From assembly GCA_020060215.1 (NCBI GenBank), contig JAGVAP010000132.1, positions 124,001 to 188,000 on the forward strand: DNA of 64,000 nt. The letters run 5' to 3'. The notes under the pieces were generated by a model. That model saw only the letters and a program-made list of their open reading frames with translations. It was not told the origin of the DNA and made no database searches. Positions 1-64,000 of this stretch are shown one piece after another (position 1 is the first letter of the stretch; every line of letters begins with the position of its first letter). Made by a program: the position numbers and the translations under genes. The stretch is from Deltaproteobacteria bacterium (lineage in GTDB: Bacteria; Desulfobacterota; DSM-4660; Desulfatiglandales; HGW-15).

Positions 1-1291
1 CCACCTTTTCCGTTCGATCGGTTTTTTTCGCTTTCAGTTGGGCGTACCGGGCCTTCAACTCCTCGTAAGGCATCTGCGCAACCCCCTCCCCCCGAAGGTA
101 ACGGAGGTATTCCGGCCCGGTCACCGCAGCCACCTCCTCATAGTCGAAAGGCAGGTCCACGCCCACGAACTTCTTCAGGTCCCGAGACCTTTTCTCTTTC
201 CCGGCCGCCGCCTTCTTCCCCTTGGCCTGGGGGCACACATTGCTCTTCACGCCCGCCTTGCAGGTAGCGCCCAGCTTCCTGTAGATGTCGCAGACCTTGG
301 CGCCGACCAGGCAATAGTGATCGAGGGTCTCCGGTGCAGGAGCCGACGCGGCAGGCATATCCGAGGGCCCCATTCCATCCGCATAGGCCTCCCCGGCAAC
401 CCGGGCCACCTCGTCCCTTGAAAAGGGCACGTCCACATCGATGACTTCCCTCTTCTGTTTCACCAGGGCGGCGTACCTCGCCTTGAGCTCCTCATAAGGC
501 ATGAACGAGAATCCTTCCCCTTTCAGGTTCATGACGTACTCGGGGCCTGTCACCGAGGCGACCTCGTCGTAGCTGAACGGCAGGTCGATCCCGATGAGTT
601 TCTTCACGTCGGCCCTCTTCTCTCCGGCCGCCGCCTTCTTCGCTTTCTCCCCCTTCTTGGCCTGGGGACAACCGCTGGTCTTGAGGCCCGCCTTGCAGGT
701 AGCGCCGAGCTTCTTGTAGATGTCGCAGACCTTGGCGCCTACCTTGCAGTAGAATTCGAGGACCTCGGGTGAGGGCACCTCCACGACAGGCATGTCGGAA
801 GGACCCAGGCTGTCGGCGTATTCCTCGCCCGCGACCTTCGCCACCTCCTGCCGGTCGAACGGGATGTCCAGGTCGATGACATCGATGGCCTTTTTCTCCT
901 TTTCAGGGACATGGGTCTCCGTCAACTCGCCGGAAAAGGCCTTCCCCACCTTCTCCCTCATCTCGTCCGGGGTGAAGGGTTTCGGCAGGTAATCCAGGGC
1001 GCCAAGTCGGATGGCCTTCATGGCCGTGTCGGTGGAAGCGTACGCGGTCATGATGATCACCTTGGTGAGGGGCCACTGCTCCTTGACGAGCCTCAGCAGT
1101 TCGAGCCCGTTCTTCTCAGGCATCACGATGTCTGAGATCAGGAGCGAAAAGGACTCCTGGGCCATCTTCTCCAGGGCCTCCTTGGCGCTGGAGGCCTGAG
1201 CCACCACATAGTTTCTCTTGCCGAGGATCTTCTGCACGCTCTCGCAGATCCCCTTCTCGTCATCGACCACCAGGATCTTGTTTGCACTCAT
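1..1291 (-). CDS. Response regulator with duplicated Cys-containing C-terminal module (partial, runs off left edge)
   Basis: Reads leftward from ATG at 1291; about 430 residues are visible and the stop lies outside the window. Residues 1 to about 122 are a CheY-type receiver: VVDDE near the start, phospho-acceptor Asp in LISDIVMP, Lys in LPKPF. After a linker come two copies of one module of about 146 residues (about 136-281 and 282-428). Each copy has a DxPFxxxEVAxVAGExY block, a Cys-rich helix (YC, VGAKVCDIY, KLGATCKAG, CPQ), then a second PFxYxEVAxVTGPEY block ending MPYEELKARYA. There is no HTH or known output domain, so the output may be protein-protein or metal/redox based (inference). 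It is last in a long leftward signalling locus and has its own sigma-54-like promoter at 1332-1347. Receiver assignment is secure; the function of the module is unknown to me. Confidence 0.85.
   Translation of the reverse strand, partial: MSANKILVVDDEKGICESVQKILGKRNYVVAQASSAKEALEKMAQESFSLLISDIVMPEKNGLELLRLVKEQWPLTKVIIMTAYASTDTAMKAIRLGALDYLPKPFTPDEMREKVGKAFSGELTETHVPEKEKKAIDVIDLDIPFDRQEVAKVAGEEYADSLGPSDMPVVEVPSPEVLEFYCKVGAKVCDIYKKLGATCKAGLKTSGCPQAKKGEKAKKAAAGEKRADVKKLIGIDLPFSYDEVASVTGPEYVMNLKGEGFSFMPYEELKARYAALVKQKREVIDVDVPFSRDEVARVAGEAYADGMGPSDMPAASAPAPETLDHYCLVGAKVCDIYRKLGATCKAGVKSNVCPQAKGKKAAAGKEKRSRDLKKFVGVDLPFDYEEVAAVTGPEYLRYLRGEGVAQMPYEELKARYAQLKAKKTDRTEKV
7..884 (-). repeat. In-gene tandem duplication of a ~146-codon module
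   Basis: Two direct copies (about 884 down to 446 and 445 down to 7) encode near-collinear proteins: both begin VID(V/L)D(V/I)PF, both contain GAKVCDIY and LGATCKAG, and both end in MPYEELKARYA. Inside each copy the PF-xxx-EVA-xV-xG-xEY motif occurs twice, so there are four sub-repeats in all. The DNA copies have diverged, so the duplication is not recent. Confidence 0.8.
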
Positions 1292-1592
1292 CGTCTTCCT
1301 CCCTGCTTTGATCGCGTCCGAACTCTTCCATGGCATGATCCGTGCCAAAGGAATCAGGTGTCCGATATTCAATGGCATTCCGGATTAGGCGCTATGGGGG
1401 CGGCATCTTGTGTATAGATCCATTATACACCAGCCGACCGGATCCGGAATGGGGAGATGGACAGTAAGCCCTTGTTTTTGCGGATCAAGCAGGCAAGGCT
1501 TCGGGGCTTTTAAGCAGTGGGGGCATGCGTTCGGCAGGATATGAAGGTGTATATTGAGTTCATACAGGATGGATGGACCTCCCGTCTTTGCC
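1292..1592. other. Intergenic region carrying the sigma-54-like promoter
   Basis: About 300 bp between the NtrC-type gene and the modular response regulator. No coding potential seen. It holds the candidate promoter at 1332-1347 and a small palindrome near 1410-1432 (GTGTATAG...CTATTATACAC-like). An upstream activator-binding palindrome could lie between 1360 and 1500, but I cannot identify one. Confidence 0.5.
1332..1347 (-). promoter_or_regulatory. Candidate sigma-54 (-24/-12) promoter
   Basis: On the minus strand the sequence is TGGCACGGATCATGCC. The consensus is TGGCACG-N4-TTGC; the -24 GG and -12 GC are present with correct spacing, with one change in the -12 block. It lies about 40 bp upstream of the response regulator starting at 1291, directly downstream of an NtrC-type activator gene. 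Confidence 0.6.
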
Positions 1593-3032
1593 TTACTGAT
1601 CAGACGGGAGATCTCCGTCGGGGTTGACGGTGCGGGTCGACGCGGAGATACCGTACTTCTTCATCAGGTTCTGAAAATTCGGCCTCTGGAGGCCCACCTT
1701 CTTTGCAGCTCGTGTGACGTTCCAGTCGTTTTTCATCAATGCCTGGAGCACGAAGTTTTTCTCCACCTCCTTGACGGCCGTCTCCCGCATCTCCTTCTTG
1801 ATCTTTTTCAGCTCCTCGTTGTTTTCCGGGATATAGGGCGCCAGGGGACCGACCTCATCCAGCACCGGCAGGTCCTTGAGCGTGATCTCCTCCCCATCAC
1901 AGAGGATCACCGCCCGCTCGATGACGTTCTTCAACTGGCGCACGTTGCCAGGCCAGTCGTAGGAGGTCAGCCTGGCCAGGCCTTCCTTGCTGAAGCTCCG
2001 GACGGCCTTGCCCGTCTTCGTGCAGAACTGGCGGAGGAAGTGATCGGAAATGGCCAGCACGTCGCCCCTTCTCTCCCTCAGGGGCGGGGTGAAGATGGGG
2101 TAAACGAAGATGCGGTAATAGAAATCCTCCCTGAACGATCCCTGTTTGACCATCTCCATGAGGTCCCGGTTCGTGGCGAAGATCAGCCTCACGTCCACCT
2201 TCTGCTTGGCCGTGGCGCCCAGGGGCAGGTACTCCCGCGTCTCGATGAAACGCAGGAGCCTGCTCTGCACCTCCAGACTGATGTTGCTGATCTCGTCGAG
2301 GAAGACGGTCCCCTGATCGGCCATCTTGAAGATGCCGTCCTTGTTTCGAAATGCGCCCGTGAAAGCCCCCTTCATGTAGCCGAAGAGCTCACTCTCGAGG
2401 AGGTTTCCCGAGAGGGTCCCGCAGTCCACCGCGAAGAAGACCTTGTCCTTGCGCCGGCTGTTGGCGTGGATGGCCCTGGCGATCAGCTCCTTTCCCGTCC
2501 CGCTCTCTCCCCAGATGAGGACCGTGGAATCGGTCGGGGCCACCTTGCCGATCATCCCGATCACCGCGCGTATCTTCGGGCTGTCCCCTACGAGCTGATG
2601 GGTGACGGCCCCGATGGACATGATCCCCTTCTCCGACGATTTGCGATCGATCCGAAGCTCCCGCTCCGCCAGGGCCCGCCGTACGCCGCTTCTCAGTTCT
2701 TCAGGGGTAAAGGGCTTCGGGAGATAGTCAAAGGCCCCCATGCGCATGACCTCCACCGCCGAGGAGACCGTGGCGTACCCGGTAATCACGATCACCGGGG
2801 ATTCGGGCAGGGACTCCTTGACCCTTCTCAGGACCTCCATGCCGCCCATGCTGCTCATCTTCAGGTCGGTAATGATCAGGTCGGCCGGTTCCCGGTCCAG
2901 CCACTTCAGGGCATCGTACCCATTCAGCGCGTAATCCACCCGGTAACCCTCTTTGGCCAGGATCTTGACGCAGCTGCGGCAGATCCCTATCTCGTCGTCG
3001 ACGACCAGGATCCTGGGGATGCTACCGGCCAT
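1593..3032 (-). CDS. Sigma-54-dependent NtrC-family response regulator
   Basis: A 479-residue transcription activator. The receiver (1-120) has VVDDE, ITDLKMS and a KPF lysine. The AAA+ core has Walker A GESGTGKE, the sigma-54 contact loop GAFTGA (within GYMKGAFTGAF), Walker B TVFLDEIS and the arginine-finger region FREDFYYR. The C-terminal Fis-type HTH is near 440-465 (NVTRAAKKVGLQRPNFQNL). ATG at 3032 follows a GAGGAG Shine-Dalgarno and overlaps the kinase gene by 11 bp, so the two are a translationally coupled sensor-regulator pair. A plausible target is the sigma-54-like promoter just downstream at 1332-1347. Confidence 0.95.
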   Translation of the reverse strand: MAGSIPRILVVDDEIGICRSCVKILAKEGYRVDYALNGYDALKWLDREPADLIITDLKMSSMGGMEVLRRVKESLPESPVIVITGYATVSSAVEVMRMGAFDYLPKPFTPEELRSGVRRALAERELRIDRKSSEKGIMSIGAVTHQLVGDSPKIRAVIGMIGKVAPTDSTVLIWGESGTGKELIARAIHANSRRKDKVFFAVDCGTLSGNLLESELFGYMKGAFTGAFRNKDGIFKMADQGTVFLDEISNISLEVQSRLLRFIETREYLPLGATAKQKVDVRLIFATNRDLMEMVKQGSFREDFYYRIFVYPIFTPPLRERRGDVLAISDHFLRQFCTKTGKAVRSFSKEGLARLTSYDWPGNVRQLKNVIERAVILCDGEEITLKDLPVLDEVGPLAPYIPENNEELKKIKKEMRETAVKEVEKNFVLQALMKNDWNVTRAAKKVGLQRPNFQNLMKKYGISASTRTVNPDGDLPSDQ

Positions 3033-4452
3033 TGTCGTCTCCTCGCGCCACCGGTAGGCGGATTCGGAATGTCGTCCCCTGCCCTTCCCGGCTCTCTACT
3101 TCAATGGACCCGCCGTGGCGCTGGATGATCCCGTGGGTGATGGCAAGGCCGAGCCCGGTGCCGCTATCCTTGGTCGTGAAAAAGGGGTCGAATACATGAT
3201 CCAGCTCGCTTTCGGGTATCCCTGTCCCGGTGTCGCTCACCGTCACTTCGACAGACTTCTTGTCAGGAAGGGCGAGGGTGGTGAACCGGATCTTGCCTCC
3301 CGGCCCCGATGCCTCGATCGCGTTCAGGGCAAGATTGATGAAGGACTGCTGGATCTGGTCTTTGTCCAGGAGGGCCGAGGGCAGATCGCCGGAGAGGTTG
3401 ATCTCGAATTCGACATCCTTGAAGGCCGCCTGTTTCCTGGTGAGCGCGACGGTCTCCCGGACGATGTCGTTGACGTCCTGCGGGGCCTTGGTGGGCCTGC
3501 TCTGGCGTGCAAAGGTCAGGAGGCTCGTCACGATCTTTCGGCACCGCAGCGTCTCATTGACGATGGTCCGAAGCTCTTCGTAGTTCGGCTCATCCTCCTT
3601 CATATCCTCCTGGATGAGCATGGCCGTGGTCAGGATCGTGGTCAGGGGGTTGTTGATTTCGTGGGCCACGCCCGCGGCGAGCTGGCCGATGGAGGCCATC
3701 TTCTCCTGGTGGAAGAGGTTCTTCTCGAGGAGGATGTCCCTCGTGATATCCTTGGAGATCTCGACCGCCCCGACCACCTCCTCGTTTTCAAACACGGGGT
3801 AGCAGGAGATCGAGAAGTAGAGCTCCCTCCCCTTCTTATCCTTGTGGATGTGAGTCGCCTGTGAATGATTCTTCTTCTCCAGACAGCTCTTCAGAGGGCA
3901 AGGGTGATCCGAACCGTCGCACGGGTCCCTCCTTCCATGGGATATCTCGTAGCAGTGCCTCCCCATCACCTCTTCACGGGTGAGGCCCAGTTTGTGCAGC
4001 ATGGCCTCATTGATGTCGATGATATCGTAGTCGCGGCTGATCAGGAGGACGTCCTCCTGAAGGAAGGCGTTGATGGCCGCGCTGTAGCGGATCCTCAGTT
4101 CCTCCAGTTCGTGCTTTGCCTGCTCAAAAAGGGCAAAGCCCAGGAGCATCTCCAGGAAAAGTTGTGCGTTACTGCCGCACAGCCAACTCCCGCCGGGCCC
4201 GCGCTCATCGGAATTCCCGCCGGCGCCTTTCCCATTTCTCAGGTCGACGACGAGGTCGATATCGCGGCCCGAGAGGTCCCCGACATCACTCGTGACCAAG
4301 AGGTCTTCATGGACGGACTCCTCCTTCCAGGACAATGGGTCGGGATCCACCACGGCCACCAGCCTGGGGTAGTTTTCAGGATGGGAGTGTCTGTGGAGGA
4401 GGCTCCATAGCCGACGGACCTTTTCTCCTCCCTGGATGACGGCTAAATTCAT
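3022..4452 (-). CDS. PAS histidine kinase with N-terminal nucleotide-binding-like domain
   Basis: 476 residues, no membrane segment, so probably a cytoplasmic sensor. Residues 1 to about 100 (MNLAVIQGG, LVAVVDPDP, DIDLVVDLR) resemble a Rossmann-like half-domain with a Gly-rich first turn. A PAS domain follows (about 130-250) with several Cys residues around RDPCDGSDHPCPLKSC, which could bind metal or report redox state (inference). The DHp helix has VAHEINNPLTTI; the HATPase has INLALNAIEA, DTGTGIP and GTGLGL. All catalytic boxes are intact. It is paired with the overlapping NtrC-type regulator. Confidence 0.92.
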   Translation of the reverse strand: MNLAVIQGGEKVRRLWSLLHRHSHPENYPRLVAVVDPDPLSWKEESVHEDLLVTSDVGDLSGRDIDLVVDLRNGKGAGGNSDERGPGGSWLCGSNAQLFLEMLLGFALFEQAKHELEELRIRYSAAINAFLQEDVLLISRDYDIIDINEAMLHKLGLTREEVMGRHCYEISHGRRDPCDGSDHPCPLKSCLEKKNHSQATHIHKDKKGRELYFSISCYPVFENEEVVGAVEISKDITRDILLEKNLFHQEKMASIGQLAAGVAHEINNPLTTILTTAMLIQEDMKEDEPNYEELRTIVNETLRCRKIVTSLLTFARQSRPTKAPQDVNDIVRETVALTRKQAAFKDVEFEINLSGDLPSALLDKDQIQQSFINLALNAIEASGPGGKIRFTTLALPDKKSVEVTVSDTGTGIPESELDHVFDPFFTTKDSGTGLGLAITHGIIQRHGGSIEVESREGQGTTFRIRLPVARGDDNGR

Positions 4453-4465
4453 TGGACCGCACCTC

Positions 4466-4864
4466 TCATCCCGTCTTCAGGATTCCGCGGACGACCTGAA
4501 GGAGCTCATCGGGCTCGGGTGGTTTTTCGATGTAGGCCTCCGGCTCCGGGATCTTCTCACCCTTGTATTCATCCAGGACCTTCTGCGAGTGGAAAAAGGT
4601 CTTCTTCGAAAGGGCCGAGAGCATGACCACGGGGATGTTCTTGAGCTCCGGATCGGTCCTCAGCTCGCGGTAGAGGGTAATGCCGCTTTCCCTGGGCATC
4701 ATGACGTCCAGGATGACCAGAGAGGGCTTGCTCTTGCGCGCCGCCTCAAGGCCCTGGATCCCGTCCTCGGCAACCACCGGTTTGAACCCGTTGGTCTCCA
4801 GAAGGGTGGTCACGAAGGTCCTCATGTCCAGCTCGTCATCGACAACCAGGACTTTTTTCGCCAT
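4466..4864 (-). CDS. Single-domain response regulator (CheY-like)
   Basis: 132 residues from the ATG at 4864 (MAKKVLVVDDE); an ATG 15 bp upstream is also possible. The acidic pocket VVDDE, phospho-Asp in VILDVMMP and Lys in YIEKPPEP are present. There is no output domain, but a short insertion after the fourth strand (LSKKTFFHSQKVLDEYKGEKIPEPEAY) lengthens the surface before the conserved Lys. It ends 13 bp before the histidine kinase and probably accepts phosphate from a kinase in this locus. Confidence 0.9.
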   Translation of the reverse strand: MAKKVLVVDDELDMRTFVTTLLETNGFKPVVAEDGIQGLEAARKSKPSLVILDVMMPRESGITLYRELRTDPELKNIPVVMLSALSKKTFFHSQKVLDEYKGEKIPEPEAYIEKPPEPDELLQVVRGILKTG

Positions 4865-5006
4865 ATCGGTCCCCTTCATGAAATCATCTCCCTGAGGGGT
4901 TCGATGATTTCACATAGCGCGACGTTGTCGCTTGGTTATGCTGCTTCTCTCCCTTCCCTTGGAAGCGTTGAAGCCGCGCAGCATGAAATCGCTGCAAGGG
5001 ATTTCA

Positions 5007-5504
5007 TCAGTACATGCTCCCCGGCAGGGTGAACTGCCTTGCGGGGTTTCGGATCGCGATGACATGACAGTGGGCATATCTGGACACGTTCGCAACCGTG
5101 CTGCCGTGGACCATGCGGTCCTGCTCGGCCTTGCCGAGCGCCCCCATGACGATAACATCGATATCGTTCTTCTTGGCATAGCGGATGATCTCCATGTCCG
5201 GGGCTCCGCATTTGACCACGAAGAGGACATCCATGGAGGGGTCCAGCTTTCCTCCGTATTCGCTCTTCAACGTTTCGAGCGCCGCCTTCTCGACCCTCTC
5301 GTCGTAGAAGAGCTCTCCTCCCGGCGAACCGGCCGGGACATGCTCGTCCACGATATGCCTGCAATAGGAGTAGGACGAATGGGGGACGTGGAAAATGTGG
5401 AGCTTGGCCCCGTGTTTTCGGGTCAGATCGAGGGCATGGAGGAAACCGATATCGGCGTCCTCGGAAAAGTCCGTCGCAAAGAGAATGTTCCTGTACTCGA
5501 CCAT
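5007..5504 (-). CDS. Universal stress protein, UspA family
   Basis: 165 residues covering one Usp domain. The N-terminus YRNILFATDFSE is the usual first strand. Near the C-terminus GALGKAEQDRMVHGSTVANV fits the ATP-binding pattern G-2x-G-9x-G-S/T, so this is probably the nucleotide-binding subclass. It sits inside the signalling locus in the same orientation. A role as energy or nucleotide sensor for the neighbouring kinases is inference. Confidence 0.93.
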   Translation of the reverse strand: MVEYRNILFATDFSEDADIGFLHALDLTRKHGAKLHIFHVPHSSYSYCRHIVDEHVPAGSPGGELFYDERVEKAALETLKSEYGGKLDPSMDVLFVVKCGAPDMEIIRYAKKNDIDVIVMGALGKAEQDRMVHGSTVANVSRYAHCHVIAIRNPARQFTLPGSMY

Positions 5505-5587
5505 GATGACCCCCTTCTACCTACGGATGTACCGTGGTTGCGCAAGACTTCACTCTCCAAGGCTTAAGCCTCTCGACCGGCTCGAAT

Positions 5588-5622
5588 CGACGGGTTACCG
5601 CTTCGCTCCACCCATCCTACGG
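5588..5622 (-). repeat. Dispersed repeat, GGATGGGTGGAGCGAAGCGG family
   Basis: The minus strand holds AGGATGGGTGGAGCGAAGCG followed by GGTAACCC. The same 21-base core recurs at 17527 with a longer palindromic partner. The repeat abuts the stop codon of the receiver-kinase gene ending at 5617. Confidence 0.7.
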
Positions 5623-6792
5623 GGCTGGCCGTTTGCCCGCGCTCCCAAGGGTGAATCTCTCCCCCTCATTGCTGCCCGGAAGCGTCACGAAGAAGGTGGT
5701 GCCCCTCCCGTTCGCGGACTCCAGGGAGATTTCCCCCCCGTGCTCGTCCACGATCTTCCTGGCGATCATCAACCCCAGGCCGGTCCCCTTGCTCCCTTTG
5801 GTGCTGAAAAAGAGCCGGAAGACCTTCTTCCTGGTCTCCTCGTCCATGCCGCAGCCGTTGTCCGAGACCTGGTACTGCACGGCGGCCGTCTTGGGTTTGA
5901 GAGTCCGCAGGATCACTTGGGGCCTCCTGTTCGGGCAACCGATATCCGTGCATGCATCGAAGGCATTGGTGACCAGGTTCAGGAGGACCCGGTGGATGGA
6001 CTCAGGGTCGAACCAGGCCTGGTCCAGGTCGTCTGCAAGCTCCGCCTTGAAGTCGATCCCCTTTTCCTCCCCCTGTGCCCTCATCAGTTCGTAGACCTCG
6101 CGGGCGGGCCGGTTGGGATCGCAGAGCCGGTATTCGGGCTGTCTTTCTTTGGCGTAGTTCAGGAGGTCCATGGCCACGGACTTGATCTTGACGACATTCC
6201 CCTTGATCATCTCCCAGCCCTGGGTGAGATAGCTCCTCTGCTCCAGCTCGATCCCCTTTTCCAGCACATACATCCCGCCCGTCAGGCCCGACGCGATGTT
6301 CTTGATGGCGTGCGCCAGGCCGGCCACGGTTTGACCCACGGCAGCCAGTCTTTCCGCCTGAAGCAGCTTCTCGGTCTTCTCCTGCACGAGACGCTCGAGA
6401 TCCTCCGTGTACTCCCTCAGCCTGGCCCTGTAAGAGATCTTCTCCATCGCCCTCTTGAGGGCGATGTCGAGGACTTCATCGTCGATGGGTTTCATGATGA
6501 AGTCGGAGGCCTCGTTCTTGAGGCTCTGAACGGCCAGGTCCATGTCCCCGTGTCCCGTGATCATGATCACTTCCGTCTCCGGGCTCTCCTGCTTGATCCT
6601 TCGCAGGACCTCGATCCCGTCCAGCCCCGGCATCTTGATGTCGGTCAGTACAATGGACGGCCGCGTCCCTGCAAAGACCTCCAAGGCCTTTTCCCCGCTG
6701 TCGGCCGTGAATACCTCGTAGCCCCGGTCCGCCAGGGAGATCCCCAGTACCTTCAAGATACCGGGCTCGTCATCCACGAGCAGCATCTTCAT
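5617..6792 (-). CDS. Receiver-histidine kinase hybrid (N-terminal receiver, cytoplasmic)
   Basis: 391 residues from ATG at 6792 (MKMLLVDDEPG), chosen over an upstream TTG because it gives a canonical receiver start 4 bp after the previous stop. Receiver: LVDDE, VLTDIKMP, IMKP. A coiled coil (about 125-155) leads to the DHp helix with LAHAIKNI. HATPase motifs are LVTNAFDA, DNGCGM and GTGLGL. There is no sensory domain, so input probably comes through phosphorylation of the receiver by another kinase, such as the one immediately upstream. The last residues fall in a dispersed repeat. Confidence 0.9.
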   Translation of the reverse strand: MKMLLVDDEPGILKVLGISLADRGYEVFTADSGEKALEVFAGTRPSIVLTDIKMPGLDGIEVLRRIKQESPETEVIMITGHGDMDLAVQSLKNEASDFIMKPIDDEVLDIALKRAMEKISYRARLREYTEDLERLVQEKTEKLLQAERLAAVGQTVAGLAHAIKNIASGLTGGMYVLEKGIELEQRSYLTQGWEMIKGNVVKIKSVAMDLLNYAKERQPEYRLCDPNRPAREVYELMRAQGEEKGIDFKAELADDLDQAWFDPESIHRVLLNLVTNAFDACTDIGCPNRRPQVILRTLKPKTAAVQYQVSDNGCGMDEETRKKVFRLFFSTKGSKGTGLGLMIARKIVDEHGGEISLESANGRGTTFFVTLPGSNEGERFTLGSAGKRPAP

Positions 6793-6796
6793 GTCT

Positions 6797-7963
6797 TCAG
6801 GACTCGCCCCCGGCGGGGAGCCGGACGACAAAGGAGGTCCCTTTTCCCGGCTCCGTCGTCACCCTGATGGTTCCTTCATAATCCCGGACGATCCCATAGC
6901 TGATGGAGAGCCCGAGCCCCGTGCCCTTCCCCGCCTGCTTGGTTGTGAAAAAAGGCTCAAAGATCCTGTCCAGGATCGCACTCGGAATGCCGGTGCCGTT
7001 ATCCGTGACGGTAATCGTCACCATCCCTTCTTCAAGGCCGGTCTTCAGTGCAATCCTTTTCCCTCCCTGGTCGCGACGGGCCTCTTCCCACCTCCGTTCG
7101 ATCGCATCCCTCGCGTTGATCAGGAGATTGATGAAGACCTGTTCCAGCCGGTTCGCGTCCGCCCAGACCCAGGGGAGCTCCGGCACCAGGTCCTGGGTGA
7201 CCTCGATCTCCCTGAGCTTCAACTGCTGTCTGAAGAAATCCAGGGACCTGACCAGGACCTGGTTGACGTCCGTCTTCTCCCTGGTGACCTCCGGCTTTCG
7301 GCCGAATTCCCGCATGTGGTTGATGATCTTGGAAGCCCGATCCAGGTGGCCGTCGATCTCCTCCGACATGGTCCTCAGGATCTCCCTTTCGATGGGCTCA
7401 TCCCGGATCACCTTCCTCTTGAGAAAACTGCAGGCCGTCCTGATGACGGTCAGCGGCTGATTCAGCTCATGGGCCATGCCGGTGGCCATTTCACCCAGCG
7501 TCGCCATCTTGCTTGACTGAATCACCTGCTGCTCGGCGAGCAGACGGGCGGTGATGTCGCTCGTGGTGACCAGAAGGGACTTTCCCGCCGAACCCTCCAG
7601 GGACGAGACCCGGATATTCACGTAGACGGCGGTCCCATCCTTTTTTCTCTGCCTGGCCCGCTCTATGAAGCCCTCGGGGTTCAGCAGAGGCCGGTAGCCC
7701 TCGCTGTCGGCTCCATCGAACAGCGACAGGAAGCACGTTCCGACGAGTTCCCCCCCTTCGAATCCATATACGGCCGTGGCGCTCCGGTTGCAGTCGAGAA
7801 TGGTCAGATCCTCACGGTTCAGGACGAAAAGAGGAGTAGGTATCGTGTGGAAGATGTCTCGATAGCGATCCCCGCAACTCTCGCCCTCGACTTCAAGGGC
7901 CTGTCCATTGTCCCGATCGATGTCCGTCTCCACAGCGCCGTTTTCACCTGCGAAACTGTGCAT
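6797..7963 (-). CDS. PAS-domain sensor histidine kinase
   Basis: 388 residues, soluble. The PAS domain is about 30-150 ([22 protein letters not shown], with an ITAR-type exit). The DHp His is in [12 protein letters not shown], the N-box in [13 protein letters not shown], and the G-boxes in DNGTGIP and GTGLGL. The gene starts 34 bp after the Fe-S subunit stop and runs into the receiver-kinase, so all three are likely co-transcribed. A direct link between the redox enzyme and this kinase is suggested only by position. Confidence 0.93.
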
Positions 7964-7997
7964 TCACCCGCCGGTCTTCTTCCCCGCGTCCTCCAAG

Positions 7998-9293
7998 CTA
8001 CTCTTCCTCTCTGGGGATCATCTCCTCGGGGATCTCCATCCGCTCTGCGATCACTTCCTTGAAGTGCACGGCCTTGGCGTCGATCTTGTACTCCTTGATG
8101 AGGTCCCGGATCTGGTCGATGCAGTTGTGGCAGGGGACCAGGACGATCTTCGCCCCGGTCTCACGGATCTGGTCGGCCTTGACCTTGCCGGCGGCGAGGC
8201 GATACTTCTTCATCTCGCCTCCCATGGGCATGGCGCCGCCTCCCCCTGCGCAGCAGTAGTTGTAATTGCCCTGATGCTTCATGGGCCGGAAGTCCTCGGA
8301 GATCATCTCCGCCAGACGCCTGTTCTTCTCGGCGAGCCCGCCGTTCCGGATGACGTTGCAGGGGTCCTGAACCGTCGTGGGGACCTTGATCTTTTCCTTC
8401 AGTCTGATCCGGCCGTCCCGGAGGTAGTCGTGGAAGAGCTCGACCGAATGGATGACTTCCTGTTTGGGCTCGTAGCCGAGCCAGATCGGCGCTTCGTACC
8501 GAAGCGCTCGGTAGGCGTGGCCTCACTCGGTGATGGCGATCTGTTTCACCCCCAGTTCTTCGGCCCGTTTGAAGGTATTCTCCGCGATCGTCTTTCCTGT
8601 TTCCGGATCATTGATGAACATGGCCAGATTGGTGTCGTCCCATCCCTTCCCGCTCGGGAAGGTCCAGTCCTCACCGGCCACGTGGAAAATCTTGGACACC
8701 TCCATGATATCCTGCGGGTAGAACTTGGGCTCGCGCGCGTTGACCGTGTACAGGATCCTGGCCCCTTTCTTGTCGATGGGGACCTTCAGCCCTATGATCT
8801 CCTCCGCGGTCTCCTCTTCGCACCACTCCAGCGTCTCGACCCACTCCTCATCGGTCACGGCCATCTGGTTGCCGCTTTCCCTGTAATTATCGACCGCCTT
8901 GCGAAGACCCTCGGGCACGATGCCGAGGTACGTGAGGAGCCCTCTCAGCAGGGAGATCATCATCGCGATGTCGATCCCGAAAGGACAGTAGAGGGTGCAG
9001 CGGCGGCACATGTTGCACTCGTAATAGACGGTCTTGTAGACCTCCTGCAGGTATTCCGCGTTCACCCTCCCCTTCTTTTTCAACAGATCCTTCAGGAAAC
9101 GGATCTTGTAGGAAGGGATCATCTTGGGCTCTCTTCCGCTGGAGAGGTAGAAGTGACAGGTATCGGAGCAGAGACCGCAATGGGCACAGATCTTCATCCA
9201 TGTCTTGAATCGGGCCCCCATTCGTGACTTCAGGAAATCCATGATTCGGGCTTCCAGGTTTTCCTGAACGACTGGACGTTTTTCCTCGCTCAT
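7998..9293 (-). CDS. HmcF/DsrK-like Fe-S/CCG-domain oxidoreductase, probable selenoprotein (Sec257)
   Basis: Read through an in-frame TGA at 8523-8525, this is one 431-residue protein. The start at 9293 has an AAGGAG Shine-Dalgarno. Two [4Fe-4S] motifs lie at C36-C39-C42-C46 and C92-C95-C98-C102. A CCG domain follows (C312, C347-C348, C388-C391), typical of HdrD/DsrK/HmcF/TmcB subunits that reduce or oxidise disulfides in the cytoplasm. The TGA falls in ITE-U-GHAYRALRY, where by my recollection relatives have Cys (ECGHA). The downstream stem-loop at 8489-8507 supports recoding as selenocysteine. The alternative is a nonsense mutation, but both halves are intact and in frame. The neighbouring gene encodes its likely cytochrome b partner. 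No sel genes are in the window. Confidence 0.85.
8489..8525 (-). promoter_or_regulatory. Candidate bacterial SECIS element (UGA plus stem-loop)
   Basis: Fifteen bases after the UGA there is a perfect 7-bp stem GCGCUUC/GAAGCGC closing the loop GGUAC. A G-U-containing apical loop about 20 bases beyond the UGA is the known form of bacterial SECIS elements read by SelB. Confidence 0.7.
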
Positions 9294-9368
9294 TCTCCGA
9301 ACTCCTTGCTGAAAGTAGACTCCAACGGTGCGCTCATCCCCGACCCCGTCACGACCCCCGGTCTTCCG

Positions 9369-10034
9369 CTACATGGAGTAGCCCCGCCTGCCGAACTCTA
9401 TGCCTGTGGCTCCCCGGGACAGGAAGAACAGGACAAAGTGGGAGAGCTTGGTCAAAGGTATGAGGATGAGCATCAACTCACCGGCCAGGATATGGATCAG
9501 CCTCATGTTGTCGCCGACGAACCCGGCCGAGTCGAGCGTCCCGTGGGTCAGGAAGTACCCGGTCAGAAACGGGAGGGCGGTCGCGACCAGGAGCAGGTAG
9601 TCGGAAAAGGTCGAGATGAGCCGTACCTCCGGGGAAAGGATTCGCCGCATAAAGAAGAAGATGGCTATGGCGACAAGGATGATCGTCATCCAGTCCGACA
9701 ACGTATCCGGGATGGGGGTCCAGGACCAGCCGAACCGGGATTCTTCCCAAAGAGCGATATGGCCGCTGAACCAGATCGGCACGACGATGAGACAGATGTG
9801 GAAGACATAGGCCAGAAAGGTGAATACGGGATTCTTGACGACATCCTTGTTGAAAGGAAGCAGCCACCTCCCAATGGTCGCGAGAACGTACCTCCAGCGG
9901 AAGTAACGATAGATCGGTTTGTCTTTCCTGGTGGAGACCCCCAGGAAGAAGGCCACCCTGAGCAGGCTTCCGATCACGAAGGTCAGGAAGGAAATCCACA
10001 GCAGAGGTCCCTCGGCAAAATCATAGAAGTCCAT
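9369..10034 (-). CDS. HmcE/DsrM/TmcC-like cytochrome b membrane subunit
   Basis: 221 residues from ATG at 10034, preferred over ATG at 10052 because AAGGAGA lies 7 bp before it. About five membrane helices are visible (LLWISFLTFVIGSLL, FTFLAYVFHICLIVVP, MTIILVAIAIFFFM, YLLLVATALPFLTGYFL, LAGELMLILIPL). Candidate heme-b His residues sit in AYVFHICL, FSGHIALW, RLIHILAG and KLSHFVLF, as in the NarI/DsrM family. Its usual role is to pass electrons between menaquinol and an HdrD-like cytoplasmic subunit, here the next gene (75 bp away). No cytochrome c or periplasmic subunit is nearby. Confidence 0.88.
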   Translation of the reverse strand: MDFYDFAEGPLLWISFLTFVIGSLLRVAFFLGVSTRKDKPIYRYFRWRYVLATIGRWLLPFNKDVVKNPVFTFLAYVFHICLIVVPIWFSGHIALWEESRFGWSWTPIPDTLSDWMTIILVAIAIFFFMRRILSPEVRLISTFSDYLLLVATALPFLTGYFLTHGTLDSAGFVGDNMRLIHILAGELMLILIPLTKLSHFVLFFLSRGATGIEFGRRGYSM

Positions 10035-10310
10035 GGCCCCATCTCCTTTCATTCGGCGGGACGATCACCAAGACCCCGAGAACGATCTAAGGCTGATCCT
10101 GCACAGGTGCACCCGTAGTCTACGAGAGATCACGTCAACGAGAAAAGAGCGCGAACGGAGACTCCGTCGAAGCCCTCATACCAGAACCTGCAATGGTCAA
10201 CGGATAACCCGGATGGAAGTCGTTCATCGCCGGTGCGCGTGCGGTCCTTGGACAAGAAACCCTTCTTTGTTCAAGCTCTTAGTCAATTTAAACCCGTCGC
10301 GCTCGCGCAG
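10035..10310. other. Intergenic region upstream of the redox/signalling locus
   Basis: About 275 bp. No gene seen. It should contain the promoter for the leftward hmcE-like operon. I find no convincing sigma-70 or sigma-54 box; a TTGACT on the minus strand near 10290 lacks a good -10 element. Confidence 0.4.
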
Positions 10311-11600
10311 TCAACTGGAAAATGGGGGAAACGAACATGTGGCAGGATTCGAGGCAGGAGCCTGCCCTTTCCTCTCCTCCTCGTCAGGATACCGCTTCGA
10401 AACGGACCGCAGGACCTCCAGGCACGAGAAGAACGCCTCCATCACCTCGGGGTCGAAGTGTTTCCCGGAGGAGGAATGCATCTCCTCGATGATGCGGTCC
10501 TCGCCCCAGGGCTCCTTGTAAGACCTTCTGGAGCATAGGGCGTCATACACATCCGCGACCGCGACAATCCTGCCGAAGAGGGGGATATCTTCCCCCGACT
10601 TGGGCAAAGGTCTTGTGTTCCACCCGTGGAGGGGGTCTTCGGCGTTGAGATCAACGTGTCCCGGGTAGCCCGTCCCGTCCCACCTCTCGTGGTGGTTGAG
10701 GGCCACGGTCGCCGCCACCTCTTCGAAATCGGACTGCACATCCTTGAACAGCCTTGCCCCCAGATAGGTGTGGCTCTTCATGATCTCGAACTCATCCCGG
10801 GTCAGCCGCGAGGGCTTCTTGAGGATCAGGTCGCTGATGGCCACCTTGCCCACATCGTGAAGCATCGCCGCCATCCTGAGCAGGTCTTTTCTCCGCCGCA
10901 CCTCTTCGGCCCCGAGTCCCTTCCTGCGGGCCCACTCCTCGAAAATCTCCACCGAATAGGCGGCCACCCGGTTGACATGGGCGCCTGTCTCCTTGGGGTC
11001 CCTCAACTGCGCCATGCTGATCATCCTGAGGATGATACTCCTGGTCATCTGGGCCCTCTCCAGGGCCAGGGCCGCGCTTCCGGCAAAGTGCAGCACGAGG
11101 CCTTCATCGGCGGAGGAGAAAGGAACGATTTTCCCCCCGTCGTTCCGGGCGTTGATGAGCTGCATGACGCCGAGGACGTCTCTGCGCTGGTTGGTCATGG
11201 GCACCGCGAGCACGGACCTGGTCGAGTAGTCCGAGATCTTGTCGAAATGGGAATCGAAGGCAAAGGGCAGCTCTTCCCTGAGATGGCGGGTATCGGGGAT
11301 ATTGACCATCTTGAGATTCTGGGCCACGTAACCGGCTATGGAGCAGTTGTTGATCGGTACCGAGAACGTGTGGTAGACGAGTTTCTTTCCGGGGCCCAGT
11401 CGGTTCTGCAGCGTGTCGTTCTGGGTATAGCTGAACTTGAGATCATTCCCTTCTCTCAGGTAGATGGAGCCTGCATCCGCATTGAAGAACCTCCTCACGT
11501 TGGTGAGGATCCGCTCCAGGAGCAGATCGATATCCTTGGTCTCGTTGAAATCGAGGCTGATCTGGGCAATGATCTCTATCTTTTCTCTCTCGCTCAACAT
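10311..11600 (-). CDS. GAF/HD-GYP domain protein (probable cyclic-di-GMP phosphodiesterase)
   Basis: 429 residues from ATG at 11600 (MLSEREKIEIIAQ); the frame extends upstream through repeat DNA that is unlikely to be coded. The GAF domain covers about 15-180. The HD-GYP domain covers about 195-400, with HDVGK (catalytic HD), NHHERWDGTGYP (HHExxDGxGYP) and ADVYDAL. All metal-binding residues expected for c-di-GMP hydrolysis to pGpG are present. Probably cytoplasmic. It lies upstream of, and in the same direction as, the redox locus but is separated by 276 bp. Confidence 0.92.
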   Translation of the reverse strand: MLSEREKIEIIAQISLDFNETKDIDLLLERILTNVRRFFNADAGSIYLREGNDLKFSYTQNDTLQNRLGPGKKLVYHTFSVPINNCSIAGYVAQNLKMVNIPDTRHLREELPFAFDSHFDKISDYSTRSVLAVPMTNQRRDVLGVMQLINARNDGGKIVPFSSADEGLVLHFAGSAALALERAQMTRSIILRMISMAQLRDPKETGAHVNRVAAYSVEIFEEWARRKGLGAEEVRRRKDLLRMAAMLHDVGKVAISDLILKKPSRLTRDEFEIMKSHTYLGARLFKDVQSDFEEVAATVALNHHERWDGTGYPGHVDLNAEDPLHGWNTRPLPKSGEDIPLFGRIVAVADVYDALCSRRSYKEPWGEDRIIEEMHSSSGKHFDPEVMEAFFSCLEVLRSVSKRYPDEEERKGQAPASNPATCSFPPFSS

Positions 11601-11936
11601 CGCGCAAGGGTCCCTCGTGTCCACGCATGAACGCTGTGGCCAAAGAAGAACAAATCCTGCCACGAAGGCACAAAGACACGAAGTGATAAAGCAACATGTC
11701 CTTTGTGTCTTGGTCTCTTCGTGGCGGCCCTGGTTTTCCCCGGCCGAGGCTCGGCCAAACATAACAAGGGAAGAGCAGAATGTCCACCCCTCCAGGAATG
11801 ATGAAGATCGGCCCTGAAGGCATGAAGAGTCCAAGAAGAGCAAATCACCCTTCGAGTCTTTGGGGTCTTCGTGGCGGCCTTCCGTCCTTTCAAAGCTCGC
11901 TTGACGTAAGCTTCGGATCTCTGCTAGAAGTCAGCT
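11601..11936. other. Intergenic region with CACGAAG-type dispersed repeats
   Basis: Divergent spacer of 336 bp. At 11655-11740 CCACGAAGGCACAAAGACAC faces GTGTCTTGGTCTCTTCGTGG about 40 bp away, an imperfect inverted repeat. A further copy (GTCTTTGGGGTCTTCGTGGC) lies near 11854-11875. Similar strings occur near 13255-13340, 40380-40465 and 46290. No gene seen. Confidence 0.6.
11901..11930 (+). promoter_or_regulatory. Candidate sigma-70 promoter of cvpA-mazG
   Basis: TTGACG (11901-11906), an 18-bp spacer, then TAGAAG (11925-11930). The expected start site coincides with the ATG at 11937, so the message would have almost no leader. Confidence 0.4.
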
Positions 11937-12500
11937 ATGAATCTGCTTGATATCCTTATTGTCTCCACGCTGATATTCTTCATCATCAAAGGACTCATCC
12001 GCGGGTTCATCCGTGAGATCGCCTCTCTTGCCGGGCTCGTCCTCGGCATACTCCTGGCGAGCCACTATCAGCCCCAGGTGACGGAAGTCATCGCCCGCTT
12101 TCTGAATCCCGGCCCGTACCTGCCGCTCATCAGCTTCATCGTGATCCTGGTTTTCGTGATCGTGGGGTGCAACATGCTGGGCTGGCTCATTCGACTGGCC
12201 TTGAGGAAGGCGCCCCTTGGCTGGGCAGACAGGTTCCTTGGCCTTTGCTTCGCCCTTTTGAAAGGGGTGGTCCTTACTTACCTGGTCATCGTCATCCTGA
12301 CCTTTTTCCTGCCCAGCGGCACGCCGCTCATCGCCCGCTCAACCATGAGCCCCTGGATCGTCCTGTCCTATCAGTCCATGGTGGGCCTGATCTCCCCGGA
12401 CCATTATCAGAGGTGGAAACAGAGGTTCATTCAAAAGACAGAGGAGTTGGGGGACAAGGTTCCGACAAATCAGAAGGACCATCACGCTAAGGATGGATAG
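11937..12500 (+). CDS. cvpA: CvpA family membrane protein
   Basis: 187 residues with four predicted membrane helices (LIVSTLIFFIIKGLIRGF, LAGLVLGILLAS, LISFIVILVFVIVGCNM, LLKGVVLTYLVIVILTFF). The early Lys-Gly-x-x-Arg-Gly motif in helix one is the CvpA/colicin V production signature. The family is linked to envelope homeostasis; its molecular role is not settled. The end overlaps mazG by 8 bp. Confidence 0.9.
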   Translation: MNLLDILIVSTLIFFIIKGLIRGFIREIASLAGLVLGILLASHYQPQVTEVIARFLNPGPYLPLISFIVILVFVIVGCNMLGWLIRLALRKAPLGWADRFLGLCFALLKGVVLTYLVIVILTFFLPSGTPLIARSTMSPWIVLSYQSMVGLISPDHYQRWKQRFIQKTEELGDKVPTNQKDHHAKDG

Positions 12501-13221
12501 GGATCGTATGCACAAAGCCCTGGCGGACCTGGCGGACCTGGTCGCCAGGCTTCGCAGTCCCGGAGGGTGCCCGTGGGATGCCCGGCAGACTTACCGGACC
12601 GTGCGGATGTATCTCCTGGAAGAGGCCTACGAGACCCTGGACGCGATTGAAAGGGCACAGCCCGAAGAGATCTGTGAGGAGCTCGGGGATCTCCTCTTCC
12701 AAATCATCTTCCTCTCCCGCATGGCCGAGGAGAAGGGCGATTTCGATCTGGTGGCGGTCATGGAGGCCATCCACGAGAAGATGGTCCGGAGGCACCCCCA
12801 TGTCTTCGGTACCTCGACGGCCCGGACTGCTGAGGAGGTATCCTTGAACTGGGCCAAGATCAAGGAGCGTGAAAAGGGGGAAGACCGGGGGGAAGTCTCG
12901 CCCTTCGACACCATCCCTGTGGGTTTGCCTGCGCTTCTTCGAGCCCACAGGATTGGAGAGAGGGCTGCCAAGGCGGGTCTGCTCCGAACCGATGTCGATG
13001 CGCTTTCGAGCCGGATCCATGAGATCCTTCAGGCGCTCGAATCGGCCGATCGTGAAGAGGACGGCGATGTGCCGGCCGGGGAAAGGATAGGGGATCTGCT
13101 TTTCCTTTTTGCAAACCTGGCCCGGATGCGCGGCTTCAATGCGGAAGATCTGCTCAGGGAGGCGAATCAGAGATTCCTCAGTCGCCCGCGGAGTGCGCCT
13201 GAAGAGGGACAGGAGCGATGA
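12493..13221 (+). CDS. mazG: Nucleoside triphosphate pyrophosphohydrolase MazG
   Basis: 242 residues with two MazG halves. The N-terminal half shows the family signature LRSPGGCPWDARQTYRT, then the metal-binding EEAYETLDAI and EELGDLLFQI (ExxE-12-28-ExxD). The second half (about 135-225) repeats the pattern with GDLLFLFANLAR. The enzyme hydrolyses NTPs to NMPs plus pyrophosphate and is thought to clear damaged nucleotides and lower ppGpp. ATG at 12493 overlaps the cvpA stop. Confidence 0.94.
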   Translation: MDRDRMHKALADLADLVARLRSPGGCPWDARQTYRTVRMYLLEEAYETLDAIERAQPEEICEELGDLLFQIIFLSRMAEEKGDFDLVAVMEAIHEKMVRRHPHVFGTSTARTAEEVSLNWAKIKEREKGEDRGEVSPFDTIPVGLPALLRAHRIGERAAKAGLLRTDVDALSSRIHEILQALESADREEDGDVPAGERIGDLLFLFANLARMRGFNAEDLLREANQRFLSRPRSAPEEGQER

Positions 13222-13249
13222 ACACCTGCCCCGGTCCCCACCTCGTTCC

Positions 13250-13342
13250 CGAACCCCGGCTTCGTGTCCTTCGTGATCTTCGTGGTGGATGGTTCCGTCC
13301 GGACCACGAGAGAACACCAAGCCCACGAAGAGCCGATATCAT
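13250..13342. repeat. Dispersed CACGAAG/CTTCGTG inverted repeat
   Basis: CTTCGTGTCCTTCGTGATCT is followed about 40 bp later by the complementary-type CCACGAGAGAACACCAAGCC and CACGAAGAG. It fills the gap between mazG and mtgA and belongs to the same family as the copies near 11655 and 46290. Confidence 0.55.
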
Positions 13343-13362
13343 GAGAATACGACTTCGGGTGT

Positions 13363-14091
13363 ATGAAGAGGACCCTCAAACGCAGCATCAAGCTTCTCGC
13401 TTCCGGCCTGCTGCTCTTTTTCACCCTCTCTTTTGCAGAGGTCCTGGTATTTCGATTCTTCCATCCGCCTTTCACGTTCCATATGGCATGGCAGTGGGCT
13501 GCGACGAGGCTCTACGCGGTAGATGACGAAGAGCCGTTTCGGACGGAGCGGATCGAGTGGCGGACCCTGAAACAGGTGTCTCCTCACCTGATCAGGGCGG
13601 TTCTGGCTGCGGAGGACCAGCGGTTCTTTTCCCACTATGGGTTTGATTTCGTGGAAATCCAAGAAGCCCTCCGGGAGATGGTCTCTTCCCGAAGGATCCG
13701 AGGGGCCAGCACCATCACGATGCAGGCGGCAAGGACGGTTTTCCTGTGGCCTTCGAGAACATGGCCCAGGAAGATCTTGGAGGCCTACTACACCGTGCTG
13801 CTGGAACTGACATGGCCGAAGAAGAGGATCCTCGAGGTGTACCTCAACACGGTGGATTGGGGAGAGGGGATCGTCGGGGCCGAATCCGCATCGCGGAGGT
13901 ACTTCCATCGAAAGGCGAGGGACCTCACGCCCTCCCAGGCCGCCCTGCTCGCTGCAGTGCTGCCGAACCCGCGTCTCTGGTCTCCCGTGGACCCCACGGA
14001 CTACCTGAGAGAGCGGCAGGAAAGGATCCTGAAGGATATGCAGAGGATATCTATCTCCAGGGTCTTGCGTGAACATCCAAGACGGCCATGA
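13363..14091 (+). CDS. mtgA: Monofunctional biosynthetic peptidoglycan transglycosylase
   Basis: 242 residues. One N-terminal membrane anchor (LLASGLLLFFTLSFAEVLVF) then a GT51 domain with the five conserved boxes: AAEDQRFFSHYGFD (catalytic Glu), RGASTITMQAARTVFLW, RKILEAYYTVLLE, KKRILEVYLN, and AALLAAVLPNP. It polymerises lipid II glycan chains on the periplasmic face. No transpeptidase domain follows, matching MtgA length. No strong Shine-Dalgarno before the ATG. Confidence 0.94.
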   Translation: MKRTLKRSIKLLASGLLLFFTLSFAEVLVFRFFHPPFTFHMAWQWAATRLYAVDDEEPFRTERIEWRTLKQVSPHLIRAVLAAEDQRFFSHYGFDFVEIQEALREMVSSRRIRGASTITMQAARTVFLWPSRTWPRKILEAYYTVLLELTWPKKRILEVYLNTVDWGEGIVGAESASRRYFHRKARDLTPSQAALLAAVLPNPRLWSPVDPTDYLRERQERILKDMQRISISRVLREHPRRP

Positions 14092-14098
14092 GAGATCC

Positions 14099-16303
14099 AT
14101 GCTTCAAAGACGAGCCCGTAATCTCAGCCTGAAATGGAAGATCATCATTCCATTCCTCTTCTTCGCCTTTTCGGGCACCACGCTCCTGACGTACATCGGT
14201 CTCAGCTCCCAGCAAGCCCTCATCCGCGCGGAAGAAGAAAGGGAGATCTATCGCTATTACAACCTGTTCCAGGAGGAAATCGAGGACAAGAAGGGACTCG
14301 TCCTTTCTCTGGCCACAACGATCGCCGAAGATCTGTCGGTTCAACAACTCCTGGCCGACCGGGACAGAGAAAGGCTGTATCAGCACATGGTCAGCACCTT
14401 CATCCGGCTGAAAAGGGATTTTCAGGTGGAGCAGATCCATTTCCACATCCCGCCGGGAGTTTCGTTCCTCCGGGTCCACCGCCCGCGAATGGTTGGCGAT
14501 GAACTGCTTCGGGACAGGGAGCTGGTGGCGGACGCGATGCGCGACCAGGAGCCCAGGGCCGGACTCGAAATGGGACGGACCGGTTACAGCATACGAGGGG
14601 TCGTCCCCGTGTTCGACGGCACGACCCTGGTGGGAACGGTCGAGGTAGGCCACTCCTTCGGCACCCCGTTTCTGCACCATCTCCAGAAGCGATGGGGCAT
14701 GGATCTGAGCCTTTACTCGATCGATGAGGAAGGCGCATGGAGCGCAGTCGCGCAGTCGCGCCTGAATGAGGAGCGGACCTTTCTCGATCCGTCTCTTGCC
14801 CGGCAAGCCGTGGTGCAGCCCCTTTTTCTCGTGGAGCCGGTGGACCGGGACCGGGCCTTCCTTCTTTTTCCGGTCTGGGACTATTCGGGCGACCTCATGG
14901 CCATTCTTCAACTCAGCATGGACCGGTCCGACACAAACCTGCGCCTGACCGAGACACGGAACATCATGATCCTGATCGGGGTGATCGGGATCGTGACCTC
15001 TTTTCTGCTGACCTACCTTGTAGCCCTTCTGCTCATCCGGCCTATCGAGGCGATCGTCAGAGAGGCCCAGGAGATCGCCGAAGAGAAGAGGGAGCGGCAT
15101 ATTGGACCGCGGCCGGGCGACGAGATCGGCAGGCTGACCGACGCCCTCAACCTCATGCTCGACGCGCTGCTGGCGAAAAGGCGGGAACTCGAGGAGCATG
15201 CCAGGACGCTTGAACGGAGGGTGGAGGAGAGAACGGCAGACCTGGTCGCCTCCGAGGAGAAGTACCGCACCCTCGTGGAACACGTGCCGCTCATCGTCTA
15301 CCGGATCCTCCGGGACGGGACCACCGAGTTCGTGAACTCCTACCTGACCGAGATCCTGGGGTACTCCATCGAGGAGGCGGTCGGACGGAGGGGGTTCTGG
15401 TTTGAAAAGATCTGGCGCTGCCCCGGCGCCGAGTCGGAGGAGCTATGGAAGAAGAGCTTCGAGACCGGTGAGGGTTACAGGGTGGAGAGGGTCGTGAGGG
15501 ACAGGCAGGGCCGCCCCCTGACCTTCATCGACCATGCGATTCCCACCCGGGACTCCCGCGGCGATGTCCAGTGGGTAGACGGCATCATGATGGATATCAC
15601 CGAGTTGAAGGCCTTCCAGGATCTGGCCCTGCGAAGCGAAGAGATCAGGCTGCTGGAAGAGATATCGGCCCACATGGCTCACGCCATTCGAAATCCCCTC
15701 TCCAGCGCAGGAGGCTTTGCCCGAAGGCTTCAGAACGGATTGCCCGGGAATGACCCGAACCGCCGGCTGGCCGAGATCATTGTGAAGGAGGTCGCGAGGA
15801 TCGAGGACTTCCTGAAGGTCCTCTTCTCCTCCATCCGGCCATTCGAACTGTCCCTGGGGGAGGTGGACGTCAACCAGATCCTTCAGTCGCTGGTCGCCAG
15901 ACTGGAGGGATCTCTGAAGGCCAGGGAGATCGACGTAGAGGAAGCGTTTTCCCTCAAGCTCCCCAGGATCCAGGCGGATGATGAACGGCTGGGCGAGGCG
16001 TTTGAGAGCATCCTGAAACATGCGAGCATATTGACGCCTGCCGGAGAGACGCTCAGGCTCTCCACGGCCCTCTCCGGCGACCGCATCGTGATTACCCTCA
16101 GCCACAGGGCCATTCCTCTTTCCCAGGACGACCTCGACAAGTTCTTTTTTCCTCATATCGAAAAGACGGCGCAATGGCCGATCATCGACCTCTCCCTTTC
16201 CAGGAGGATCATTCACCGGCACAGGGGAAAGATAGATATCGTGAGGCAGGAGGATGATTGTCTCTTGGTGAAGATCGAATTGCCTGTAAGGGTCGGGAAC
16301 TGA
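14099..16303 (+). CDS. dCache_3-HAMP-PAS sensor kinase homologue with degenerate ATPase domain
   Basis: 734 residues from ATG at 14099. A membrane helix (IIIPFLFFAFSGTTLLTYI), then a periplasmic double-Cache sensor (VEQIHFHIPPGVSFLRVHRP; GYSIRGVVPVFDG), a second helix (ILIGVIGIVTSFLLTYLVALLLI), HAMP, coiled coil, PAS (about 395-510), and a DHp helix with HMAHAIRNPLSSAGG. The C-terminal HATPase-like region lacks the N-box Asn (FESILKHA), lacks DxGxG (it reads SHRAIPLSQ) and lacks GTGLGL (it reads WPIIDLSLS). It probably cannot bind ATP normally and may act as a pseudokinase or phosphatase/scaffold (inference). It starts 7 bp after mtgA. Confidence 0.88.
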   Translation: MLQRRARNLSLKWKIIIPFLFFAFSGTTLLTYIGLSSQQALIRAEEEREIYRYYNLFQEEIEDKKGLVLSLATTIAEDLSVQQLLADRDRERLYQHMVSTFIRLKRDFQVEQIHFHIPPGVSFLRVHRPRMVGDELLRDRELVADAMRDQEPRAGLEMGRTGYSIRGVVPVFDGTTLVGTVEVGHSFGTPFLHHLQKRWGMDLSLYSIDEEGAWSAVAQSRLNEERTFLDPSLARQAVVQPLFLVEPVDRDRAFLLFPVWDYSGDLMAILQLSMDRSDTNLRLTETRNIMILIGVIGIVTSFLLTYLVALLLIRPIEAIVREAQEIAEEKRERHIGPRPGDEIGRLTDALNLMLDALLAKRRELEEHARTLERRVEERTADLVASEEKYRTLVEHVPLIVYRILRDGTTEFVNSYLTEILGYSIEEAVGRRGFWFEKIWRCPGAESEELWKKSFETGEGYRVERVVRDRQGRPLTFIDHAIPTRDSRGDVQWVDGIMMDITELKAFQDLALRSEEIRLLEEISAHMAHAIRNPLSSAGGFARRLQNGLPGNDPNRRLAEIIVKEVARIEDFLKVLFSSIRPFELSLGEVDVNQILQSLVARLEGSLKAREIDVEEAFSLKLPRIQADDERLGEAFESILKHASILTPAGETLRLSTALSGDRIVITLSHRAIPLSQDDLDKFFFPHIEKTAQWPIIDLSLSRRIIHRHRGKIDIVRQEDDCLLVKIELPVRVGN

Positions 16304-16312
16304 CGAACGAGA

Positions 16313-16495
16313 TCAGGCCGCCTCCAGCCCGACGGAGTCCGGTTCCGACGGAGCAGCCGAAGGTTCCGAGAGATCGCTCTTTCCGCAAGCGTTGAATTCC
16401 CTGCACTCCTCTTTATCGGTGCATTTCAACTGACAGACGCGAACATCCATTCTTGGGTTGTTTCTTTTCTTGCGGCAGACGATGTAAACAGGCAT
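16313..16495 (-). CDS. Small conserved Cys-rich protein
   Basis: 60 residues with four Cys (IVCRKKR, VCQLKCTDKEECREF, NACGK) and an Arg/Lys-rich N-terminal half. ATG at 16495 has GGAG upstream, and a good sigma-70 promoter sits at 16589-16617. I recall similar small proteins with PRMDVRVCQLKC in Desulfobacterota, but no function is known to me. A zinc-binding or nucleic-acid-binding role is plausible from composition only. Confidence 0.7.
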   Translation of the reverse strand: MPVYIVCRKKRNNPRMDVRVCQLKCTDKEECREFNACGKSDLSEPSAAPSEPDSVGLEAA

Positions 16496-16588
16496 AGGTT
16501 ACTCCAGGTGTTGAATTTTTATCTGACAGGACCCGACGCCTCGCTATCGATGAAGTCTCTTTAAGCTAATTATGTTCATTTATACGTC

Positions 16589-16617
16589 TATATAGCCCAA
16601 ATATGAGTATTTGTCAA
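16589..16617 (-). promoter_or_regulatory. Sigma-70-type promoter of the small Cys-rich gene
   Basis: Minus strand TTGACA (16617-16612), 17-bp spacer, TATATA (16594-16589), within the most AT-rich stretch of this region. Predicted leader about 85 nt. Confidence 0.6.
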
Positions 16618-16690
16618 TAAGATTTGCCTAGGGATAGTGGTCCTTCCCTGCCCCGGTCACCAGGGTAATACCTCTAAAGGAATAGTCACG

Positions 16691-17446
16691 ATGAGATTTC
16701 TGCTCCTCAACGCATTCGTCGCCGTTTTCTCCATCCTGTGCTGCATCTACGCAATTATCCTTTCCCTTTTCGATCGGAGAGGTGGGGGTCTGCTTCACCG
16801 TCATGCAGCCGTGCCCTGGGCGAAGGGTGTCCTGTGGGTTTGCGGGGTCAGGGTCAGGGTCCTTGGCGAAGAAAACCTGGATCCCGGCACGGCCCGGATG
16901 TACGTGTGCAACCACCAGAGCTACTTCGACATCTTCGCCCTTCTCGCGGGACTGCCGGTGCAATTCAAGTTCGTACTGAAGGAGGAACTGATGAAAATAC
17001 CCTTCCTGGGGCCTGCCATGAAAAGAGCAGGTTACATCGGCATTGACAGGGATGACCCGAGGAAGGCCTTGAAGGGGATGAATGAGGCCGCAGAGAGGAT
17101 CAAGAAGGGAGCATCGGTTCTGGTCTTCCCTGAAGGGACCAGGAGCTCGGACGGCCGAATCCAGCCCTTCAAACCCGGCGCCTTTCACATGGCCCTCAAA
17201 TCGCGAAGCGAAATCGTGCCTCTGGCAATCGTCGGAAGCCGTCTCATCGTGCCGAAAGGCAGCCTCACGATCCGGCGGGGCACCATCACGCTCCACATCG
17301 GAAGGCCCATTTCGGTGGCCGGCTATGCTCGGAAGGACATGGACCTGCTGATCGAGAAGGTCAGAGGGGAAATGCTGGACCTCATGGCCAGGGCAGAGGG
17401 CGGAGATCAGGAAGAAGCGAGGGACGCTGGACGACCGCTTCGCTAG
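16691..17446 (+). CDS. plsC: 1-acyl-sn-glycerol-3-phosphate acyltransferase
   Basis: 251 residues from ATG at 16691 (AAAGGAAT Shine-Dalgarno); a GTG 54 bp upstream is less likely. An N-terminal membrane segment (LLLNAFVAVFSILCCIYAIIL) precedes the acyltransferase domain with CNHQSYFD (HxxxxD-type catalytic box) and FPEGTRSSDG. It acylates lysophosphatidate to phosphatidate at the inner membrane. Followed by a repeat-rich spacer. Confidence 0.93.
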   Translation: MRFLLLNAFVAVFSILCCIYAIILSLFDRRGGGLLHRHAAVPWAKGVLWVCGVRVRVLGEENLDPGTARMYVCNHQSYFDIFALLAGLPVQFKFVLKEELMKIPFLGPAMKRAGYIGIDRDDPRKALKGMNEAAERIKKGASVLVFPEGTRSSDGRIQPFKPGAFHMALKSRSEIVPLAIVGSRLIVPKGSLTIRRGTITLHIGRPISVAGYARKDMDLLIEKVRGEMLDLMARAEGGDQEEARDAGRPLR

Positions 17447-17526
17447 GACGAGGGGCGTAAAGAATGGCAAGCTCCTAACAGAGGATGAATTTCCATACGA
17501 ACACTTGAACATCGGACGTAGTGAGC

Positions 17527-17604
17527 AGGATGGGTGGAGCGAAGCGGAACCCATCGGGTTCGGAGCTCCAAAATCGATGGGTTTCGCTTCACTCCACCCA
17601 TCCT
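17527..17604. repeat. Palindromic GGATGGGTGGAGCGAAGCG element
   Basis: AGGATGGGTGGAGCGAAGCG followed by GAACCCATCG pairs with CGATGGGTTTCGCTTCACTC plus CACCCATCCT. A 78-bp imperfect palindrome. The left arm shares 21 bases with the copy at 5588-5622, and AGGATGGGTGG recurs at 30967. Confidence 0.75.
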
Positions 17605-17629
17605 TCTACAAGAAACCCCTGGGTTCTCC

Positions 17630-17745
17630 CATCTTGCATCCCGGGTCGCGGATCCTGGATGCTGTTTCCTGCATCCTGTATCTTGCATCCTGCATCCCGG
17701 TTCCTGTATCTTGCATCCTGCCATCTTGAATCCCCCATCTTGCCA
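17630..17745. repeat. Degenerate direct repeats, CTTGCATCCTG/CCTGTATC family
   Basis: Head-to-tail imperfect units such as CCTGCATCCTGTATCTTGCA and CCTGTATCTTGCATCCTG. The minus-strand string GATACAGGATGCAGGA recurs exactly near 26986-27001 upstream of pyrG. Unit spacing is irregular, so this is not a CRISPR array. Confidence 0.65.
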
Positions 17746-17758
17746 CGAGGTCGTCTGA

Positions 17759-20191
17759 TTGGCCGAAGAATCCAAATGCGTCGTCCGGGTAGCCCTCGCC
17801 CTCCCCGTCAAAGAGACATTCCTCTACTCGGTTCCCCTCCATCTCGCGTCCCGGGCCGGGATCGGCTGCCGGGTCCTCGCACCCTTCCGAAGCCGCAAGG
17901 TCACCGGATACATCCTGGAAGTCGTGGAGGCGGCGGGGACGGAAGACCTCAGGGAGATCGACGAGGTGCTGGATTCCGAACCCCTGTTCCATCCCGGTCT
18001 CGTCCGCTTCCTCTCGTGGTGCGCCGACTATTATCTCTTCCCCCTCGGCAGGTTTGTTCAGGCGGCCCTGCCGGGGGGACTCAATGTCAGGACCCTGCCG
18101 TGCTGCGAGTTGACCCCGTCCGGGTCGAAAATCCTCGACCTCATGGGCACGGACTCCGATGCGGGAAAGGCGCTGGCCTGGATCCGGGACAACCCGCGGG
18201 CAAGGATCCCCCGGAACCTGAAGCAGATCATACCGCTCCTCAGGAAGAACGGCTGGATTGCGGTAGGGGAGAGGACTACCAGGAGGCGGGCGGGCCCCCT
18301 GCTGAAGCGGTTCGTAAAGGTGAGACCCGGGGTGGAGACGGCAAAGGTACTGACGGATTGCCCAGACGGGGAGTTCCTGAAGGCCGTCTTCACGGCAGGG
18401 GAGATCTCTCTCCGGGACATCTGCGGGAGATTCCCGAGAGGAGATCACCTGTGCCGAAAGTGGATTCGAAAGGGGGTCCTGGAAGACTTCAAGAGGCCGG
18501 TCCTGAGGGATACGGCCGGGAACGTCCTCTTCATCTCCCCCCCGCCGGAGCGGCTCTATGAGCAGCAGGAGAAGGCGCTTTGTGAAATCGTCGGTCATCT
18601 CGAAAAGAAGCACTTCTCCACCCTTCTCCTCCATGGGGTGACGGGGAGCGGGAAAACCGAGGTATATTTCGGCGCTGTCAGAAGAGTCATCGACCTCGGA
18701 CGTCAGGCCATCCTCATGGTCCCCGAGATCGCGCTTTCCATCTACATGGAGGGCTTATTCCGCTCCCGGCTCGGCGACAGGGTGGCCGTGTATCACAGCG
18801 GGCTTGGCCCGGGGGAGAGGTTCGACCAGTGGATGCGCATGACCCGGGGCGACGTGGATCTCGTGATCGGCGCGAGGTCCGCCCTCTTCGCGCCTTTCTC
18901 CAGCCTGGGTCTCATCATCGTGGACGAGGAACACGACCCCTCTTACAAGCAGGAGGAAGGCCCCCGCTATCAGGCGAGGGATGCGGCCGTTGCGCGGGGG
19001 AAGATCGAGAAGGCCGTGGTCGTGCTCGGGTCCGCGACCCCCTCCGTCCAGTCCTATCACAACGCCCGGAGCGGAAAGTATCACCTGATCTGCATGCCGG
19101 ACCGGGTTGAGAAGAGGCCGCTGCCTTCCTTCCGCATCGTGGACCTGAGGCGGATCGGCGGCAATGCCAGGAGGCACCCCATCATCAGCCCGATCCTCCG
19201 GGAAGGCCTCGCCTCCACCCTGGTCGAGGGGAGTCAGGCCATGCTGTTCCTCAATCGCAGGGGCTTTCACAGGGTCCAGGTCTGCCGTTTCTGCGGGAAG
19301 TCGGTATGCTGCCCCAACTGCGACCTGCCCCTCATCCACCACCTGAAGGAGGCGCGCCTTGCATGCCACTACTGCGGTTTTCAGACCGATCTCAAGAGGA
19401 CATGCCCGTCCTGCGCCAGGGACGGAATGAAGTTGTACGGATTCGGCACCGAGCGGCTGGAGTCCGAGGTGAAAGAGTGCTGCCCTGCCGGCCGCGTGGC
19501 CAGGATGGACCGGGACAGCACCAGAGCGAAGGGGGAGACCTTTCGTCTCCTCAAGAGATTCGGAGAAGGACAAGTGGATTTCCTCGTGGGGACCCAGATG
19601 ATCACCAAGGGATATGACTTCCCGAACGTGACCCTGGTGGGGGTCATCAATGCGGATGCCACCCTCGGATTCCCAGACTTCCGCGCTGCGGAGCGGACCT
19701 TCCAGCTTCTCTCGCAGGTAGGAGGCAGGGCCGGACGGGGGGAGCGAAGAGGAGAGGTGGTGGTCCAGACGTTCAATCCCGAACACTATGCCGTGAGGGC
19801 GGCGAGAGACCATGATTATCTCTCCTTTTTCGACAGAGAGGTGGAGTTGCGGGGGCAGCTCGGTTACCCTCCTTTTTCCTTCATGGCCTGCCTGAAACTG
19901 CAGGGCGGCAGCGAGAAGGAGACGGAAGATGTGGGCCGGAGGATCGGAGAGGCCATGCGCCGCACCCTTGAAAAATGGCCCAGGAGGGGGAAGGAGGTGC
20001 AGGTCCTCGGCCCGGCAGAGGCCCCCATTTCCAAGCTGAAGGGAAGGTATCGCAGGCAGATCCTGGTGAAGAGCAGGACGACCGGGATGCTCCACTACTT
20101 TCTCGGGGAGGTGGAGGTGTTGGCCAGGAAGATGCTCCGATCGACCGGGGTGGAGATGATCATCGATGTGGATCCGTATCAGATGCTGTAG
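17759..20191 (+). CDS. priA: Primosomal protein N' (replication-restart helicase PriA)
   Basis: 810 residues from TTG at 17759. N-terminal 3'-DNA-binding domain (VALALPVKETFLYSVP), superfamily 2 helicase core with Walker A GVTGSGKTEVYF, DEEH box IIVDEEHDPSYKQ, and zinc-binding Cys pairs (CRFCGKSVCCPNC, CHYCG, CPSC) inserted before the second RecA lobe (GTQMITKGYDFPNVTLVGV). The family loads DnaB at stalled forks. Its upstream region is taken up by repeats, so the promoter is unclear. Confidence 0.96.
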   Translation: MAEESKCVVRVALALPVKETFLYSVPLHLASRAGIGCRVLAPFRSRKVTGYILEVVEAAGTEDLREIDEVLDSEPLFHPGLVRFLSWCADYYLFPLGRFVQAALPGGLNVRTLPCCELTPSGSKILDLMGTDSDAGKALAWIRDNPRARIPRNLKQIIPLLRKNGWIAVGERTTRRRAGPLLKRFVKVRPGVETAKVLTDCPDGEFLKAVFTAGEISLRDICGRFPRGDHLCRKWIRKGVLEDFKRPVLRDTAGNVLFISPPPERLYEQQEKALCEIVGHLEKKHFSTLLLHGVTGSGKTEVYFGAVRRVIDLGRQAILMVPEIALSIYMEGLFRSRLGDRVAVYHSGLGPGERFDQWMRMTRGDVDLVIGARSALFAPFSSLGLIIVDEEHDPSYKQEEGPRYQARDAAVARGKIEKAVVVLGSATPSVQSYHNARSGKYHLICMPDRVEKRPLPSFRIVDLRRIGGNARRHPIISPILREGLASTLVEGSQAMLFLNRRGFHRVQVCRFCGKSVCCPNCDLPLIHHLKEARLACHYCGFQTDLKRTCPSCARDGMKLYGFGTERLESEVKECCPAGRVARMDRDSTRAKGETFRLLKRFGEGQVDFLVGTQMITKGYDFPNVTLVGVINADATLGFPDFRAAERTFQLLSQVGGRAGRGERRGEVVVQTFNPEHYAVRAARDHDYLSFFDREVELRGQLGYPPFSFMACLKLQGGSEKETEDVGRRIGEAMRRTLEKWPRRGKEVQVLGPAEAPISKLKGRYRRQILVKSRTTGMLHYFLGEVEVLARKMLRSTGVEMIIDVDPYQML

Positions 20192-20277
20192 GGACCGAGA
20201 GACGAGGGACGAGAGAAAAAGACGAACATCCGACATCGAAGATCGAACGGGAAGACAAAGACGAACGTTCATCCCCT

Positions 20278-22197
20278 CTAACGAGCCGTCTCCTCGGGAT
20301 CGCGCGGGTTCCCGTGTCCCTCCTTAAACAGCATCCTCAACTCATAGACACCGCCTTCGCCGGTCTTCTGCATATCGAAACCCATCTTCTCGAAAACGTG
20401 GAGCATCGGCCTGTTCTCCATGAGCACCTCTGCGGTGAACCCCAGGAGTCCCCGCCGCTTGGCGAGGTAGGTCATATAAGCCAGGAGCTCGCTTCCTATC
20501 CCCCTGTTCTGAAACGCATCGGCCACAATGAACGCCACCTCCGCCATGTGCGTCTCGGGGCTGATGCCGTACTGGGTCAGACCGACCACCTTTTCCCGGC
20601 CGCCTTCCTGGACAATCGCGACAATCGCCATCCCCTTGGTATAGTCCAGGACCACGTAGTCCTGCAGCTCCTGGTGGGGCATCCCTTTTTTGAGCGAGAT
20701 GAAGCGGCGGTACATGCTTTTGTCCGACAGGTCGTAGAAGAACTCCTTCAGGAGGGGCTCGTCGCTGATCTTGATGGGCCTGAGCAGAACCTCCATACCG
20801 GTCTTCGTGGTCCTGAAGGTCTCCAACTGCTCCGGGTACTCCCCCTTCTTCCCGTGGATAAACTTCTGGTCCTTGTAGATCAGGTTCAGCTTCCTCGCCT
20901 CCTCGATGAGCCACGGCCTGAACTTGGGGTGTGCGACGGCGATCAGCTCCATGGCGCGCTCCCTGATGCTTTTCCCGTGGAGGTAAGCGATGCCGTACTC
21001 GGAGACGACATAGTGGACATCGCTCCTCCCCAGGGTCACGCCGGCCCCCTCGTAGAGGAACGGCACGATTCTCGAGATGGACTCCTCCCTGGCTGTTGAG
21101 AGAATGACGAGGATGGTCTTGCCGCCGGGTGAGAGCACGGCCCCGCGCATGAAGTCGGTCTGCCCGCCGATGCCGCTGTAGAACTTCTTGCCGATCGACT
21201 CTGCCGTGGCCTGCCCCGTGAGATCGATCTGAAGGCAGCTGTTGATGGCCACCATGTTCCGGTTCCGCGAAATGACAAGCAAGTTGTTGGTGTAGTCCAC
21301 CGGCCTGAACTCGATGCCCGGGTTGTCGTGTATGAACTCGTAGGTCTCTCGCCTTCCCATGCAGAAGGCCGCCACCGTCTTTCCTCGATTGAGGGTTTTT
21401 CGGCTGTTGTCCACCACGCCCGCCCTGATCAGATCCACCATCCCGCCGGACAGGAGCTCGGTATGCACGCCGAGGTGGCGCTTGCCTTTCAGGTTGGCGA
21501 GGATGGCGTTCGGGATGCTGCCGTAGCCGGCCTGTATCGTGTCCCCGTCTTCGACGATACGCGCCACGTACTTCCCGATCTTCTGGGCGATCTCGTCCGG
21601 GAGAGTGGCTGAGTACTCCAGCAGGGGTTCATCCTTTTCGACAATGAAGTCCACATCCTCTGCGTGGATGAAGGTCTCCCCGTGGACCCGCGGCATTCTT
21701 GAATTCACCTGCGCGATGACCATGGAGGCGGCCTCGACTGCAGCCTTCGTGATGTCCACACTGATCCCGAGGCTCATGTACCCGTTCTTGTCGGGAGGGG
21801 AGGTCTGGACCAGGGCTACATCCACAGGCACCACCCCGCGCCGGAAGAGTTCCGGGACTGCTGAAAGGGCGATGGGGGTATAATCCGCAAACCCCTCGTT
21901 GACGGCATTCCGGGTGTTCTTTCCTATGAAGAAAGAGTTGTGCCTGAAGTTCTCCTTGAACTTCTCGTCGGCATAGGGGGCGACCCCCAGTGTCCACACG
22001 TGGAACACCTCTGCGTCCAGGACGGCCTTCGGATGAGAGGAGACATAGTTGATCAGCGCCTGCACCAGGTACTGAGGCTCACCGCAGCCGGTGCCGATGA
22101 AGATCCTGCCCCCCCTGTGGATCCTGCTGAAGATCCGCTCCTCGGACCTGAACTTTTCGGGATACTGCTCCTTGGTCTTCTCCAGGGTCATGGTCAT
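20278..22197 (-). CDS. Acetyl-CoA hydrolase/transferase fused to a GNAT acetyltransferase
   Basis: 639 residues from ATG at 22197. Residues about 1-440 match the 4-hydroxybutyrate/acetate CoA-transferase family: GTGCGEPQYL, LVQTSPPDKNGYMSLGIS, QAGYGSIPNAIL, GIGGQTDFMRGA, VVSEYGIAYLHGKS. Residues about 475-620 are a GNAT domain with the acetyl-CoA loop QNRGIGSELL and ENRPMLHVFEKMGF. The transferase half moves CoA between acyl-CoA and a carboxylate; the GNAT half may acetylate the enzyme itself or a partner (inference). A near-perfect TATAAT lies at 22213-22218. Confidence 0.9.
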   Translation of the reverse strand: MTMTLEKTKEQYPEKFRSEERIFSRIHRGGRIFIGTGCGEPQYLVQALINYVSSHPKAVLDAEVFHVWTLGVAPYADEKFKENFRHNSFFIGKNTRNAVNEGFADYTPIALSAVPELFRRGVVPVDVALVQTSPPDKNGYMSLGISVDITKAAVEAASMVIAQVNSRMPRVHGETFIHAEDVDFIVEKDEPLLEYSATLPDEIAQKIGKYVARIVEDGDTIQAGYGSIPNAILANLKGKRHLGVHTELLSGGMVDLIRAGVVDNSRKTLNRGKTVAAFCMGRRETYEFIHDNPGIEFRPVDYTNNLLVISRNRNMVAINSCLQIDLTGQATAESIGKKFYSGIGGQTDFMRGAVLSPGGKTILVILSTAREESISRIVPFLYEGAGVTLGRSDVHYVVSEYGIAYLHGKSIRERAMELIAVAHPKFRPWLIEEARKLNLIYKDQKFIHGKKGEYPEQLETFRTTKTGMEVLLRPIKISDEPLLKEFFYDLSDKSMYRRFISLKKGMPHQELQDYVVLDYTKGMAIVAIVQEGGREKVVGLTQYGISPETHMAEVAFIVADAFQNRGIGSELLAYMTYLAKRRGLLGFTAEVLMENRPMLHVFEKMGFDMQKTGEGGVYELRMLFKEGHGNPRDPEETAR

Positions 22198-22212
22198 CAA
22201 AGTCCTTGCCTT

Positions 22213-22218
22213 ATTATA
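22213..22218 (-). promoter_or_regulatory. Candidate -10 element of the CoA-transferase/GNAT gene
   Basis: TATAAT on the minus strand, 16 bp before the ATG at 22197. The -35 box 17 bp upstream (TTTCCT) is poor. Confidence 0.35.
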
Positions 22219-22262
22219 TTTCCATGCTCTAATTTAGGAAATTTTTTTTTGGGAGAAGTCGG

Positions 22263-22781
22263 ATGCACAAGACCCCCTTCCTGAAGACCGTACCTTTTCT
22301 GCTGCTGGCGGCAATGCTCTCGTGTGTTTCGTGCGACGCCAAAGGGGCGGGCGGGGGGGGTATCGCTCCTGATTTTTCTCTGAAAGACACGTCCGGGAGG
22401 ATGGTGTCCCTCAGGGACCACAGGGGCCAATACGTGATTATCGATTTCTGGGCCACATGGTGTCCCCCCTGCCTCCATTCCATTCCCGAGCTCGTGGCCC
22501 TGCACAGGAAGTACAGGGACAAGGGGCTGGTGGTGCTTGGAATCAACCTCGATGACCCCGGGAAGGTGGACAGCCGGGCCCTGGCGAGATTCAAGGATCA
22601 GCACCGGATCGACTATACGATCCTGGTGGCGAGCGATAAGGTCGTCCGCGACTATTCGAGCCTGGATGGGATGGCGCTTCCCACCATGTTCTTTGTGGAT
22701 CGGGAAGGCCGGCTGGTCGAAAGGCTGGTGGGCTTTGCCCCGGGCCGGGTGGAGAAGTCCATCAGGAGGCTCATGGGGTGA
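22263..22781 (+). CDS. TlpA/ResA-like thioredoxin-fold lipoprotein
   Basis: 172 residues. The N-terminus is a lipoprotein signal (FLLLAAMLSCVSC, with Cys in lipobox position). The thioredoxin fold carries IIDFWATWCPPCLHSIPEL with the redox motif CPPC, and the cis-Pro in GMALPTMFFVD. Probably a periplasmic membrane-anchored disulfide reductase for cytochrome c maturation or similar. Divergent from the CoA-transferase gene across 65 bp. Confidence 0.92.
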   Translation: MHKTPFLKTVPFLLLAAMLSCVSCDAKGAGGGGIAPDFSLKDTSGRMVSLRDHRGQYVIIDFWATWCPPCLHSIPELVALHRKYRDKGLVVLGINLDDPGKVDSRALARFKDQHRIDYTILVASDKVVRDYSSLDGMALPTMFFVDREGRLVERLVGFAPGRVEKSIRRLMG

Positions 22782-22874
22782 AGAGAACTTGGACAGGATC
22801 ACGGGATGAAAAGGATGAGTTCTGTTACTGGAAATACGTGCGGAGGACAGGAGAGAAACGCGACCTCGACTAGG

Positions 22875-23717
22875 ATGATCATCGATTTTCATACCCACAT
22901 CTTCCCTCCCTGTTTCATGCAGAGGGACCGCTTTTTTGAGGCCGAGCCGGGTTTTCGGCTCCTCTACGACTCTCCCCGTTCGCGGCTGATCGGGGTCGAA
23001 GAGCTCCTGAGGGAGATGGATCTCGCCGGGGTCCGGAGATCGGTCGTGTTCGGCTTCCCGTGGGAAGAGGAGGAGCACTTTCGGCGGCACAACGACTACG
23101 TCCTGGAGGCGGTTCAGAGATATCCCGACCGAATCACCGGGCTCTGCTGCTTTTCCCCCCTCTCCCCGAATGCGCTCGCAGAGGCCCGGAGATGCCTCGA
23201 ACAAGGGCTCTGCGGAGTGGGAGAGCTGGCGCTCTATCATGCATGCCCGGTGGACCGGGGCTTCGACCGCCTGGGAGAAGTGGCAGACCTGTGCGCCGAG
23301 CTTGACGTCGTCCTTCTCCTCCACGCCAGTGAACCGGTAGGCAGAACCTACCCCGGGAAGACGCCGGCCTGGTTTCCCGAGCTTTACCATCTCCTGAAAA
23401 CCCGTCCATCCACCCGTTTTGTCCTCGCCCACTGGGGTGGGGGGCTCTTCTTCTTTGCCACCATGAAGAAGGAGGTAAAGGAGACGCTTCGAAATACGTG
23501 GTTCGACACCGCGGCCTCCCCTTTCCTCTACACGCCGGACATCTACAGGATGGCCGGCGAGATCATCGGTCCTGAGAAGATCCTCTTCGGTTCCGACTTT
23601 CCCCTGATCTCACCCGGCCGCTATTTCTCGGAGCTGGACGCCTCCGGTCTTTCCGGTGAGGCCGTCCGCATGATCAAGGGAGAGAACGCGGCACGGCTCC
23701 TCAGGCTACCCCTCTGA
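22875..23717 (+). CDS. Amidohydrolase-2 family metal-dependent hydrolase
   Basis: 280 residues from ATG at 22875 (MIIDFHTHIFPP); a start 69 bp upstream is possible but adds unconserved sequence. TIM-barrel metal ligands: HxH in DFHTH, His in LLLHASEP, His in VLAHWGGG, and Asp in LFGSDFPL. This is the pattern of the amidohydrolase-2/ACMSD-like family of hydrolases and decarboxylases. Substrate unknown. It follows the TlpA-like gene by 93 bp. Confidence 0.88.
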   Translation: MIIDFHTHIFPPCFMQRDRFFEAEPGFRLLYDSPRSRLIGVEELLREMDLAGVRRSVVFGFPWEEEEHFRRHNDYVLEAVQRYPDRITGLCCFSPLSPNALAEARRCLEQGLCGVGELALYHACPVDRGFDRLGEVADLCAELDVVLLLHASEPVGRTYPGKTPAWFPELYHLLKTRPSTRFVLAHWGGGLFFFATMKKEVKETLRNTWFDTAASPFLYTPDIYRMAGEIIGPEKILFGSDFPLISPGRYFSELDASGLSGEAVRMIKGENAARLLRLPL

Positions 23718-23794
23718 GTGCACCTGCCTCAGACGACCACCGCTCACCGCCGGCATCGCCAGGACGACCGCTTCGTAAGAGCCCTTCTCGGTCG

Positions 23795-23810
23795 TGGCAC
23801 AGGATTTGCT
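23795..23810 (+). promoter_or_regulatory. Candidate sigma-54 promoter upstream of the motB-like pair
   Basis: TGGCACAGGATTTGCT: a full -24 TGGCAC, N5, and -12 TTGCT. It lies 160 bp before the first MotB-like gene and reads toward it. Confidence 0.6.
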
Positions 23811-23969
23811 CGATATACAACCGGGGGTGGATCCCAACCCTCTGATCCGCCCAACCGCCGGAGTTGAATCTTGTCTCCTTCCGGCCGGATATGAAGAAGC
23901 GGCGTGCCGGACCAGACCGGCGGTAAAGCGACACGATTTTGACTGAGAAGCAAAGACCCGAATCGCAGG

Positions 23970-24761
23970 ATGAACCACAAGAAAGACAACCCGGGCCGTA
24001 TCAATCCTTATCGGTGGATGACCACATACACCGATCTGGTCACGCTCCTCCTTACGTTCTTTGTCCTCCTCCTCAGCATGGCGGTGATCACGGACCAGAA
24101 ACGCATCGAGGCCATGAGCTCGGTCATGGGGGCGTTCGGGTTCAAGCACGGGGGCCAGTCCGTGCTCGGGTCGACCTCGGGAACGAATGTCACCGCCAAT
24201 TCCGCCCCGATCAAGGAAGAAGATGTGGAAATGGAGGTCCTGAAAAACATCGAGCTGAAGAACTCCCTCCACGCGGACATGAGCGTCGTCCGGGAGGAGG
24301 AGCGGATCATCATCTCCCTCAGCAATCGCCTTCTCTTCAAACCGCGGTCCAGCGTGATCGAGCCGAACCGGATCGGGCTGCTCTCGGAACTGAAGGAGGT
24401 ATTCAAGAAGAGCCCGTCCAGGATAGAGCTCCGCGGCTATGCCGATCCATCTGAAACGATCTTTGATCCGAACCGTTTCAGGCCGGCCATGATGCTCTCG
24501 ACCAAACGGGCCTTTGCGATCTTTCAGTTCATGCTGGACGGCGGCGAGATCCCCCCGGCAAGGATGGTGGCCCACGGCTTCGGCCACACCCCTTCGTCCA
24601 CGGGCGCACCGAAAGACGTGCACCTGCAGAATCGTCAGGTCCAGATCATCCTCGATTATCGCGAGAGGCTGCCCTATCACCTGAGCAAACCCGCCCCGAA
24701 TTCCTTCCTGGACTTCAAGGGGTTCTTCTTCAAGCTGTATGGAGGCAAAGATGGAGAATGA
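23970..24761 (+). CDS. MotB/OmpA family protein 1
   Basis: 263 residues. One membrane helix near the N-terminus (YTDLVTLLLTFFVLLLSMAV) carries the Asp (D22) that conducts the ion in MotB stators. A plug-like segment and an OmpA-type peptidoglycan-binding domain (about 105-225) follow. The domain is divergent: IELRGYADPS replaces the usual hGHTD, and it ends NRQVQIIL. It overlaps the next gene by 11 bp. No motA is adjacent, so the partner channel is elsewhere or different. Confidence 0.88.
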   Translation: MNHKKDNPGRINPYRWMTTYTDLVTLLLTFFVLLLSMAVITDQKRIEAMSSVMGAFGFKHGGQSVLGSTSGTNVTANSAPIKEEDVEMEVLKNIELKNSLHADMSVVREEERIIISLSNRLLFKPRSSVIEPNRIGLLSELKEVFKKSPSRIELRGYADPSETIFDPNRFRPAMMLSTKRAFAIFQFMLDGGEIPPARMVAHGFGHTPSSTGAPKDVHLQNRQVQIILDYRERLPYHLSKPAPNSFLDFKGFFFKLYGGKDGE

Positions 24762-25488
24762 CCCCTTGAGACGCAAGGAGGAGCAAACCCCTTCTTCTCC
24801 GGCCTGGATGGTGACCTTCTCCGATCTCTCCACCCTTCTCCTTACTTTTTTCGTCCTTCTCCTCTCCATGTCCTCCATGGATGAGAAGACCCTCAAGAGC
24901 ATGTTCAGCAACTTCTCTGCCGGTTCCGGGATCCTTTACTTCAAGGAGTACGGCGAGATCCACAGGCCCAAACTGGTCCTGATCCAGGGGCTGCAGCAGT
25001 TCCTCAAGGACGCCCTCGTGATCAAGAGGGAGGAGGAGACCAGGGATACCCTCTCACGCAAGGAGGAGAAGACTTTTCAGGAGGTCGGGAACTCGGTGGT
25101 GTTCGAGAATTTCAGGGGCGGATTCAAGCTCGTTTTCGGCCACAAACTCCTCTTCCCCACGGGGAGCGCAGAGATCCAGGAGGAGATCAAGCCGCTGCTG
25201 GAGAAGGTGGGGACCTTCATGCGCAATTCGGACTACCAGGTCTATATCGACGGCCACACGGACAACATCCCCATCAGGGGCGGCATGTACTCCTCGAACG
25301 AGGAGCTATCCCTTGCGAGGGCCTACAACCTGGCGGAGTATTTTGTGACCCAGGAGAACGTCTCGCCCTACAACATCGCCCTTGCAGGATACGGCGATCT
25401 CCATCCCGTGGACTCGCACTACACCACGGAGGGCCGGAGCAGGAACCGGCGGGTGGAGATCATCTTCAAGAACCAGAAGTATTTTTAG
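24751..25488 (+). CDS. MotB/OmpA family protein 2
   Basis: 245 residues from ATG at 24751 (GGAGG Shine-Dalgarno inside the end of the previous gene). Helix FSDLSTLLLTFFVLLLSM carries the stator Asp (D25). The OmpA domain is canonical: YIDGHTDNIPI, SLARAYNLAEYF, GRSRNRRVEIIF. Together with the preceding gene it forms a tandem MotB pair that could make a heteromeric stator (inference). Confidence 0.92.
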   Translation: MENDPLRRKEEQTPSSPAWMVTFSDLSTLLLTFFVLLLSMSSMDEKTLKSMFSNFSAGSGILYFKEYGEIHRPKLVLIQGLQQFLKDALVIKREEETRDTLSRKEEKTFQEVGNSVVFENFRGGFKLVFGHKLLFPTGSAEIQEEIKPLLEKVGTFMRNSDYQVYIDGHTDNIPIRGGMYSSNEELSLARAYNLAEYFVTQENVSPYNIALAGYGDLHPVDSHYTTEGRSRNRRVEIIFKNQKYF

Positions 25489-25589
25489 CGAGGTCTGGAA
25501 ACCCCGCGGCCCGCTGAACCAGGCAGGGGCGACCGGGCTCAGCCGCAAGCCACCTTGAAGCTGGATTGGCGCAAGAGTGGAATGATGGG

Positions 25590-26897
25590 CTACTTCTGCT
25601 TGATGATCAGCCTGATCGGCGTCATATCCAGCCCCAAGCGCTCCCTGAGCTGATTGACGAGAAATCGCTGATAGGAGAAGTGGACCTTTTCGGGGTGGTT
25701 CACGAAGAGGACGAAGGTCGGCGGTCTCACCCCGCTCTGGGTCACGTAAGACACCTTCAAGGCGGACCTGCCCGCCTTTGGTGGCGGGTTTTGCCGGATC
25801 ATCTCCTGGACCTGAACGTTTACCTCCGCTGTTCCGATCCTCTTGGAGAACTGTCCATAGAGGCGATCGATCACCCCGAAGATCCGGTTCACCCCCTCCC
25901 CGGTGAGGGCCGAGAGGTTGAGCCTCGGGGCGAACGAAATGAAGTTGAGCTGCCGTTCGAGCCCGGATTCGAGAGGTGTGATCTTCTCCCGGCTCCCCTT
26001 GACCAGGTCCCACTTGTTCACTGCCAGGATGACACCCCTCCCCCGCTCCAGGGCGTAGCCGCATATGCGGGCGTCCTGATCCGCCACCCCGGCGGATGCA
26101 TCGAGCATCACCACCGCCACATGGCATCGGTCCATGCTCCTGAGCGCCTTGACTACCGAAAACCTCTCGATCCTCTCTCTCACCCGCCCCTTTCTTCGGA
26201 TACCCGCCGTGTCGATGAACAGATATTCCCTCCCCTTCCAGGTGCAAAGGATGTCGATGGCGTCCCTCGTCGTGCCCGGGATTTCGCTGACGACCAGCCT
26301 TTCCTCCCCGAGGATCCTGTTGATGAAGGAGGATTTCCCGACGTTCGGTCTCCCGAGGATCGCCACCCTGACCCGCTCATCGTCCGCCGGTTCCGAAGGG
26401 GGGGCCTCCGCTCCTTCGGTCAGGTCGCCCATCAGGTCCCGGAGGCCATAGCCATGGGCGGCGGAAAGGGGGTAGACGCGGGGGAACCCCAGGGAAAAGA
26501 AGTCTGAGGCGAGGTGATCCAGCTCCGGTCCGTCGATCTTGTTCACGGCGAGAAAGACCTCCTTCCCGGTTCTACGCAGGAGCTCCCCGATTTCGCTGTC
26601 ACCGGCCACGATCCCCTGGCGCCCGTCCACCATGAAGATGATCCTGTCCGCCTCTTCGACCGCCTTCAGGACCTGCCCCTTGACCAATGCCAGGATAGGG
26701 TCCGGATCGGACTGGTCGAATCCGCCGGTATCCACAAGGGTGAGCTCCGTCTGATCCCAGCGCACGGCCGCGTAGAGCCGATCCCTCGTCACCCCCGGCT
26801 GATCGTCGACCAGGGCGTCCCGCGACCTGGACAAACGGTTGAAGAGGGTCGATTTTCCGACATTCGGCCTTCCCACGATTGCGACTACGATCGCCAT
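25590..26897 (-). CDS. der: Ribosome biogenesis GTPase Der (EngA)
   Basis: 435 residues with two consecutive GTPase domains and a KH-like tail. Domain 1: GRPNVGKSTLFN, DTGGF, NKID. Domain 2: GRPNVGKSSFIN, DTAGIRRKG, NKWD. The C-terminal KH-like part has GRSALKVSYVTQSG and RLGLDMTPIRL. The double-G-domain layout is unique to Der, which acts in 50S subunit assembly. Confidence 0.97.
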   Translation of the reverse strand: MAIVVAIVGRPNVGKSTLFNRLSRSRDALVDDQPGVTRDRLYAAVRWDQTELTLVDTGGFDQSDPDPILALVKGQVLKAVEEADRIIFMVDGRQGIVAGDSEIGELLRRTGKEVFLAVNKIDGPELDHLASDFFSLGFPRVYPLSAAHGYGLRDLMGDLTEGAEAPPSEPADDERVRVAILGRPNVGKSSFINRILGEERLVVSEIPGTTRDAIDILCTWKGREYLFIDTAGIRRKGRVRERIERFSVVKALRSMDRCHVAVVMLDASAGVADQDARICGYALERGRGVILAVNKWDLVKGSREKITPLESGLERQLNFISFAPRLNLSALTGEGVNRIFGVIDRLYGQFSKRIGTAEVNVQVQEMIRQNPPPKAGRSALKVSYVTQSGVRPPTFVLFVNHPEKVHFSYQRFLVNQLRERLGLDMTPIRLIIKQK

Positions 26898-26956
26898 ACC
26901 CCCCCTTGCACCCCATGGAATCGTTTCAATGTAGCCGGTCTGAAATGGGCGGTCAA

Positions 26957-27150
26957 CATGCAGGATTCAGGAAGCCCGAATGCTGGATACAGGATGCAGG
27001 ATCCAGGACGCAAGGATACACAGGCGTTGAGCCCCAAAAACCGTCCCGTGCGAGGCGCGGTGGTGCAAGTCGAGCAAATCGAAGCCACCCAAAAGGTGTG
27101 GGTGCAAGCCAGGGCTGAAACCCTGAACCCCGAACCCGGAGCCCTTGAAC
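26957..27150. repeat. Mosaic of short dispersed repeats upstream of pyrG
   Basis: CAGGATTCAGGAAGCCCGAA, then GCTGGATACAGGATGCAGG and ATCCAGGACGCAAGG (same family as 17630-17745), and further on AACCCTGAACCCCGAACCC. The spacer between der and pyrG is built largely from these strings. Confidence 0.6.
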
Positions 27151-27171
27151 CTCTCCGACTACATATTGTAC

Positions 27172-27200
27172 TTGAATCTCCAACCTGCCTTTTATATGGT
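27172..27200 (+). promoter_or_regulatory. Candidate sigma-70 promoter of pyrG
   Basis: TTGAAT, 17-bp spacer, TATGGT. It places the start about 40 nt before the pyrG ATG. Confidence 0.4.
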
Positions 27201-27247
27201 ATCCGATCAGGGTGATTTCTCCAGGACCCCGACCTTTTCGGAGTTTC

Positions 27248-28834
27248 ATGATTATGGCTACAAAGTACATCATCGTGACCGGAGGCGTGCTCTCGGGCCT
27301 TGGCAAAGGGATCGCCGCCGCCTCCATGGGCCATCTCCTCTCCTCCCGACTCAAGATCGTGCCCGTGAAGTGCGACGGGTACCTCAATGTGGATCCAGGG
27401 ACCATGAACCCCTACGAGCACGGGGAGGTGTTCGTGCTGGACGACGGGGGCGAGGTGGACATGGACTTCGGCCACTACGAGCGTTTTCTCGGGGTGAACT
27501 GCAGGTCGCACTGGAACCTCACCATGGGAAAGGTTTTCGACATGGTGAGGCAGAAGGAGCGCAGGGGCGATTACCTTGGAAAGACCGTCCAGTACATTCC
27601 CCATGTCACGGACGTGATCAAGAATCACCTCTTCGAGGTCGCCGAGGCCGAGTCCGCGGACCTGATGATCGTTGAGATCGGGGGCACGGTGGGCGACATT
27701 GAGAACGAGCTCTTCCTGGAGGCGATGAGACAGCTCAAGGAGGATGTGGGCAGGCAGAACATCATCTACGTCCACCTGACCTACGTCCCGGTCCCCTACG
27801 GGGTGAACGAGCAGAAATCCAAGCCGACCCAGCAAAGCGTCAATCTGCTGAAGCAAAGGGGCATATTCCCGGACGTCATCATCGGGAGGTGCCCTGAATT
27901 TCTCACCAAGGAGATCAAGTCCAAGATCTCGAGCTTCTGCGACGTGGACCCGGAGGCGGTCATCACGGGGCTGGACGTGGAAGACGTCTACGAGATACCC
28001 CTCGTCTTCGAACGGGAAGGGCTCTCCGAGATCCTCCACAAGAAGCTGAACATCTACAGCCCTCCTGACCTCAGGAAATGGAAGGAACTGATCGACAATA
28101 TCCAGAGCCCCGAGAAGGAGATCACCGTCGCCATCTGCGGCAAGTACACCAAGCTCTTCGACAGCTACGCCTCCATTATCGAATCCTTCCACCACTGCTC
28201 CGCCCATCTCAGATGCCATATCAACCTGGAGTGGGTTGAGACCACGGATCTGACCGATACCTCTTTTCTGGACCGTGTGAACGGCGTAATCATCCCCGGG
28301 GGCTTCGGGTCCAGGGGTACGGAGGGGAAGATCGAGGTGATTCGAAGGGCCAGGGAGCGCAACATCCCTTTTCTGGGGCTGTGCCTCGGTCTTCAGCTGG
28401 CCGTGATCGAGTTCAGCAGGAACGTCTGCGGCCTTGCCGGCGCCAATTCCACGGAGATGGATCCGCAAACCCCGCACCCGGTGATCGATATACTGCCCGA
28501 GCAGAAGACGGTGACCAACAAGGGGGGGACCATGAGGCTGGGAGGCTACCCTGCCGTGCTCAGAGAGGGGAGCATCGTACACTCCTTGTATAGGGCGGGC
28601 GAGGTTTCGGAGAGGCACCGCCACCGCTATGAGGTGAACCCCGAATATCACCAGATCATCTCCGAAAAAGGGATGACTTTCTCGGGCGTCTCCAAGGACG
28701 GCAGGCTCGTGGAATTCATTGAGCTCCCCGAGCACAGGTTCTTCGTGGCGACACAAGCGCATCCTGAGCTCAAGTCCAGGATGGAGAAGCCCGCCCCTCT
28801 CTTCTACGGCTTTGTAAGGGCATGCCTGAACTGA
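27248..28834 (+). CDS. pyrG: CTP synthase
   Basis: 528 residues from ATG at 27248, which has a CGGAG Shine-Dalgarno. The synthetase domain starts KYIIVTGGVLSGLGKGI and includes KCDGYLNVDPGTMNPYEHGE and GGTVGDIE. The class-I glutaminase domain has the nucleophile in FLGLCLGLQ, GGFGSRG, and the His/Glu pair in THPEL-like QAHPEL. It makes CTP from UTP, ATP and glutamine. It overlaps the next small gene by 13 bp, so the three genes 27248-29731 are likely one operon. Confidence 0.97.
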   Translation: MIMATKYIIVTGGVLSGLGKGIAAASMGHLLSSRLKIVPVKCDGYLNVDPGTMNPYEHGEVFVLDDGGEVDMDFGHYERFLGVNCRSHWNLTMGKVFDMVRQKERRGDYLGKTVQYIPHVTDVIKNHLFEVAEAESADLMIVEIGGTVGDIENELFLEAMRQLKEDVGRQNIIYVHLTYVPVPYGVNEQKSKPTQQSVNLLKQRGIFPDVIIGRCPEFLTKEIKSKISSFCDVDPEAVITGLDVEDVYEIPLVFEREGLSEILHKKLNIYSPPDLRKWKELIDNIQSPEKEITVAICGKYTKLFDSYASIIESFHHCSAHLRCHINLEWVETTDLTDTSFLDRVNGVIIPGGFGSRGTEGKIEVIRRARERNIPFLGLCLGLQLAVIEFSRNVCGLAGANSTEMDPQTPHPVIDILPEQKTVTNKGGTMRLGGYPAVLREGSIVHSLYRAGEVSERHRHRYEVNPEYHQIISEKGMTFSGVSKDGRLVEFIELPEHRFFVATQAHPELKSRMEKPAPLFYGFVRACLN

Positions 28835-29214
28835 AGAAATATCGCATCCTCTTCCTTGGGCTCGTCCATGACCTTGAGACCTTCAAGGGGCGGATGAGCG
28901 AGCTCGGGGTCAGGCCGGAAACGGCGGAGCAGATCGTCCACAAGGCCCCGGTGGTGCTCAAGGCGGGCATGACCCTGGACCATGCCCGGAGGTACGCAAA
29001 GGCCGTTCAGAGCGCGGGGGCCAAGGTCAACATCCAGCAGGAAGCGGACTCAGATAAACCGCCGGTCAACAGACTCTTTCACATCAAACCGCTCGAATAC
29101 TTCACCATGTGCACGCAATGCGGGCACAAGCAGCCCAGAAGCGAGCGATGCGTCCGATGCGGCCACACCCTTTCTTCACCGGTGGAGCGAAATGGCCGGC
29201 CCTATCGATCTTGA
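28822..29214 (+). CDS. Small protein with L7/L12-C-like domain and zinc ribbon
   Basis: 130 residues. Residues about 30-75 (IVHKAPVVLKAGMTLDHARRYAKAVQSAGAKV) resemble the ribosomal L7/L12 C-terminal or ClpS-like fold. The tail has two Cys pairs, CTQCG and CVRCG, forming a zinc ribbon. Function unknown. Coupled to pyrG by overlap and to the next gene by a 23-bp overlap. Confidence 0.8.
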   Translation: MPELKKYRILFLGLVHDLETFKGRMSELGVRPETAEQIVHKAPVVLKAGMTLDHARRYAKAVQSAGAKVNIQQEADSDKPPVNRLFHIKPLEYFTMCTQCGHKQPRSERCVRCGHTLSSPVERNGRPYRS

Positions 29215-29731
29215 AAAGGCCCGGAAGGAGATGTCGGTCCGGAAGGGGTTCCGGAACTGGAAGACCCGTTTCGGGGAAGACTTCGATGACCGCACCAGGT
29301 TGGCCGACGTCTCGACGAAATCCCTCATGATGCTTGCGGAGGGCAGGGACAACAGCACCTTCTACCTTCTGGATCTCATCATGAACCTTTTGAGCCTGGG
29401 CTCCGGGTTCGAGTTCAACGACCTCCCCCCCAGGGAAAAGATGAGGGTCATGGACTCCTACCTCTTTCTCCTCGACCGGATCCGCTACGAATGGATGAAG
29501 CGGCTGGGATGGCTGGAGGGATATCCGGGAGAGGAGATGGGGCTGGTGGACCTCGTCCTCGGCTCTGAAGAGCTGGCCCCGCGCCTGCAGGCACGGACCC
29601 CCGCGCTGAGCAGAGAGCACCCGCATTATCGCGCGTATCACGACATGAACGGCTTCCAGCGAGAGGAGCTCGTCAGGAAACTCATTCCCCTTGCCCTGAA
29701 GGCGATAGACGATCAGTCCACAACCCTGTAG
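29192..29731 (+). CDS. Conserved hypothetical protein after pyrG
   Basis: 179 residues from ATG at 29192 with GGAG upstream. Mostly helical and charged, no signal peptide or membrane segment. Motifs seen: KTRFGEDFDDRTRLADVS, LIMNLLSLGSGFEF, YEWMKRLGWLE. I do not recognise the family. Overlap with the zinc-ribbon gene suggests the two work together. The 3' end overlaps the convergent gene by 19 bp. Confidence 0.75.
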   Translation: MAGPIDLEKARKEMSVRKGFRNWKTRFGEDFDDRTRLADVSTKSLMMLAEGRDNSTFYLLDLIMNLLSLGSGFEFNDLPPREKMRVMDSYLFLLDRIRYEWMKRLGWLEGYPGEEMGLVDLVLGSEELAPRLQARTPALSREHPHYRAYHDMNGFQREELVRKLIPLALKAIDDQSTTL

Positions 29732-29973
29732 ACGTCGTCGTTCTCCCTGACCCTCTCCTTGACCTTGATCCCTACCATGGATCCCGGGGGGGCCTCCTCC
29801 ACGGGCCGGTTCTCCACCTGCATGCTGCTCACCTGTTCGGTGAAATCCGTGGTGTGCCCCCGGAAGCGAAGGAGATCGCCCTTCTTGATCCCGCCGCTTC
29901 TCACCTCGATGGCCGCGACACTCGGCCTCACGAAGAACTTGACTACCACGCCTATCTTTTCGTCGCCCATCAT
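29713..29973 (-). CDS. EF-Tu domain-2-like mini-protein
   Basis: 86 residues from ATG at 29973 with a strong GGAGGA Shine-Dalgarno. The sequence IGVVVKFFVRPSVAAIEV, GGIKKGDLLRFRGHTTDF and PGSMVGIKVKERV follows the beta-barrel pattern of translation-factor domain 2, but with no G domain. Annotated elsewhere as translation elongation factor-like protein. Function unknown. Confidence 0.82.
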   Translation of the reverse strand: MMGDEKIGVVVKFFVRPSVAAIEVRSGGIKKGDLLRFRGHTTDFTEQVSSMQVENRPVEEAPPGSMVGIKVKERVRENDDVYRVVD

Positions 29974-30049
29974 CAGTCCTCCTCGTGCGGTAAGACCTGA
30001 AGGATTATCCGACGATTGTGGAATGGTTGTCAAATGTGGTCGATGAGGG

Positions 30050-30112
30050 CTGGAGCAAGCGTCCCCACGCTCCCGCGTGGGAACGCCCGACCGAACGCTC
30101 CCGCGTCCCGGA
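30050..30112. repeat. CCCACGCTCCCGCGTGGGAACGC-type dispersed repeat
   Basis: CCCACGCTCCCGCGTGGG is a perfect small palindrome, followed by GAACGCTCCCGCGTCCCGG. Similar GC-rich hairpins are common between genes in many proteobacterial genomes. Confidence 0.6.
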
Positions 30113-30137
30113 AGTTCGGCCGAAGGTCAATTATTGG

Positions 30138-30166
30138 TTGAACGCGCTTTTCGATTCCTCTAAGAT
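30138..30166 (+). promoter_or_regulatory. Candidate sigma-70 promoter of pyrE with start at the ATG
   Basis: TTGAAC, 17-bp spacer, TAAGAT. The expected start site falls at or next to the ATG at 30174, and no Shine-Dalgarno is present in the CGGCCCC before it. Confidence 0.45.
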
Positions 30167-30173
30167 CGGCCCC

Positions 30174-30929
30174 ATGGAAGAATACAAGAAGAGACTGGCA
30201 ATGATCCTGGCGGAGACGGGGGCGCTCTTTTTCGACAGGGGTCTGATCCTGAAAGACGGCCGCCCGACCCCCTATTTCGTGAACCTCGGCATGTTCAGAA
30301 CCGGCCGTCTGAGCATGGAAATGGGCGCGTTCTTCTCGGACATGATGGCTGGCCGAAACATCTCCGGGGAGACGGATATCATCCTCGGTCCGTCCTACAA
30401 GGGCAGCGCCATCGCCCTCTCCACCGCCATCGCGCTGTACACTCGGCACGGGATAGATCTCGCGTTCGATTACGACCGGAAAGAGGCCAAGACCCACGGT
30501 GAGGTCGGCAGTTCCGGGAACCTTTTTGTGAACCGCACCTTTTACGACGGGTGCAGGGTGTTTATTGTGGATGATGTGGCCACCTCGATGGGAACCAAGT
30601 ACGAACTGATCGAGAAGGTGCGGAACGAGGGAAGGTTGAGGAAGATCTCCGTTCAGGTGAAAGGGATCGGGATTGCAGTGGACAGGGAGCAGACCGCCGC
30701 CGTCTGTGACGAACGGGGCAGGGTCGTACCGGGAAAGAAGGGGGAAAACGCCATAGCCCGGTTTGTTGCTGAAACAGGCATCCCGGTGCACGCGGTCGCA
30801 GGGATCAGGGAGATCGTTCAATACCTGTATGAGGAAAAGGTCCCCATCCTGATCGAGGGAGGACGGACTCCCCTCGACTCCCGGTGGATGTCCGAGTTCA
30901 AGCAGTACATGGAGACCTACGGGGTCTAG
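30174..30929 (+). CDS. pyrE: Orotate phosphoribosyltransferase
   Basis: 251 residues. The PRPP loop is VFIVDDVATSMGTK (hhhhDDxxTxG type); the N-terminal part has ALFFDRGLILKDGRPTPYFVN and the flexible-loop region DYDRKEAKTHGE. It converts orotate plus PRPP to OMP. The carboxyl part is longer than in E. coli PyrE, with a VPGKKGENAIARFVAETGIP insert. It has a candidate leaderless promoter. Confidence 0.93.
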   Translation: MEEYKKRLAMILAETGALFFDRGLILKDGRPTPYFVNLGMFRTGRLSMEMGAFFSDMMAGRNISGETDIILGPSYKGSAIALSTAIALYTRHGIDLAFDYDRKEAKTHGEVGSSGNLFVNRTFYDGCRVFIVDDVATSMGTKYELIEKVRNEGRLRKISVQVKGIGIAVDREQTAAVCDERGRVVPGKKGENAIARFVAETGIPVHAVAGIREIVQYLYEEKVPILIEGGRTPLDSRWMSEFKQYMETYGV

Positions 30930-31046
30930 TCCCGGTCCTTTCTCCCTTGTCCTTGGGTCAGGGCGCAGGATGGGTGGGGCAGCCTGTACTCCGTAGCCTT
31001 GGCGGAGGAGGATGCGGGACTCATCGCTCCTTTGGTGGAAAAACAG

Positions 31047-32030
31047 ATGGTATTCATGAAACCCGCAAAAAAGAATACCTCAGATAAGAACGACTCCGGC
31101 AAAGCCCAGAAGATCAGCAAACGGATGGCGCCGCACAAGTGGAGCAGTGTGGTGATCCGCGAGGCCCTCTCCATCGCAAAGAGGATCGGCGCGGATGCGA
31201 TCCTGATCTACATGGACAGCACCAGGGATCTCACCCCCTTCTTCAAGATCCAGAGCGACACCCGGCTCATTCTCCTGAGCAAGAGGACGGAATGTCTGGA
31301 GAAGGCGGCCAGGGTCCCCCTCCATGTGGTACTGATCCCCGATGTCCAGCTCACCCGGACCGGATACCTGAAGATCGGCTTCCTTGCGGCCATGTCCAAG
31401 GGGCTTTTGAACAAGGGAGACGTAATCGTCTGTGTGGGCGGCGTTCCGGAAGCGGGATACATGGATACGATCATGCTGATCGAGGTGAACCTGGAATCGG
31501 AGCTCTTCGGAGCCGGGCTGATGATCAGCTTTCCGAAGAGCATCCGGCACCAGGTCTTCGAGACCCTTCTGGGCATCGTCCTTGAACTGGCCAATGAAGG
31601 CAGGGAAGGCAAACCGATCGGGTCCATCTTCGTACTGGGTGACCATGAGAACGTCCTGGCCCATTCCAGGCAGCTCGTCTTCAATCCATTCAAAGGTCAC
31701 CCGGAGGAAAGCCTGAACATCAACGATCCTCAGGTGAGGGAGAGCATCAAGGAGTTCTCCTCGATCGACGGGGCCTTTGTCATCAGGGATGACGGTGTGG
31801 TGCTCGCGGCGGGCAGACACCTGAATGTAAGCTACCATGGGGATGCCCTCCCCCAGGGGCTTGGGACAAGACACTCCGCAGCCGCCGCCATTACCCAGGC
31901 GACCGAGTCGGTTGCCCTCACCATCTCCGAATCGACGGGACGGGTGACGCTCTTTCGCGGCGGGAAGATCATGACCGTTATCGAAAAGGCATCCCCCTAT
32001 CTGCCTGCCCCTCCCAACACGGAACCCTGA
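31047..32030 (+). CDS. Diadenylate cyclase with N-terminal pyruvate-kinase-C-like domain (CdaZ type)
   Basis: 327 residues from ATG at 31047. Residues about 25-185 form an alpha/beta domain (VVIREALSIAKRIGADAILI, LILLSKRTE, GDVIVCVGG) like the pyruvate kinase C-terminal domain. Residues about 200-325 are a DisA_N domain: DGAFVIRDDGVVLAAGRHLN (DGA from 241) and LGTRHSAAAAIT (RH at 275-276; Ser where DisA/CdaA have Arg). Predicted product c-di-AMP from two ATP. This domain order matches what I recall of the archaeal-type DacZ/CdaZ enzymes. Soluble. It ends 3 bp before the Nudix gene. Confidence 0.85.
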   Translation: MVFMKPAKKNTSDKNDSGKAQKISKRMAPHKWSSVVIREALSIAKRIGADAILIYMDSTRDLTPFFKIQSDTRLILLSKRTECLEKAARVPLHVVLIPDVQLTRTGYLKIGFLAAMSKGLLNKGDVIVCVGGVPEAGYMDTIMLIEVNLESELFGAGLMISFPKSIRHQVFETLLGIVLELANEGREGKPIGSIFVLGDHENVLAHSRQLVFNPFKGHPEESLNINDPQVRESIKEFSSIDGAFVIRDDGVVLAAGRHLNVSYHGDALPQGLGTRHSAAAAITQATESVALTISESTGRVTLFRGGKIMTVIEKASPYLPAPPNTEP

Positions 32031-32033
32031 GCC

Positions 32034-32645
32034 ATGGTCAAAGGCGGACTTCCCGAGATCATTCGCAAGACCCTGGCCGGCAGGAATCACGTTCCCATAG
32101 AGGACAGGTCCGGTCTTTACCGCCATGCTGCGGTGCTGATCCCGCTCCTCGAAGCCGAAGGGGAGTACAGGGTCCTTTTCACCAAGAGGACCAGCCTGGT
32201 GGACGCCCACAAGGGGCAGATCTCTTTCCCGGGCGGACGGATAGACGCGACCGACGCATCCCCCGAGGAGGCGGCCCTGCGGGAGGCGGAAGAGGAGATC
32301 GGGCTGAGAAGAAAGGACGTCGAGGTGCTGGGTCGGACGGACGATGTCACGACCATGTCCTCCAACTTCGTTGTCAGCCCCTTCGTGGGGCTCATTCCCT
32401 ACCCCTATGACTTCATGCTCAATACCTTCGAGGTGGACCGGATCCTCACGGTGCCGTTCAGCACATTCCTCCCGGACGGCGTGGCCGACCGGCTGTTGCC
32501 GATCGACTTCGAGGGCAAGGTTTTTCAGAGCCTCTCCTACGTCTACGACGGGGATGTCATCTGGGGCGCCACCGCCAGGATCATGAAAAACCTCATCCGG
32601 ATCCTGGGGGATTCTCTGGAAGATCATGGATCACGGAGCATTTGA
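32034..32645 (+). CDS. CoA-pyrophosphatase type Nudix hydrolase
   Basis: 203 residues. The Nudix box is intact from 32231: GGRIDATD, then PEEAALREAEEEIGL (Gx5Ex7REUxEExGU). Immediately before it, TKRTSLVDAHKGQISFPGG matches the CoA-specific signature of the NudL/PCD1 family. It would cleave CoA or acyl-CoA to phosphopantetheine and 3',5'-ADP. Likely co-transcribed with the diadenylate cyclase. Confidence 0.92.
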   Translation: MVKGGLPEIIRKTLAGRNHVPIEDRSGLYRHAAVLIPLLEAEGEYRVLFTKRTSLVDAHKGQISFPGGRIDATDASPEEAALREAEEEIGLRRKDVEVLGRTDDVTTMSSNFVVSPFVGLIPYPYDFMLNTFEVDRILTVPFSTFLPDGVADRLLPIDFEGKVFQSLSYVYDGDVIWGATARIMKNLIRILGDSLEDHGSRSI

Positions 32646-32836
32646 CATTGAACATTTCTCATGGGTCCTCGGCCGTTTTGCCCATGGGTCCCTGCCGTCG
32701 TTCCTTTTCTCTACCCTTTCCTTCCGGTATCCATACTCCCTCGATGGGAACAACCCCTGAAAGAGCTTCACCACGGAACCACTCCCCTGACTCGTCGGGA
32801 GGGCCACCCTTTCCTGGGGATTTTTCGACTTTTGGG

Positions 32837-32865
32837 TTGCTTGCCCGCCCCCGTTGCGATATATT
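32837..32865 (+). promoter_or_regulatory. Promoter of tRNA-Pro
   Basis: TTGCTT, 17-bp spacer, TATATT, ending 10 bp before the tRNA 5' end. A GC-rich spacer separates the boxes. Confidence 0.65.
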
Positions 32866-32875
32866 TTTCCAGTGT

Positions 32876-32952
32876 CGGGACGTGGCTCAGTCTGGTAGAG
32901 CACCGCGTTCGGGACGCGGGAGTCGCTGGTTCAAATCCAGTCGTCCCGACCA
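32876..32952 (+). tRNA. tRNA-Pro (anticodon CGG)
   Basis: Acceptor CGGGACG pairs with CGTCCCG; CCA is encoded. D-arm GCTC/GAGC, anticodon stem CCGCG/CGCGG with loop TTCGGGA (anticodon CGG at 32910-32912), T-arm GCTGG-TTCAAAT-CCAGT. All cloverleaf elements are present. Confidence 0.97.
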
Positions 32953-32970
32953 TGAAAAAACAAGCAATTC

Positions 32971-33000
32971 GCCCCGATCGAGAGTTCGGGGCTTTTTGTT
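32971..33000 (+). terminator. Rho-independent terminator of tRNA-Pro
   Basis: GCCCCGA / TCGGGGC stem of 7 bp with an 8-nt loop, followed by TTTTTGTTT. Confidence 0.85.
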
Positions 33001-33016
33001 TCCTCTAAACTGAAAA

Positions 33017-34120
33017 TAGGGGACGTACATAAGATAATAAATTGACAAGGGCGCCTGTTAGGGGATAAATGATCATATGCCCCGCAAGTCAAGAATAGAC
33101 GCAGCCGGTGCTTTGCACCATATCATCGGTCGAGGAATCGCACGAAGAGCCGTTTTCTTGGACGATCATGACCGGGATGACTTTCTGAAACGGTTGAGTG
33201 AGATCGTGACCAAGACGAACACCGCCTGCTATGCCTGGGCACTGATCCCAAACCATTTTCACCTTCTATTGAGGACGGGAACGCTTCCCCTCTCTTGCGT
33301 AATGAAAAGGCTGCTCACAGGTTATGCAGTCTCTTTCAACTTAAGGCACAGGCGCCAGGGTCATCTTTTTCAGAACCGATACAAGTCCATCCTGTGCGAG
33401 GAAGAGCTCTACTTGTTGGAGCTGGTCCGCTACATTCACCTCAACCCGCTGCGAGCCGGACTGGTGGGTGAGTATGCAGAGCTAGCTAAATTCCCGTATT
33501 GTGGTCATAGCGTGATCTTAGGGAAGAGAAAGAGGGAATGGCAGGACGTGGACTACGTTCTCCGCTTCTTCGGCAGTGTCGAAGGCGGAGCCCGGCTTAT
33601 GTACCGGAACTATGTAAAACAGGGAATCGAGCGGGGGAACCGGCCAGAGTTGGTGGGAGGAGGACTATTGCGCAGTCAGGGCGGATGGGCTGGTTTAAAG
33701 GCGCTGAGGGAGTCTGGGGACTATCAGAAAGGTGATGAGCGAATTCTGGGAGACGGAGCTTTTGTCGAGCAGGCACTGGCAGCGTCTGAGGAGCTTTTGG
33801 AGAGGAGACACCGGCTGCGTGCCGGGGGGTACGATCTGGAACGAGTAGCCAGACGAGTTGCCGAAGTGGTAGGGATGACTCCTGAAGAAGCGCTGCGACC
33901 GGGCAAAGTGAGGGAGCGCCTCAAATCAACTGCTCGCAGCATCCTGTGCTACTGGGCGACCGTAGAGATAGGAGTGAAACAGTCCTTGTTGGCCAAGGTG
34001 TTAGGTATCACCCAGCCGGCGATCAGCATTGCAGCAAAGAGAGGGGCGGAGTTTTTAAGAAAACATCATTATTCTCTCGAGGAGTGATTCAATTTATGAT
34101 TTTATGTACATCCCCCCCTA
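33017..34120 (+). mobile_element. RAYT-type (IS200/Y1-like) element with terminal inverted repeats
   Basis: The transposase gene is flanked by a left end TAGGGGACGTACATAAGATA (33017 onward) and a right end (34086-34120) whose complement begins TAGGGGGGGATGTACATAAA. Both continue with ATAAATTGA. These imperfect 30-bp ends mark the probable element boundaries. It sits 17 bp beyond the tRNA-Pro terminator. Confidence 0.7.
33077..34087 (+). CDS. REP-associated tyrosine transposase-like protein (TnpA_REP family)
   Basis: 336 residues. N-terminal Y1 transposase domain: HHIIGRGIARRAVFLDD, HUH motif in IPNHFHLLLRT, and the tail helix NRYKSILCEEELYLLELVRYIHLNPLRAGL with the candidate catalytic Tyr. 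The C-terminal third (about 250-330) is a DnaA-like HTH (DLERVARRVAEVVGM, LLAKVLGITQPAIS), frequent in the long RAYT subclass. The enzyme would nick single-stranded DNA at hairpin ends. Base composition is lower in GC than the neighbours, in line with transfer. Confidence 0.9.
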   Translation: MPRKSRIDAAGALHHIIGRGIARRAVFLDDHDRDDFLKRLSEIVTKTNTACYAWALIPNHFHLLLRTGTLPLSCVMKRLLTGYAVSFNLRHRRQGHLFQNRYKSILCEEELYLLELVRYIHLNPLRAGLVGEYAELAKFPYCGHSVILGKRKREWQDVDYVLRFFGSVEGGARLMYRNYVKQGIERGNRPELVGGGLLRSQGGWAGLKALRESGDYQKGDERILGDGAFVEQALAASEELLERRHRLRAGGYDLERVARRVAEVVGMTPEEALRPGKVRERLKSTARSILCYWATVEIGVKQSLLAKVLGITQPAISIAAKRGAEFLRKHHYSLEE

Positions 34121-34421
34121 TCTTGTAAATCAGCTGAATAGACAGTGTAAGGGAAACCCTCACTTCCGGTCAGAGAATTCACTATGCCTCTCCATCGGAT
34201 GACTAAAATGGCCAAAGCCTCAGCATACTTTCCAAGAGATAATGATCAATTCCGAAAGGATCCTCCCCTGCCCGGACATGAAAAAACATGACTTGCAAGA
34301 GAGTTACGGGTACCTGCTTGATCGCTGAAATTTAAATACCACCTACCCGCTCCTATAATCACATCTTCTACTGGCAATCCGAACCCGGGTACCTAGGTTG
34401 CTTGTAACCCAGGAGGGCCAC
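34121..34421. other. Lower-GC intergenic region
   Basis: About 300 bp between the RAYT element and a response regulator. No gene or RNA recognised. A good promoter lies near its right end. Confidence 0.5.
34331..34359 (+). promoter_or_regulatory. Sigma-70 promoter of the response regulator at 34422
   Basis: TTTAAA, 17-bp spacer, perfect TATAAT. Predicted leader about 55 nt. Confidence 0.6.
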
Positions 34422-34841
34422 ATGGTTGCCATCAAGCGTCCCTTCGTTTTGATTGCAGAGGAGGACCCCGACCTCCGTCTCATATACTCGGAAGCCCTCG
34501 CCAAAACCGAGATTCAGGTCGACTACGAATTCGTCGGCAGCGGTGACGAACTTCTCGGCTACCTGAAAGATGCGGCGAGGCGACGGCCCTGCATCATCCT
34601 GACCGACATCAGACTCCCGATTGACAGCCATGTTCTGGAACTAATTATGGAGGATGACAACGTCAGGGGGATACCTCTCATTGTGATTACATCGGAAGAT
34701 GAAGAGGAGGAGACCAGAAAGGCATACGCTACGTGCGCAAACTCCTACATCATGAAACCTACCGACTTTCAATCCTGGGTTCGCACCTTGAACCGGATCT
34801 TCTCTTACTGGTTCGAGACCGTGAAGCTGGCCACCTGGTGA
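34422..34841 (+). CDS. Single-domain response regulator (Rcp1-like), paralogue A
   Basis: 139 residues from ATG at 34422 (AGGAGG Shine-Dalgarno). Acidic pair in IAEEDPDLR, phospho-Asp in ILTDIRLP, Thr in VITSED, Lys in YIMKP. The C-terminal helix TLNRIFSYWFETVKL is shared with the regulator at 38461-38889, so the two are paralogues. No output domain. Confidence 0.88.
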   Translation: MVAIKRPFVLIAEEDPDLRLIYSEALAKTEIQVDYEFVGSGDELLGYLKDAARRRPCIILTDIRLPIDSHVLELIMEDDNVRGIPLIVITSEDEEEETRKAYATCANSYIMKPTDFQSWVRTLNRIFSYWFETVKLATW

Positions 34842-34983
34842 AATGTTCGTCGAATTCGTTCTCGCACTCAGGGTTTTTTTGCCGTTCTTCTAGTAATTCC
34901 CCCGATTGATTTCCTTCCGAATCGGATTCATTGGACTGAGAACCGGGAATGGCTCATCCTCCATGCAGAAGGAGAAGGGAGAC

Positions 34984-35436
34984 ATGAAAAACTATGTTCG
35001 ATTCGGCGCGATGATCGCGACCTCCACCCTTTCCATGTTCGGACTCATGTACTTGAATACCTATCGGCTGGAGCATCTGTTCTTCAGCGAGACTCGGGTC
35101 TACATGGCCCTCGTGATGGGGGCGACCATGGCGGTCATCATGCTCGGCTTCATGCTGAAGATGCATAGGAGCCGGCCGGTGAACATCGTCATTTTCCTCG
35201 GCAGTGTCGCCTTGTTTTCCCTCGCGCTCTGGCTCGTCCGCAGCCAGACGACCATCGAGGACGTATCTTATATGAAGGCCATGATTCCGCACCATTCGAT
35301 CGCGATCCTGACCAGTACGAGAGCCCACATCAGGGATCCGCGCGTGCGGGAACTCGCGGACCAGATCATCGAGAGCCAGCGAAGAGAGATCTTCGAGATG
35401 AAAGAACTGATCCGGGAACTCGAAGGCAAGGGGTGA
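34984..35436 (+). CDS. DUF305-type membrane protein
   Basis: 150 residues from ATG at 34984 (GAAGGGAGAC before it). Three membrane helices (AMIATSTLSMFGLMYL, YMALVMGATMAVIMLGFML, IVIFLGSVALFSLALWLV), then a DUF305-like helical domain beginning YMKAMIPHHSIAILTS with MxxMxxHH-type metal-binding residues. The family is often seen near copper or metal genes; its role here is not known. It ends 10 bp before the PhoD-like gene. Confidence 0.85.
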   Translation: MKNYVRFGAMIATSTLSMFGLMYLNTYRLEHLFFSETRVYMALVMGATMAVIMLGFMLKMHRSRPVNIVIFLGSVALFSLALWLVRSQTTIEDVSYMKAMIPHHSIAILTSTRAHIRDPRVRELADQIIESQRREIFEMKELIRELEGKG

Positions 35437-35446
35437 TCGGGCTGTC

Positions 35447-36982
35447 ATGAAAGCGGACTTCCAGAACGAACCCCTGGGGGACATGATCGCGATCGGCGCA
35501 GTGGAGCCTCATCGCGTTCGGTTGTGGATGAGGGCCGATCGGCCGGGTCTCCTGACCGTGCGGTGGTGGAAGGAGGGGGAGGAAGACCGCTCCGGCAAGG
35601 CCGTGGTGGAGATCCCCGAAGGAAACGAACGGGACAACACCTGCTCGATCCTGATACCGCCGGCATCCGGAGGGCCATCCCCGCTCGACCCCAACTGCCG
35701 CTACCGATACAGGGTGACCGATGCAGCGGGCGGACGCATCCTGGGGGAAGGTGCGTTCGAAACCGCACCGGACGTTCCCTGCACGAGCCCTTCCCGCTAT
35801 TCGATCGCCTTCATGAGTTGCCACCAGCCCTTCACAGAGCGGGGCACGGTCTCCCGCAAGTCGATCCAGATGCTGAAAGCGGCCGGCCGCTGCATGAAGC
35901 AGCACAAGACCCGGCTCGTGTTCATGATCGGCGATCAGATGTATTCGGATTTCCCGAACAGCCTTTCGCTCTTTGAAAGAGATTATTTCAGGGCCGTCGC
36001 GCCCCCCGGCCGGCTGGAGATTCGGGACTGCTCCCCCGAGGAGGTCCGTCGCCTCTACCAGCGCCGCTACCGACACTTCTGGAACATCCGAGAGTGGAGG
36101 GCCATTCACGAGGAATATCCCTGTTACCTGATCCTGGACGACCACGATATCCTGGACAACTGGGGGTCCAACCCCGCGCACCAGTTACCCCAATGGAGAT
36201 CTGTTGCCCAGGGGGCGAAGCTGGCCTATTTCGACTATCAGGGCTCGCGGGTACTGCCGGTGGAGGGCGAAATGCCGGAGGACTTCCATTTCTCCCTTGC
36301 CTTCGGCCACTGCGGTTTTTTTGTGATGGATCTCCGCTCAGAGCGGAAGGCGGGAGAGAACGGCCGTCTCTACTCCGGTCAGCAGGAGGATGCCTTGAAG
36401 GAGTTCCTTCGCCGAAGCGGGGACAGGAAGATCCTGTTTTTCGTCTTCAGTGTACCGGTGGTTCACCTGCCGAAGAGGCTTGCAAGGTTCGCAGCACGCC
36501 TTCCCCCAAAGGATGAGGATTTCTCGGACCGGTGGTCCACAGGGGCCCACCTGCGGGACAGGGACCGCTTCCTGAAGATCCTGCACCGGCACCAGGTGCG
36601 ACATCCCCAGCAGCGGCACATCCTTCTGAGCGGCGACATCCATATCGGATGCGTCCACCGGATCCGCTGGACAGGTGGGGGAGAGTTCTACCAGGTGATC
36701 TCCAGCGGCATCACCCATTCCCCAGGCACGCTCATCCAGATCGCGTCCGCGCTGTCGATCCGTCTGAATCGGTCGATCAGCACGATGGACGGGAGCGTAA
36801 GCGCGAGCGTCCGCCTCCTGAAGGGGGTTCGTCGACACCGGAGGAACCCTTTTCCGGGCCTGAACCTCGGGATCATTGAAATCGCGGAGAGGTCGCTGGA
36901 TCCCAGCCCCGGGATACAGTTCCACCTCTACGGCCACCGCGGAGAGGCGCCACTCTGCGCCTACCGCTCACCCGTGATTTGA
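35447..36982 (+). CDS. PhoD-like metallophosphatase
   Basis: 511 residues, without an obvious signal peptide. An N-terminal fibronectin-like domain (VEPHRVRLWMRAD...YRYRV) then a calcineurin-like core with MSCHQP, GDQMY, DDHDILDNWGSN and LLSGDIHIG. These match the metal ligands of PhoD-family alkaline phosphatases/phosphodiesterases. Absence of a Tat signal suggests a cytoplasmic enzyme. Substrate unknown. Likely co-transcribed with the DUF305 gene. Confidence 0.9.
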   Translation: MKADFQNEPLGDMIAIGAVEPHRVRLWMRADRPGLLTVRWWKEGEEDRSGKAVVEIPEGNERDNTCSILIPPASGGPSPLDPNCRYRYRVTDAAGGRILGEGAFETAPDVPCTSPSRYSIAFMSCHQPFTERGTVSRKSIQMLKAAGRCMKQHKTRLVFMIGDQMYSDFPNSLSLFERDYFRAVAPPGRLEIRDCSPEEVRRLYQRRYRHFWNIREWRAIHEEYPCYLILDDHDILDNWGSNPAHQLPQWRSVAQGAKLAYFDYQGSRVLPVEGEMPEDFHFSLAFGHCGFFVMDLRSERKAGENGRLYSGQQEDALKEFLRRSGDRKILFFVFSVPVVHLPKRLARFAARLPPKDEDFSDRWSTGAHLRDRDRFLKILHRHQVRHPQQRHILLSGDIHIGCVHRIRWTGGGEFYQVISSGITHSPGTLIQIASALSIRLNRSISTMDGSVSASVRLLKGVRRHRRNPFPGLNLGIIEIAERSLDPSPGIQFHLYGHRGEAPLCAYRSPVI

Positions 36983-37051
36983 TCTCCCGGTCCCGGGGAC
37001 ACCGCGTACCGACATGTCGGATCGACCGATGAACGCGACGGTCCGGCCATA

Positions 37052-37435
37052 TCACCTGCAGGGTTTGAAGGTCTTTGCATCCAAGAGCAGGATATGACGG
37101 ACCTGCGCCCTGCGGATCCATCCGATCGACCCGTCGACCGGACTCTTAACCTGGTAGTCGTTGGCCCCGGTCTTCAGGATCTCTGCCCGTGATCCGGGAA
37201 GAAGTTTGCCCACCACCTTTCCCTTTCTTTGGCCGGTCTCCCGGTCAAAGAGGTGGATCCTGTAATTTCCCACCACCCACTTCTCCGGCTTCCCCAATTC
37301 CCTGGCCAGCTGCTTGGCGGATCGAGTTTCAATGAATTCCCTGCAGCTCGTTTCCGATCCGAAGGTCAGCGGGGGCAAAGAAAGAGACAAGAAAATGGCT
37401 GCGAACAAAACGAGTGATTCCGTCGGTTTTCTCAT
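37052..37435 (-). CDS. Exported SH3-like domain protein
   Basis: 127 residues. Signal peptide ESLVLFAAIFLSLSLPPLTFG. The mature part includes GKVVGKLLPGSRAEILKTG and YQVKSPVDGSIGWIRRAQV, a bacterial SH3 (SH3b) pattern usually binding peptidoglycan or protein. One Cys near each end (ETSCREF, FKPCR) could form a disulfide. Confidence 0.82.
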   Translation of the reverse strand: MRKPTESLVLFAAIFLSLSLPPLTFGSETSCREFIETRSAKQLARELGKPEKWVVGNYRIHLFDRETGQRKGKVVGKLLPGSRAEILKTGANDYQVKSPVDGSIGWIRRAQVRHILLLDAKTFKPCR

Positions 37436-37897
37436 GGGCTCGTGCGCTCCTCCGTGCTGCGGGTCTTGGTTTTGCCTCTGCGATCCCAGGGAACATGCAC
37501 CAACGTCGCTGAATATGCAAGGGGAGTGTCAAAGGCCGGCCCAAGAGATCGCGCCGGCAGGGACCCGATCGATGCCATGGAATGGGGATGACATCCCTGC
37601 CCGAATCATTGACTTGTCCGGGGCGAGACACTATTGTTGCTCTCAGCTATGGATTCCGGACAAACTTTCTCGAACTGCTGAGATGAATTGCGGTTTGGTA
37701 CGCGAATCCCTGATCCAAGATGCAGATCTACGGAGTCCCCCTCTGCCGACCTGTTCCGCTCTTCCGAAACCGTTCCGGGATCATGATCGTACCCTTGGGG
37801 CACCGGTGCCGGCATAAGCAGACTTGGATGGTGTAAGCAGTCTCTTCATGTATGCTCGAGCCTGCCACCTCGCTCGAGAGAAAAGGAATATGAACCC
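37436..37897. other. Intergenic region, nothing recognised
   Basis: 462 bp between divergent genes. Frames are short and lack Shine-Dalgarno support; no tRNA or hairpin terminator seen. A small palindrome CACCGGTGCCGGC lies near 37801. Confidence 0.45.
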
Positions 37898-38437
37898 ATG
37901 GGGCTTTTCACGGGGAATGCAGCACTCCTGTTCCTGGGTGGTTTTCTCATTCTCATGCTTTTGCACCTCCACAGGAAACTGAACCACAAGAGAGGCTTTT
38001 TCCGGGAGATCTGTTTGCTGGCGATCCTGGGGATGTTTTCCCTTGAGAACGTCGGGCCCACCCGGAATTCCCTTCACGTGGGCCCCATCCTCTTCACATC
38101 TGAAAGACCGTCTCCCCTGGCCAGGATATTTGCAGGCAACAGGAAGGTCTTTGCCATTGAAAACCGGGGAAAGGAAACGCTTCTGACCTCGGTTGCCGCG
38201 TTCTCCGAGACAATCCTATCCGAGTTCATGATCATCGAAGGGGAGGAGTACCTGAAGGAGAGCCGGGAAGGACCCGGACAAAGGAACCTCGCACTCGCCA
38301 TCCCGGCGGGCGGGAAGGTCGGGATCCAAACCTCCGATGACGTGGTGCTTGAGCCTCTTCATGTCCATGCATTGCAGTTCGGGGTTCACAGCTACTACTC
38401 GAGAGGTGGAGACCTCCCTCCTGTCAGGCTCAAGTGA
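37898..38437 (+). CDS. Membrane-anchored hypothetical protein
   Basis: 179 residues. First helix AALLFLGGFLILMLLHL, then a second hydrophobic stretch ICLLAILGMFSL, and a soluble part with FTSERPSPLARIFAGNRKVF and ALAIPAGGKVGIQTS. No family recognised. A weak AAAAGGA precedes the ATG by about 15 bp. The convergent response regulator ends 24 bp away. Confidence 0.6.
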   Translation: MGLFTGNAALLFLGGFLILMLLHLHRKLNHKRGFFREICLLAILGMFSLENVGPTRNSLHVGPILFTSERPSPLARIFAGNRKVFAIENRGKETLLTSVAAFSETILSEFMIIEGEEYLKESREGPGQRNLALAIPAGGKVGIQTSDDVVLEPLHVHALQFGVHSYYSRGGDLPPVRLK

Positions 38438-38460
38438 CAAGATAACGAGGGGGACCGCGT

Positions 38461-38889
38461 TCAGCCGTTCTCGGGCAACCGGACAGTTCCGAACCAGTAG
38501 CGGAAGATCTCATTCAGGGTCTGGACCAGTGCCGTGAACTCGCTCGGCTTTACAATGAGTCCCTTCGCACTCTCACTGTAGACCCTTCTGACCTCCGTCT
38601 CGTGATCGGACCCCGTGATGACGATGACGGGTATCGTTTCCAGTCGCGGATCCTCCTTCATCGCCCCTATGATCTCATGGGCATCCATACCGGGCATCCT
38701 CAGGTCGACCAGGACGATCTCGGGTCGCCGGTTTTTCTCTTCCTTCAGGAACCTCATCAGTTCAACCCCGTCCTGCACGATATGGAACGCTATATCCAAA
38801 TCGCTCTTCCGAATGGCCTCCTCGTACAGGAGCCGGTCATCAGGGTCGTCCTCGGCCACCAGGATAAAATGCTGTCTGTCCTTCGACAT
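38461..38889 (-). CDS. Single-domain response regulator (Rcp1-like), paralogue B
   Basis: 142 residues. Acidic residues in VAEDDPDDRLLYEEA, phospho-Asp in VLVDLRMPGMD, Thr in VITGSD, Lys in LIVKPSEF. The tail TLNEIFRYWFGTVRL matches that of the regulator at 34422. Rcp1-type regulators work with phytochrome-like or PAS kinases, but no kinase is adjacent. Confidence 0.9.
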   Translation of the reverse strand: MSKDRQHFILVAEDDPDDRLLYEEAIRKSDLDIAFHIVQDGVELMRFLKEEKNRRPEIVLVDLRMPGMDAHEIIGAMKEDPRLETIPVIVITGSDHETEVRRVYSESAKGLIVKPSEFTALVQTLNEIFRYWFGTVRLPENG

Positions 38890-39087
38890 GTCGCTTACCT
38901 CCTGAGCGGCCGCATGTTAATACCCCCTCGGACGACGACCATCCATCCACGGTCTTATTCTCCGGCCAAGGCAAACTGCTTTTGGGCTCGGGGCGGTAGC
39001 ATGCCTTTTCGCTGGCGTGTAGACTTTGACTCGTCACGGGTGATATGGTGATTCAGGGTAAGGAAACGAACCCGAAGGGGGCTGCAA

Positions 39088-40350
39088 ATGGAAACCGTCG
39101 CAATTGTCAGCGGAGTGAGGACTCCTATCGGCGCCTATGGTGGCAGGTTGAAGGACGTCCCCGTCTACAGGCTCGCCTCCATTGTCCTGAATGAGGCGGC
39201 AAGGAAGGCAAAGATCGAACCCGGCTGGGTCGATGATGTGATCATGGGCCAATCCTACCAGAACGGGGAATGCGCGAACGGGGCGAGGATGGCCCTCCTG
39301 GATGCAGGGTGGCCGGACTCCGTCCCCGGCGTAACCCTGGAGAGGCGGTGCTGCTCAGGCCTGGATGCGATCTTCTTCGGGGCCATGAAGATCCAGACAG
39401 GCAATGCGGATATTGTGGTCGCCGGTGGGATGGACAACATGAGCCAGACCGAGCTCTATTTCCCCGGAGACATCAAGTGGGGGTTAGGTGGGAAGAGGGA
39501 CGAGAAGTGGGGGTTCATGCCGCGGGGTCATGGCGCACTCTCCATGTGGGGCATCCCGCTCTATGACAGGATTCAGCGCGCGAGGGTGATGTCCCAGCCC
39601 GTCCTCCGTTACGGCGAGCTCAACTCCATGATGTCGTGGGCGGAGACCGCGGCCAAGAAGGAAAAGATCTCGCGCAGGGAGGCCGATGAATGGGCGGCAA
39701 GGAGCCATCACAGGGCCGTTGCGGCGGTCGATTCCGGTAAGTTCAGGGCCGAGATCGTCCCTGTGCCCGTTGCGCAGCCCAAAGGCGACCCCCTTCTCTT
39801 CGATGCGGACGAGACGCCCAGGCGAGATACGTCGGTCGAAAAACTTCAGAAGCTGCCGACGGTTTACCCCAACGGGGTCTGCACCGCCGGGAACTCATCC
39901 AGCGAAAATGACGGAGCGGCCGCGGTCGTGCTCATGTCCGAAAGAAAGGCGACCGAGTTGGGATTGGAGCCTTTGGGCTATTTCAAGGCCTGCGCCGTCA
40001 CGGGCGCGGACCCGACCCTGACCTATCCCGCAGTGCCCGCCGCCGTGAACAAGGCATTGGGAAAAGCGGGGATCACGATCGAGCAGGTCGACCTGATTGA
40101 AATCCAGGAGGCCTTCGCGGTCCAGGCGCTGGCCGACGCAAGGCTGATGGGTCTGAAGGAGTCCGAGTTTGACGCCAAGATCAATGTGAACGGTTCAGGC
40201 ATCTCCCTGGGCCATCCCATTGCAGCCACCGGCGCCATGAGGATGATCACGCTGCTGAATGAAATGGGACGGCGAAGCGTTCGTTTCGGGTTGGAGACCA
40301 TCTGCGGCGGCGGCGGCCTGGGCATCTGCGCCATTGTGGAGAGGAGATAA
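39088..40350 (+). CDS. Acetyl-CoA C-acyltransferase (thiolase)
   Basis: 420 residues. Thiolase N-domain: VAIVSGVRTPIGAYGGRLKD and the acyl-accepting Cys in ERRCCSGLDAI. C-domain: NVNGSGISLGHPIAATGAMR (catalytic His) and the second Cys in ICGGGGLGICA. It catalyses acetyl-CoA condensation or 3-ketoacyl-CoA cleavage. Followed by an enoyl-CoA hydratase, so the pair fits beta-oxidation or syntrophic acid degradation. Confidence 0.93.
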   Translation: METVAIVSGVRTPIGAYGGRLKDVPVYRLASIVLNEAARKAKIEPGWVDDVIMGQSYQNGECANGARMALLDAGWPDSVPGVTLERRCCSGLDAIFFGAMKIQTGNADIVVAGGMDNMSQTELYFPGDIKWGLGGKRDEKWGFMPRGHGALSMWGIPLYDRIQRARVMSQPVLRYGELNSMMSWAETAAKKEKISRREADEWAARSHHRAVAAVDSGKFRAEIVPVPVAQPKGDPLLFDADETPRRDTSVEKLQKLPTVYPNGVCTAGNSSSENDGAAAVVLMSERKATELGLEPLGYFKACAVTGADPTLTYPAVPAAVNKALGKAGITIEQVDLIEIQEAFAVQALADARLMGLKESEFDAKINVNGSGISLGHPIAATGAMRMITLLNEMGRRSVRFGLETICGGGGLGICAIVERR

Positions 40351-40474
40351 GCCCGGGCTCACCGGTTTGCGACCGATTTGCTCTTCGTGCGCTTCATGGC
40401 CTTCGGGGTAGAAGACAAGGGCTCGATGGAACGCGAAGGAGACGAAGAGCACGAGAGGGCAGGAGAAAAAGGCC

Positions 40475-41245
40475 ATGGACCTCCTTATCGAAAAGCAGGG
40501 GAAGATTGCACTCTTCACCTTGAACCGCCCGGAAGCGATGAATTCCCTGAGCCCCAACCTGTTCAGGGAAATGCACGAGGCTTTCGAGGACTTCAACAGG
40601 GATCCGGAGCTCTGGGTCGGGATCGTGACCGGCGCAGGCGACAAGGCCTTCTGCGCAGGGGCGGATGTCAAGGAATGGCTCCCCTTTGTGAGAGAGAGCA
40701 GAGCGAAGCCATGGCTCCTCCCCACGACCCCGCTCAGGGGCATGGAGGTGACCAAACCCCTGATCGCGGCCGTGAACGGCGCAGCCATGGGAGGAGGATT
40801 GGAGCTGGTTCTCTGCTGCGATCTGCGGATCGCATCGGAAAAGGCGCGTTTTGCCTTTCCTGAAGCCAGGCTTGGCATCCTCCCTCGGCTGGGCGGAACG
40901 ACCCGGCTGCCCCGCAATCTCCCATGGTGCAAGGCTGCGGAGATCCTGTTCCTGGGAAAACCCGTCGATGCACAGGAGGCTTACCGAATCGGCCTGATCA
41001 ACAAAGCGGTTCCGCCGGAGCAGGTCCTGCCTTCAGCAATGGAATGGGCGCGCGAGCTGTGCAGCGTTGCACCTCTGGCTTTGAGGAGCATCAAGGAGGC
41101 CATGACGAAATCGAGAGGCATGTCCCTGGAAGAGGCCCTCTGGATCGAGAACAGCCTGGGAATGGCCCTCTATGACACAGAAGACTATAAGGAAGGGAGA
41201 GCGGCTTTCAGGGAAAAGCGGCCCCCTCTCTTCAAAGGGAGATAA
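40475..41245 (+). CDS. Enoyl-CoA hydratase/isomerase
   Basis: 256 residues from ATG at 40475 (AGGAG before it). Crotonase fold: FTLNRPEAMNSLS, oxyanion residues in AFCAGADVKEW and AAMGGGLEL, with both catalytic Glu positions kept (GGGLEL and FPEARLGILP). Substrate range cannot be told from sequence. The 124-bp gap after the thiolase contains a CACGAAG-type repeat. Confidence 0.93.
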   Translation: MDLLIEKQGKIALFTLNRPEAMNSLSPNLFREMHEAFEDFNRDPELWVGIVTGAGDKAFCAGADVKEWLPFVRESRAKPWLLPTTPLRGMEVTKPLIAAVNGAAMGGGLELVLCCDLRIASEKARFAFPEARLGILPRLGGTTRLPRNLPWCKAAEILFLGKPVDAQEAYRIGLINKAVPPEQVLPSAMEWARELCSVAPLALRSIKEAMTKSRGMSLEEALWIENSLGMALYDTEDYKEGRAAFREKRPPLFKGR

Positions 41246-41623
41246 GAAGACAACAAAGGCACTGCCTGGGTGCTTCCCGTCAACTTCTCTTCGAGGGCGA
41301 AGCATTCAGGCAGTGCCTTTGTCGTTGCCGGAGAGGAGAATCCGAAGACGGAACCGATCGGCCCGTCCTCGAACACCCCTGGATGTAAAGCAATTTTTGT
41401 GCCCCCGCTTCAAATCCCTACCCGGCACCTGATTCCGGGGATTTACCTTGTACCTTTCCGAACAATCAAGGAATTCCGTGCAAAAGGATGCCAACCGTGT
41501 AAAAAAACGACGCAGATGCTTGGCAGGACTTTTTACTGTTCTTCATGAGACTTTTTGATTTTGCGGCGGAAGACCAATATGGTATTCACCGTCCGTCATC
41601 ATCTACATCGCTGAAGAGGGCCG
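41246..41623. other. Intergenic region with a long hairpin
   Basis: 378 bp. It holds the inverted repeat at 41249-41326. The remainder has no gene or conserved element that I can recognise. Confidence 0.5.
41249..41326. repeat. Long near-perfect inverted repeat after the enoyl-CoA hydratase gene
   Basis: Arms 41249-41276 and 41299-41326. Core CAAAGGCACTGCCTG pairs with CAGGCAGTGCCTTTG. Of 28 positions 24 are complementary, and three of the four exceptions are G-U pairs in the plus-strand RNA. Loop 22 nt. Could act as a terminator, RNA stabiliser or be a small inserted element; there is no U-run on either side. Confidence 0.75.
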
Positions 41624-42826
41624 ATGAAGGGCCGCGAAGAGAAGCAGGCAAAGGAAGAGATCGCCGGTATCCAGAGGCTGCATACCAGGCTTCGAAGCAT
41701 CATCGACGCCATGCGCCACGTGGTCATCTCGTTCTCTTACGGCGAGGAAGAGGACGGTCAATCGGCGACGGACTTCTCCTTCTATGACCGTCACCTCGTG
41801 GAGATCAACCCGGCGGCCGAAGCGCTGTACGGAGTTCCGAAGGAGGACTTCCTCACAAGAAAACGGAGCATATTCGATTTCCTGTTTGAGAAGGACAGGG
41901 AGAAGGTCCTGGCCCATTACAACAACCTTCTGGAGGAAGGCATCGGGGAGCTGACTTACCGGGTCATCGGACCCCTGAACGAAGTCAGATGGGTCCTGGA
42001 TTACGGGAGAGTGGAGTACCTGGAGAGAGGCAGGGCCAGGAGAGCCACCCACATCCTCGAGGATATCACGAGGGAGAAGAAGGCGCTCGATGAGTTGAAG
42101 GCGAGCGAGGAGAAGTACCGGAGGATTTTCGAGCACTCCAAAGACATGGTGTATGTCGTCACCCCTGAAGGTGATTTCATCGACATCAACCAGGCCGGTG
42201 TCGATCTCCTGGGCCTCAGCGGCAGAAAGGAGGCGGTAGCGCGGAACATCAAGGAGTTCTACGTCGATCCGAGCCAGAGAGAAACGCTCATGCGGGAGTT
42301 GATGGAGAAGGGAGAGGTCACCCGGAGCAGGGTCATCCTCAAGAACGCGGCAGGCGGCGAGATCGAGGTCGACTTGAGTCTTATCGCAAGGAGGGATGAG
42401 AGCGGGAGCATCAGGTCCTACCAGGGGATCGTCCACAACATCACCGAGGCCATGAGGCAGAAAGAGCTTGAATCCATCGGTCGCCTCGCCGGGTGTTTCG
42501 CGGATGACCTCGCGTCCCCTCTGAGCGTGAACCTGATGGATGTATCCATGACCAGAGACTTCCTGGCCGGGATCAGAGAGGACATGCAGCGATTGTCCAT
42601 TCCGGACGGGGTGGACCACCTGGGAGAGATCGTGGCGGAGATCCGCCGGAAGCTCGCAGAGGCCGAGTTTTTCATCGGTGAAGCCGTGAACGCAGGCAAG
42701 GACATGAAGGCAAGGCTGGAGGAGATCAGGGATCAGTACTGGAGCCTGACCAAGGTACCTGACGGGGCCGGGGGGCTGATTTACCAGAGGGTGAGCAAAG
42801 GGAAAAAAGGGATTGCGGAAAGATGA
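41624..42826 (+). CDS. Double-PAS sensor protein with degenerate dimerisation helix
   Basis: 400 residues, soluble. PAS1 about 20-155 and PAS2 about 165-280 (YRRIFEHSKDMVYVVTPEGDFIDINQAG). The following helix ELESIGRLAGCFADDLASPL copies the kinase H-box (GRLAGGIAHDFNNPL type) with the His replaced, and no HATPase domain follows. It cannot autophosphorylate; it probably relays a signal by protein contact. The stop overlaps the next small ORF by 14 bp. Confidence 0.85.
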   Translation: MKGREEKQAKEEIAGIQRLHTRLRSIIDAMRHVVISFSYGEEEDGQSATDFSFYDRHLVEINPAAEALYGVPKEDFLTRKRSIFDFLFEKDREKVLAHYNNLLEEGIGELTYRVIGPLNEVRWVLDYGRVEYLERGRARRATHILEDITREKKALDELKASEEKYRRIFEHSKDMVYVVTPEGDFIDINQAGVDLLGLSGRKEAVARNIKEFYVDPSQRETLMRELMEKGEVTRSRVILKNAAGGEIEVDLSLIARRDESGSIRSYQGIVHNITEAMRQKELESIGRLAGCFADDLASPLSVNLMDVSMTRDFLAGIREDMQRLSIPDGVDHLGEIVAEIRRKLAEAEFFIGEAVNAGKDMKARLEEIRDQYWSLTKVPDGAGGLIYQRVSKGKKGIAER

Positions 42827-43061
42827 GAAAAAGCCTGCCTTTTCGTCAAGGATCCTGGAGAACGCCGCCCGGGACCAGATGGCCGGCCCCTTCGGGAAAC
42901 TCGGCAGGTATGCCCTCAAACAGCACTGGGGCATGACGATCCCGGACCGGGGCGAGGCAAAGCAACGGAAGCCGCCTGGGAAAAGGGAGGGTGGACAGAG
43001 CTCAAAGAAGGGCCTCCTGAGGAGATTGTTCAGTTTCCTCAGGAGGTCCCTCGGATCCTGA
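42813..43061 (+). CDS. Small basic protein sharing a motif with the DnaJ-like neighbour
   Basis: 82 residues from TTG at 42813, overlapping the PAS gene. Residues about 25-50 (GPFGKLGRYALKQHWGMTIP) match [20 protein letters not shown] in the DnaJ-like protein at 44262-45092. The tail is Lys/Arg-rich (KKGLLRRLFSFLRRSL). The match argues that the frame is coded, although the start is uncertain. The stop abuts the stop of the convergent foldase gene exactly. Confidence 0.5.
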   Translation: MRKDEKKPAFSSRILENAARDQMAGPFGKLGRYALKQHWGMTIPDRGEAKQRKPPGKREGGQSSKKGLLRRLFSFLRRSLGS

Positions 43062-44051
43062 TCATGGCTCGGTGCTTTTTTCCACCTTGGAATTCGCCCT
43101 CAAGTTCCCCACATACCGGCCCACCTCTTCCTTGATCCTGGAGTCCTTCAGGTGCTTCTCGAGGGCGTCTTTCGCCTCTTCATACGGCACCTTCCTCTCC
43201 TGCCTCCGCTCCATCACCCGGACGATGTGGAAGCCGAACTCGGTCTCAACGATCCCGCTCATCTCCCCTGCCTTCAGAGAGAAGGCGGCATCCTCAAAAG
43301 GCTTCACGGTCTGGCCCCGACCCATGAAACCCAGATCCCCCCCCTTTGCATTGGAGGGACACTGCGAGTACTGCTTTGCGAGGCCCGCAAAGTCTTCGCC
43401 TTTCTTCACCCGGTTGAGGATGTCTTCTATCTCTTTTCTCGCCTTTTTCTTCGCCTCATTCCCCCCCTTGGGGTCCACCTTGATCAGGATATGGCTGGCG
43501 TGCACCTGTTCCGGCTGTTTGAAGGCATCGGGATGGCTGTCGTAGAAGGCCTTGCTCTCTTCGGCGGAGACCGAGATCTTCTGGATGACCTCCCTGGATA
43601 CGAGTTCCTGGATGAGGAGTCCCTGCTCGATCTTCTTCTTCAGATCGGATTCCGAGATCCGGTCCCTGGACAGAGCCTCCTGGTACATCTCTTCGCTGGG
43701 GAAAGAGGACTTCAATGCCTTCAGACGATTGTCCACGGCGACTTCCTCCACCTTGATCCCCTTCTTCCTCCCTTCCTGGGCCAGCAATTCAATGCCTATG
43801 AGCTCTTCGAGGACCCTGCTTCTGATCACCGCCATCTGAGCGGGATCCGGGGTCTGTCCCTTGCTCGCCATCTGTTTCGCCATGGCATCGACGTTTCTTT
43901 CAAGCTCCGTCACGGGAATGGGTTTTCCGTTCACAACGGCCGCCTCTCCCGGCTTCATCCTTTTTTCCTCGCCGCTTGAGACCGAAGCCAGGACAAGCTG
44001 CACACCGAGGATGACCGGGAGCCAGAGCCGGTAAGACCGAACGATTGTCAT
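43062..44051 (-). CDS. SurA/PrsA-like parvulin peptidyl-prolyl isomerase
   Basis: 329 residues from ATG at 44051 (AAAGGAG Shine-Dalgarno). An N-terminal export signal (LWLPVILGVQLVLASVSS). SurA N-like helical domain about 50-190, parvulin domain about 195-290 with VHASHILIK, SQCPSNAKGGDLGFMGRGQ and FGFHIVRV. Probably a periplasmic foldase for exported proteins. Next to, and divergent from, the DnaJ-like gene. Confidence 0.93.
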   Translation of the reverse strand: MTIVRSYRLWLPVILGVQLVLASVSSGEEKRMKPGEAAVVNGKPIPVTELERNVDAMAKQMASKGQTPDPAQMAVIRSRVLEELIGIELLAQEGRKKGIKVEEVAVDNRLKALKSSFPSEEMYQEALSRDRISESDLKKKIEQGLLIQELVSREVIQKISVSAEESKAFYDSHPDAFKQPEQVHASHILIKVDPKGGNEAKKKARKEIEDILNRVKKGEDFAGLAKQYSQCPSNAKGGDLGFMGRGQTVKPFEDAAFSLKAGEMSGIVETEFGFHIVRVMERRQERKVPYEEAKDALEKHLKDSRIKEEVGRYVGNLRANSKVEKSTEP

Positions 44052-44261
44052 GATTGCTCCTTTCAACCTGGACCCCTGGGCATCAGAGGTCGCCAAAATG
44101 AAAATCCCGCCTTGCCCGGCAGGAGAAATCAAAGTAACATCAACTCTTGTGTTTGATCAACCGGAGTTTTTGCAGTCATCACCCAAGCCCCCGTTATATC
44201 AACCTAAAACCTCCCGAAAAGAGGGAAGGCATGGCCGGAGGGTGAGCCGCCGGGGGGAGAA

Positions 44262-45092
44262 ATGGAACAGAGGGACTACTACACGACCCTGGGCGTGGAA
44301 AAGGACGCCTCCTCGAAAAAGGTCAAGGAGGCATACCGGAAGCTTGCCCTCCAGTACCATCCTGATCGGAATCCCGACCCCTCTGCAGCCTCTAGGATGA
44401 AGGACCTCAATGAGGCCTATGCGGTCCTCTCGGACGCGAAAAAACGACGAGAGTACGACCTCATGAGGGAACAGTTCGGCGCCTCGGCCGCCTACGGCCG
44501 CTTCAGGCAGAGCTATTCCGAGGAGGATATCTTCCGTGGATCCGATATCGGGCAGATCTTCGAAGAGATCAGCCGCATCTTCGGCGTCCGGTCCTCTGAC
44601 GAGGTCTTCCGTCAGTTCTACGGGCCCGGATACCGGACCTTCGAGTTCAGGCGGCCCGGGTTCTCGGGGAGGGCATTCATCTATCACGGCCATCCTCGCG
44701 CTCGAAGAGCAGCGGGCGGCCCGGAGTTCCAGCTGGGCGGGCCCCTGGGGCGGCTCCTGAAATACACCCTGAAGAAGCAGTGGGGTGTCGAACTTCCGGA
44801 AAAGGGCAGGGATATTCACGACACCATCACCATTTCTCCTGACCTTGCGAGGAGCGGCGGCAGGGTTCGATATACCTACCGGCCCGATTCCAGGGATTTC
44901 ATTGTGACCATACCACGGGGAATCGGGCAGGGCCGGAAGATACGCCTTCGAGGGATGGGCAGAGCGGGAAAGGGAGGCGGCACGCCCGGTGATCTCTACA
45001 TCGCGGTCAGGGTGAGAAAGCCGCTGAAAGAGACCCTTCGTGACGCCATCAGCACCCTGGCTTCCAAGCTGTCCGGCAAGAAGAGAGTTTAG
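44262..45092 (+). CDS. DnaJ-like co-chaperone with C-terminal substrate-binding domain
   Basis: 276 residues. J domain 1-70 ([23 protein letters not shown] in YHPDRNPD). The middle lacks the zinc-finger repeats of DnaJ and instead has [20 protein letters not shown], then a linker [20 protein letters not shown] and a truncated C-terminal beta domain ([19 protein letters not shown]). It would stimulate DnaK ATPase. CbpA-like in domain order. Confidence 0.9.
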
Positions 45093-45094
45093 CC

Positions 45095-45278
45095 AGGATC
45101 ACAGGATCTACAGGATAATGGTTCATGAATATCGAGCATTGGTCACCTCATCTCACTGCCAATGAATTCCTGCAACGTCAGGGCTGATCGAAAGCTTCTC
45201 TGCCGTGGAGAGGAGAAGCATGCACAAGGAAAAAGAAATCGTCAGTTCTCCCTATCCTGTCGATCCTGTTCATCCTGC
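45095..45278. repeat. Spacer with inverted CAGGATnnACAGGAT repeats
   Basis: CCAGGATCACAGGATCTACA near 45095 faces CCTGTCGATCCTGTTCATCC near 45256, that is, two copies of an ACAGGAT-type repeat in opposite orientation. A related string (GGACAGGATCACGGGATG) lies at 22791. No gene seen. Confidence 0.5.
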
Positions 45279-46163
45279 TCAACTCTTCATTTCTTCTCTT
45301 CTCGCCTTCTTGATCTCCTCCAGGTAGACCTTGATCAGCGGACTCATCTCCGGGGGCTGCCAGTCGGCCTTTTTGGGCTCTTCAGGCCACCTGAACGGTA
45401 GATGGTGGACTTCCCCGGGCTTGCGGCACGTCTCGAGAACCTTTAGCAGCGCGAGAAGGACCTCTCTCTGACCCTTCGTGTCTCCAGCCTGCCCGAACAG
45501 ACGGCCGAAGGGATACTCTATGGCTGCGGACCTCGGAATGCCCACCTGGTGGTGGAACTCCGGCATGGGGGTCAGGACGATCGTGGAGAAACCGCGCTCT
45601 TCCAGATACCTTGCGGCCTGTGCCACAGACCGGCAGCAGAAGGGTCAGACCGGCGTGAGGATCACGGCCTCCACCCCCTCCTTTCTCATCCGCTCCGCCA
45701 TAGGCGAGATGGCCCGGTCCAGGAACGCCATGGACTGGAATTGAAACCCGTAGAAGGAATAGGAAGTCTCCGCGAGCCGGCCGATCACGCCCTCCTGCTC
45801 CAGTTCCGCCATGTGTGCAAGGGGGAGGATGACATTGATGTCGTCCAGGACATGCCTGGTGTTGATGTGGAGGTGACTGACGTTGATCCCCTGCTCGGTC
45901 GTGCCCTTCGGAATCTCGCGGTAAGTTGGATCACCCCACGTCGGCTCCTTCTTTTCCCTTTCCATGTCGAAGGGCGGGTCCGACTTGAGGCTGATGCCCG
46001 AGCTGGTGACGAGAGAGAAGGTCGTCCGGCTCAGGGGTTGGGCCAGCGGGGTCCACGGGATCTCGCCCTTGAAATCCTCCTTGGGGATCAGGGTTCGAAA
46101 CCAGGCGGCCAGCCCCGGTGGCAGAAACCTGTATCCATCCACCTTGCCTTCGGATCTCTCCAT
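45279..46163 (-). CDS. Glycine/sarcosine/betaine/proline reductase-like selenoprotein B family (Sec173)
   Basis: 294 residues from ATG at 46163 (AGGAGG Shine-Dalgarno), read through a TGA at 45645-45647. Motifs: SHLHINTRHVLDDINVILPL, ETSYSFYGFQ, and VILTPV-U-PFCC, a Sec-x-x-Cys redox site where relatives have CPVC or UPVC. The part after the TGA continues the family (AARYLEERGFSTIVLTPMPE). A SECIS-like hairpin follows directly. The family includes GrdB/PrdB reductases, but this shorter form has no Grd partners here, so the substrate is unknown. Confidence 0.85.
45618..45647 (-). promoter_or_regulatory. Candidate bacterial SECIS element (UGA plus stem-loop)
   Basis: UGA, five bases, then stem CUG-(bulged C)-UGCC / GGCA-CAG closing loop GGUCUGU. 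The bulged base and a GGUCU loop are the same features as in the E. coli fdhF SECIS. Distance from the UGA is slightly short. Confidence 0.7.
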
Positions 46164-46330
46164 AGTCGCCTCCTCCTTCAGCTTTCCCTTTGGATCAAAA
46201 TGATGGGGTTCCGCCGCATGCATCTGGAGGGATTCTACTTTCGATTCCGGTGATTGGCAAGGCAGGTTCCGCCCGCCGTCTTTTTTCTGCCACGAAGAGC
46301 ACGAAGGCGTATCCGGAGGAGATCTCCCCT

Positions 46331-48814
46331 CTACGTTCGTCGGCGCATCCTCGAATGGATCTCCAGCCGCTCGAGAGAGAGCCCGATGACATCCTTCAGC
46401 TTCTCGTGCCTCTTCACGTACTCCTCGAAAAAACTCTTCACCTCTTCTTCTCTTCCGAGGCCGCTCCAGGGGACGATCGCGGCGATGACCCTTTCATAGT
46501 GGACCGGGTGCAGCGATTCGAGCCTGGGTAGGGAGGAGAGATACCAATCCCACAGTCCCGGGACCGCAACGGGATTGGCGGCCATGGACCCGATGAGGAT
46601 GAACTTGTTTCGGTCCGGCACCTCCTCCAGGACGAATTTCAGCCCCTTCCGGATCGATTCAGGATTTGAGAACGCCCCCATGGCCATGAGGATGTTGATC
46701 CTTTCGTGCTCGTTTCCGGACTCGGCAAAGCTCCTTTCGAACCATTCGAAGGTCTCGGCTCCCCCGACAAGGGCACCGATCTGCATGACGCTCCTCATGA
46801 TGTCGGGGTGAATCCCCTTCCCTTCGCAGAGCGTCTTGAACCGTTCCCGGCCGAAAGAGAGGGCTTCCCGGGAACCATACAGGGCCGCATGCCACAGCAG
46901 CTGTTCCCGCAGGATGGAAAGGGCATGTTCTTCCCCGGCGGCAGGATCATAACCGATCTTCGAAAGGACCTTTTCAGACAGCCCCCTCCCGCTGGATGCA
47001 GCCTCCTCCCGCACCTTCTCGTCGCAGGCCATGAACGCATGGTACAGGTGGTCGCTGATGCTCACGAGGGGAAGGAAACCGTCCTCTTCGCTGTAATGTT
47101 GAAGGAAGGCCAGGTATTCACCCGGAGCCGCGTCCCCCCTCTTGACGAGCGCGTACAGATCATTTTGCAGCCCCCACCTTTCATCCGCCGCCAACTCCTT
47201 CCGCCCCACCCTCCTGCCGAGTTCCTGAAGATTTTCCCGGTCCATGTACCTGACCCGGTAAAACCCCGTCTGTCCTGCATTGACCAGGTACGCGAGGGTG
47301 TCCTCTCCGACGGGAACGGAGACGCTCCGGCTCTCCATCAGGAGTTCTAGGGTCTCGACGGTTCCACCCTGGAGGAAGAGCTTCACGGCGATCGGGATCA
47401 TCCACTCCCCGGCGGCATCGCCCGGCAGGAAAGTGAACCTCTCCTGTCTGAGGTGGAGTTCGTTTCCCTTTCGGCCCGCCTCGACGATCGGGTAGCCGGG
47501 CTGCTCGATCCAGTTCCTGATCATCCTGCCGACCGGCCTGGCAGAGACCTTTTCGAAAGAGTCCCAGAGATCATGACTGGTGGCCGTGCCATACGCGTGC
47601 TTCCTCAGGTAGTGTCGCAACCCCTCCCTGAACCCGTCACTTCCCACATACCCTTCGACCTGCCTCAGAAGGCTCCCCCCCTTGTTGTAGATGATGGGTG
47701 CGGTGCTCACGTCGATGACCACGTGTCCCCCGCCCGGGATCTCGATGGGTATGGTGCGGTTCAAAGCGTCCCTTTCGAATGCGACATTGGTGGTGTTGTT
47801 CAAGAAACGCCCCCAGACATCCCATTCGGGGTAATAATGGTCCACCACCCCGAAACCGAAGTAGGTGGCAAAGCTCTCGTTGAGCCACAGGTACTCCCAC
47901 TCGCTGGGGGTCACGAGGTTTCCGAACCATTGGTGCGCGATTTCATGGGCGATGACCTCGCATATGCGCTCCTCTCCAGCCTTCGATGTCTTCTCCGGGT
48001 CACGAAGGAGCAGGTTTTCCCGGAAGGTGATGGCCCCCCAGTTCTCCATGGCCCCTGCAGCGAAGTCCGAGACTGCGATCAGATCCAGTTTGGGCAGAGG
48101 GTAAGGGATGCCGTAGTACTCCTCCGAGAAGGCGAGGGCCTTTCTCGAGAATCCCAGTGCGAACCCTCCGTGCTTCGTCATCCCGGGGGCGGCGGCCAGT
48201 CGGATCAGCACGGGTCCGGGGTCCTCGATGAAATCAAATTCACCTACCCCGAAGAAGAGGAGGTACGTGGACATGATGGGCGTCGTCTGAAACCGGATCA
48301 GCTTCCTCCCGTCTTCCAGGAGGAGTTCTTCGGAGACCGGATTGTTCGATATGGCGGTCAACCCCTCTTCCACGACGATCGCCACGTCAAACGTGGCCTT
48401 TCTGGCCGGATGGTCGAAGCAGGGGAACGCCCTCCGCGCGTCGTTCTCTTCGAACTGGGTCACGGCCGCAACCTTCCGGACTCCTTCTCGCGTGTACCTG
48501 CTCCTGTAGAAACCGGCCATCTTGTCATTGATCACCCCTTCATACTCGATCTTCAGCGTGATCCTACCGGTCGACTCCGAGGGCAGGAGAACGGTCATTC
48601 TCTCCTTTTCCGGATCCGTCACAAAGGCGCACCTCACCGAATCGGTTCCGGCTCCGACCCTGCAGTCCCAGAGCGCCAGTTCCACGGCGTTCAGCGGGAT
48701 CTCCTTCACCGGTGCAGCGGATTGCATTTCGATCTCTACCCTCCCCGCGAATCGGAATCTCTTCAGGTCGGGCTCGAGATGGAGCCTGTAGTGCAGGGGT
48801 TTCAAGTCGGCCAT
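46331..48814 (-). CDS. M1 family zinc aminopeptidase
   Basis: 827 residues. Exopeptidase motif GAMENWG and zinc site HEIAHQWFGN followed by LWLNESFATYF (HExxH-18x-E). N-terminal beta domain (YRLHLEPDLKRFRFAGRVEI) and a C-terminal ERAP1-like helical domain after about 500. The layout is that of tricorn-interacting-factor/PepN-like enzymes without a signal peptide, so it acts in the cytoplasm on small peptides. A 12-bp gap follows the thioesterase gene. Confidence 0.95.
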   Translation of the reverse strand: MADLKPLHYRLHLEPDLKRFRFAGRVEIEMQSAAPVKEIPLNAVELALWDCRVGAGTDSVRCAFVTDPEKERMTVLLPSESTGRITLKIEYEGVINDKMAGFYRSRYTREGVRKVAAVTQFEENDARRAFPCFDHPARKATFDVAIVVEEGLTAISNNPVSEELLLEDGRKLIRFQTTPIMSTYLLFFGVGEFDFIEDPGPVLIRLAAAPGMTKHGGFALGFSRKALAFSEEYYGIPYPLPKLDLIAVSDFAAGAMENWGAITFRENLLLRDPEKTSKAGEERICEVIAHEIAHQWFGNLVTPSEWEYLWLNESFATYFGFGVVDHYYPEWDVWGRFLNNTTNVAFERDALNRTIPIEIPGGGHVVIDVSTAPIIYNKGGSLLRQVEGYVGSDGFREGLRHYLRKHAYGTATSHDLWDSFEKVSARPVGRMIRNWIEQPGYPIVEAGRKGNELHLRQERFTFLPGDAAGEWMIPIAVKLFLQGGTVETLELLMESRSVSVPVGEDTLAYLVNAGQTGFYRVRYMDRENLQELGRRVGRKELAADERWGLQNDLYALVKRGDAAPGEYLAFLQHYSEEDGFLPLVSISDHLYHAFMACDEKVREEAASSGRGLSEKVLSKIGYDPAAGEEHALSILREQLLWHAALYGSREALSFGRERFKTLCEGKGIHPDIMRSVMQIGALVGGAETFEWFERSFAESGNEHERINILMAMGAFSNPESIRKGLKFVLEEVPDRNKFILIGSMAANPVAVPGLWDWYLSSLPRLESLHPVHYERVIAAIVPWSGLGREEEVKSFFEEYVKRHEKLKDVIGLSLERLEIHSRMRRRT

Positions 48815-48826
48815 GTCAACCTCTCG

Positions 48827-49294
48827 TCATATGAATTTCGGCGGCAGCCCCTTCTCTCCCTGGAGTTTCAGGTCTTTGAGGATCATCATCGTCGCCAGCC
48901 CATGGGCAAGGAGGAGCCCCGTTCGGTTTTCAATGGAGGCCTGGGCGAGGCAGAGCGTCTTGCCTATCCTGATACTCCTGCCCTTTGCGACCAGGTTCCC
49001 TTCCGAGGCAGGGGCGAGGAAATTCAGCTTCAGCTCCACCGTGGTGAGCCCGATTCCCTCCTCGAGCAAGGGGTAGACGGCCCAGAAAGCGGCCGCATCC
49101 ACGATCGAAGAGAAGACTCCGCCATGTACGATTCCAAACGGCTGGAGATGTTTTTCCTGGACCCTGACCTCCAGGCGCGATTTTCCCATGGCCAGCGAAC
49201 GGATCTCCATCGACAGCAGATCGAAATAGGGGCAACGGTTCACGATCCGCCTGACCGCGCTCACGTATTCGGGATTCAGTCTTTTCATAGTCAT
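48827..49294 (-). CDS. PaaI-type hotdog thioesterase
   Basis: 155 residues. The hotdog signature is QPFGIVHGGVFSSIVDAAAFWAV (His-Gly-Gly on the central helix) and TVELKLNFLAPASEGNLVAKG. It probably hydrolyses an acyl-CoA, perhaps aromatic or hydroxylated, by family analogy. It leads the two-gene unit with the aminopeptidase. ATG at 49294 or 49288. Confidence 0.9.
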   Translation of the reverse strand: MTMKRLNPEYVSAVRRIVNRCPYFDLLSMEIRSLAMGKSRLEVRVQEKHLQPFGIVHGGVFSSIVDAAAFWAVYPLLEEGIGLTTVELKLNFLAPASEGNLVAKGRSIRIGKTLCLAQASIENRTGLLLAHGLATMMILKDLKLQGEKGLPPKFI

Positions 49295-49803
49295 TCACCC
49301 GCCGGATTCAATTATCGTTTTTCATTGATCATCGTTCATTTGAATACGACCGCCCCCTTCACAACGAAACGAACCCGGTCAGGGAAGCCCTCTTCTCGAA
49401 CAAGCCTTCTCTCCTCCACGTAAACCCGGCCAAAATAAACCTTCCTCCGACCGAATTCAATTCCATTCTCCTTGACCGCCGCCGTCCTCACCCTCCCGCT
49501 CAAAATCGTCCATGGCGCACACCCGGGCCGCGCGATCGCGTGGGGTGAGGATCAGGGAGGGGGCTTCCGTCAAGGTTTTGACTTTGCCCGATCTCAAGAG
49601 AGGCGTCGGGGGAATAAGGATTTTCTTGGGAAAAAAATAGTAGATTCAAAAAGATGGAGCCAGGAGCACTCCGAAACGCTTCGGACGGATCCATGCTCTT
49701 TCGTTGCATCGGCCGATGGCATGTTCTTTGCTTTTTTTCTCGGAGAACCCGGACACTTCGGGGTTGCCGAACGAAGTCGAGCGACTAAGGAAGGCCGCGG
49801 CAC
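49295..49803. other. Intergenic region with a sigma-54-like promoter
   Basis: 509 bp between divergent genes. No gene recognised. AT-rich near 49310-49340, where the thioesterase promoter should lie. A sigma-54-like site occurs at 49717-49732. Confidence 0.5.
49717..49732 (+). promoter_or_regulatory. Candidate sigma-54 promoter of the hybrid kinase
   Basis: TGGCATGTTCTTTGCT: the -24 GG and -12 GC are correctly spaced, with one change (C to T) in the -24 hexamer. It sits 72 bp before the ATG at 49804. Confidence 0.55.
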
Positions 49804-52455
49804 ATGACCATGAGGGCCAAGACATCGATTCTGACGGCCGTGATCATCGTCGTCACGCTGGGGGTCACGGGCGTGTTTCACCTGACCTATTTCGAAAACT
49901 CCCTGCGAGACTCCGTCCTCAATGGACTGGACACGGTGAGCAGCGCCAGTTCCCAGTTGATCTCCCGCTTCCTGGCGGACACGCTGAAGGAGGCGGAGAT
50001 GATCGCCGTCTCCCTCCCCCCAGAGGCCCTGGAGAAGAAGGATATCCTTGCGATCGAGGAGAAACTCAAGCTCTACTCCGAGAAACTCCCCAAGTTCGAA
50101 AACGGCATGTTCCTCCTCGACGAAAAGGGGACCCTCTGGGCCGATTATCCGGCCCACCCCGAGGTGCGGGGGAAGTCCTTCGCGTTCCGGGAATACTTCA
50201 GGAGGACCACGGAAGAGCGAAAGGGCGTGATCGGAACCCCTTATCTCTCGGCGAGGACGAACCTGCCCGTATTGACCTTCACCGCACCTCTGCGATCCTC
50301 GTCCGGGCAATGGCTGGGTCTGCTGGGCTGCTCGGTGCAGCTGACCTCCCCCAATGCGCTGGAAGGGATTCGAATGACCGGAATCGGTCAGACCGGGTAC
50401 ATCTATGTCTACAACCGGGAAAGGCTGATGATCCTTCACCCGGACGATGAGAGGATCCTGAAGAAGGACGTGCCCGCCGGGGCCAACAGGCTCTTTGATG
50501 CGGCCATCGAGGGATTTGAGGGTATCGGAGAGACGGTGAATTCGAAGGGTATCCGGATGCTCATATCCCTCAAGCAGGTCCAGGGCACGGATTGGATCAT
50601 CGGTGCCCAGCAGCCGGTGGAAGAGGCGTTCGCTCCCATCCGCGCGGCCCAGCATCGCACACTGGCGAGCATCATCCTGGCGGCAGTCGCAGCAGCCGCG
50701 CTGGCCGCCTTGACCATGACCGGGATCACCCGTCCCCTGTTGAGGCTCCGGAGGGCGGTCATGCTGCTCGGCAAGGCCGGGGAGACCAGGAACGGACAAC
50801 TCGTAGAGCACCGCAGGGAACTCGAGGGGATCGCGGAAGCGGGGGAAATAGGGGATCTGACCCGGGCCTTCCAGTCCATGTCGGAACAGCTCGAACGAAC
50901 CATGGGATCCCTGAAGGAATCGGTCCGGGATTGGGAGCGCACCTTCAACTCCGTTTCGGATGCCATCCTCATCGTGGATACGGAAGAGAGGGTAGTGCGG
51001 CTGAACGTCTCCGCAAGGGCTGTTCTGGACGAAAGGTACATGGACGTGGTCGGCAAACCGATTCTGGGTCTTCTGGGCCATGCGAAGATCACGGAATCCT
51101 CCATCGATGCAGGGGACTACCCTGCCGAGCGCTCCTTTCTCCTGGAGCTGCAGCGTAATCGCGCAACCCATACCTTCGAAGTGAGCATGACCCCGCTGAT
51201 CCAGGAGTCGGAGAGGGTCGGAACGGTGATCGTGGCAAAGGAGATCACCTCCAAGGTACAGGCCGAGGCGGAGAAGAGGGCCCTGGAGGCCCAGCTTCAG
51301 CAGGCCCAGAAGATGGAGGCGATCGGGACGCTCGCGGGAGGCATTGCCCACAACTTCAACAATCTCCTCATGGGCATCCAGGGGAACGCCTCCCTCATCC
51401 TCATGGGCACGGATCCCGATCACCCCCATTACCAAAAGGCCAAGAACGTGGAGAAGCTGGTACAGAGCGGTTCCAGGCTGACCAGCCAGCTGTTGGGATA
51501 TGCCAGGGAAGGACGGTTTCAGATCAAGCCTGTCTCCGTGAACAGGCTGATCAGGGAAACCGGCGAAACCTTCGGGCTCGCAAGAAAGGACATCCGGATC
51601 GTGCAGGATCTTTCAGAGGACATCCGCGCGGTGCTCGCAGACGAGGGCCAGATCGAACAGGTGCTGATGAATCTCTTGGTCAATGCCGCGGACGCGATGC
51701 CGAAGGGCGGCACGCTGTACCTCAAGAGCGAGAATGTCAGCGCCCGGAGCTTCTCGCACAAGGTGCATGAGGTCAAGCCGGGCAACTACGTGCTCATGAC
51801 CATCAGGGACACGGGCACGGGAATGGATCGAAAGACCCTGGAACGGATCTTCGAGCCCTTCTTCACGACCAAGGGCATGGGCAAAGGCACCGGTCTCGGC
51901 CTGGCGTCGGTCTACGGCATCGTAAGGGCCCATGGAGGATACGTGGATGTGGAATCGGAAGAGGGACGGGGCACCACCTTTTACATCTACCTGCCCGCAG
52001 GGGGAGAGCCGGTTTCCCGGGACACCGAGGCCATGCCGGTATTCACCAGGGGGCACGAAAAGGTGCTTCTGGTAGATGATGAGGAGATGGTCCTGGACGT
52101 GGGGCAGAAGATCCTGGGCGCCATGGGGTACGATGTGTCCCTGGCCAAAAGCGGGAAGGAGGCCATCGACCTCTACCGCGATCAGAACGGCAGGATCGAT
52201 CTCGTGCTCCTCGACATGGTGATGCCGGACATGTGCGGCGGAGAGACATACGATTCCCTCAAGAGGATCAACCCCGCCGTAAAGGTTCTTCTGTCCAGCG
52301 GCTACAGCATCGACGGCCAGGCGGCGGAGATTCTGAAACGGGGATGCAACGGCTTCATCCAGAAACCCTTCAACATGGAACAGCTTTCCCGGAAGATCAG
52401 AGACGTGCTGCAACAGCCTCCGCCCGGGTGCGACATGCCCGAGTGTCGTGCTTGA
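49804..52455 (+). CDS. Hybrid sensor histidine kinase (dCache-HAMP-PAS-kinase-receiver)
   Basis: 883 residues. Two membrane helices ([37 protein letters not shown]) flank a periplasmic dCache_1 sensor (about 35-285; [21 protein letters not shown]). Then HAMP, PAS (about 380-490), DHp with [16 protein letters not shown], HATPase ([23 protein letters not shown]) and a C-terminal receiver ([21 protein letters not shown]). All catalytic residues are intact. Cache domains of this type often bind amino acids, which would fit the 5-oxoproline genes downstream (inference). Confidence 0.95.
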
Positions 52456-52559
52456 CACCCCCCAAGCCCTTCCATATAGTCGAGTGAGGGGACGAGGGAC
52501 GAGTCAGCACTCGTCAGGAAAGCGGACTCCTCACTCGCAACGGTTCCGTGGAGAGACTC

Positions 52560-52889
52560 ATGGAGAAGGAATGCGGGGATCCCCCCGATCGTTTCATCAG
52601 GGCCTACCATGAATTCAGGGATCAGGTCGACACCACAAGGGGAGGCGTGCTGCCCGAGGTGGACGACCTGGTCTGCTACATGCTCATGGGCTTTCCGCCC
52701 GTTCCCGCCGACCACGAGACCGGGGAGGAAGCAAGGCTGCTGGCCGTGGACCAGAGGGTGAGCATCTTCAAGGCCCTATTCGTGGAGATCAACCAGGACA
52801 GGCCCGAAGAATTCGTGGACGAGGGTTTGAGGAGGTACGACCAGGCCTCGGCGGCGGCCAAGGCCATGATCGGGGAAGGAAGCGATTAG
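52560..52889 (+). CDS. Hypothetical protein preceding pxpA
   Basis: 109 residues from ATG at 52560 (GGAGAG just upstream); GTG at 52548 is an alternative. Sequence is acidic and helical, with DRFIRAYHEFRDQVDTTRGG and DDLVCYMLMGFPPVPADHE. No family recognised. It ends 3 bp before pxpA and is probably co-transcribed with it. Confidence 0.7.
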   Translation: MEKECGDPPDRFIRAYHEFRDQVDTTRGGVLPEVDDLVCYMLMGFPPVPADHETGEEARLLAVDQRVSIFKALFVEINQDRPEEFVDEGLRRYDQASAAAKAMIGEGSD

Positions 52890-52892
52890 GGT

Positions 52893-53672
52893 ATGGGCGG
52901 CAGGATCGATCTGAATTCGGATGTGGGTGAGAGCTTTGGAGCCTACAAGCTCGGCCTGGACGAAGAGGTCGTTCCCCTGATCACCTCCGCCAACATCGCC
53001 TGCGGGTGGCATGCGGGCGACCCGGGGGTGATGCGGCGCACCATCGCTCTCGCCAGCCGTCACCGGGTGGCCGCAGGGGCCCATCCGGGGTTTCCGGACC
53101 TGCTCGGATTCGGGCGGAGAAACCTGGACGCCACCCTGGAAGAGATCGAAGACTATGTCACGTACCAGATCGGCGCGCTCTCGGCCTTTGCCGCCGAAGC
53201 GGGGATCCCCCTGCAGCATGTCAAGCCCCACGGCGCCCTCTACAACATGGCGGCCAAGGATACAACCATCTGGGAATCCATTTCAAAGGTCCTCTCCCGC
53301 CTGAACCGGGATCTCATCCTGGTCGTCCTGGCGGGGCGGAATCAAAAGGAGGTCGAGGAGATCGCCGCCCGCCATGGAATCCGGGTGGCCTTCGAGTTCT
53401 TTGCGGACAGGGGCTACAACCCGGACGGGACCCTGGTCTCCAGGAGAGAGCCCGGTGCGATCATCCACGATCAACAGGTCGCAGCCGACAGGGTGCTCAA
53501 GATGGCCAGGGAAGGGAAAGTCGTCGCCAGGGACGGCGCAGAGATCGGACTCAGCGCCCAGACCGTCTGCGTTCATGGAGACAATCCGGCCGCCGTGCTG
53601 TTGACCGGGAAGATCCGGGAAACGCTCCTCCGTGCGGGGATCGAAGTCGTGCCCATGGGGACATTCGTGTGA
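52893..53672 (+). CDS. pxpA: 5-oxoprolinase subunit A (LamB/YcsF family)
   Basis: 259 residues. Family motifs: IDLNSDVGESFG, SANIACGWHAGDP, AAGAHPGFPDLLGFGRR, HVKPHGALYN, FADRGYNPDGTLVSR, CVHGDNPAA. With PxpB and PxpC it opens 5-oxoproline to glutamate with ATP hydrolysis in the cytoplasm. The stop overlaps the GTG start of pxpB. Confidence 0.95.
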   Translation: MGGRIDLNSDVGESFGAYKLGLDEEVVPLITSANIACGWHAGDPGVMRRTIALASRHRVAAGAHPGFPDLLGFGRRNLDATLEEIEDYVTYQIGALSAFAAEAGIPLQHVKPHGALYNMAAKDTTIWESISKVLSRLNRDLILVVLAGRNQKEVEEIAARHGIRVAFEFFADRGYNPDGTLVSRREPGAIIHDQQVAADRVLKMAREGKVVARDGAEIGLSAQTVCVHGDNPAAVLLTGKIRETLLRAGIEVVPMGTFV

Positions 53673-54352
53673 TCCACGGCCGGCCCCGGATCCGCGCCAT
53701 GGGGGACCGCGCCCTCCTCGTCGAGGTGGGTGACACCATTCATCCCCTTGTGAACCGAAAGGTCGGGGAACTCTTCCTCCACCTTCAGAGACATCCGGTC
53801 GAGGGGGTCCTGGAGATGGTCCCGGCCTACCGCTCCCTCATGATCGTCTTCGATCCCCTGGTCCAATCCATGAGGGCCATCGAGCGACAGATCCAGGAGA
53901 TCCATGAGTCCGCCGACCCCTCCGTCCTGCCGGAGCCGAGGACCGTAGAAGTGGCAGTGCGGTACGGCGGTGAGGATGGGCCCGACCTGGAGTGGGTGGC
54001 GAGATACCACTCCATCACCCCGGAAGAGGTCGTCCGGCTCCATACGGAGACGGTCTACCAGGTCTATATGATCGGGTTCTCCCCGGGGTTCCCCTACATG
54101 GGGGAGTTGCCCGAGCGGCTCGACACGCCGCGACGGGCCACGCCCCGGGTGAAGGTCCCGCAGGGATCGGTGGCCATTGCCCAAAGGCAGACCGGCATCT
54201 ATCCCGTTCCCAGCCCTGGAGGATGGCAGATCCTGGGGCGAACGGACCTTCGCCTCTTTGATCCGGCACAGTGGCCTCCCACACCGCTTCAGATGGGAGA
54301 CCGGGTGAGGTTCATTCCCAGGGAAGGAGGGGTCGCGGATTGGAGCGCGTGA
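53669..54352 (+). CDS. pxpB: 5-oxoprolinase subunit B (KipI family)
   Basis: 227 residues from GTG at 53669 in the overlap GTGTGA. N-domain MGDRALLVEVGDTI, C-domain with VEVAVRYGGEDGPDLEWVA, QVYMIGFSPGFPYMGELPE and PRVKVPQGSVAIAQRQTGIYPVPSPGGWQILG, all diagnostic of the KipI/allophanate-hydrolase-1 family. It forms a complex with PxpC. Confidence 0.95.
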   Translation: MIHGRPRIRAMGDRALLVEVGDTIHPLVNRKVGELFLHLQRHPVEGVLEMVPAYRSLMIVFDPLVQSMRAIERQIQEIHESADPSVLPEPRTVEVAVRYGGEDGPDLEWVARYHSITPEEVVRLHTETVYQVYMIGFSPGFPYMGELPERLDTPRRATPRVKVPQGSVAIAQRQTGIYPVPSPGGWQILGRTDLRLFDPAQWPPTPLQMGDRVRFIPREGGVADWSA

Positions 54353-55299
54353 AGGCCGTCGAGATCCTGATGCCCGGCCCCCTGACCACGGTTCAGGATC
54401 GCGGCCGATTTGGTTTCGGGTGCTACGGGGTCCCCCCGAGCGGCGCCATCGACACCTTTTCCCTGCGCATGGCCAATCTGCTGGCAGGCAATCCCGAGTC
54501 CGAACCGTGCATCGAAATCACGTTGATGGGCCTGAAAGCGAGGTTCCTGACCGACCTGGTCTTCGCGGTCACGGGAGGGGATCTCCAGCCCTTCCTGAAT
54601 GAACGTCCCCTGCCCATGTGGCAGGCCCATTCGGCTGCAGTAGGGGATCTCCTCTCATTCAAAGGACCGGGACGCGGATGCCGCGCCTATCTGGCCCTGG
54701 CCGGCGGGATCAGTGTCGAGAGCGTCCTGGGGAGCAAATCGACCAACCTCTCTTCGGGGTTCGGAGGTATGGAAGGAAGACCGCTACGGAAGGGAGACCT
54801 CCTTTACACCCATGCACAGGGACCCCGTCGGGGCCGCGCTCCCTCCTCCCTGCAGGAAGATTGGATCCCCTGCTATGGCGAGGAGTGGTCCCTGAGGGTC
54901 CTCCCGGGCCCCCAGCGCGAAGAGTTCCCGCAGGCTTCGTGGGAGTCGTTCCTGTCCTCGACCTACACCGTCACCCAGCAATCGGACCGGACAGGGATCC
55001 GGCTCTCGGGGCCGCCGGTCCATCGCGCGAACACCCTTCCGGAGTCCATTATCTCCGAAGGGGTCGTCCCCGGAGCGATTCAGGTGCCTGGGGATGCGCA
55101 GCCGATCATCCTCCTGGTGGAGACCGTCACGGGCGGGTACCGGAAGATCGCCGTTGTGATCTCGGCGGATCTGCCCCTCCTCGGGCAGGTGAAACCGGGG
55201 GATCGAGTGAGATTCCGTCAAGTGTCCATGGAAACGGCCCTGGAGGCCATGGAGAAGACCGAGTCCATCTTTCGTGCCCTTGCGCAGGGTCGCACATGA
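54340..55299 (+). CDS. pxpC: 5-oxoprolinase subunit C (KipA family)
   Basis: 319 residues from TTG at 54340, which has GGAGG upstream; GTG at 54349 is an alternative. Motifs: GPLTTVQDRGRFGFGCYGVP, SGAIDTFSLRMAN, LALAGGISV, GEEWSLRVLPGPQ, SDRTGIRLSG, EGVVPGAIQVPGDAQPIIL. This is the allophanate-hydrolase-2/KipA fold. The triad order A-B-C and the overlaps indicate one transcript. Confidence 0.94.
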   Translation: MERVKAVEILMPGPLTTVQDRGRFGFGCYGVPPSGAIDTFSLRMANLLAGNPESEPCIEITLMGLKARFLTDLVFAVTGGDLQPFLNERPLPMWQAHSAAVGDLLSFKGPGRGCRAYLALAGGISVESVLGSKSTNLSSGFGGMEGRPLRKGDLLYTHAQGPRRGRAPSSLQEDWIPCYGEEWSLRVLPGPQREEFPQASWESFLSSTYTVTQQSDRTGIRLSGPPVHRANTLPESIISEGVVPGAIQVPGDAQPIILLVETVTGGYRKIAVVISADLPLLGQVKPGDRVRFRQVSMETALEAMEKTESIFRALAQGRT

Positions 55300-55363
55300 G
55301 GAGGCCGCCTTGAGGCGAGTCCTCTGTCGCCCGGCGCTTCCGACAGGGGCTGAGCGATTCTCC

Positions 55364-55591
55364 TCACCAGTAGCATATGGGCTCGCTCTCATGGATCTTT
55401 TCGGCAACGTGGACCGAGGTTCGCACGTAATGCTCGTAGAGGCTCCTGGACCTCTTCCGGAGATGAGCCCATAGGGCTATTCCCTTCCACTGACTTCCTG
55501 CCCCCTCATGAAGAAGGGTCCGATCCTTGTAGTCCGCCCAACTCGAAGCAAACCCGCTCCCGTTTATCGGACTGCAGCCCGTTTGTCCCAT
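55364..55591 (-). CDS. Small hypothetical protein with strong ribosome-binding site
   Basis: 75 residues. ATG at 55591 follows GGGGAGGAAGGAT. Sequence has GSQWKGIALWAHLRKRSRSL and EHYVRTSVHVAEKIHESEP, basic and aromatic-rich. No family recognised. It could be a remnant of a longer gene, but the translation signals are good. Confidence 0.5.
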   Translation of the reverse strand: MGQTGCSPINGSGFASSWADYKDRTLLHEGAGSQWKGIALWAHLRKRSRSLYEHYVRTSVHVAEKIHESEPICYW

Positions 55592-55659
55592 ATCCTTCCT
55601 CCCCTCCCCGCGTTACATGCTGTCACATTGCGGGGGTGGGCGGACATCGCCTCAAGGGG

Positions 55660-55845
55660 TCAGGCGGAGTCCTTCCGTATTGAACCGAGGGCTTTCTTCT
55701 TTTCCTGGATCTTCTCTTCGAGCTCCTCGATGATGAGCAGCTGGTGAGGGCGAACCGAGTGTGCCGGGAGGGCCGCCTCCCGGTCCTTCAGTTCCGCTTC
55801 GAGTCTCCTGATTTCCTCTTGCAGTTCCTTGATCCGGCTCTCCAT
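55660..55845 (-). CDS. Small coiled-coil protein
   Basis: 61 residues from ATG at 55845 (GAGAGG upstream). Two heptad-rich helices, MESRIKELQEEIRRLEAELK and IIEELEEKIQEKKKAL, joined by LPAHSVRPHQ. The hairpin with PAHSVxPH is one I have seen in many anaerobes' genomes without an assigned function. An upstream spacer carries GATCGG-type repeats. Confidence 0.7.
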   Translation of the reverse strand: MESRIKELQEEIRRLEAELKDREAALPAHSVRPHQLLIIEELEEKIQEKKKALGSIRKDSA

Positions 55846-55851
55846 GAAGCA

Positions 55852-55910
55852 CCTCTCGGACCGATCGGTCGGGATCGGACGGATCAGTCGGATCGGATGG
55901 TTCCAGCGCA
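55852..55910. repeat. GATCGGnCGGAT-type dispersed repeat
   Basis: GACCGATCGGTCGGGATCGG followed by ACGGATCAGTCGGATCGGA. The same motif set recurs at 57620-57672 inside the 5' end of livF. Confidence 0.6.
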
Positions 55911-55963
55911 CGAGTGCCTATGTTCCCCCACAGCCCCCCACGCCTTCCGGCGGAACAGTGGTT

Positions 55964-56938
55964 TCAACCCCGGCCCCTGAACCCCCTGCAGCTTTTCCTG
56001 GGATACCCCTGCTCGATGGGCAGCGAGGGGTCGCGGGACCACTCGTTCCACGACCCGAAGTAGTTGCGGACCTTGTCAAACCCCGCCAGCTTGAAGGCGA
56101 TGAACATGGCGCATGTGCGGGCGCCCTTGAAGCAGTAGAGATGGACGGTGCGGTCCTGCCCGATACCGGCCCCGGCGAGCACGGTTCGCAACTCGTCCGG
56201 GCTCTTGAACCACGGAATGGGTCCGTCCTGGTGCATGAAGTCATACCACTCGATCCAGGCCGCCCCGGGGATGCGCCCTTTCCTGGGGGCGAAGTCCGGC
56301 CCGTAAGGCGAAGAGGTCACCCCCATCCACTCGGCGCGATCCCGGCCGTCGAGGACGATGACCTCCGGATCCGAGAGTCCGGCAAGCATCTCTTCCTTGG
56401 TGAGGATGATGGAATCGTCCGTCTCGGCCCTGAACTCCCCCTTCTGCACCGGAGCGATCTCTCTGGTGAGGCCCAGACCGGCTTCGAGCCATGCCTGGAG
56501 ACCGCCGTGCATCACGGTCACGTCCCGGTGGCCGAGGTATCGGAGCAGGAAATACCCCCGGCAGGAGCGGCCGTAGCCGTTGTCCATGGCGTCTTCGTAG
56601 ACGATGACACGCTCGCGCCCGGTCATCCCCGCTTCGCCCAGCCGCTCGGAGAAAAAGCGCGCCATGGCCTGGTAACCGCCGTTCTCCCCTGTCGCCATAT
56701 ACGTGAAGATATCGAACATGTTGACGGCCCCGGGCAGGTGACCCTCCAGGAACCGCTCCGGTTCACGCGTGTCGATGAGCCTGACCCTTCCCTCCCGGAT
56801 CAGCCGGGCGGTCTGCTCAATGCCGGTGAGATACGCATTTCCCTGGCTGTAGAAGTCTTCGATGGTATCCTCCTTGTATATCCTCCTTATCCCCTGAACC
56901 GTCTCATATCCCCAGGAAGGCAGACCGGAAGCGGTCAT
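55964..56938 (-). CDS. Thiosulfate/3-mercaptopyruvate sulfurtransferase (two rhodanese domains)
   Basis: 324 residues. Domain 1 (about 40-160) has IDTREPERFLEGHLPGAVN; its active loop YGRSCRG is not standard. Domain 2 (about 185-310) has LDGRDRAEWMG and the loop YCFKGARTC with the persulfide Cys, then YFGSWNEWSRDPSLPIE as in SseA/rhodanese. It moves sulfur from thiosulfate or a thiol to an acceptor. ATG at 56938 lies inside livF (35-bp overlap), so it is coupled to the transporter operon. Confidence 0.9.
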   Translation of the reverse strand: MTASGLPSWGYETVQGIRRIYKEDTIEDFYSQGNAYLTGIEQTARLIREGRVRLIDTREPERFLEGHLPGAVNMFDIFTYMATGENGGYQAMARFFSERLGEAGMTGRERVIVYEDAMDNGYGRSCRGYFLLRYLGHRDVTVMHGGLQAWLEAGLGLTREIAPVQKGEFRAETDDSIILTKEEMLAGLSDPEVIVLDGRDRAEWMGVTSSPYGPDFAPRKGRIPGAAWIEWYDFMHQDGPIPWFKSPDELRTVLAGAGIGQDRTVHLYCFKGARTCAMFIAFKLAGFDKVRNYFGSWNEWSRDPSLPIEQGYPRKSCRGFRGRG

Positions 56939-57680
56939 CGGCCAGGAGTTCCTTCCCCGTGCCCTCCGCTACGACCCTTCCGGTCTGGAGGACATAACCC
57001 CTGTCCGCGAGATCCAGGGCCTCCCGTACGTTCTGCTCGATGAGAAGGATCGTCATCCCCTGTTCCTTGAGACGCCTGACCGTACCGAGCACCTCGTCGA
57101 CCAGGATGGGCGCCAGGCCGAGCGAGGGTTCGTCCAGCATGAGGATCCGGGGATTGGACATGAGGCCTCGGCCGATGGCCACCATCTGCTGTTCACCCCC
57201 CGAAAGGGTGGATACGGGCTGCTCTCGGCGCCTGGCGATGTTCGGGAACAGGTCGTATACAGACCGGAGATTCTCCTCGATCCGCTGCTGATCGTTCAGG
57301 ATATAGCCGCCGAGGCGCAGGTTTTCCTCCACGGAAAGGGGTCTGAAGAGCATCTTCTCCTCGGGGACATAGATGATCCCGAGCCGGACGATCTTCTCTG
57401 TCTTCCATCCCTGGATCTCCCGACCCCTGAAGAGAATGCGCCCCTCATGAGCCGGCTGTGCGCCCATGATGGCGCGAAGCAGCGTGGATTTCCCGGCGCC
57501 GTTGGACCCGACCACACAGACGGTCTCGCCCTCTCGGACCCTCAGGGAGACGGACCGGAGCACGGGAAGCCCCGAATACCCCACCCGGATGTTCTCCACC
57601 TGCAGCAAGGATCCATCTCTTTCACCAGATCCGCCGGATCCGTCCGATCGGTCGGATCGGTCTGGTCTTCCTGCAACCAT
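56904..57680 (-). CDS. livF: Branched-chain amino acid-type ABC transporter ATPase LivF
   Basis: 258 residues. Walker A GSNGAGKSTLL, ABC signature LSGGEQQMVAIGRG, Walker B ILMLDEPSLGLAP, all of LivF type. The first about 23 residues (RPDRSDRSDGSGGSGERDG) are encoded by a dispersed DNA repeat and are not part of the fold; the true start may be the TTG near 57612 (LLQVENIRVGYSG). Follows livG directly. Confidence 0.92.
   Translation of the reverse strand: MVAGRPDRSDRSDGSGGSGERDGSLLQVENIRVGYSGLPVLRSVSLRVREGETVCVVGSNGAGKSTLLRAIMGAQPAHEGRILFRGREIQGWKTEKIVRLGIIYVPEEKMLFRPLSVEENLRLGGYILNDQQRIEENLRSVYDLFPNIARRREQPVSTLSGGEQQMVAIGRGLMSNPRILMLDEPSLGLAPILVDEVLGTVRRLKEQGMTILLIEQNVREALDLADRGYVLQTGRVVAEGTGKELLADDRFRSAFLGI
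57615..57672. repeat. GATCGGnCGGAT-type repeat within the livF 5' end
   Basis: CCGGATCCGTCCGATCGGTC then GGATCGGTCTGG. It is the same family as at 55852-55910, and is translated in livF if the ATG at 57680 is used. Confidence 0.6.
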
Positions 57681-58415
57681 TCACTTCAACTCCGCCGCAA
57701 AACGCTCCCCAAGATACGCCTTGACCACGCGAGGGTCTCTCGCGACCCGATCCGGGGGACCGTCCGCGATCAGCTCCCCATAATCCAGCACGAGGATCCG
57801 TCCGCTCACCTTCATGACCAGCTCCATGACATGCTCGATCAGCAAGACCGTGATACCCAGGTCATCGTGGATATGGCGGATGCTTCCCATGATCTCTTCG
57901 ATTTCGGCGGGATTCAACCCGGCAGCGACCTCGTCCAGCAGGAGGAGTCCGGGTTTCGTCCCCAGGGCCGTGGCCATGGTCACCCGCTTCTGGGCCGCCA
58001 CCGGCAGCTCCTTGACCCGGCTGTCCGAGAGCCCGTGGAGGTTGAGCTCTCTCAGGATGTCTCCGGCCTGTGCCCGGGCCTTGGTCCGGGAGCGGGTGTG
58101 CATGAAGCACCCTACCATGACGTTTTCCTCGACCGTCAGGTCCCCGGAGGCGACATATACCTGGAAGGTCCGCGCCATCCCCTTCCGCGCCACCTCGTAT
58201 GCCTTCATGGCGGTGATCTCTTCGCCGTCGAAGAAGATCCGGCCGGAGGTGACCGGATGGAGGCCCGAGATGCAGTTGAAGAGGGTGGTCTTGCCCGCCC
58301 CGTTCGGCCCGATGAGGCCGACCAGCTCTCCTCTTTCCATGGAAAAAGAGACGCGGTCGTTTGCCCTCAGCCCTCCGAACTCCTTGGTGACCGTCTGCAG
58401 CTCGAGGAATGCCAT
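57681..58415 (-). CDS. livG: Branched-chain amino acid-type ABC transporter ATPase LivG
   Basis: 244 residues. Walker A GPNGAGKTTLFN, LivG-type loop VARTFQVYV-like (MARTFQVYVASGDLTVEENV), Walker B LLLDEVAAGLNP. The ABC signature is weakened: ELPVAAQKRVTMATAL in place of LSGGQ. ATG overlaps the livM stop as TAATG. Confidence 0.94.
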   Translation of the reverse strand: MAFLELQTVTKEFGGLRANDRVSFSMERGELVGLIGPNGAGKTTLFNCISGLHPVTSGRIFFDGEEITAMKAYEVARKGMARTFQVYVASGDLTVEENVMVGCFMHTRSRTKARAQAGDILRELNLHGLSDSRVKELPVAAQKRVTMATALGTKPGLLLLDEVAAGLNPAEIEEIMGSIRHIHDDLGITVLLIEHVMELVMKVSGRILVLDYGELIADGPPDRVARDPRVVKAYLGERFAAELK

Positions 58416-59422
58416 TACCCCTTCCTCCTTCGACGGACCCTCTCGACGACCCCCCAGATGCCCCTGGGCTCAAAGGCGGAAATGGCCATGATGATGATTC
58501 CGTAGATGATCAGGTCGATGCCGACCAGCCCTGCGGCCGCACCCAGCCACTCCTTCAGGTAGCTCTTGAGCGGGATGAGGACCCCCGCCCCGATGACAGG
58601 GCCCCACAGAGACCCTGCGCCCCCCAGCATGGCCATGAGGGCGATCAGGATCGAGATGTCCAGGCTCATCGTGTCTTCAGGCTCGATGTTCTTCACATAG
58701 CATGCATGGAACGAGCCCACCACGCTCACAAAGGCCGTGGCAATGGCGTAGGTCTTGATCTTGGCCCAGTGGGCGTTGATGCCGAGGGAGCGCGCAATAT
58801 CCTCGTTGTCCTTGATGCACCGGAGCTGGAACCCCAGGCGCGACTTGCGGAACCAGTTCAGGTAGAGGATCCCGAGGAAGAAGAACCCGAGGATGACATA
58901 GTAGTAGTAGACATCCTGCCTGAAGATGAGCCTCAGGAAATCGGGAGGGTGGTACTTGATGGGCGAGATCCCGATGCCGCGCGCCGCCCCCACGAAATCC
59001 CACACCTCGAAGATGTCCTTGAGGACCAGGGAGGTGGCGATCGTGGCGATGGCGAAGTAATGCCCCTTGAGCCGGAAAAGGGGGTAGCCGATGATGAAGG
59101 ACCAGAGGACCGAAAGGCCTGCCCCGATGGGCATGGAGACCCAGAACGGGATATCCCAGCGGACAAGCATGACGGCGGTCGTATAGGCGCCGATTCCCAC
59201 ATACTGCGCCTTCCCCAGATCCACCTGGCCCCCGTACCCTCCGATGGTGTTCCAACCCATGCCATAGATGGAGAACATCAGGAACTGGATCATGGTGGAC
59301 ATGGCGAAGGAGGAATGGGGAAAGAGCGGAAACACCAGAAAGAGGATGGCGACCGCCCCTGCGATGAGGAGGTCGAGACGGGGGGAATCCGAGAAATCCA
59401 CCGCGTTCCTTAATGCTTCCAT
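58415..59422 (-). CDS. livM: Branched-chain amino acid-type ABC permease LivM
   Basis: 335 residues from ATG at 59422, overlapping the livH stop. About eight membrane helices, with the LivM landmarks NTIGGYGGQVDLGKAQYVGIGAY, RLGFQLRCIKDNEDIARSLGI and ALMAMLGGAGSLWGPVIGA (permease EAA-like loop). It forms the membrane channel with LivH. Confidence 0.94.
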   Translation of the reverse strand: MEALRNAVDFSDSPRLDLLIAGAVAILFLVFPLFPHSSFAMSTMIQFLMFSIYGMGWNTIGGYGGQVDLGKAQYVGIGAYTTAVMLVRWDIPFWVSMPIGAGLSVLWSFIIGYPLFRLKGHYFAIATIATSLVLKDIFEVWDFVGAARGIGISPIKYHPPDFLRLIFRQDVYYYYVILGFFFLGILYLNWFRKSRLGFQLRCIKDNEDIARSLGINAHWAKIKTYAIATAFVSVVGSFHACYVKNIEPEDTMSLDISILIALMAMLGGAGSLWGPVIGAGVLIPLKSYLKEWLGAAAGLVGIDLIIYGIIIMAISAFEPRGIWGVVERVRRRRKG

Positions 59423-60324
59423 CCGAAGAGCCCCCTCGGCCGCACGACCATGATGACAAAGTAGGCGAGATAGATCCACATGTACTTGAAGGAGGTCATG
59501 GGCACCCGGGCCATCCACTCCGAGTCCGTCAGGTAGGTGAAGAAGTCCCAGATCCCGGGGATCTCCGTGATGAGTCCCACCACGAGACCGGCGAAGAAGG
59601 CGCCGGACACGCTTCCAAACCCGCCCAGCGCCACCACGGCGAAGGCGATCATGGTGAAGAGAAGCCCGACAAAGGGGTTCACGGCCCAGAAGTTCACGAT
59701 CAAGGCCCCCGCGGCCGTCACGGTCGCCCCGCCGATTCCCCAGGCAAGGGTGTTCATCCTTTCGGTGGCGATCCCCATGTAGCGGGCCCCCTGGCCGTTC
59801 AGGGCGGTTGCCGTCAGCGCCTTACCGAGCCTGGTGCGGGTCATGAGGAGCCAGACCGCGAGAAAGGAGAGGACCGAGAGGATCGCGGCCGCGAGCTTGG
59901 TGGCCGGGATGATGATCCCTAACCCCACATCGAAGCTCTGGCCCACGAGGATCCCATGGTGCAGGGCCCTGTCTTCGGACCCGAATATGAGTAGGGCGAG
60001 ATTTCTGAGGAACAGCATGAGGCCGAATGTCCCCAGCAGCTGCGCCACCATGGGGCCCCTCAGGAGGTACTTGACGAAGCCGACGTAACAGAGAACGCCC
60101 AGCAGGAACCCGACCAGGGCGGCCACAGGCAGGGTGAAGAGGGGATCGACGCCGGCCGCCTGCGCCGTCAGAAGACCCGTATACATGCCGAGCATCAGGA
60201 ACTCGCCATGGGCGAAGTTCACGATGTCCATCATTCCGAAGATGATCGTCAACCCCAGGGCGACCAGGGCCACGACCATCCCCAGGAGGAGTCCCGACAC
60301 GATGGCGCCAAAGAGGATATCCAT
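59410..60324 (-). CDS. livH: Branched-chain amino acid-type ABC permease LivH
   Basis: 304 residues from ATG at 60324 (MDILFGAIVSG). Membrane helices throughout, with GLTIIFGMMDIVNFAHGEFLML, RTRLGKALTATALNGQGARYMGI and VVALGGFGSVSGAFFAGLVVG typical of LivH. It lies 81 bp after livK. Confidence 0.94.
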   Translation of the reverse strand: MDILFGAIVSGLLLGMVVALVALGLTIIFGMMDIVNFAHGEFLMLGMYTGLLTAQAAGVDPLFTLPVAALVGFLLGVLCYVGFVKYLLRGPMVAQLLGTFGLMLFLRNLALLIFGSEDRALHHGILVGQSFDVGLGIIIPATKLAAAILSVLSFLAVWLLMTRTRLGKALTATALNGQGARYMGIATERMNTLAWGIGGATVTAAGALIVNFWAVNPFVGLLFTMIAFAVVALGGFGSVSGAFFAGLVVGLITEIPGIWDFFTYLTDSEWMARVPMTSFKYMWIYLAYFVIMVVRPRGLFGWKH

Positions 60325-60405
60325 GCTGCAAGACTCCGAGCATCGCAGGGCAAGATGCGGGCCCTCTCGACGCAACCGGGCGCCGAGAGGGGACCTCACG
60401 GGGGA

Positions 60406-61716
60406 CTAGAAACCCTTCAACGGGTAGATCAGATTGGACGAAGCCACGTCGAAGGGGTAGGCGATCTCCAGGATGATGTTCCCGTCCCTGTCCTTCTGGT
60501 ACTGGCCGATCATACCGGTTCCGAGGATGTTCTGTCCGATGTCGTCTCCGCTGGTGGCGAACTTGATCCCGGACCACGGCACGATGAGCTGATTGCCCGG
60601 GATCTGGATCTCGTTGCACGCCTTCTGGACGGCGGCGGGCTTTGTGGAGCCGGCCTTTTCGAGGACCTCGACCCATGTCTGGACCCCCGTGAACGCCCTT
60701 GCGGATGCACCGCTGAAGTCCCGGCCGGTTTTCTCCCTGTAGAAGGCGTTGACCTCACCCGCAACCTTCTTGACCTGGGCCAGTTTGGGCAGGAACACGG
60801 TTCGCGTGAGGACGCCGACGATATCGTCCCTCAGGTTATCCTTGAACTCGGGCGCTTCAAATCCCGCATTCTGGCCCCAGATGAGCTTAGGCTGCGCCTT
60901 CTGGGCCTTCAGGGTCTTCAACATCAGGATCGCATCCGAGGCATAGGAGGCGAAGAGCATGCCGTCCGGCTTGACCGCCTTGAGGCTGCGGACCTCGCTC
61001 GAGAGGTCCGTCGACTTGGCGGCGTAGAGGATCGACTTCTTGACCTCGAACCCGTAGCTCTTGGCGTAGCTCTCGATCAACGCGGAGACGTTCGAGCCCC
61101 ACTCGGTCTTCTCGCACGCCGAGGCGAGCCCCTGGATTTCCGCCTTGGGCACCGCCTTGACCCCCTTGGCCTTCCCTTCGGTCAGCCCCTTCAGGAACTC
61201 GAAAAGGTCCTTGGTGAAAGTCTCGTCGTGAGGCGTGGTCCTCCAGAACCACTTGAAGCCCTGCTTGGTGAGGGCCGGGGATGTGGAGGAGTCGTTGATC
61301 ATGGGGATGCCGTGCTGCTCGCACACCGCGCTCACGGCCTTGGTCACGGAGCTGTGATAACACCCCACGATCCCGACCACCTTGTCGTCCAGGATGAGCT
61401 TCTTGGCGAGGTCTGCGCCCAGGGTCGGGTTTCCTTCGTGGTCCTTGAAGACCAGCTCGATCTTCGCCCCCTTGAGGCTCCTGATCCCCTCATTCCTCGC
61501 CATGTTCATGGAGATCTTGTCAAAGACCTTGTTGGCGATCTCTTGAGCCAGCTCGGCCCCTGCGCGGAGCTCGCGCCCCTCGGCGGCCGAACCTCCCGTC
61601 AGCGGGTAGAGCGCACCGATCTTGATCGTATCGGCAGCCCACGCCCCGGAGGCTGCAATGGTCCCGAATGCAGCCGCCAACATGAAAAGAACCATTCCTT
61701 TCCTGCGTCCCCTCAT
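60406..61716 (-). CDS. livK: ABC transporter periplasmic binding protein, branched-chain amino acid type
   Basis: 436 residues. Signal peptide MVLFMLAAAFGTIAASGAWA. Mature fold of the type-I periplasmic binding family: IKIGALYPLTGGSAAEGRE, LVFKDHEGNPTLGADLAKKL, VVGIVGCYHSSVTKAVS, GIPMINDSSTSPALT. Longer than LivJ/LivK of E. coli, and substrate cannot be read from sequence; amides, glutamate or 5-oxoproline are possible given the pxp genes (inference). Preceded by a GGAGGG Shine-Dalgarno and the promoter at 61836-61865. Confidence 0.92.
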   Translation of the reverse strand: MRGRRKGMVLFMLAAAFGTIAASGAWAADTIKIGALYPLTGGSAAEGRELRAGAELAQEIANKVFDKISMNMARNEGIRSLKGAKIELVFKDHEGNPTLGADLAKKLILDDKVVGIVGCYHSSVTKAVSAVCEQHGIPMINDSSTSPALTKQGFKWFWRTTPHDETFTKDLFEFLKGLTEGKAKGVKAVPKAEIQGLASACEKTEWGSNVSALIESYAKSYGFEVKKSILYAAKSTDLSSEVRSLKAVKPDGMLFASYASDAILMLKTLKAQKAQPKLIWGQNAGFEAPEFKDNLRDDIVGVLTRTVFLPKLAQVKKVAGEVNAFYREKTGRDFSGASARAFTGVQTWVEVLEKAGSTKPAAVQKACNEIQIPGNQLIVPWSGIKFATSGDDIGQNILGTGMIGQYQKDRDGNIILEIAYPFDVASSNLIYPLKGF

Positions 61717-61835
61717 CTCACTCCCTCCTTCCTGTGGTTGGGATTGGCTGATCCCGGCCTTTGCACGTTACGGCCCCTTGAATTGAGTGACTGGTGAGCC
61801 CCTACCGATTCGACAACCCCCCGGAACGGAAAGCC

Positions 61836-61865
61836 ATGTTAGGTCAGAAAGAGCAGTAGTGTCAA
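61836..61865 (-). promoter_or_regulatory. Sigma-70 promoter of the liv operon
   Basis: Minus strand TTGACA (61865-61860), 18-bp spacer, TAACAT (61841-61836). Leader about 110 nt to livK. Confidence 0.6.
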
Positions 61866-61987
61866 GGTTTCCCGTTGCTCCGGGATGGGTTGCCGAGGGA
61901 CTGGATTCCCGGGTTTGCGCCGAAATGACGGCCGGAGGGGGGCAGGCCCCTCCCTCTCTTCGGCAACTCCCGGGCAACCTCCTTCTG

Positions 61988-62770
61988 TCAAAGGATCGTC
62001 AGCTCCTCGTCCTTGAGATCGGACACAAACATGTGGCCTGGAGAGTGGGTGATCGCAAGAGGGAGGCGGGCGGAGAGCAAGGCCATCTGGGACGTGACCC
62101 CGCAGGCCCAGAATACGGGGATCTCCCCGGGACCGATGGTTACGGGGTCCCCGAAATCCGGCCGGTCGATGTCCTTGATCCCCAGGTCGTCCGCGGATCC
62201 GAAATGAAGGGGCGCCCCGTGGGTCAGGTAGAAGCGCGTGGTCACCTGCGCGGCACGGATCGCCTGCGCCGGGGTCATCGGCCTCATGCTCACCACCAGG
62301 GGGGAAGAAAAGGGGCCGGAAGGGACGCAGGAGCGATCGGTGATGTACATGGAGACATTCTTTCCCTCCGCGATGTTCCGCACAGGCACTCCGGCTGCGA
62401 GGAGCGCATTCTCGAAAGAGAAACTGCACCCCAGGAGAAAGCTGACCATGTCCCCCGTGAACAGGGAGGAGACATCCTCCACCTCCCCCTTGAGGATCCC
62501 CTTCTCGTAGATCCTGTACTTCGGCAGGTCCGTCCGGAGATCGGCGCCCGGTGCGATCCCCGGTTCGACCCGACCCGGTTCCAGCACGTCCAGGATCGGG
62601 CACGGCCTGGGGTTGCGGACACAGAAGAGCAGGAATGGGAAGGCCTCCTCTTTCGGGAGGATGACCAGGTTCGCCTGAACATACCCGGGCGCGGCGCCGG
62701 AGGTGGGCCCCCGCCATTCCCCTCTCCGGATGAGACTCCTCAACGCTGCTGCGGACAGGTTCTTCTCCAT
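61988..62770 (-). CDS. DUF1445 family protein, D-glutamate cyclase-like
   Basis: 260 residues from ATG at 62770 (AAGGAG Shine-Dalgarno). Family motifs: [24 protein letters not shown] start, [32 protein letters not shown], and [14 protein letters not shown] with the conserved Cys. In other organisms this family (putative hydro-lyase, and the domain of mammalian DGLUCY) interconverts D-glutamate and 5-oxo-D-proline. It stands between liv and an NCS2 permease, with pxpABC 7 kb away, which fits a glutamate/5-oxoproline pathway. Confidence 0.88.
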
Positions 62771-63021
62771 CTCGTGACTCCTTGTCCTTCTGCGGTTCTC
62801 AAGCGATGATAGGATGCTTTTCGATGCCTTGCCAAGGGTTAATTGACGTCCCCCCGCGGCCGACGGTCGACCTTTGTCTTTCACGGACCTGTCGTGTTAC
62901 ATTAGACGACGGGCTGCAGATCGTTGGTTGCGGGTTCTCCGCATCGCTCGGCGGTGTCTTCTCACGACCACCGACGAAAAACCGGCTACTGGCCACCTGT
63001 CGTCATCGCCGCGGGTTTTCT

Positions 63022-64000
63022 ATGGCAACAAGCGACACCTACCTCTACGACCTGGACCAGCATCCGCCTTTCCATCTGGCGCTTGTCTACGGACTCCAGT
63101 GGACCTTCATCATGTTTCCCGGGCTCATCATCGCCGCCACGCTCGGCGTGAAAGCCCTGGGCCTCACAGGCGCCGAAGAGGTTCGTTTCCTCCAGCTCAC
63201 CCTGCTGACCTCGGGGCTCTTCACCGGGGTGCAGACCCTCTGGGGCCATCGTTACCCGCTGCTGGAAGGTCCGTCGACCGCCCTGGTCCTGTCCTTCATC
63301 CTTCTCGCGCCCGAGGGTCTGCCGGCTGTGCAGGGGGGAATGATGGCGGGAGCCCTTCTGGTCATCCTCGCGGTGGCCTCCGGGCAGCTGTTCCGATTGA
63401 TCCGATTCTTCACCCCCAACGTGGTCGGGGTCGTCCTGATGCTGATCGCGCTCGGTCTCCTCCGGCCTCTCCTTTTCTTCCTGGCCGGCATGGAAGGGCC
63501 GAAATCCCAGGGGGACTCCCTGGTCTTCCTGGTCAGCATCGGACTCGTCCTTTTCATGGCGACCCTTTCCCACCGGCTCCCGGGATTTTGGAAATCCGTA
63601 TCCCTTCTTCTCGGGATGATCGCGGGTTCTCTCGTCTTCCTGGCCATGGACCGGCTGGACTTCGGGAGGCTTTCGGACCCCGGGTGGATCTCCTTCATCC
63701 ATCCGTGGATCACCTCGCGGCCAACCGTAAGGTGGGCCGCAGTGCTCGCCTTTGCATGCGCCTACCTGGCGGTCATGGTGAACAGCCTCGGCAGCCTCCA
63801 GGGAGTGGCCAAGGTGACCGATGGGGGACGGCTCGAGAGTGCGACCAGAAGAGGAATCCTGATCAACGGTCTTGCAGGCATCGCCTGCGGTCTGACCGGG
63901 GTGATCGGTACCGTAAGCTACAGCACCGGCCCGGGCGTGGTGGTGGTCCTTCGCGTGGCAAGCCGTTATGCCGTCACGTACTGCGGACTGATCCTGCTCC
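63022..64000 (+). CDS. NCS2 family nucleobase permease (5' part; right edge of window)
   Basis: At least 326 residues from ATG at 63022, cut by the window edge. Multiple membrane helices: YGLQWTFIMFPGLIIAATL, FFTPNVVGVVLMLIALGLL, ISFIHPWI, and VMVNSLGSLQGVAKVTDG with the family's conserved polar segment, then GLTGVIGTVSYSTGPGVV. The NCS2 family carries xanthine, uracil or related compounds by ion symport. Weak Shine-Dalgarno. Divergent from the DUF1445 gene across 250 bp. Confidence 0.88.
   Translation, partial: MATSDTYLYDLDQHPPFHLALVYGLQWTFIMFPGLIIAATLGVKALGLTGAEEVRFLQLTLLTSGLFTGVQTLWGHRYPLLEGPSTALVLSFILLAPEGLPAVQGGMMAGALLVILAVASGQLFRLIRFFTPNVVGVVLMLIALGLLRPLLFFLAGMEGPKSQGDSLVFLVSIGLVLFMATLSHRLPGFWKSVSLLLGMIAGSLVFLAMDRLDFGRLSDPGWISFIHPWITSRPTVRWAAVLAFACAYLAVMVNSLGSLQGVAKVTDGGRLESATRRGILINGLAGIACGLTGVIGTVSYSTGPGVVVVLRVASRYAVTYCGLILL

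Follow-up and report, generated by a model that had tools for sequence, protein, structure and literature searches.

A list from 2006 has five selenocysteine (Sec)-containing Fe-S oxidoreductases (GlpC) (PMC1794560), and a count from 2016 gives 47 from 31 organisms (PMC5029168); such proteins are also named in a marine deltaproteobacterial genome (PMC8318568) and in a 2022 review (PMC9312934), and a 2026 review assigns it the motif UGH (PMC13188914). As far as the accessible portions of these papers go, such "Fe-S oxidoreductase-like" selenoproteins (GlpC, COG0247, PTHR43551; e.g. WP_174406253.1) belong to the same superfamily as the protein described here and share its U-G-H Sec motif (PMC13188914, PMC9312934, PMC1794560), so that neither the Sec site nor the type of chemistry is new. 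For D. multivorans, the available part of the source names five Sec genes, none of them for a Tmc or Hmc subunit, and places a group of kinase and stress-protein genes next to those for Hmc/Tmc (PMC5109826). Seep-SRB1 is known to have Tmc variants without TmcA, according to the available text (PMC10553843). Sec-containing CCG-domain proteins of a sulfate reducer are also on record in HdrD4 and HdrF2 of Desulfobacterium autotrophicum HRM2, where, in the portion of the source available, HdrF fuses membrane and CCG parts and HdrD has no membrane part (PMC2702500).

The gene considered here lies on the minus strand of a 64,000-nucleotide stretch of a deltaproteobacterial contig, hereafter the window (Table 1). 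It starts with ATG at 9293 and ends with TAG at 7998, and its only internal stop codon, the TGA at 8525-8523, is flanked by ITE and GHAYRAL; in the full-length product, Pfam places a 4Fe-4S dicluster domain at residues 33-107 and a CCG domain at 307-395. The preliminary description, which left the strand unstated, had correctly located this TGA as splitting an otherwise intact CCG-domain Fe-S gene. It had also expected a standard gene caller to divide the gene in two, and the first half alone is indeed present in the protein database as a 256-residue entry (P0031), which shows that gene callers do split it. Judged from sequence comparisons, this is almost certainly a functional selenoprotein gene, whose UGA codon 257 would be decoded as Sec by SelB with the aid of the SECIS hairpin directly behind it. 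Sec is the best reading because of the Cys homologues, the TGA-linked stem and the Sec machinery in relatives, which are considered in turn.

Table 1. Features of the predicted selenoprotein locus in the window.
Feature	Position	Strand	Remarks
Predicted selenoprotein gene, HmcF/TmcB-like CCG-domain Fe-S subunit	7998..9293	-	431 aa, Sec at 257
In-frame TGA, predicted to be read as Sec (U257)	8523..8525	-	24 close loci share the TGA; 117 of the 120 homologues listed have Cys
Candidate bacterial SECIS hairpin with 7 bp and GGUAC loop	8489..8507	-	begins 15 nt after TGA
TmcC/HmcE-like membrane anchor gene, directly upstream	9369..10052	-	TmcC (NF045723) 215.3 bits, close below the cut-off of 240; HmcE 163.3 bits, under the cut-off of 275
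PAS histidine kinase, next gene downstream	6797..7963	-	beside some relatives too
Response-regulator/histidine-kinase protein	5617..6831	-	same direction
Universal stress protein	5007..5504	-	same direction
Stand-alone receiver domain	4466..4879	-	same direction
PAS histidine kinase, possible end of same transcription unit	3022..4452	-	operon extent judged by gene spacing
Sigma-54-dependent response regulator, possible end of same transcription unit	1593..3032	-	operon extent judged by gene spacing

A protein search returned 3912 relatives among 8000 scored candidates. Every one of the 120 homologues listed that reaches site 257 carries Cys there, and the remaining three end just before it: P0031 is the first half of the window gene itself; the other two come from other contigs, P0101 with 84% and P0105 with 83% identity, and end exactly at residue 256, with the stop codon itself not visible. 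At the DNA level, 80 related loci were fetched from genome contigs, and the 87 aligned stretches spanning the site have TGA (27) or TGC/TGT (60) and no other codon. The TGA stretches comprise 24 close loci (52.8-86% identity), among them one in a record named Delta proteobacterium NaphS2 (L014), and three distant paralogues (at most 35% identity). Sec and Cys forms of the window gene's clade occur even as paralogues in a single genome bin (L019 and L023, respectively). A rapidly built tree with the site masked, holding 28 Sec and 66 Cys rows (94 in all), requires at least seven Sec/Cys changes, all seven forced by starred branches, so that the two residues have been exchanged repeatedly on this tree, whose deep forks partly lack resolution.

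Distant CCG paralogues with TGA at the same UGH motif were noted at L029:9427-10641, L035:9724-10872 and L073 near 584 (minus strand), with motifs such as UGHAYFATRLG and UGHAYLATRYG; these are perhaps of the published GlpC type. For each of seven genomes (G001, G009, G014, G019, G025, G027 and G035), one or more additional DsrK-family paralogues are listed as having a TGA in frame, and CCG-family selenoproteins may thus be numerous in these bacteria.

The hairpin behind the TGA reads GCGCUUC-GGUAC-GAAGCGC from 8507 to 8489, with all 7 bp perfect. The two strands of the whole window together contain 2161 TGA triplets, of which that at 8525-8523 alone is followed at +15 by a perfect stem of 7 bp with a 5-nt loop, and synonymous recodings of the same residues yield such a stem in only 306 of 200,000 cases. 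Folding energies compared with 200 shuffles each (43 nt, z -2.6, 6 shuffles as good; 53 nt, z -1.8, 12 as good; 78 nt, z -3.4, 2 as good) are a less telling argument than the chance rarity of the exact stem arrangement. At 40% identity or more, all seven pairs form in 22 of the 25 sequences with TGA, window included, and six in the other three; none of the 56 Cys sequences forms all seven (mean 2.6, with L030 and L033 reaching 6). The stem therefore tracks the TGA rather than the protein sequence alone. In the pair count, 98.2% of the cells are paired, compared with at most 51.8% in slid versions. Covariation is thin, one pair being changed on both sides in two sequences, a number reached by 91 of 500 shuffles, and it is the Sec/Cys contrast, more than covariation, that carries the case for a SECIS element. 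The element had no match among the Rfam families. In one Cys relative, L099 (G078), TGT is followed by a stem with 6 of the 7 pairs kept, which looks like a fossil SECIS left by a recent change from Sec to Cys.

Of the 24 close loci with TGA, 23 lie in searchable genomes (L028 was left out), and each of these genomes has SelA together with SelB or a strong tRNA-Sec. SelA scores over its cut-off in all 23, SelB in 20 (missing in G010, G016 and G022), and SelD is found in 19 (missing in G010, G016, G022 and G030); all 20 SelD matches contain a TGA. A tRNA-Sec of at least 70 bits was detected in 19 genomes (missing in G013, G014, G025 and G026), with 88 candidates scored per genome; this 70-bit threshold was chosen because the cut-off that belongs to the family, 47, is passed by 5 of 14 control genomes. 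The proposal of the preliminary description, namely Sec in place of a Cys conserved in relatives and a perfect 7-bp stem closing the loop GGUAC 15 bases after the TGA, is thus supported by the homologues, by the stem and by the Sec machinery of relatives with the same TGA.

A homologue of the TmcC/HmcE-like anchor gene lies directly upstream in all 24 TGA loci by coordinates, an automatic filter having counted it in 21 and missed L016, L018 and L019; the Pfam scan of the window's copy matched no family. Because this gene order is conserved, the product very probably forms a membrane complex of two subunits, in which it would be the cytoplasmic Fe-S partner of the TmcC/HmcE-like protein. The genes downstream are less constant. 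All four nearest ones (PAS kinase, receiver-kinase, stress protein and receiver) occur within 6 kb and at 45% identity or more in 6 of the 24 TGA loci (L001, L010, L011, L012, L014 and L015), and at least one of them in 9 of the 24, many contigs ending too soon; L009, L013, L026 and L029 have more than 5 kb of room and none of the four. We infer, if weakly, that the two-component genes would probably tune expression of the complex to redox or substrate state. In L029 (L029:81-7242), the genes for anchor and Sec subunit are accompanied upstream by ORFs that we take to be HdrA-like and methylene-tetrahydrofolate reductase-like, hinting at a link to one-carbon metabolism there. Elsewhere in the window, ORF translations at 17521-17811 and 26885-27215 share a recurring QDTGCRMQD-like text that suggests intergenic repeats, and an ORF at 33077-34087 (+), presumably a REP-associated (Y1) transposase, sits just after a tRNA-Pro (32876-32952).

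The protein shares its fold with Mycobacterium smegmatis EtfD and with the HdrB of methanogens, and alignment with EtfD shows all six ligands of its noncubane cluster D2 to be conserved (C312, C347, C348, C388, C391 and H259). Sec257 aligns with EtfD C581, a Cys that binds the first CCG cluster. This first cluster, by contrast, appears to have been lost, with Sec257 alone left at one ligand position: A260 stands at the C584 position in the alignment, no Cys is found by eye at the C503 and C538 positions, and the first CCG half contributes no further Cys to the listed conserved residues. Since the other ligands of the first cluster are gone, the selenolate is probably turned towards the noncubane cluster that is left. 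We propose that the protein acts as a quinone-linked thiol/disulfide oxidoreductase; the path of its electrons would link the quinone pool and the anchor with two predicted cubane clusters and one predicted noncubane [4Fe-4S] cluster. Whether the selenolate, facing that cluster, would then react with a thiol/disulfide substrate, perhaps a protein disulfide of the DsrC type, is in our judgement evenly poised. No substrate protein such as DsrC was found among the eight neighbours scanned by Pfam. The His of EtfD equivalent to H259 makes its noncubane cluster non-catalytic (PMC13083937), which counts against direct attack of a substrate at that iron.

Sec257 might instead be a direct iron ligand, or a structural neighbour that shifts the potential of the noncubane cluster, and not a nucleophile facing the substrate. 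In EtfD, C581 ligates a cluster, and H583, two positions further along, is among the ligands of the noncubane one; moreover, Cys or Sec occupies the site in all relatives examined, including the eight copies of DsrK of the DsrMKJOP complex that were looked at, which all have Cys in ECGH; this is what would be expected of a ligand. Against it stand the missing Cys of the first cluster and the presence of Ala at the C584 position, which leave no complete first cluster for Sec257 to bind, and we hold this role to be possible but on the whole doubtful. For the explanation with a substrate-facing Sec taken as a whole, i.e. together with the selenoprotein and the membrane complex, we have good confidence.

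The gene could also be a member of HmcF, TmcB or DsrK proper and belong to no separate clade, since the matches to all three families are full-length. The NCBIfam scores of the window protein, however, are far under the curated cut-offs: 445.5 bits for HmcF (NF045711; cut-off 750), 436.2 for TmcB (NF045724; cut-off 735) and 199.3 for DsrK (NF045796; cut-off 400). Sec relatives (L001, L029) and Cys relatives (L003, L021) have scores of the same intermediate size, in contrast to L047, a true HmcF at 862.9 bits, and to the TmcB-type L043, which reaches 714.5, just under the TmcB cut-off. True DsrK genes (704-739 bits, no stop) are located elsewhere in all seven relatives' genomes searched, and the TGA rows fall outside the 43-row all-Cys group that holds L047 in a tree of which several deep forks lack resolution. 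Membership in one of the three families is therefore improbable, and by these comparisons the window protein belongs to a third clade near HmcF and TmcB. Of the HmcF/DsrK-like subunit named in the preliminary description, the relation to HmcF, and with it TmcB, stands, at scores below both cut-offs; the assignment to DsrK does not.

With respect to decoding, reading of the TGA as tryptophan, or general read-through, is very unlikely: no evidence for it was found, the aligned residue is Cys and never Trp in every examined homologue that reaches the site, and neighbouring genes use TGA as an ordinary stop. Since TGA does serve as a normal stop in the window, where it ends 8 of the 20 genes checked, a nonsense mutation, an assembly error or a real stop, leaving a pseudogene or two separate proteins, might be supposed, but this is hardly credible given the same-codon TGA in 24 close loci on other contigs, the stem kept in TGA copies and the purifying selection behind the TGA. 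The latter is evident from comparison with the nearest relative, L001 (93.7% protein identity and dN/dS 0.033 over 174 codons after the TGA; 81.6% and 0.122 before it), and with L002 (85.1% and 0.106 after; 75.1% and 0.105 before).

With UGA 257 read as Sec, what looks like a pseudogene, split by automatic annotation into database entries such as the 256-residue stubs, becomes a membrane-linked respiratory selenoprotein. The side-by-side occurrence of Sec and Cys versions, even as paralogues (L019 and L023), provides a natural test of what is gained from selenium, and this at the sole Cys that the DsrK/HmcF/TmcB fold retains in its first CCG half.

With its CCG Pfam match and Sec in U-G-H (UGHAYRAL), the window protein has the features by which the GlpC-type (UGH) Fe-S oxidoreductases are recognised. 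The genomic context published for that type in deltaproteobacteria, in the part of the source available, is an hdrA-frhD-frhG-frhA operon (PMC1794560), which is absent from the window locus and perhaps not required; its place is taken here by the TmcC/HmcE-like anchor and a signalling cluster. Among the open-licence PMC papers searched, the listings and passages available describe no Sec-containing HmcF/TmcB-like subunit that is paired with a TmcC-like anchor, an earlier mention being possible in the 2007 paper on the selenoproteome of an Olavius algarvensis symbiont; the clade, and its complex with an anchor of its own, thus seem to be undescribed. It is tempting to speculate, and we do so tentatively, that a third branch of the Hmc/Tmc/Dsr type exists in anaerobic deltaproteobacterial lineages, in which Sec would replace the first Hdr cluster opposite the noncubane cluster to give a quinone-linked selenol/Fe-S disulfide reductase, with repeated exchange of Sec and Cys. 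Relative to DsrK, the window protein is 24-28% identical, and its relatives' genomes encode true DsrK separately. HmcF and TmcB of sulfate reducers are closer, with homology over the whole length and the same type of partner (HmcE/TmcC); they have Cys at site 257, whereas the window protein, under the cut-offs of both families, has Sec in place of this Cys and no c-type cytochrome among its eight neighbours scanned by Pfam.
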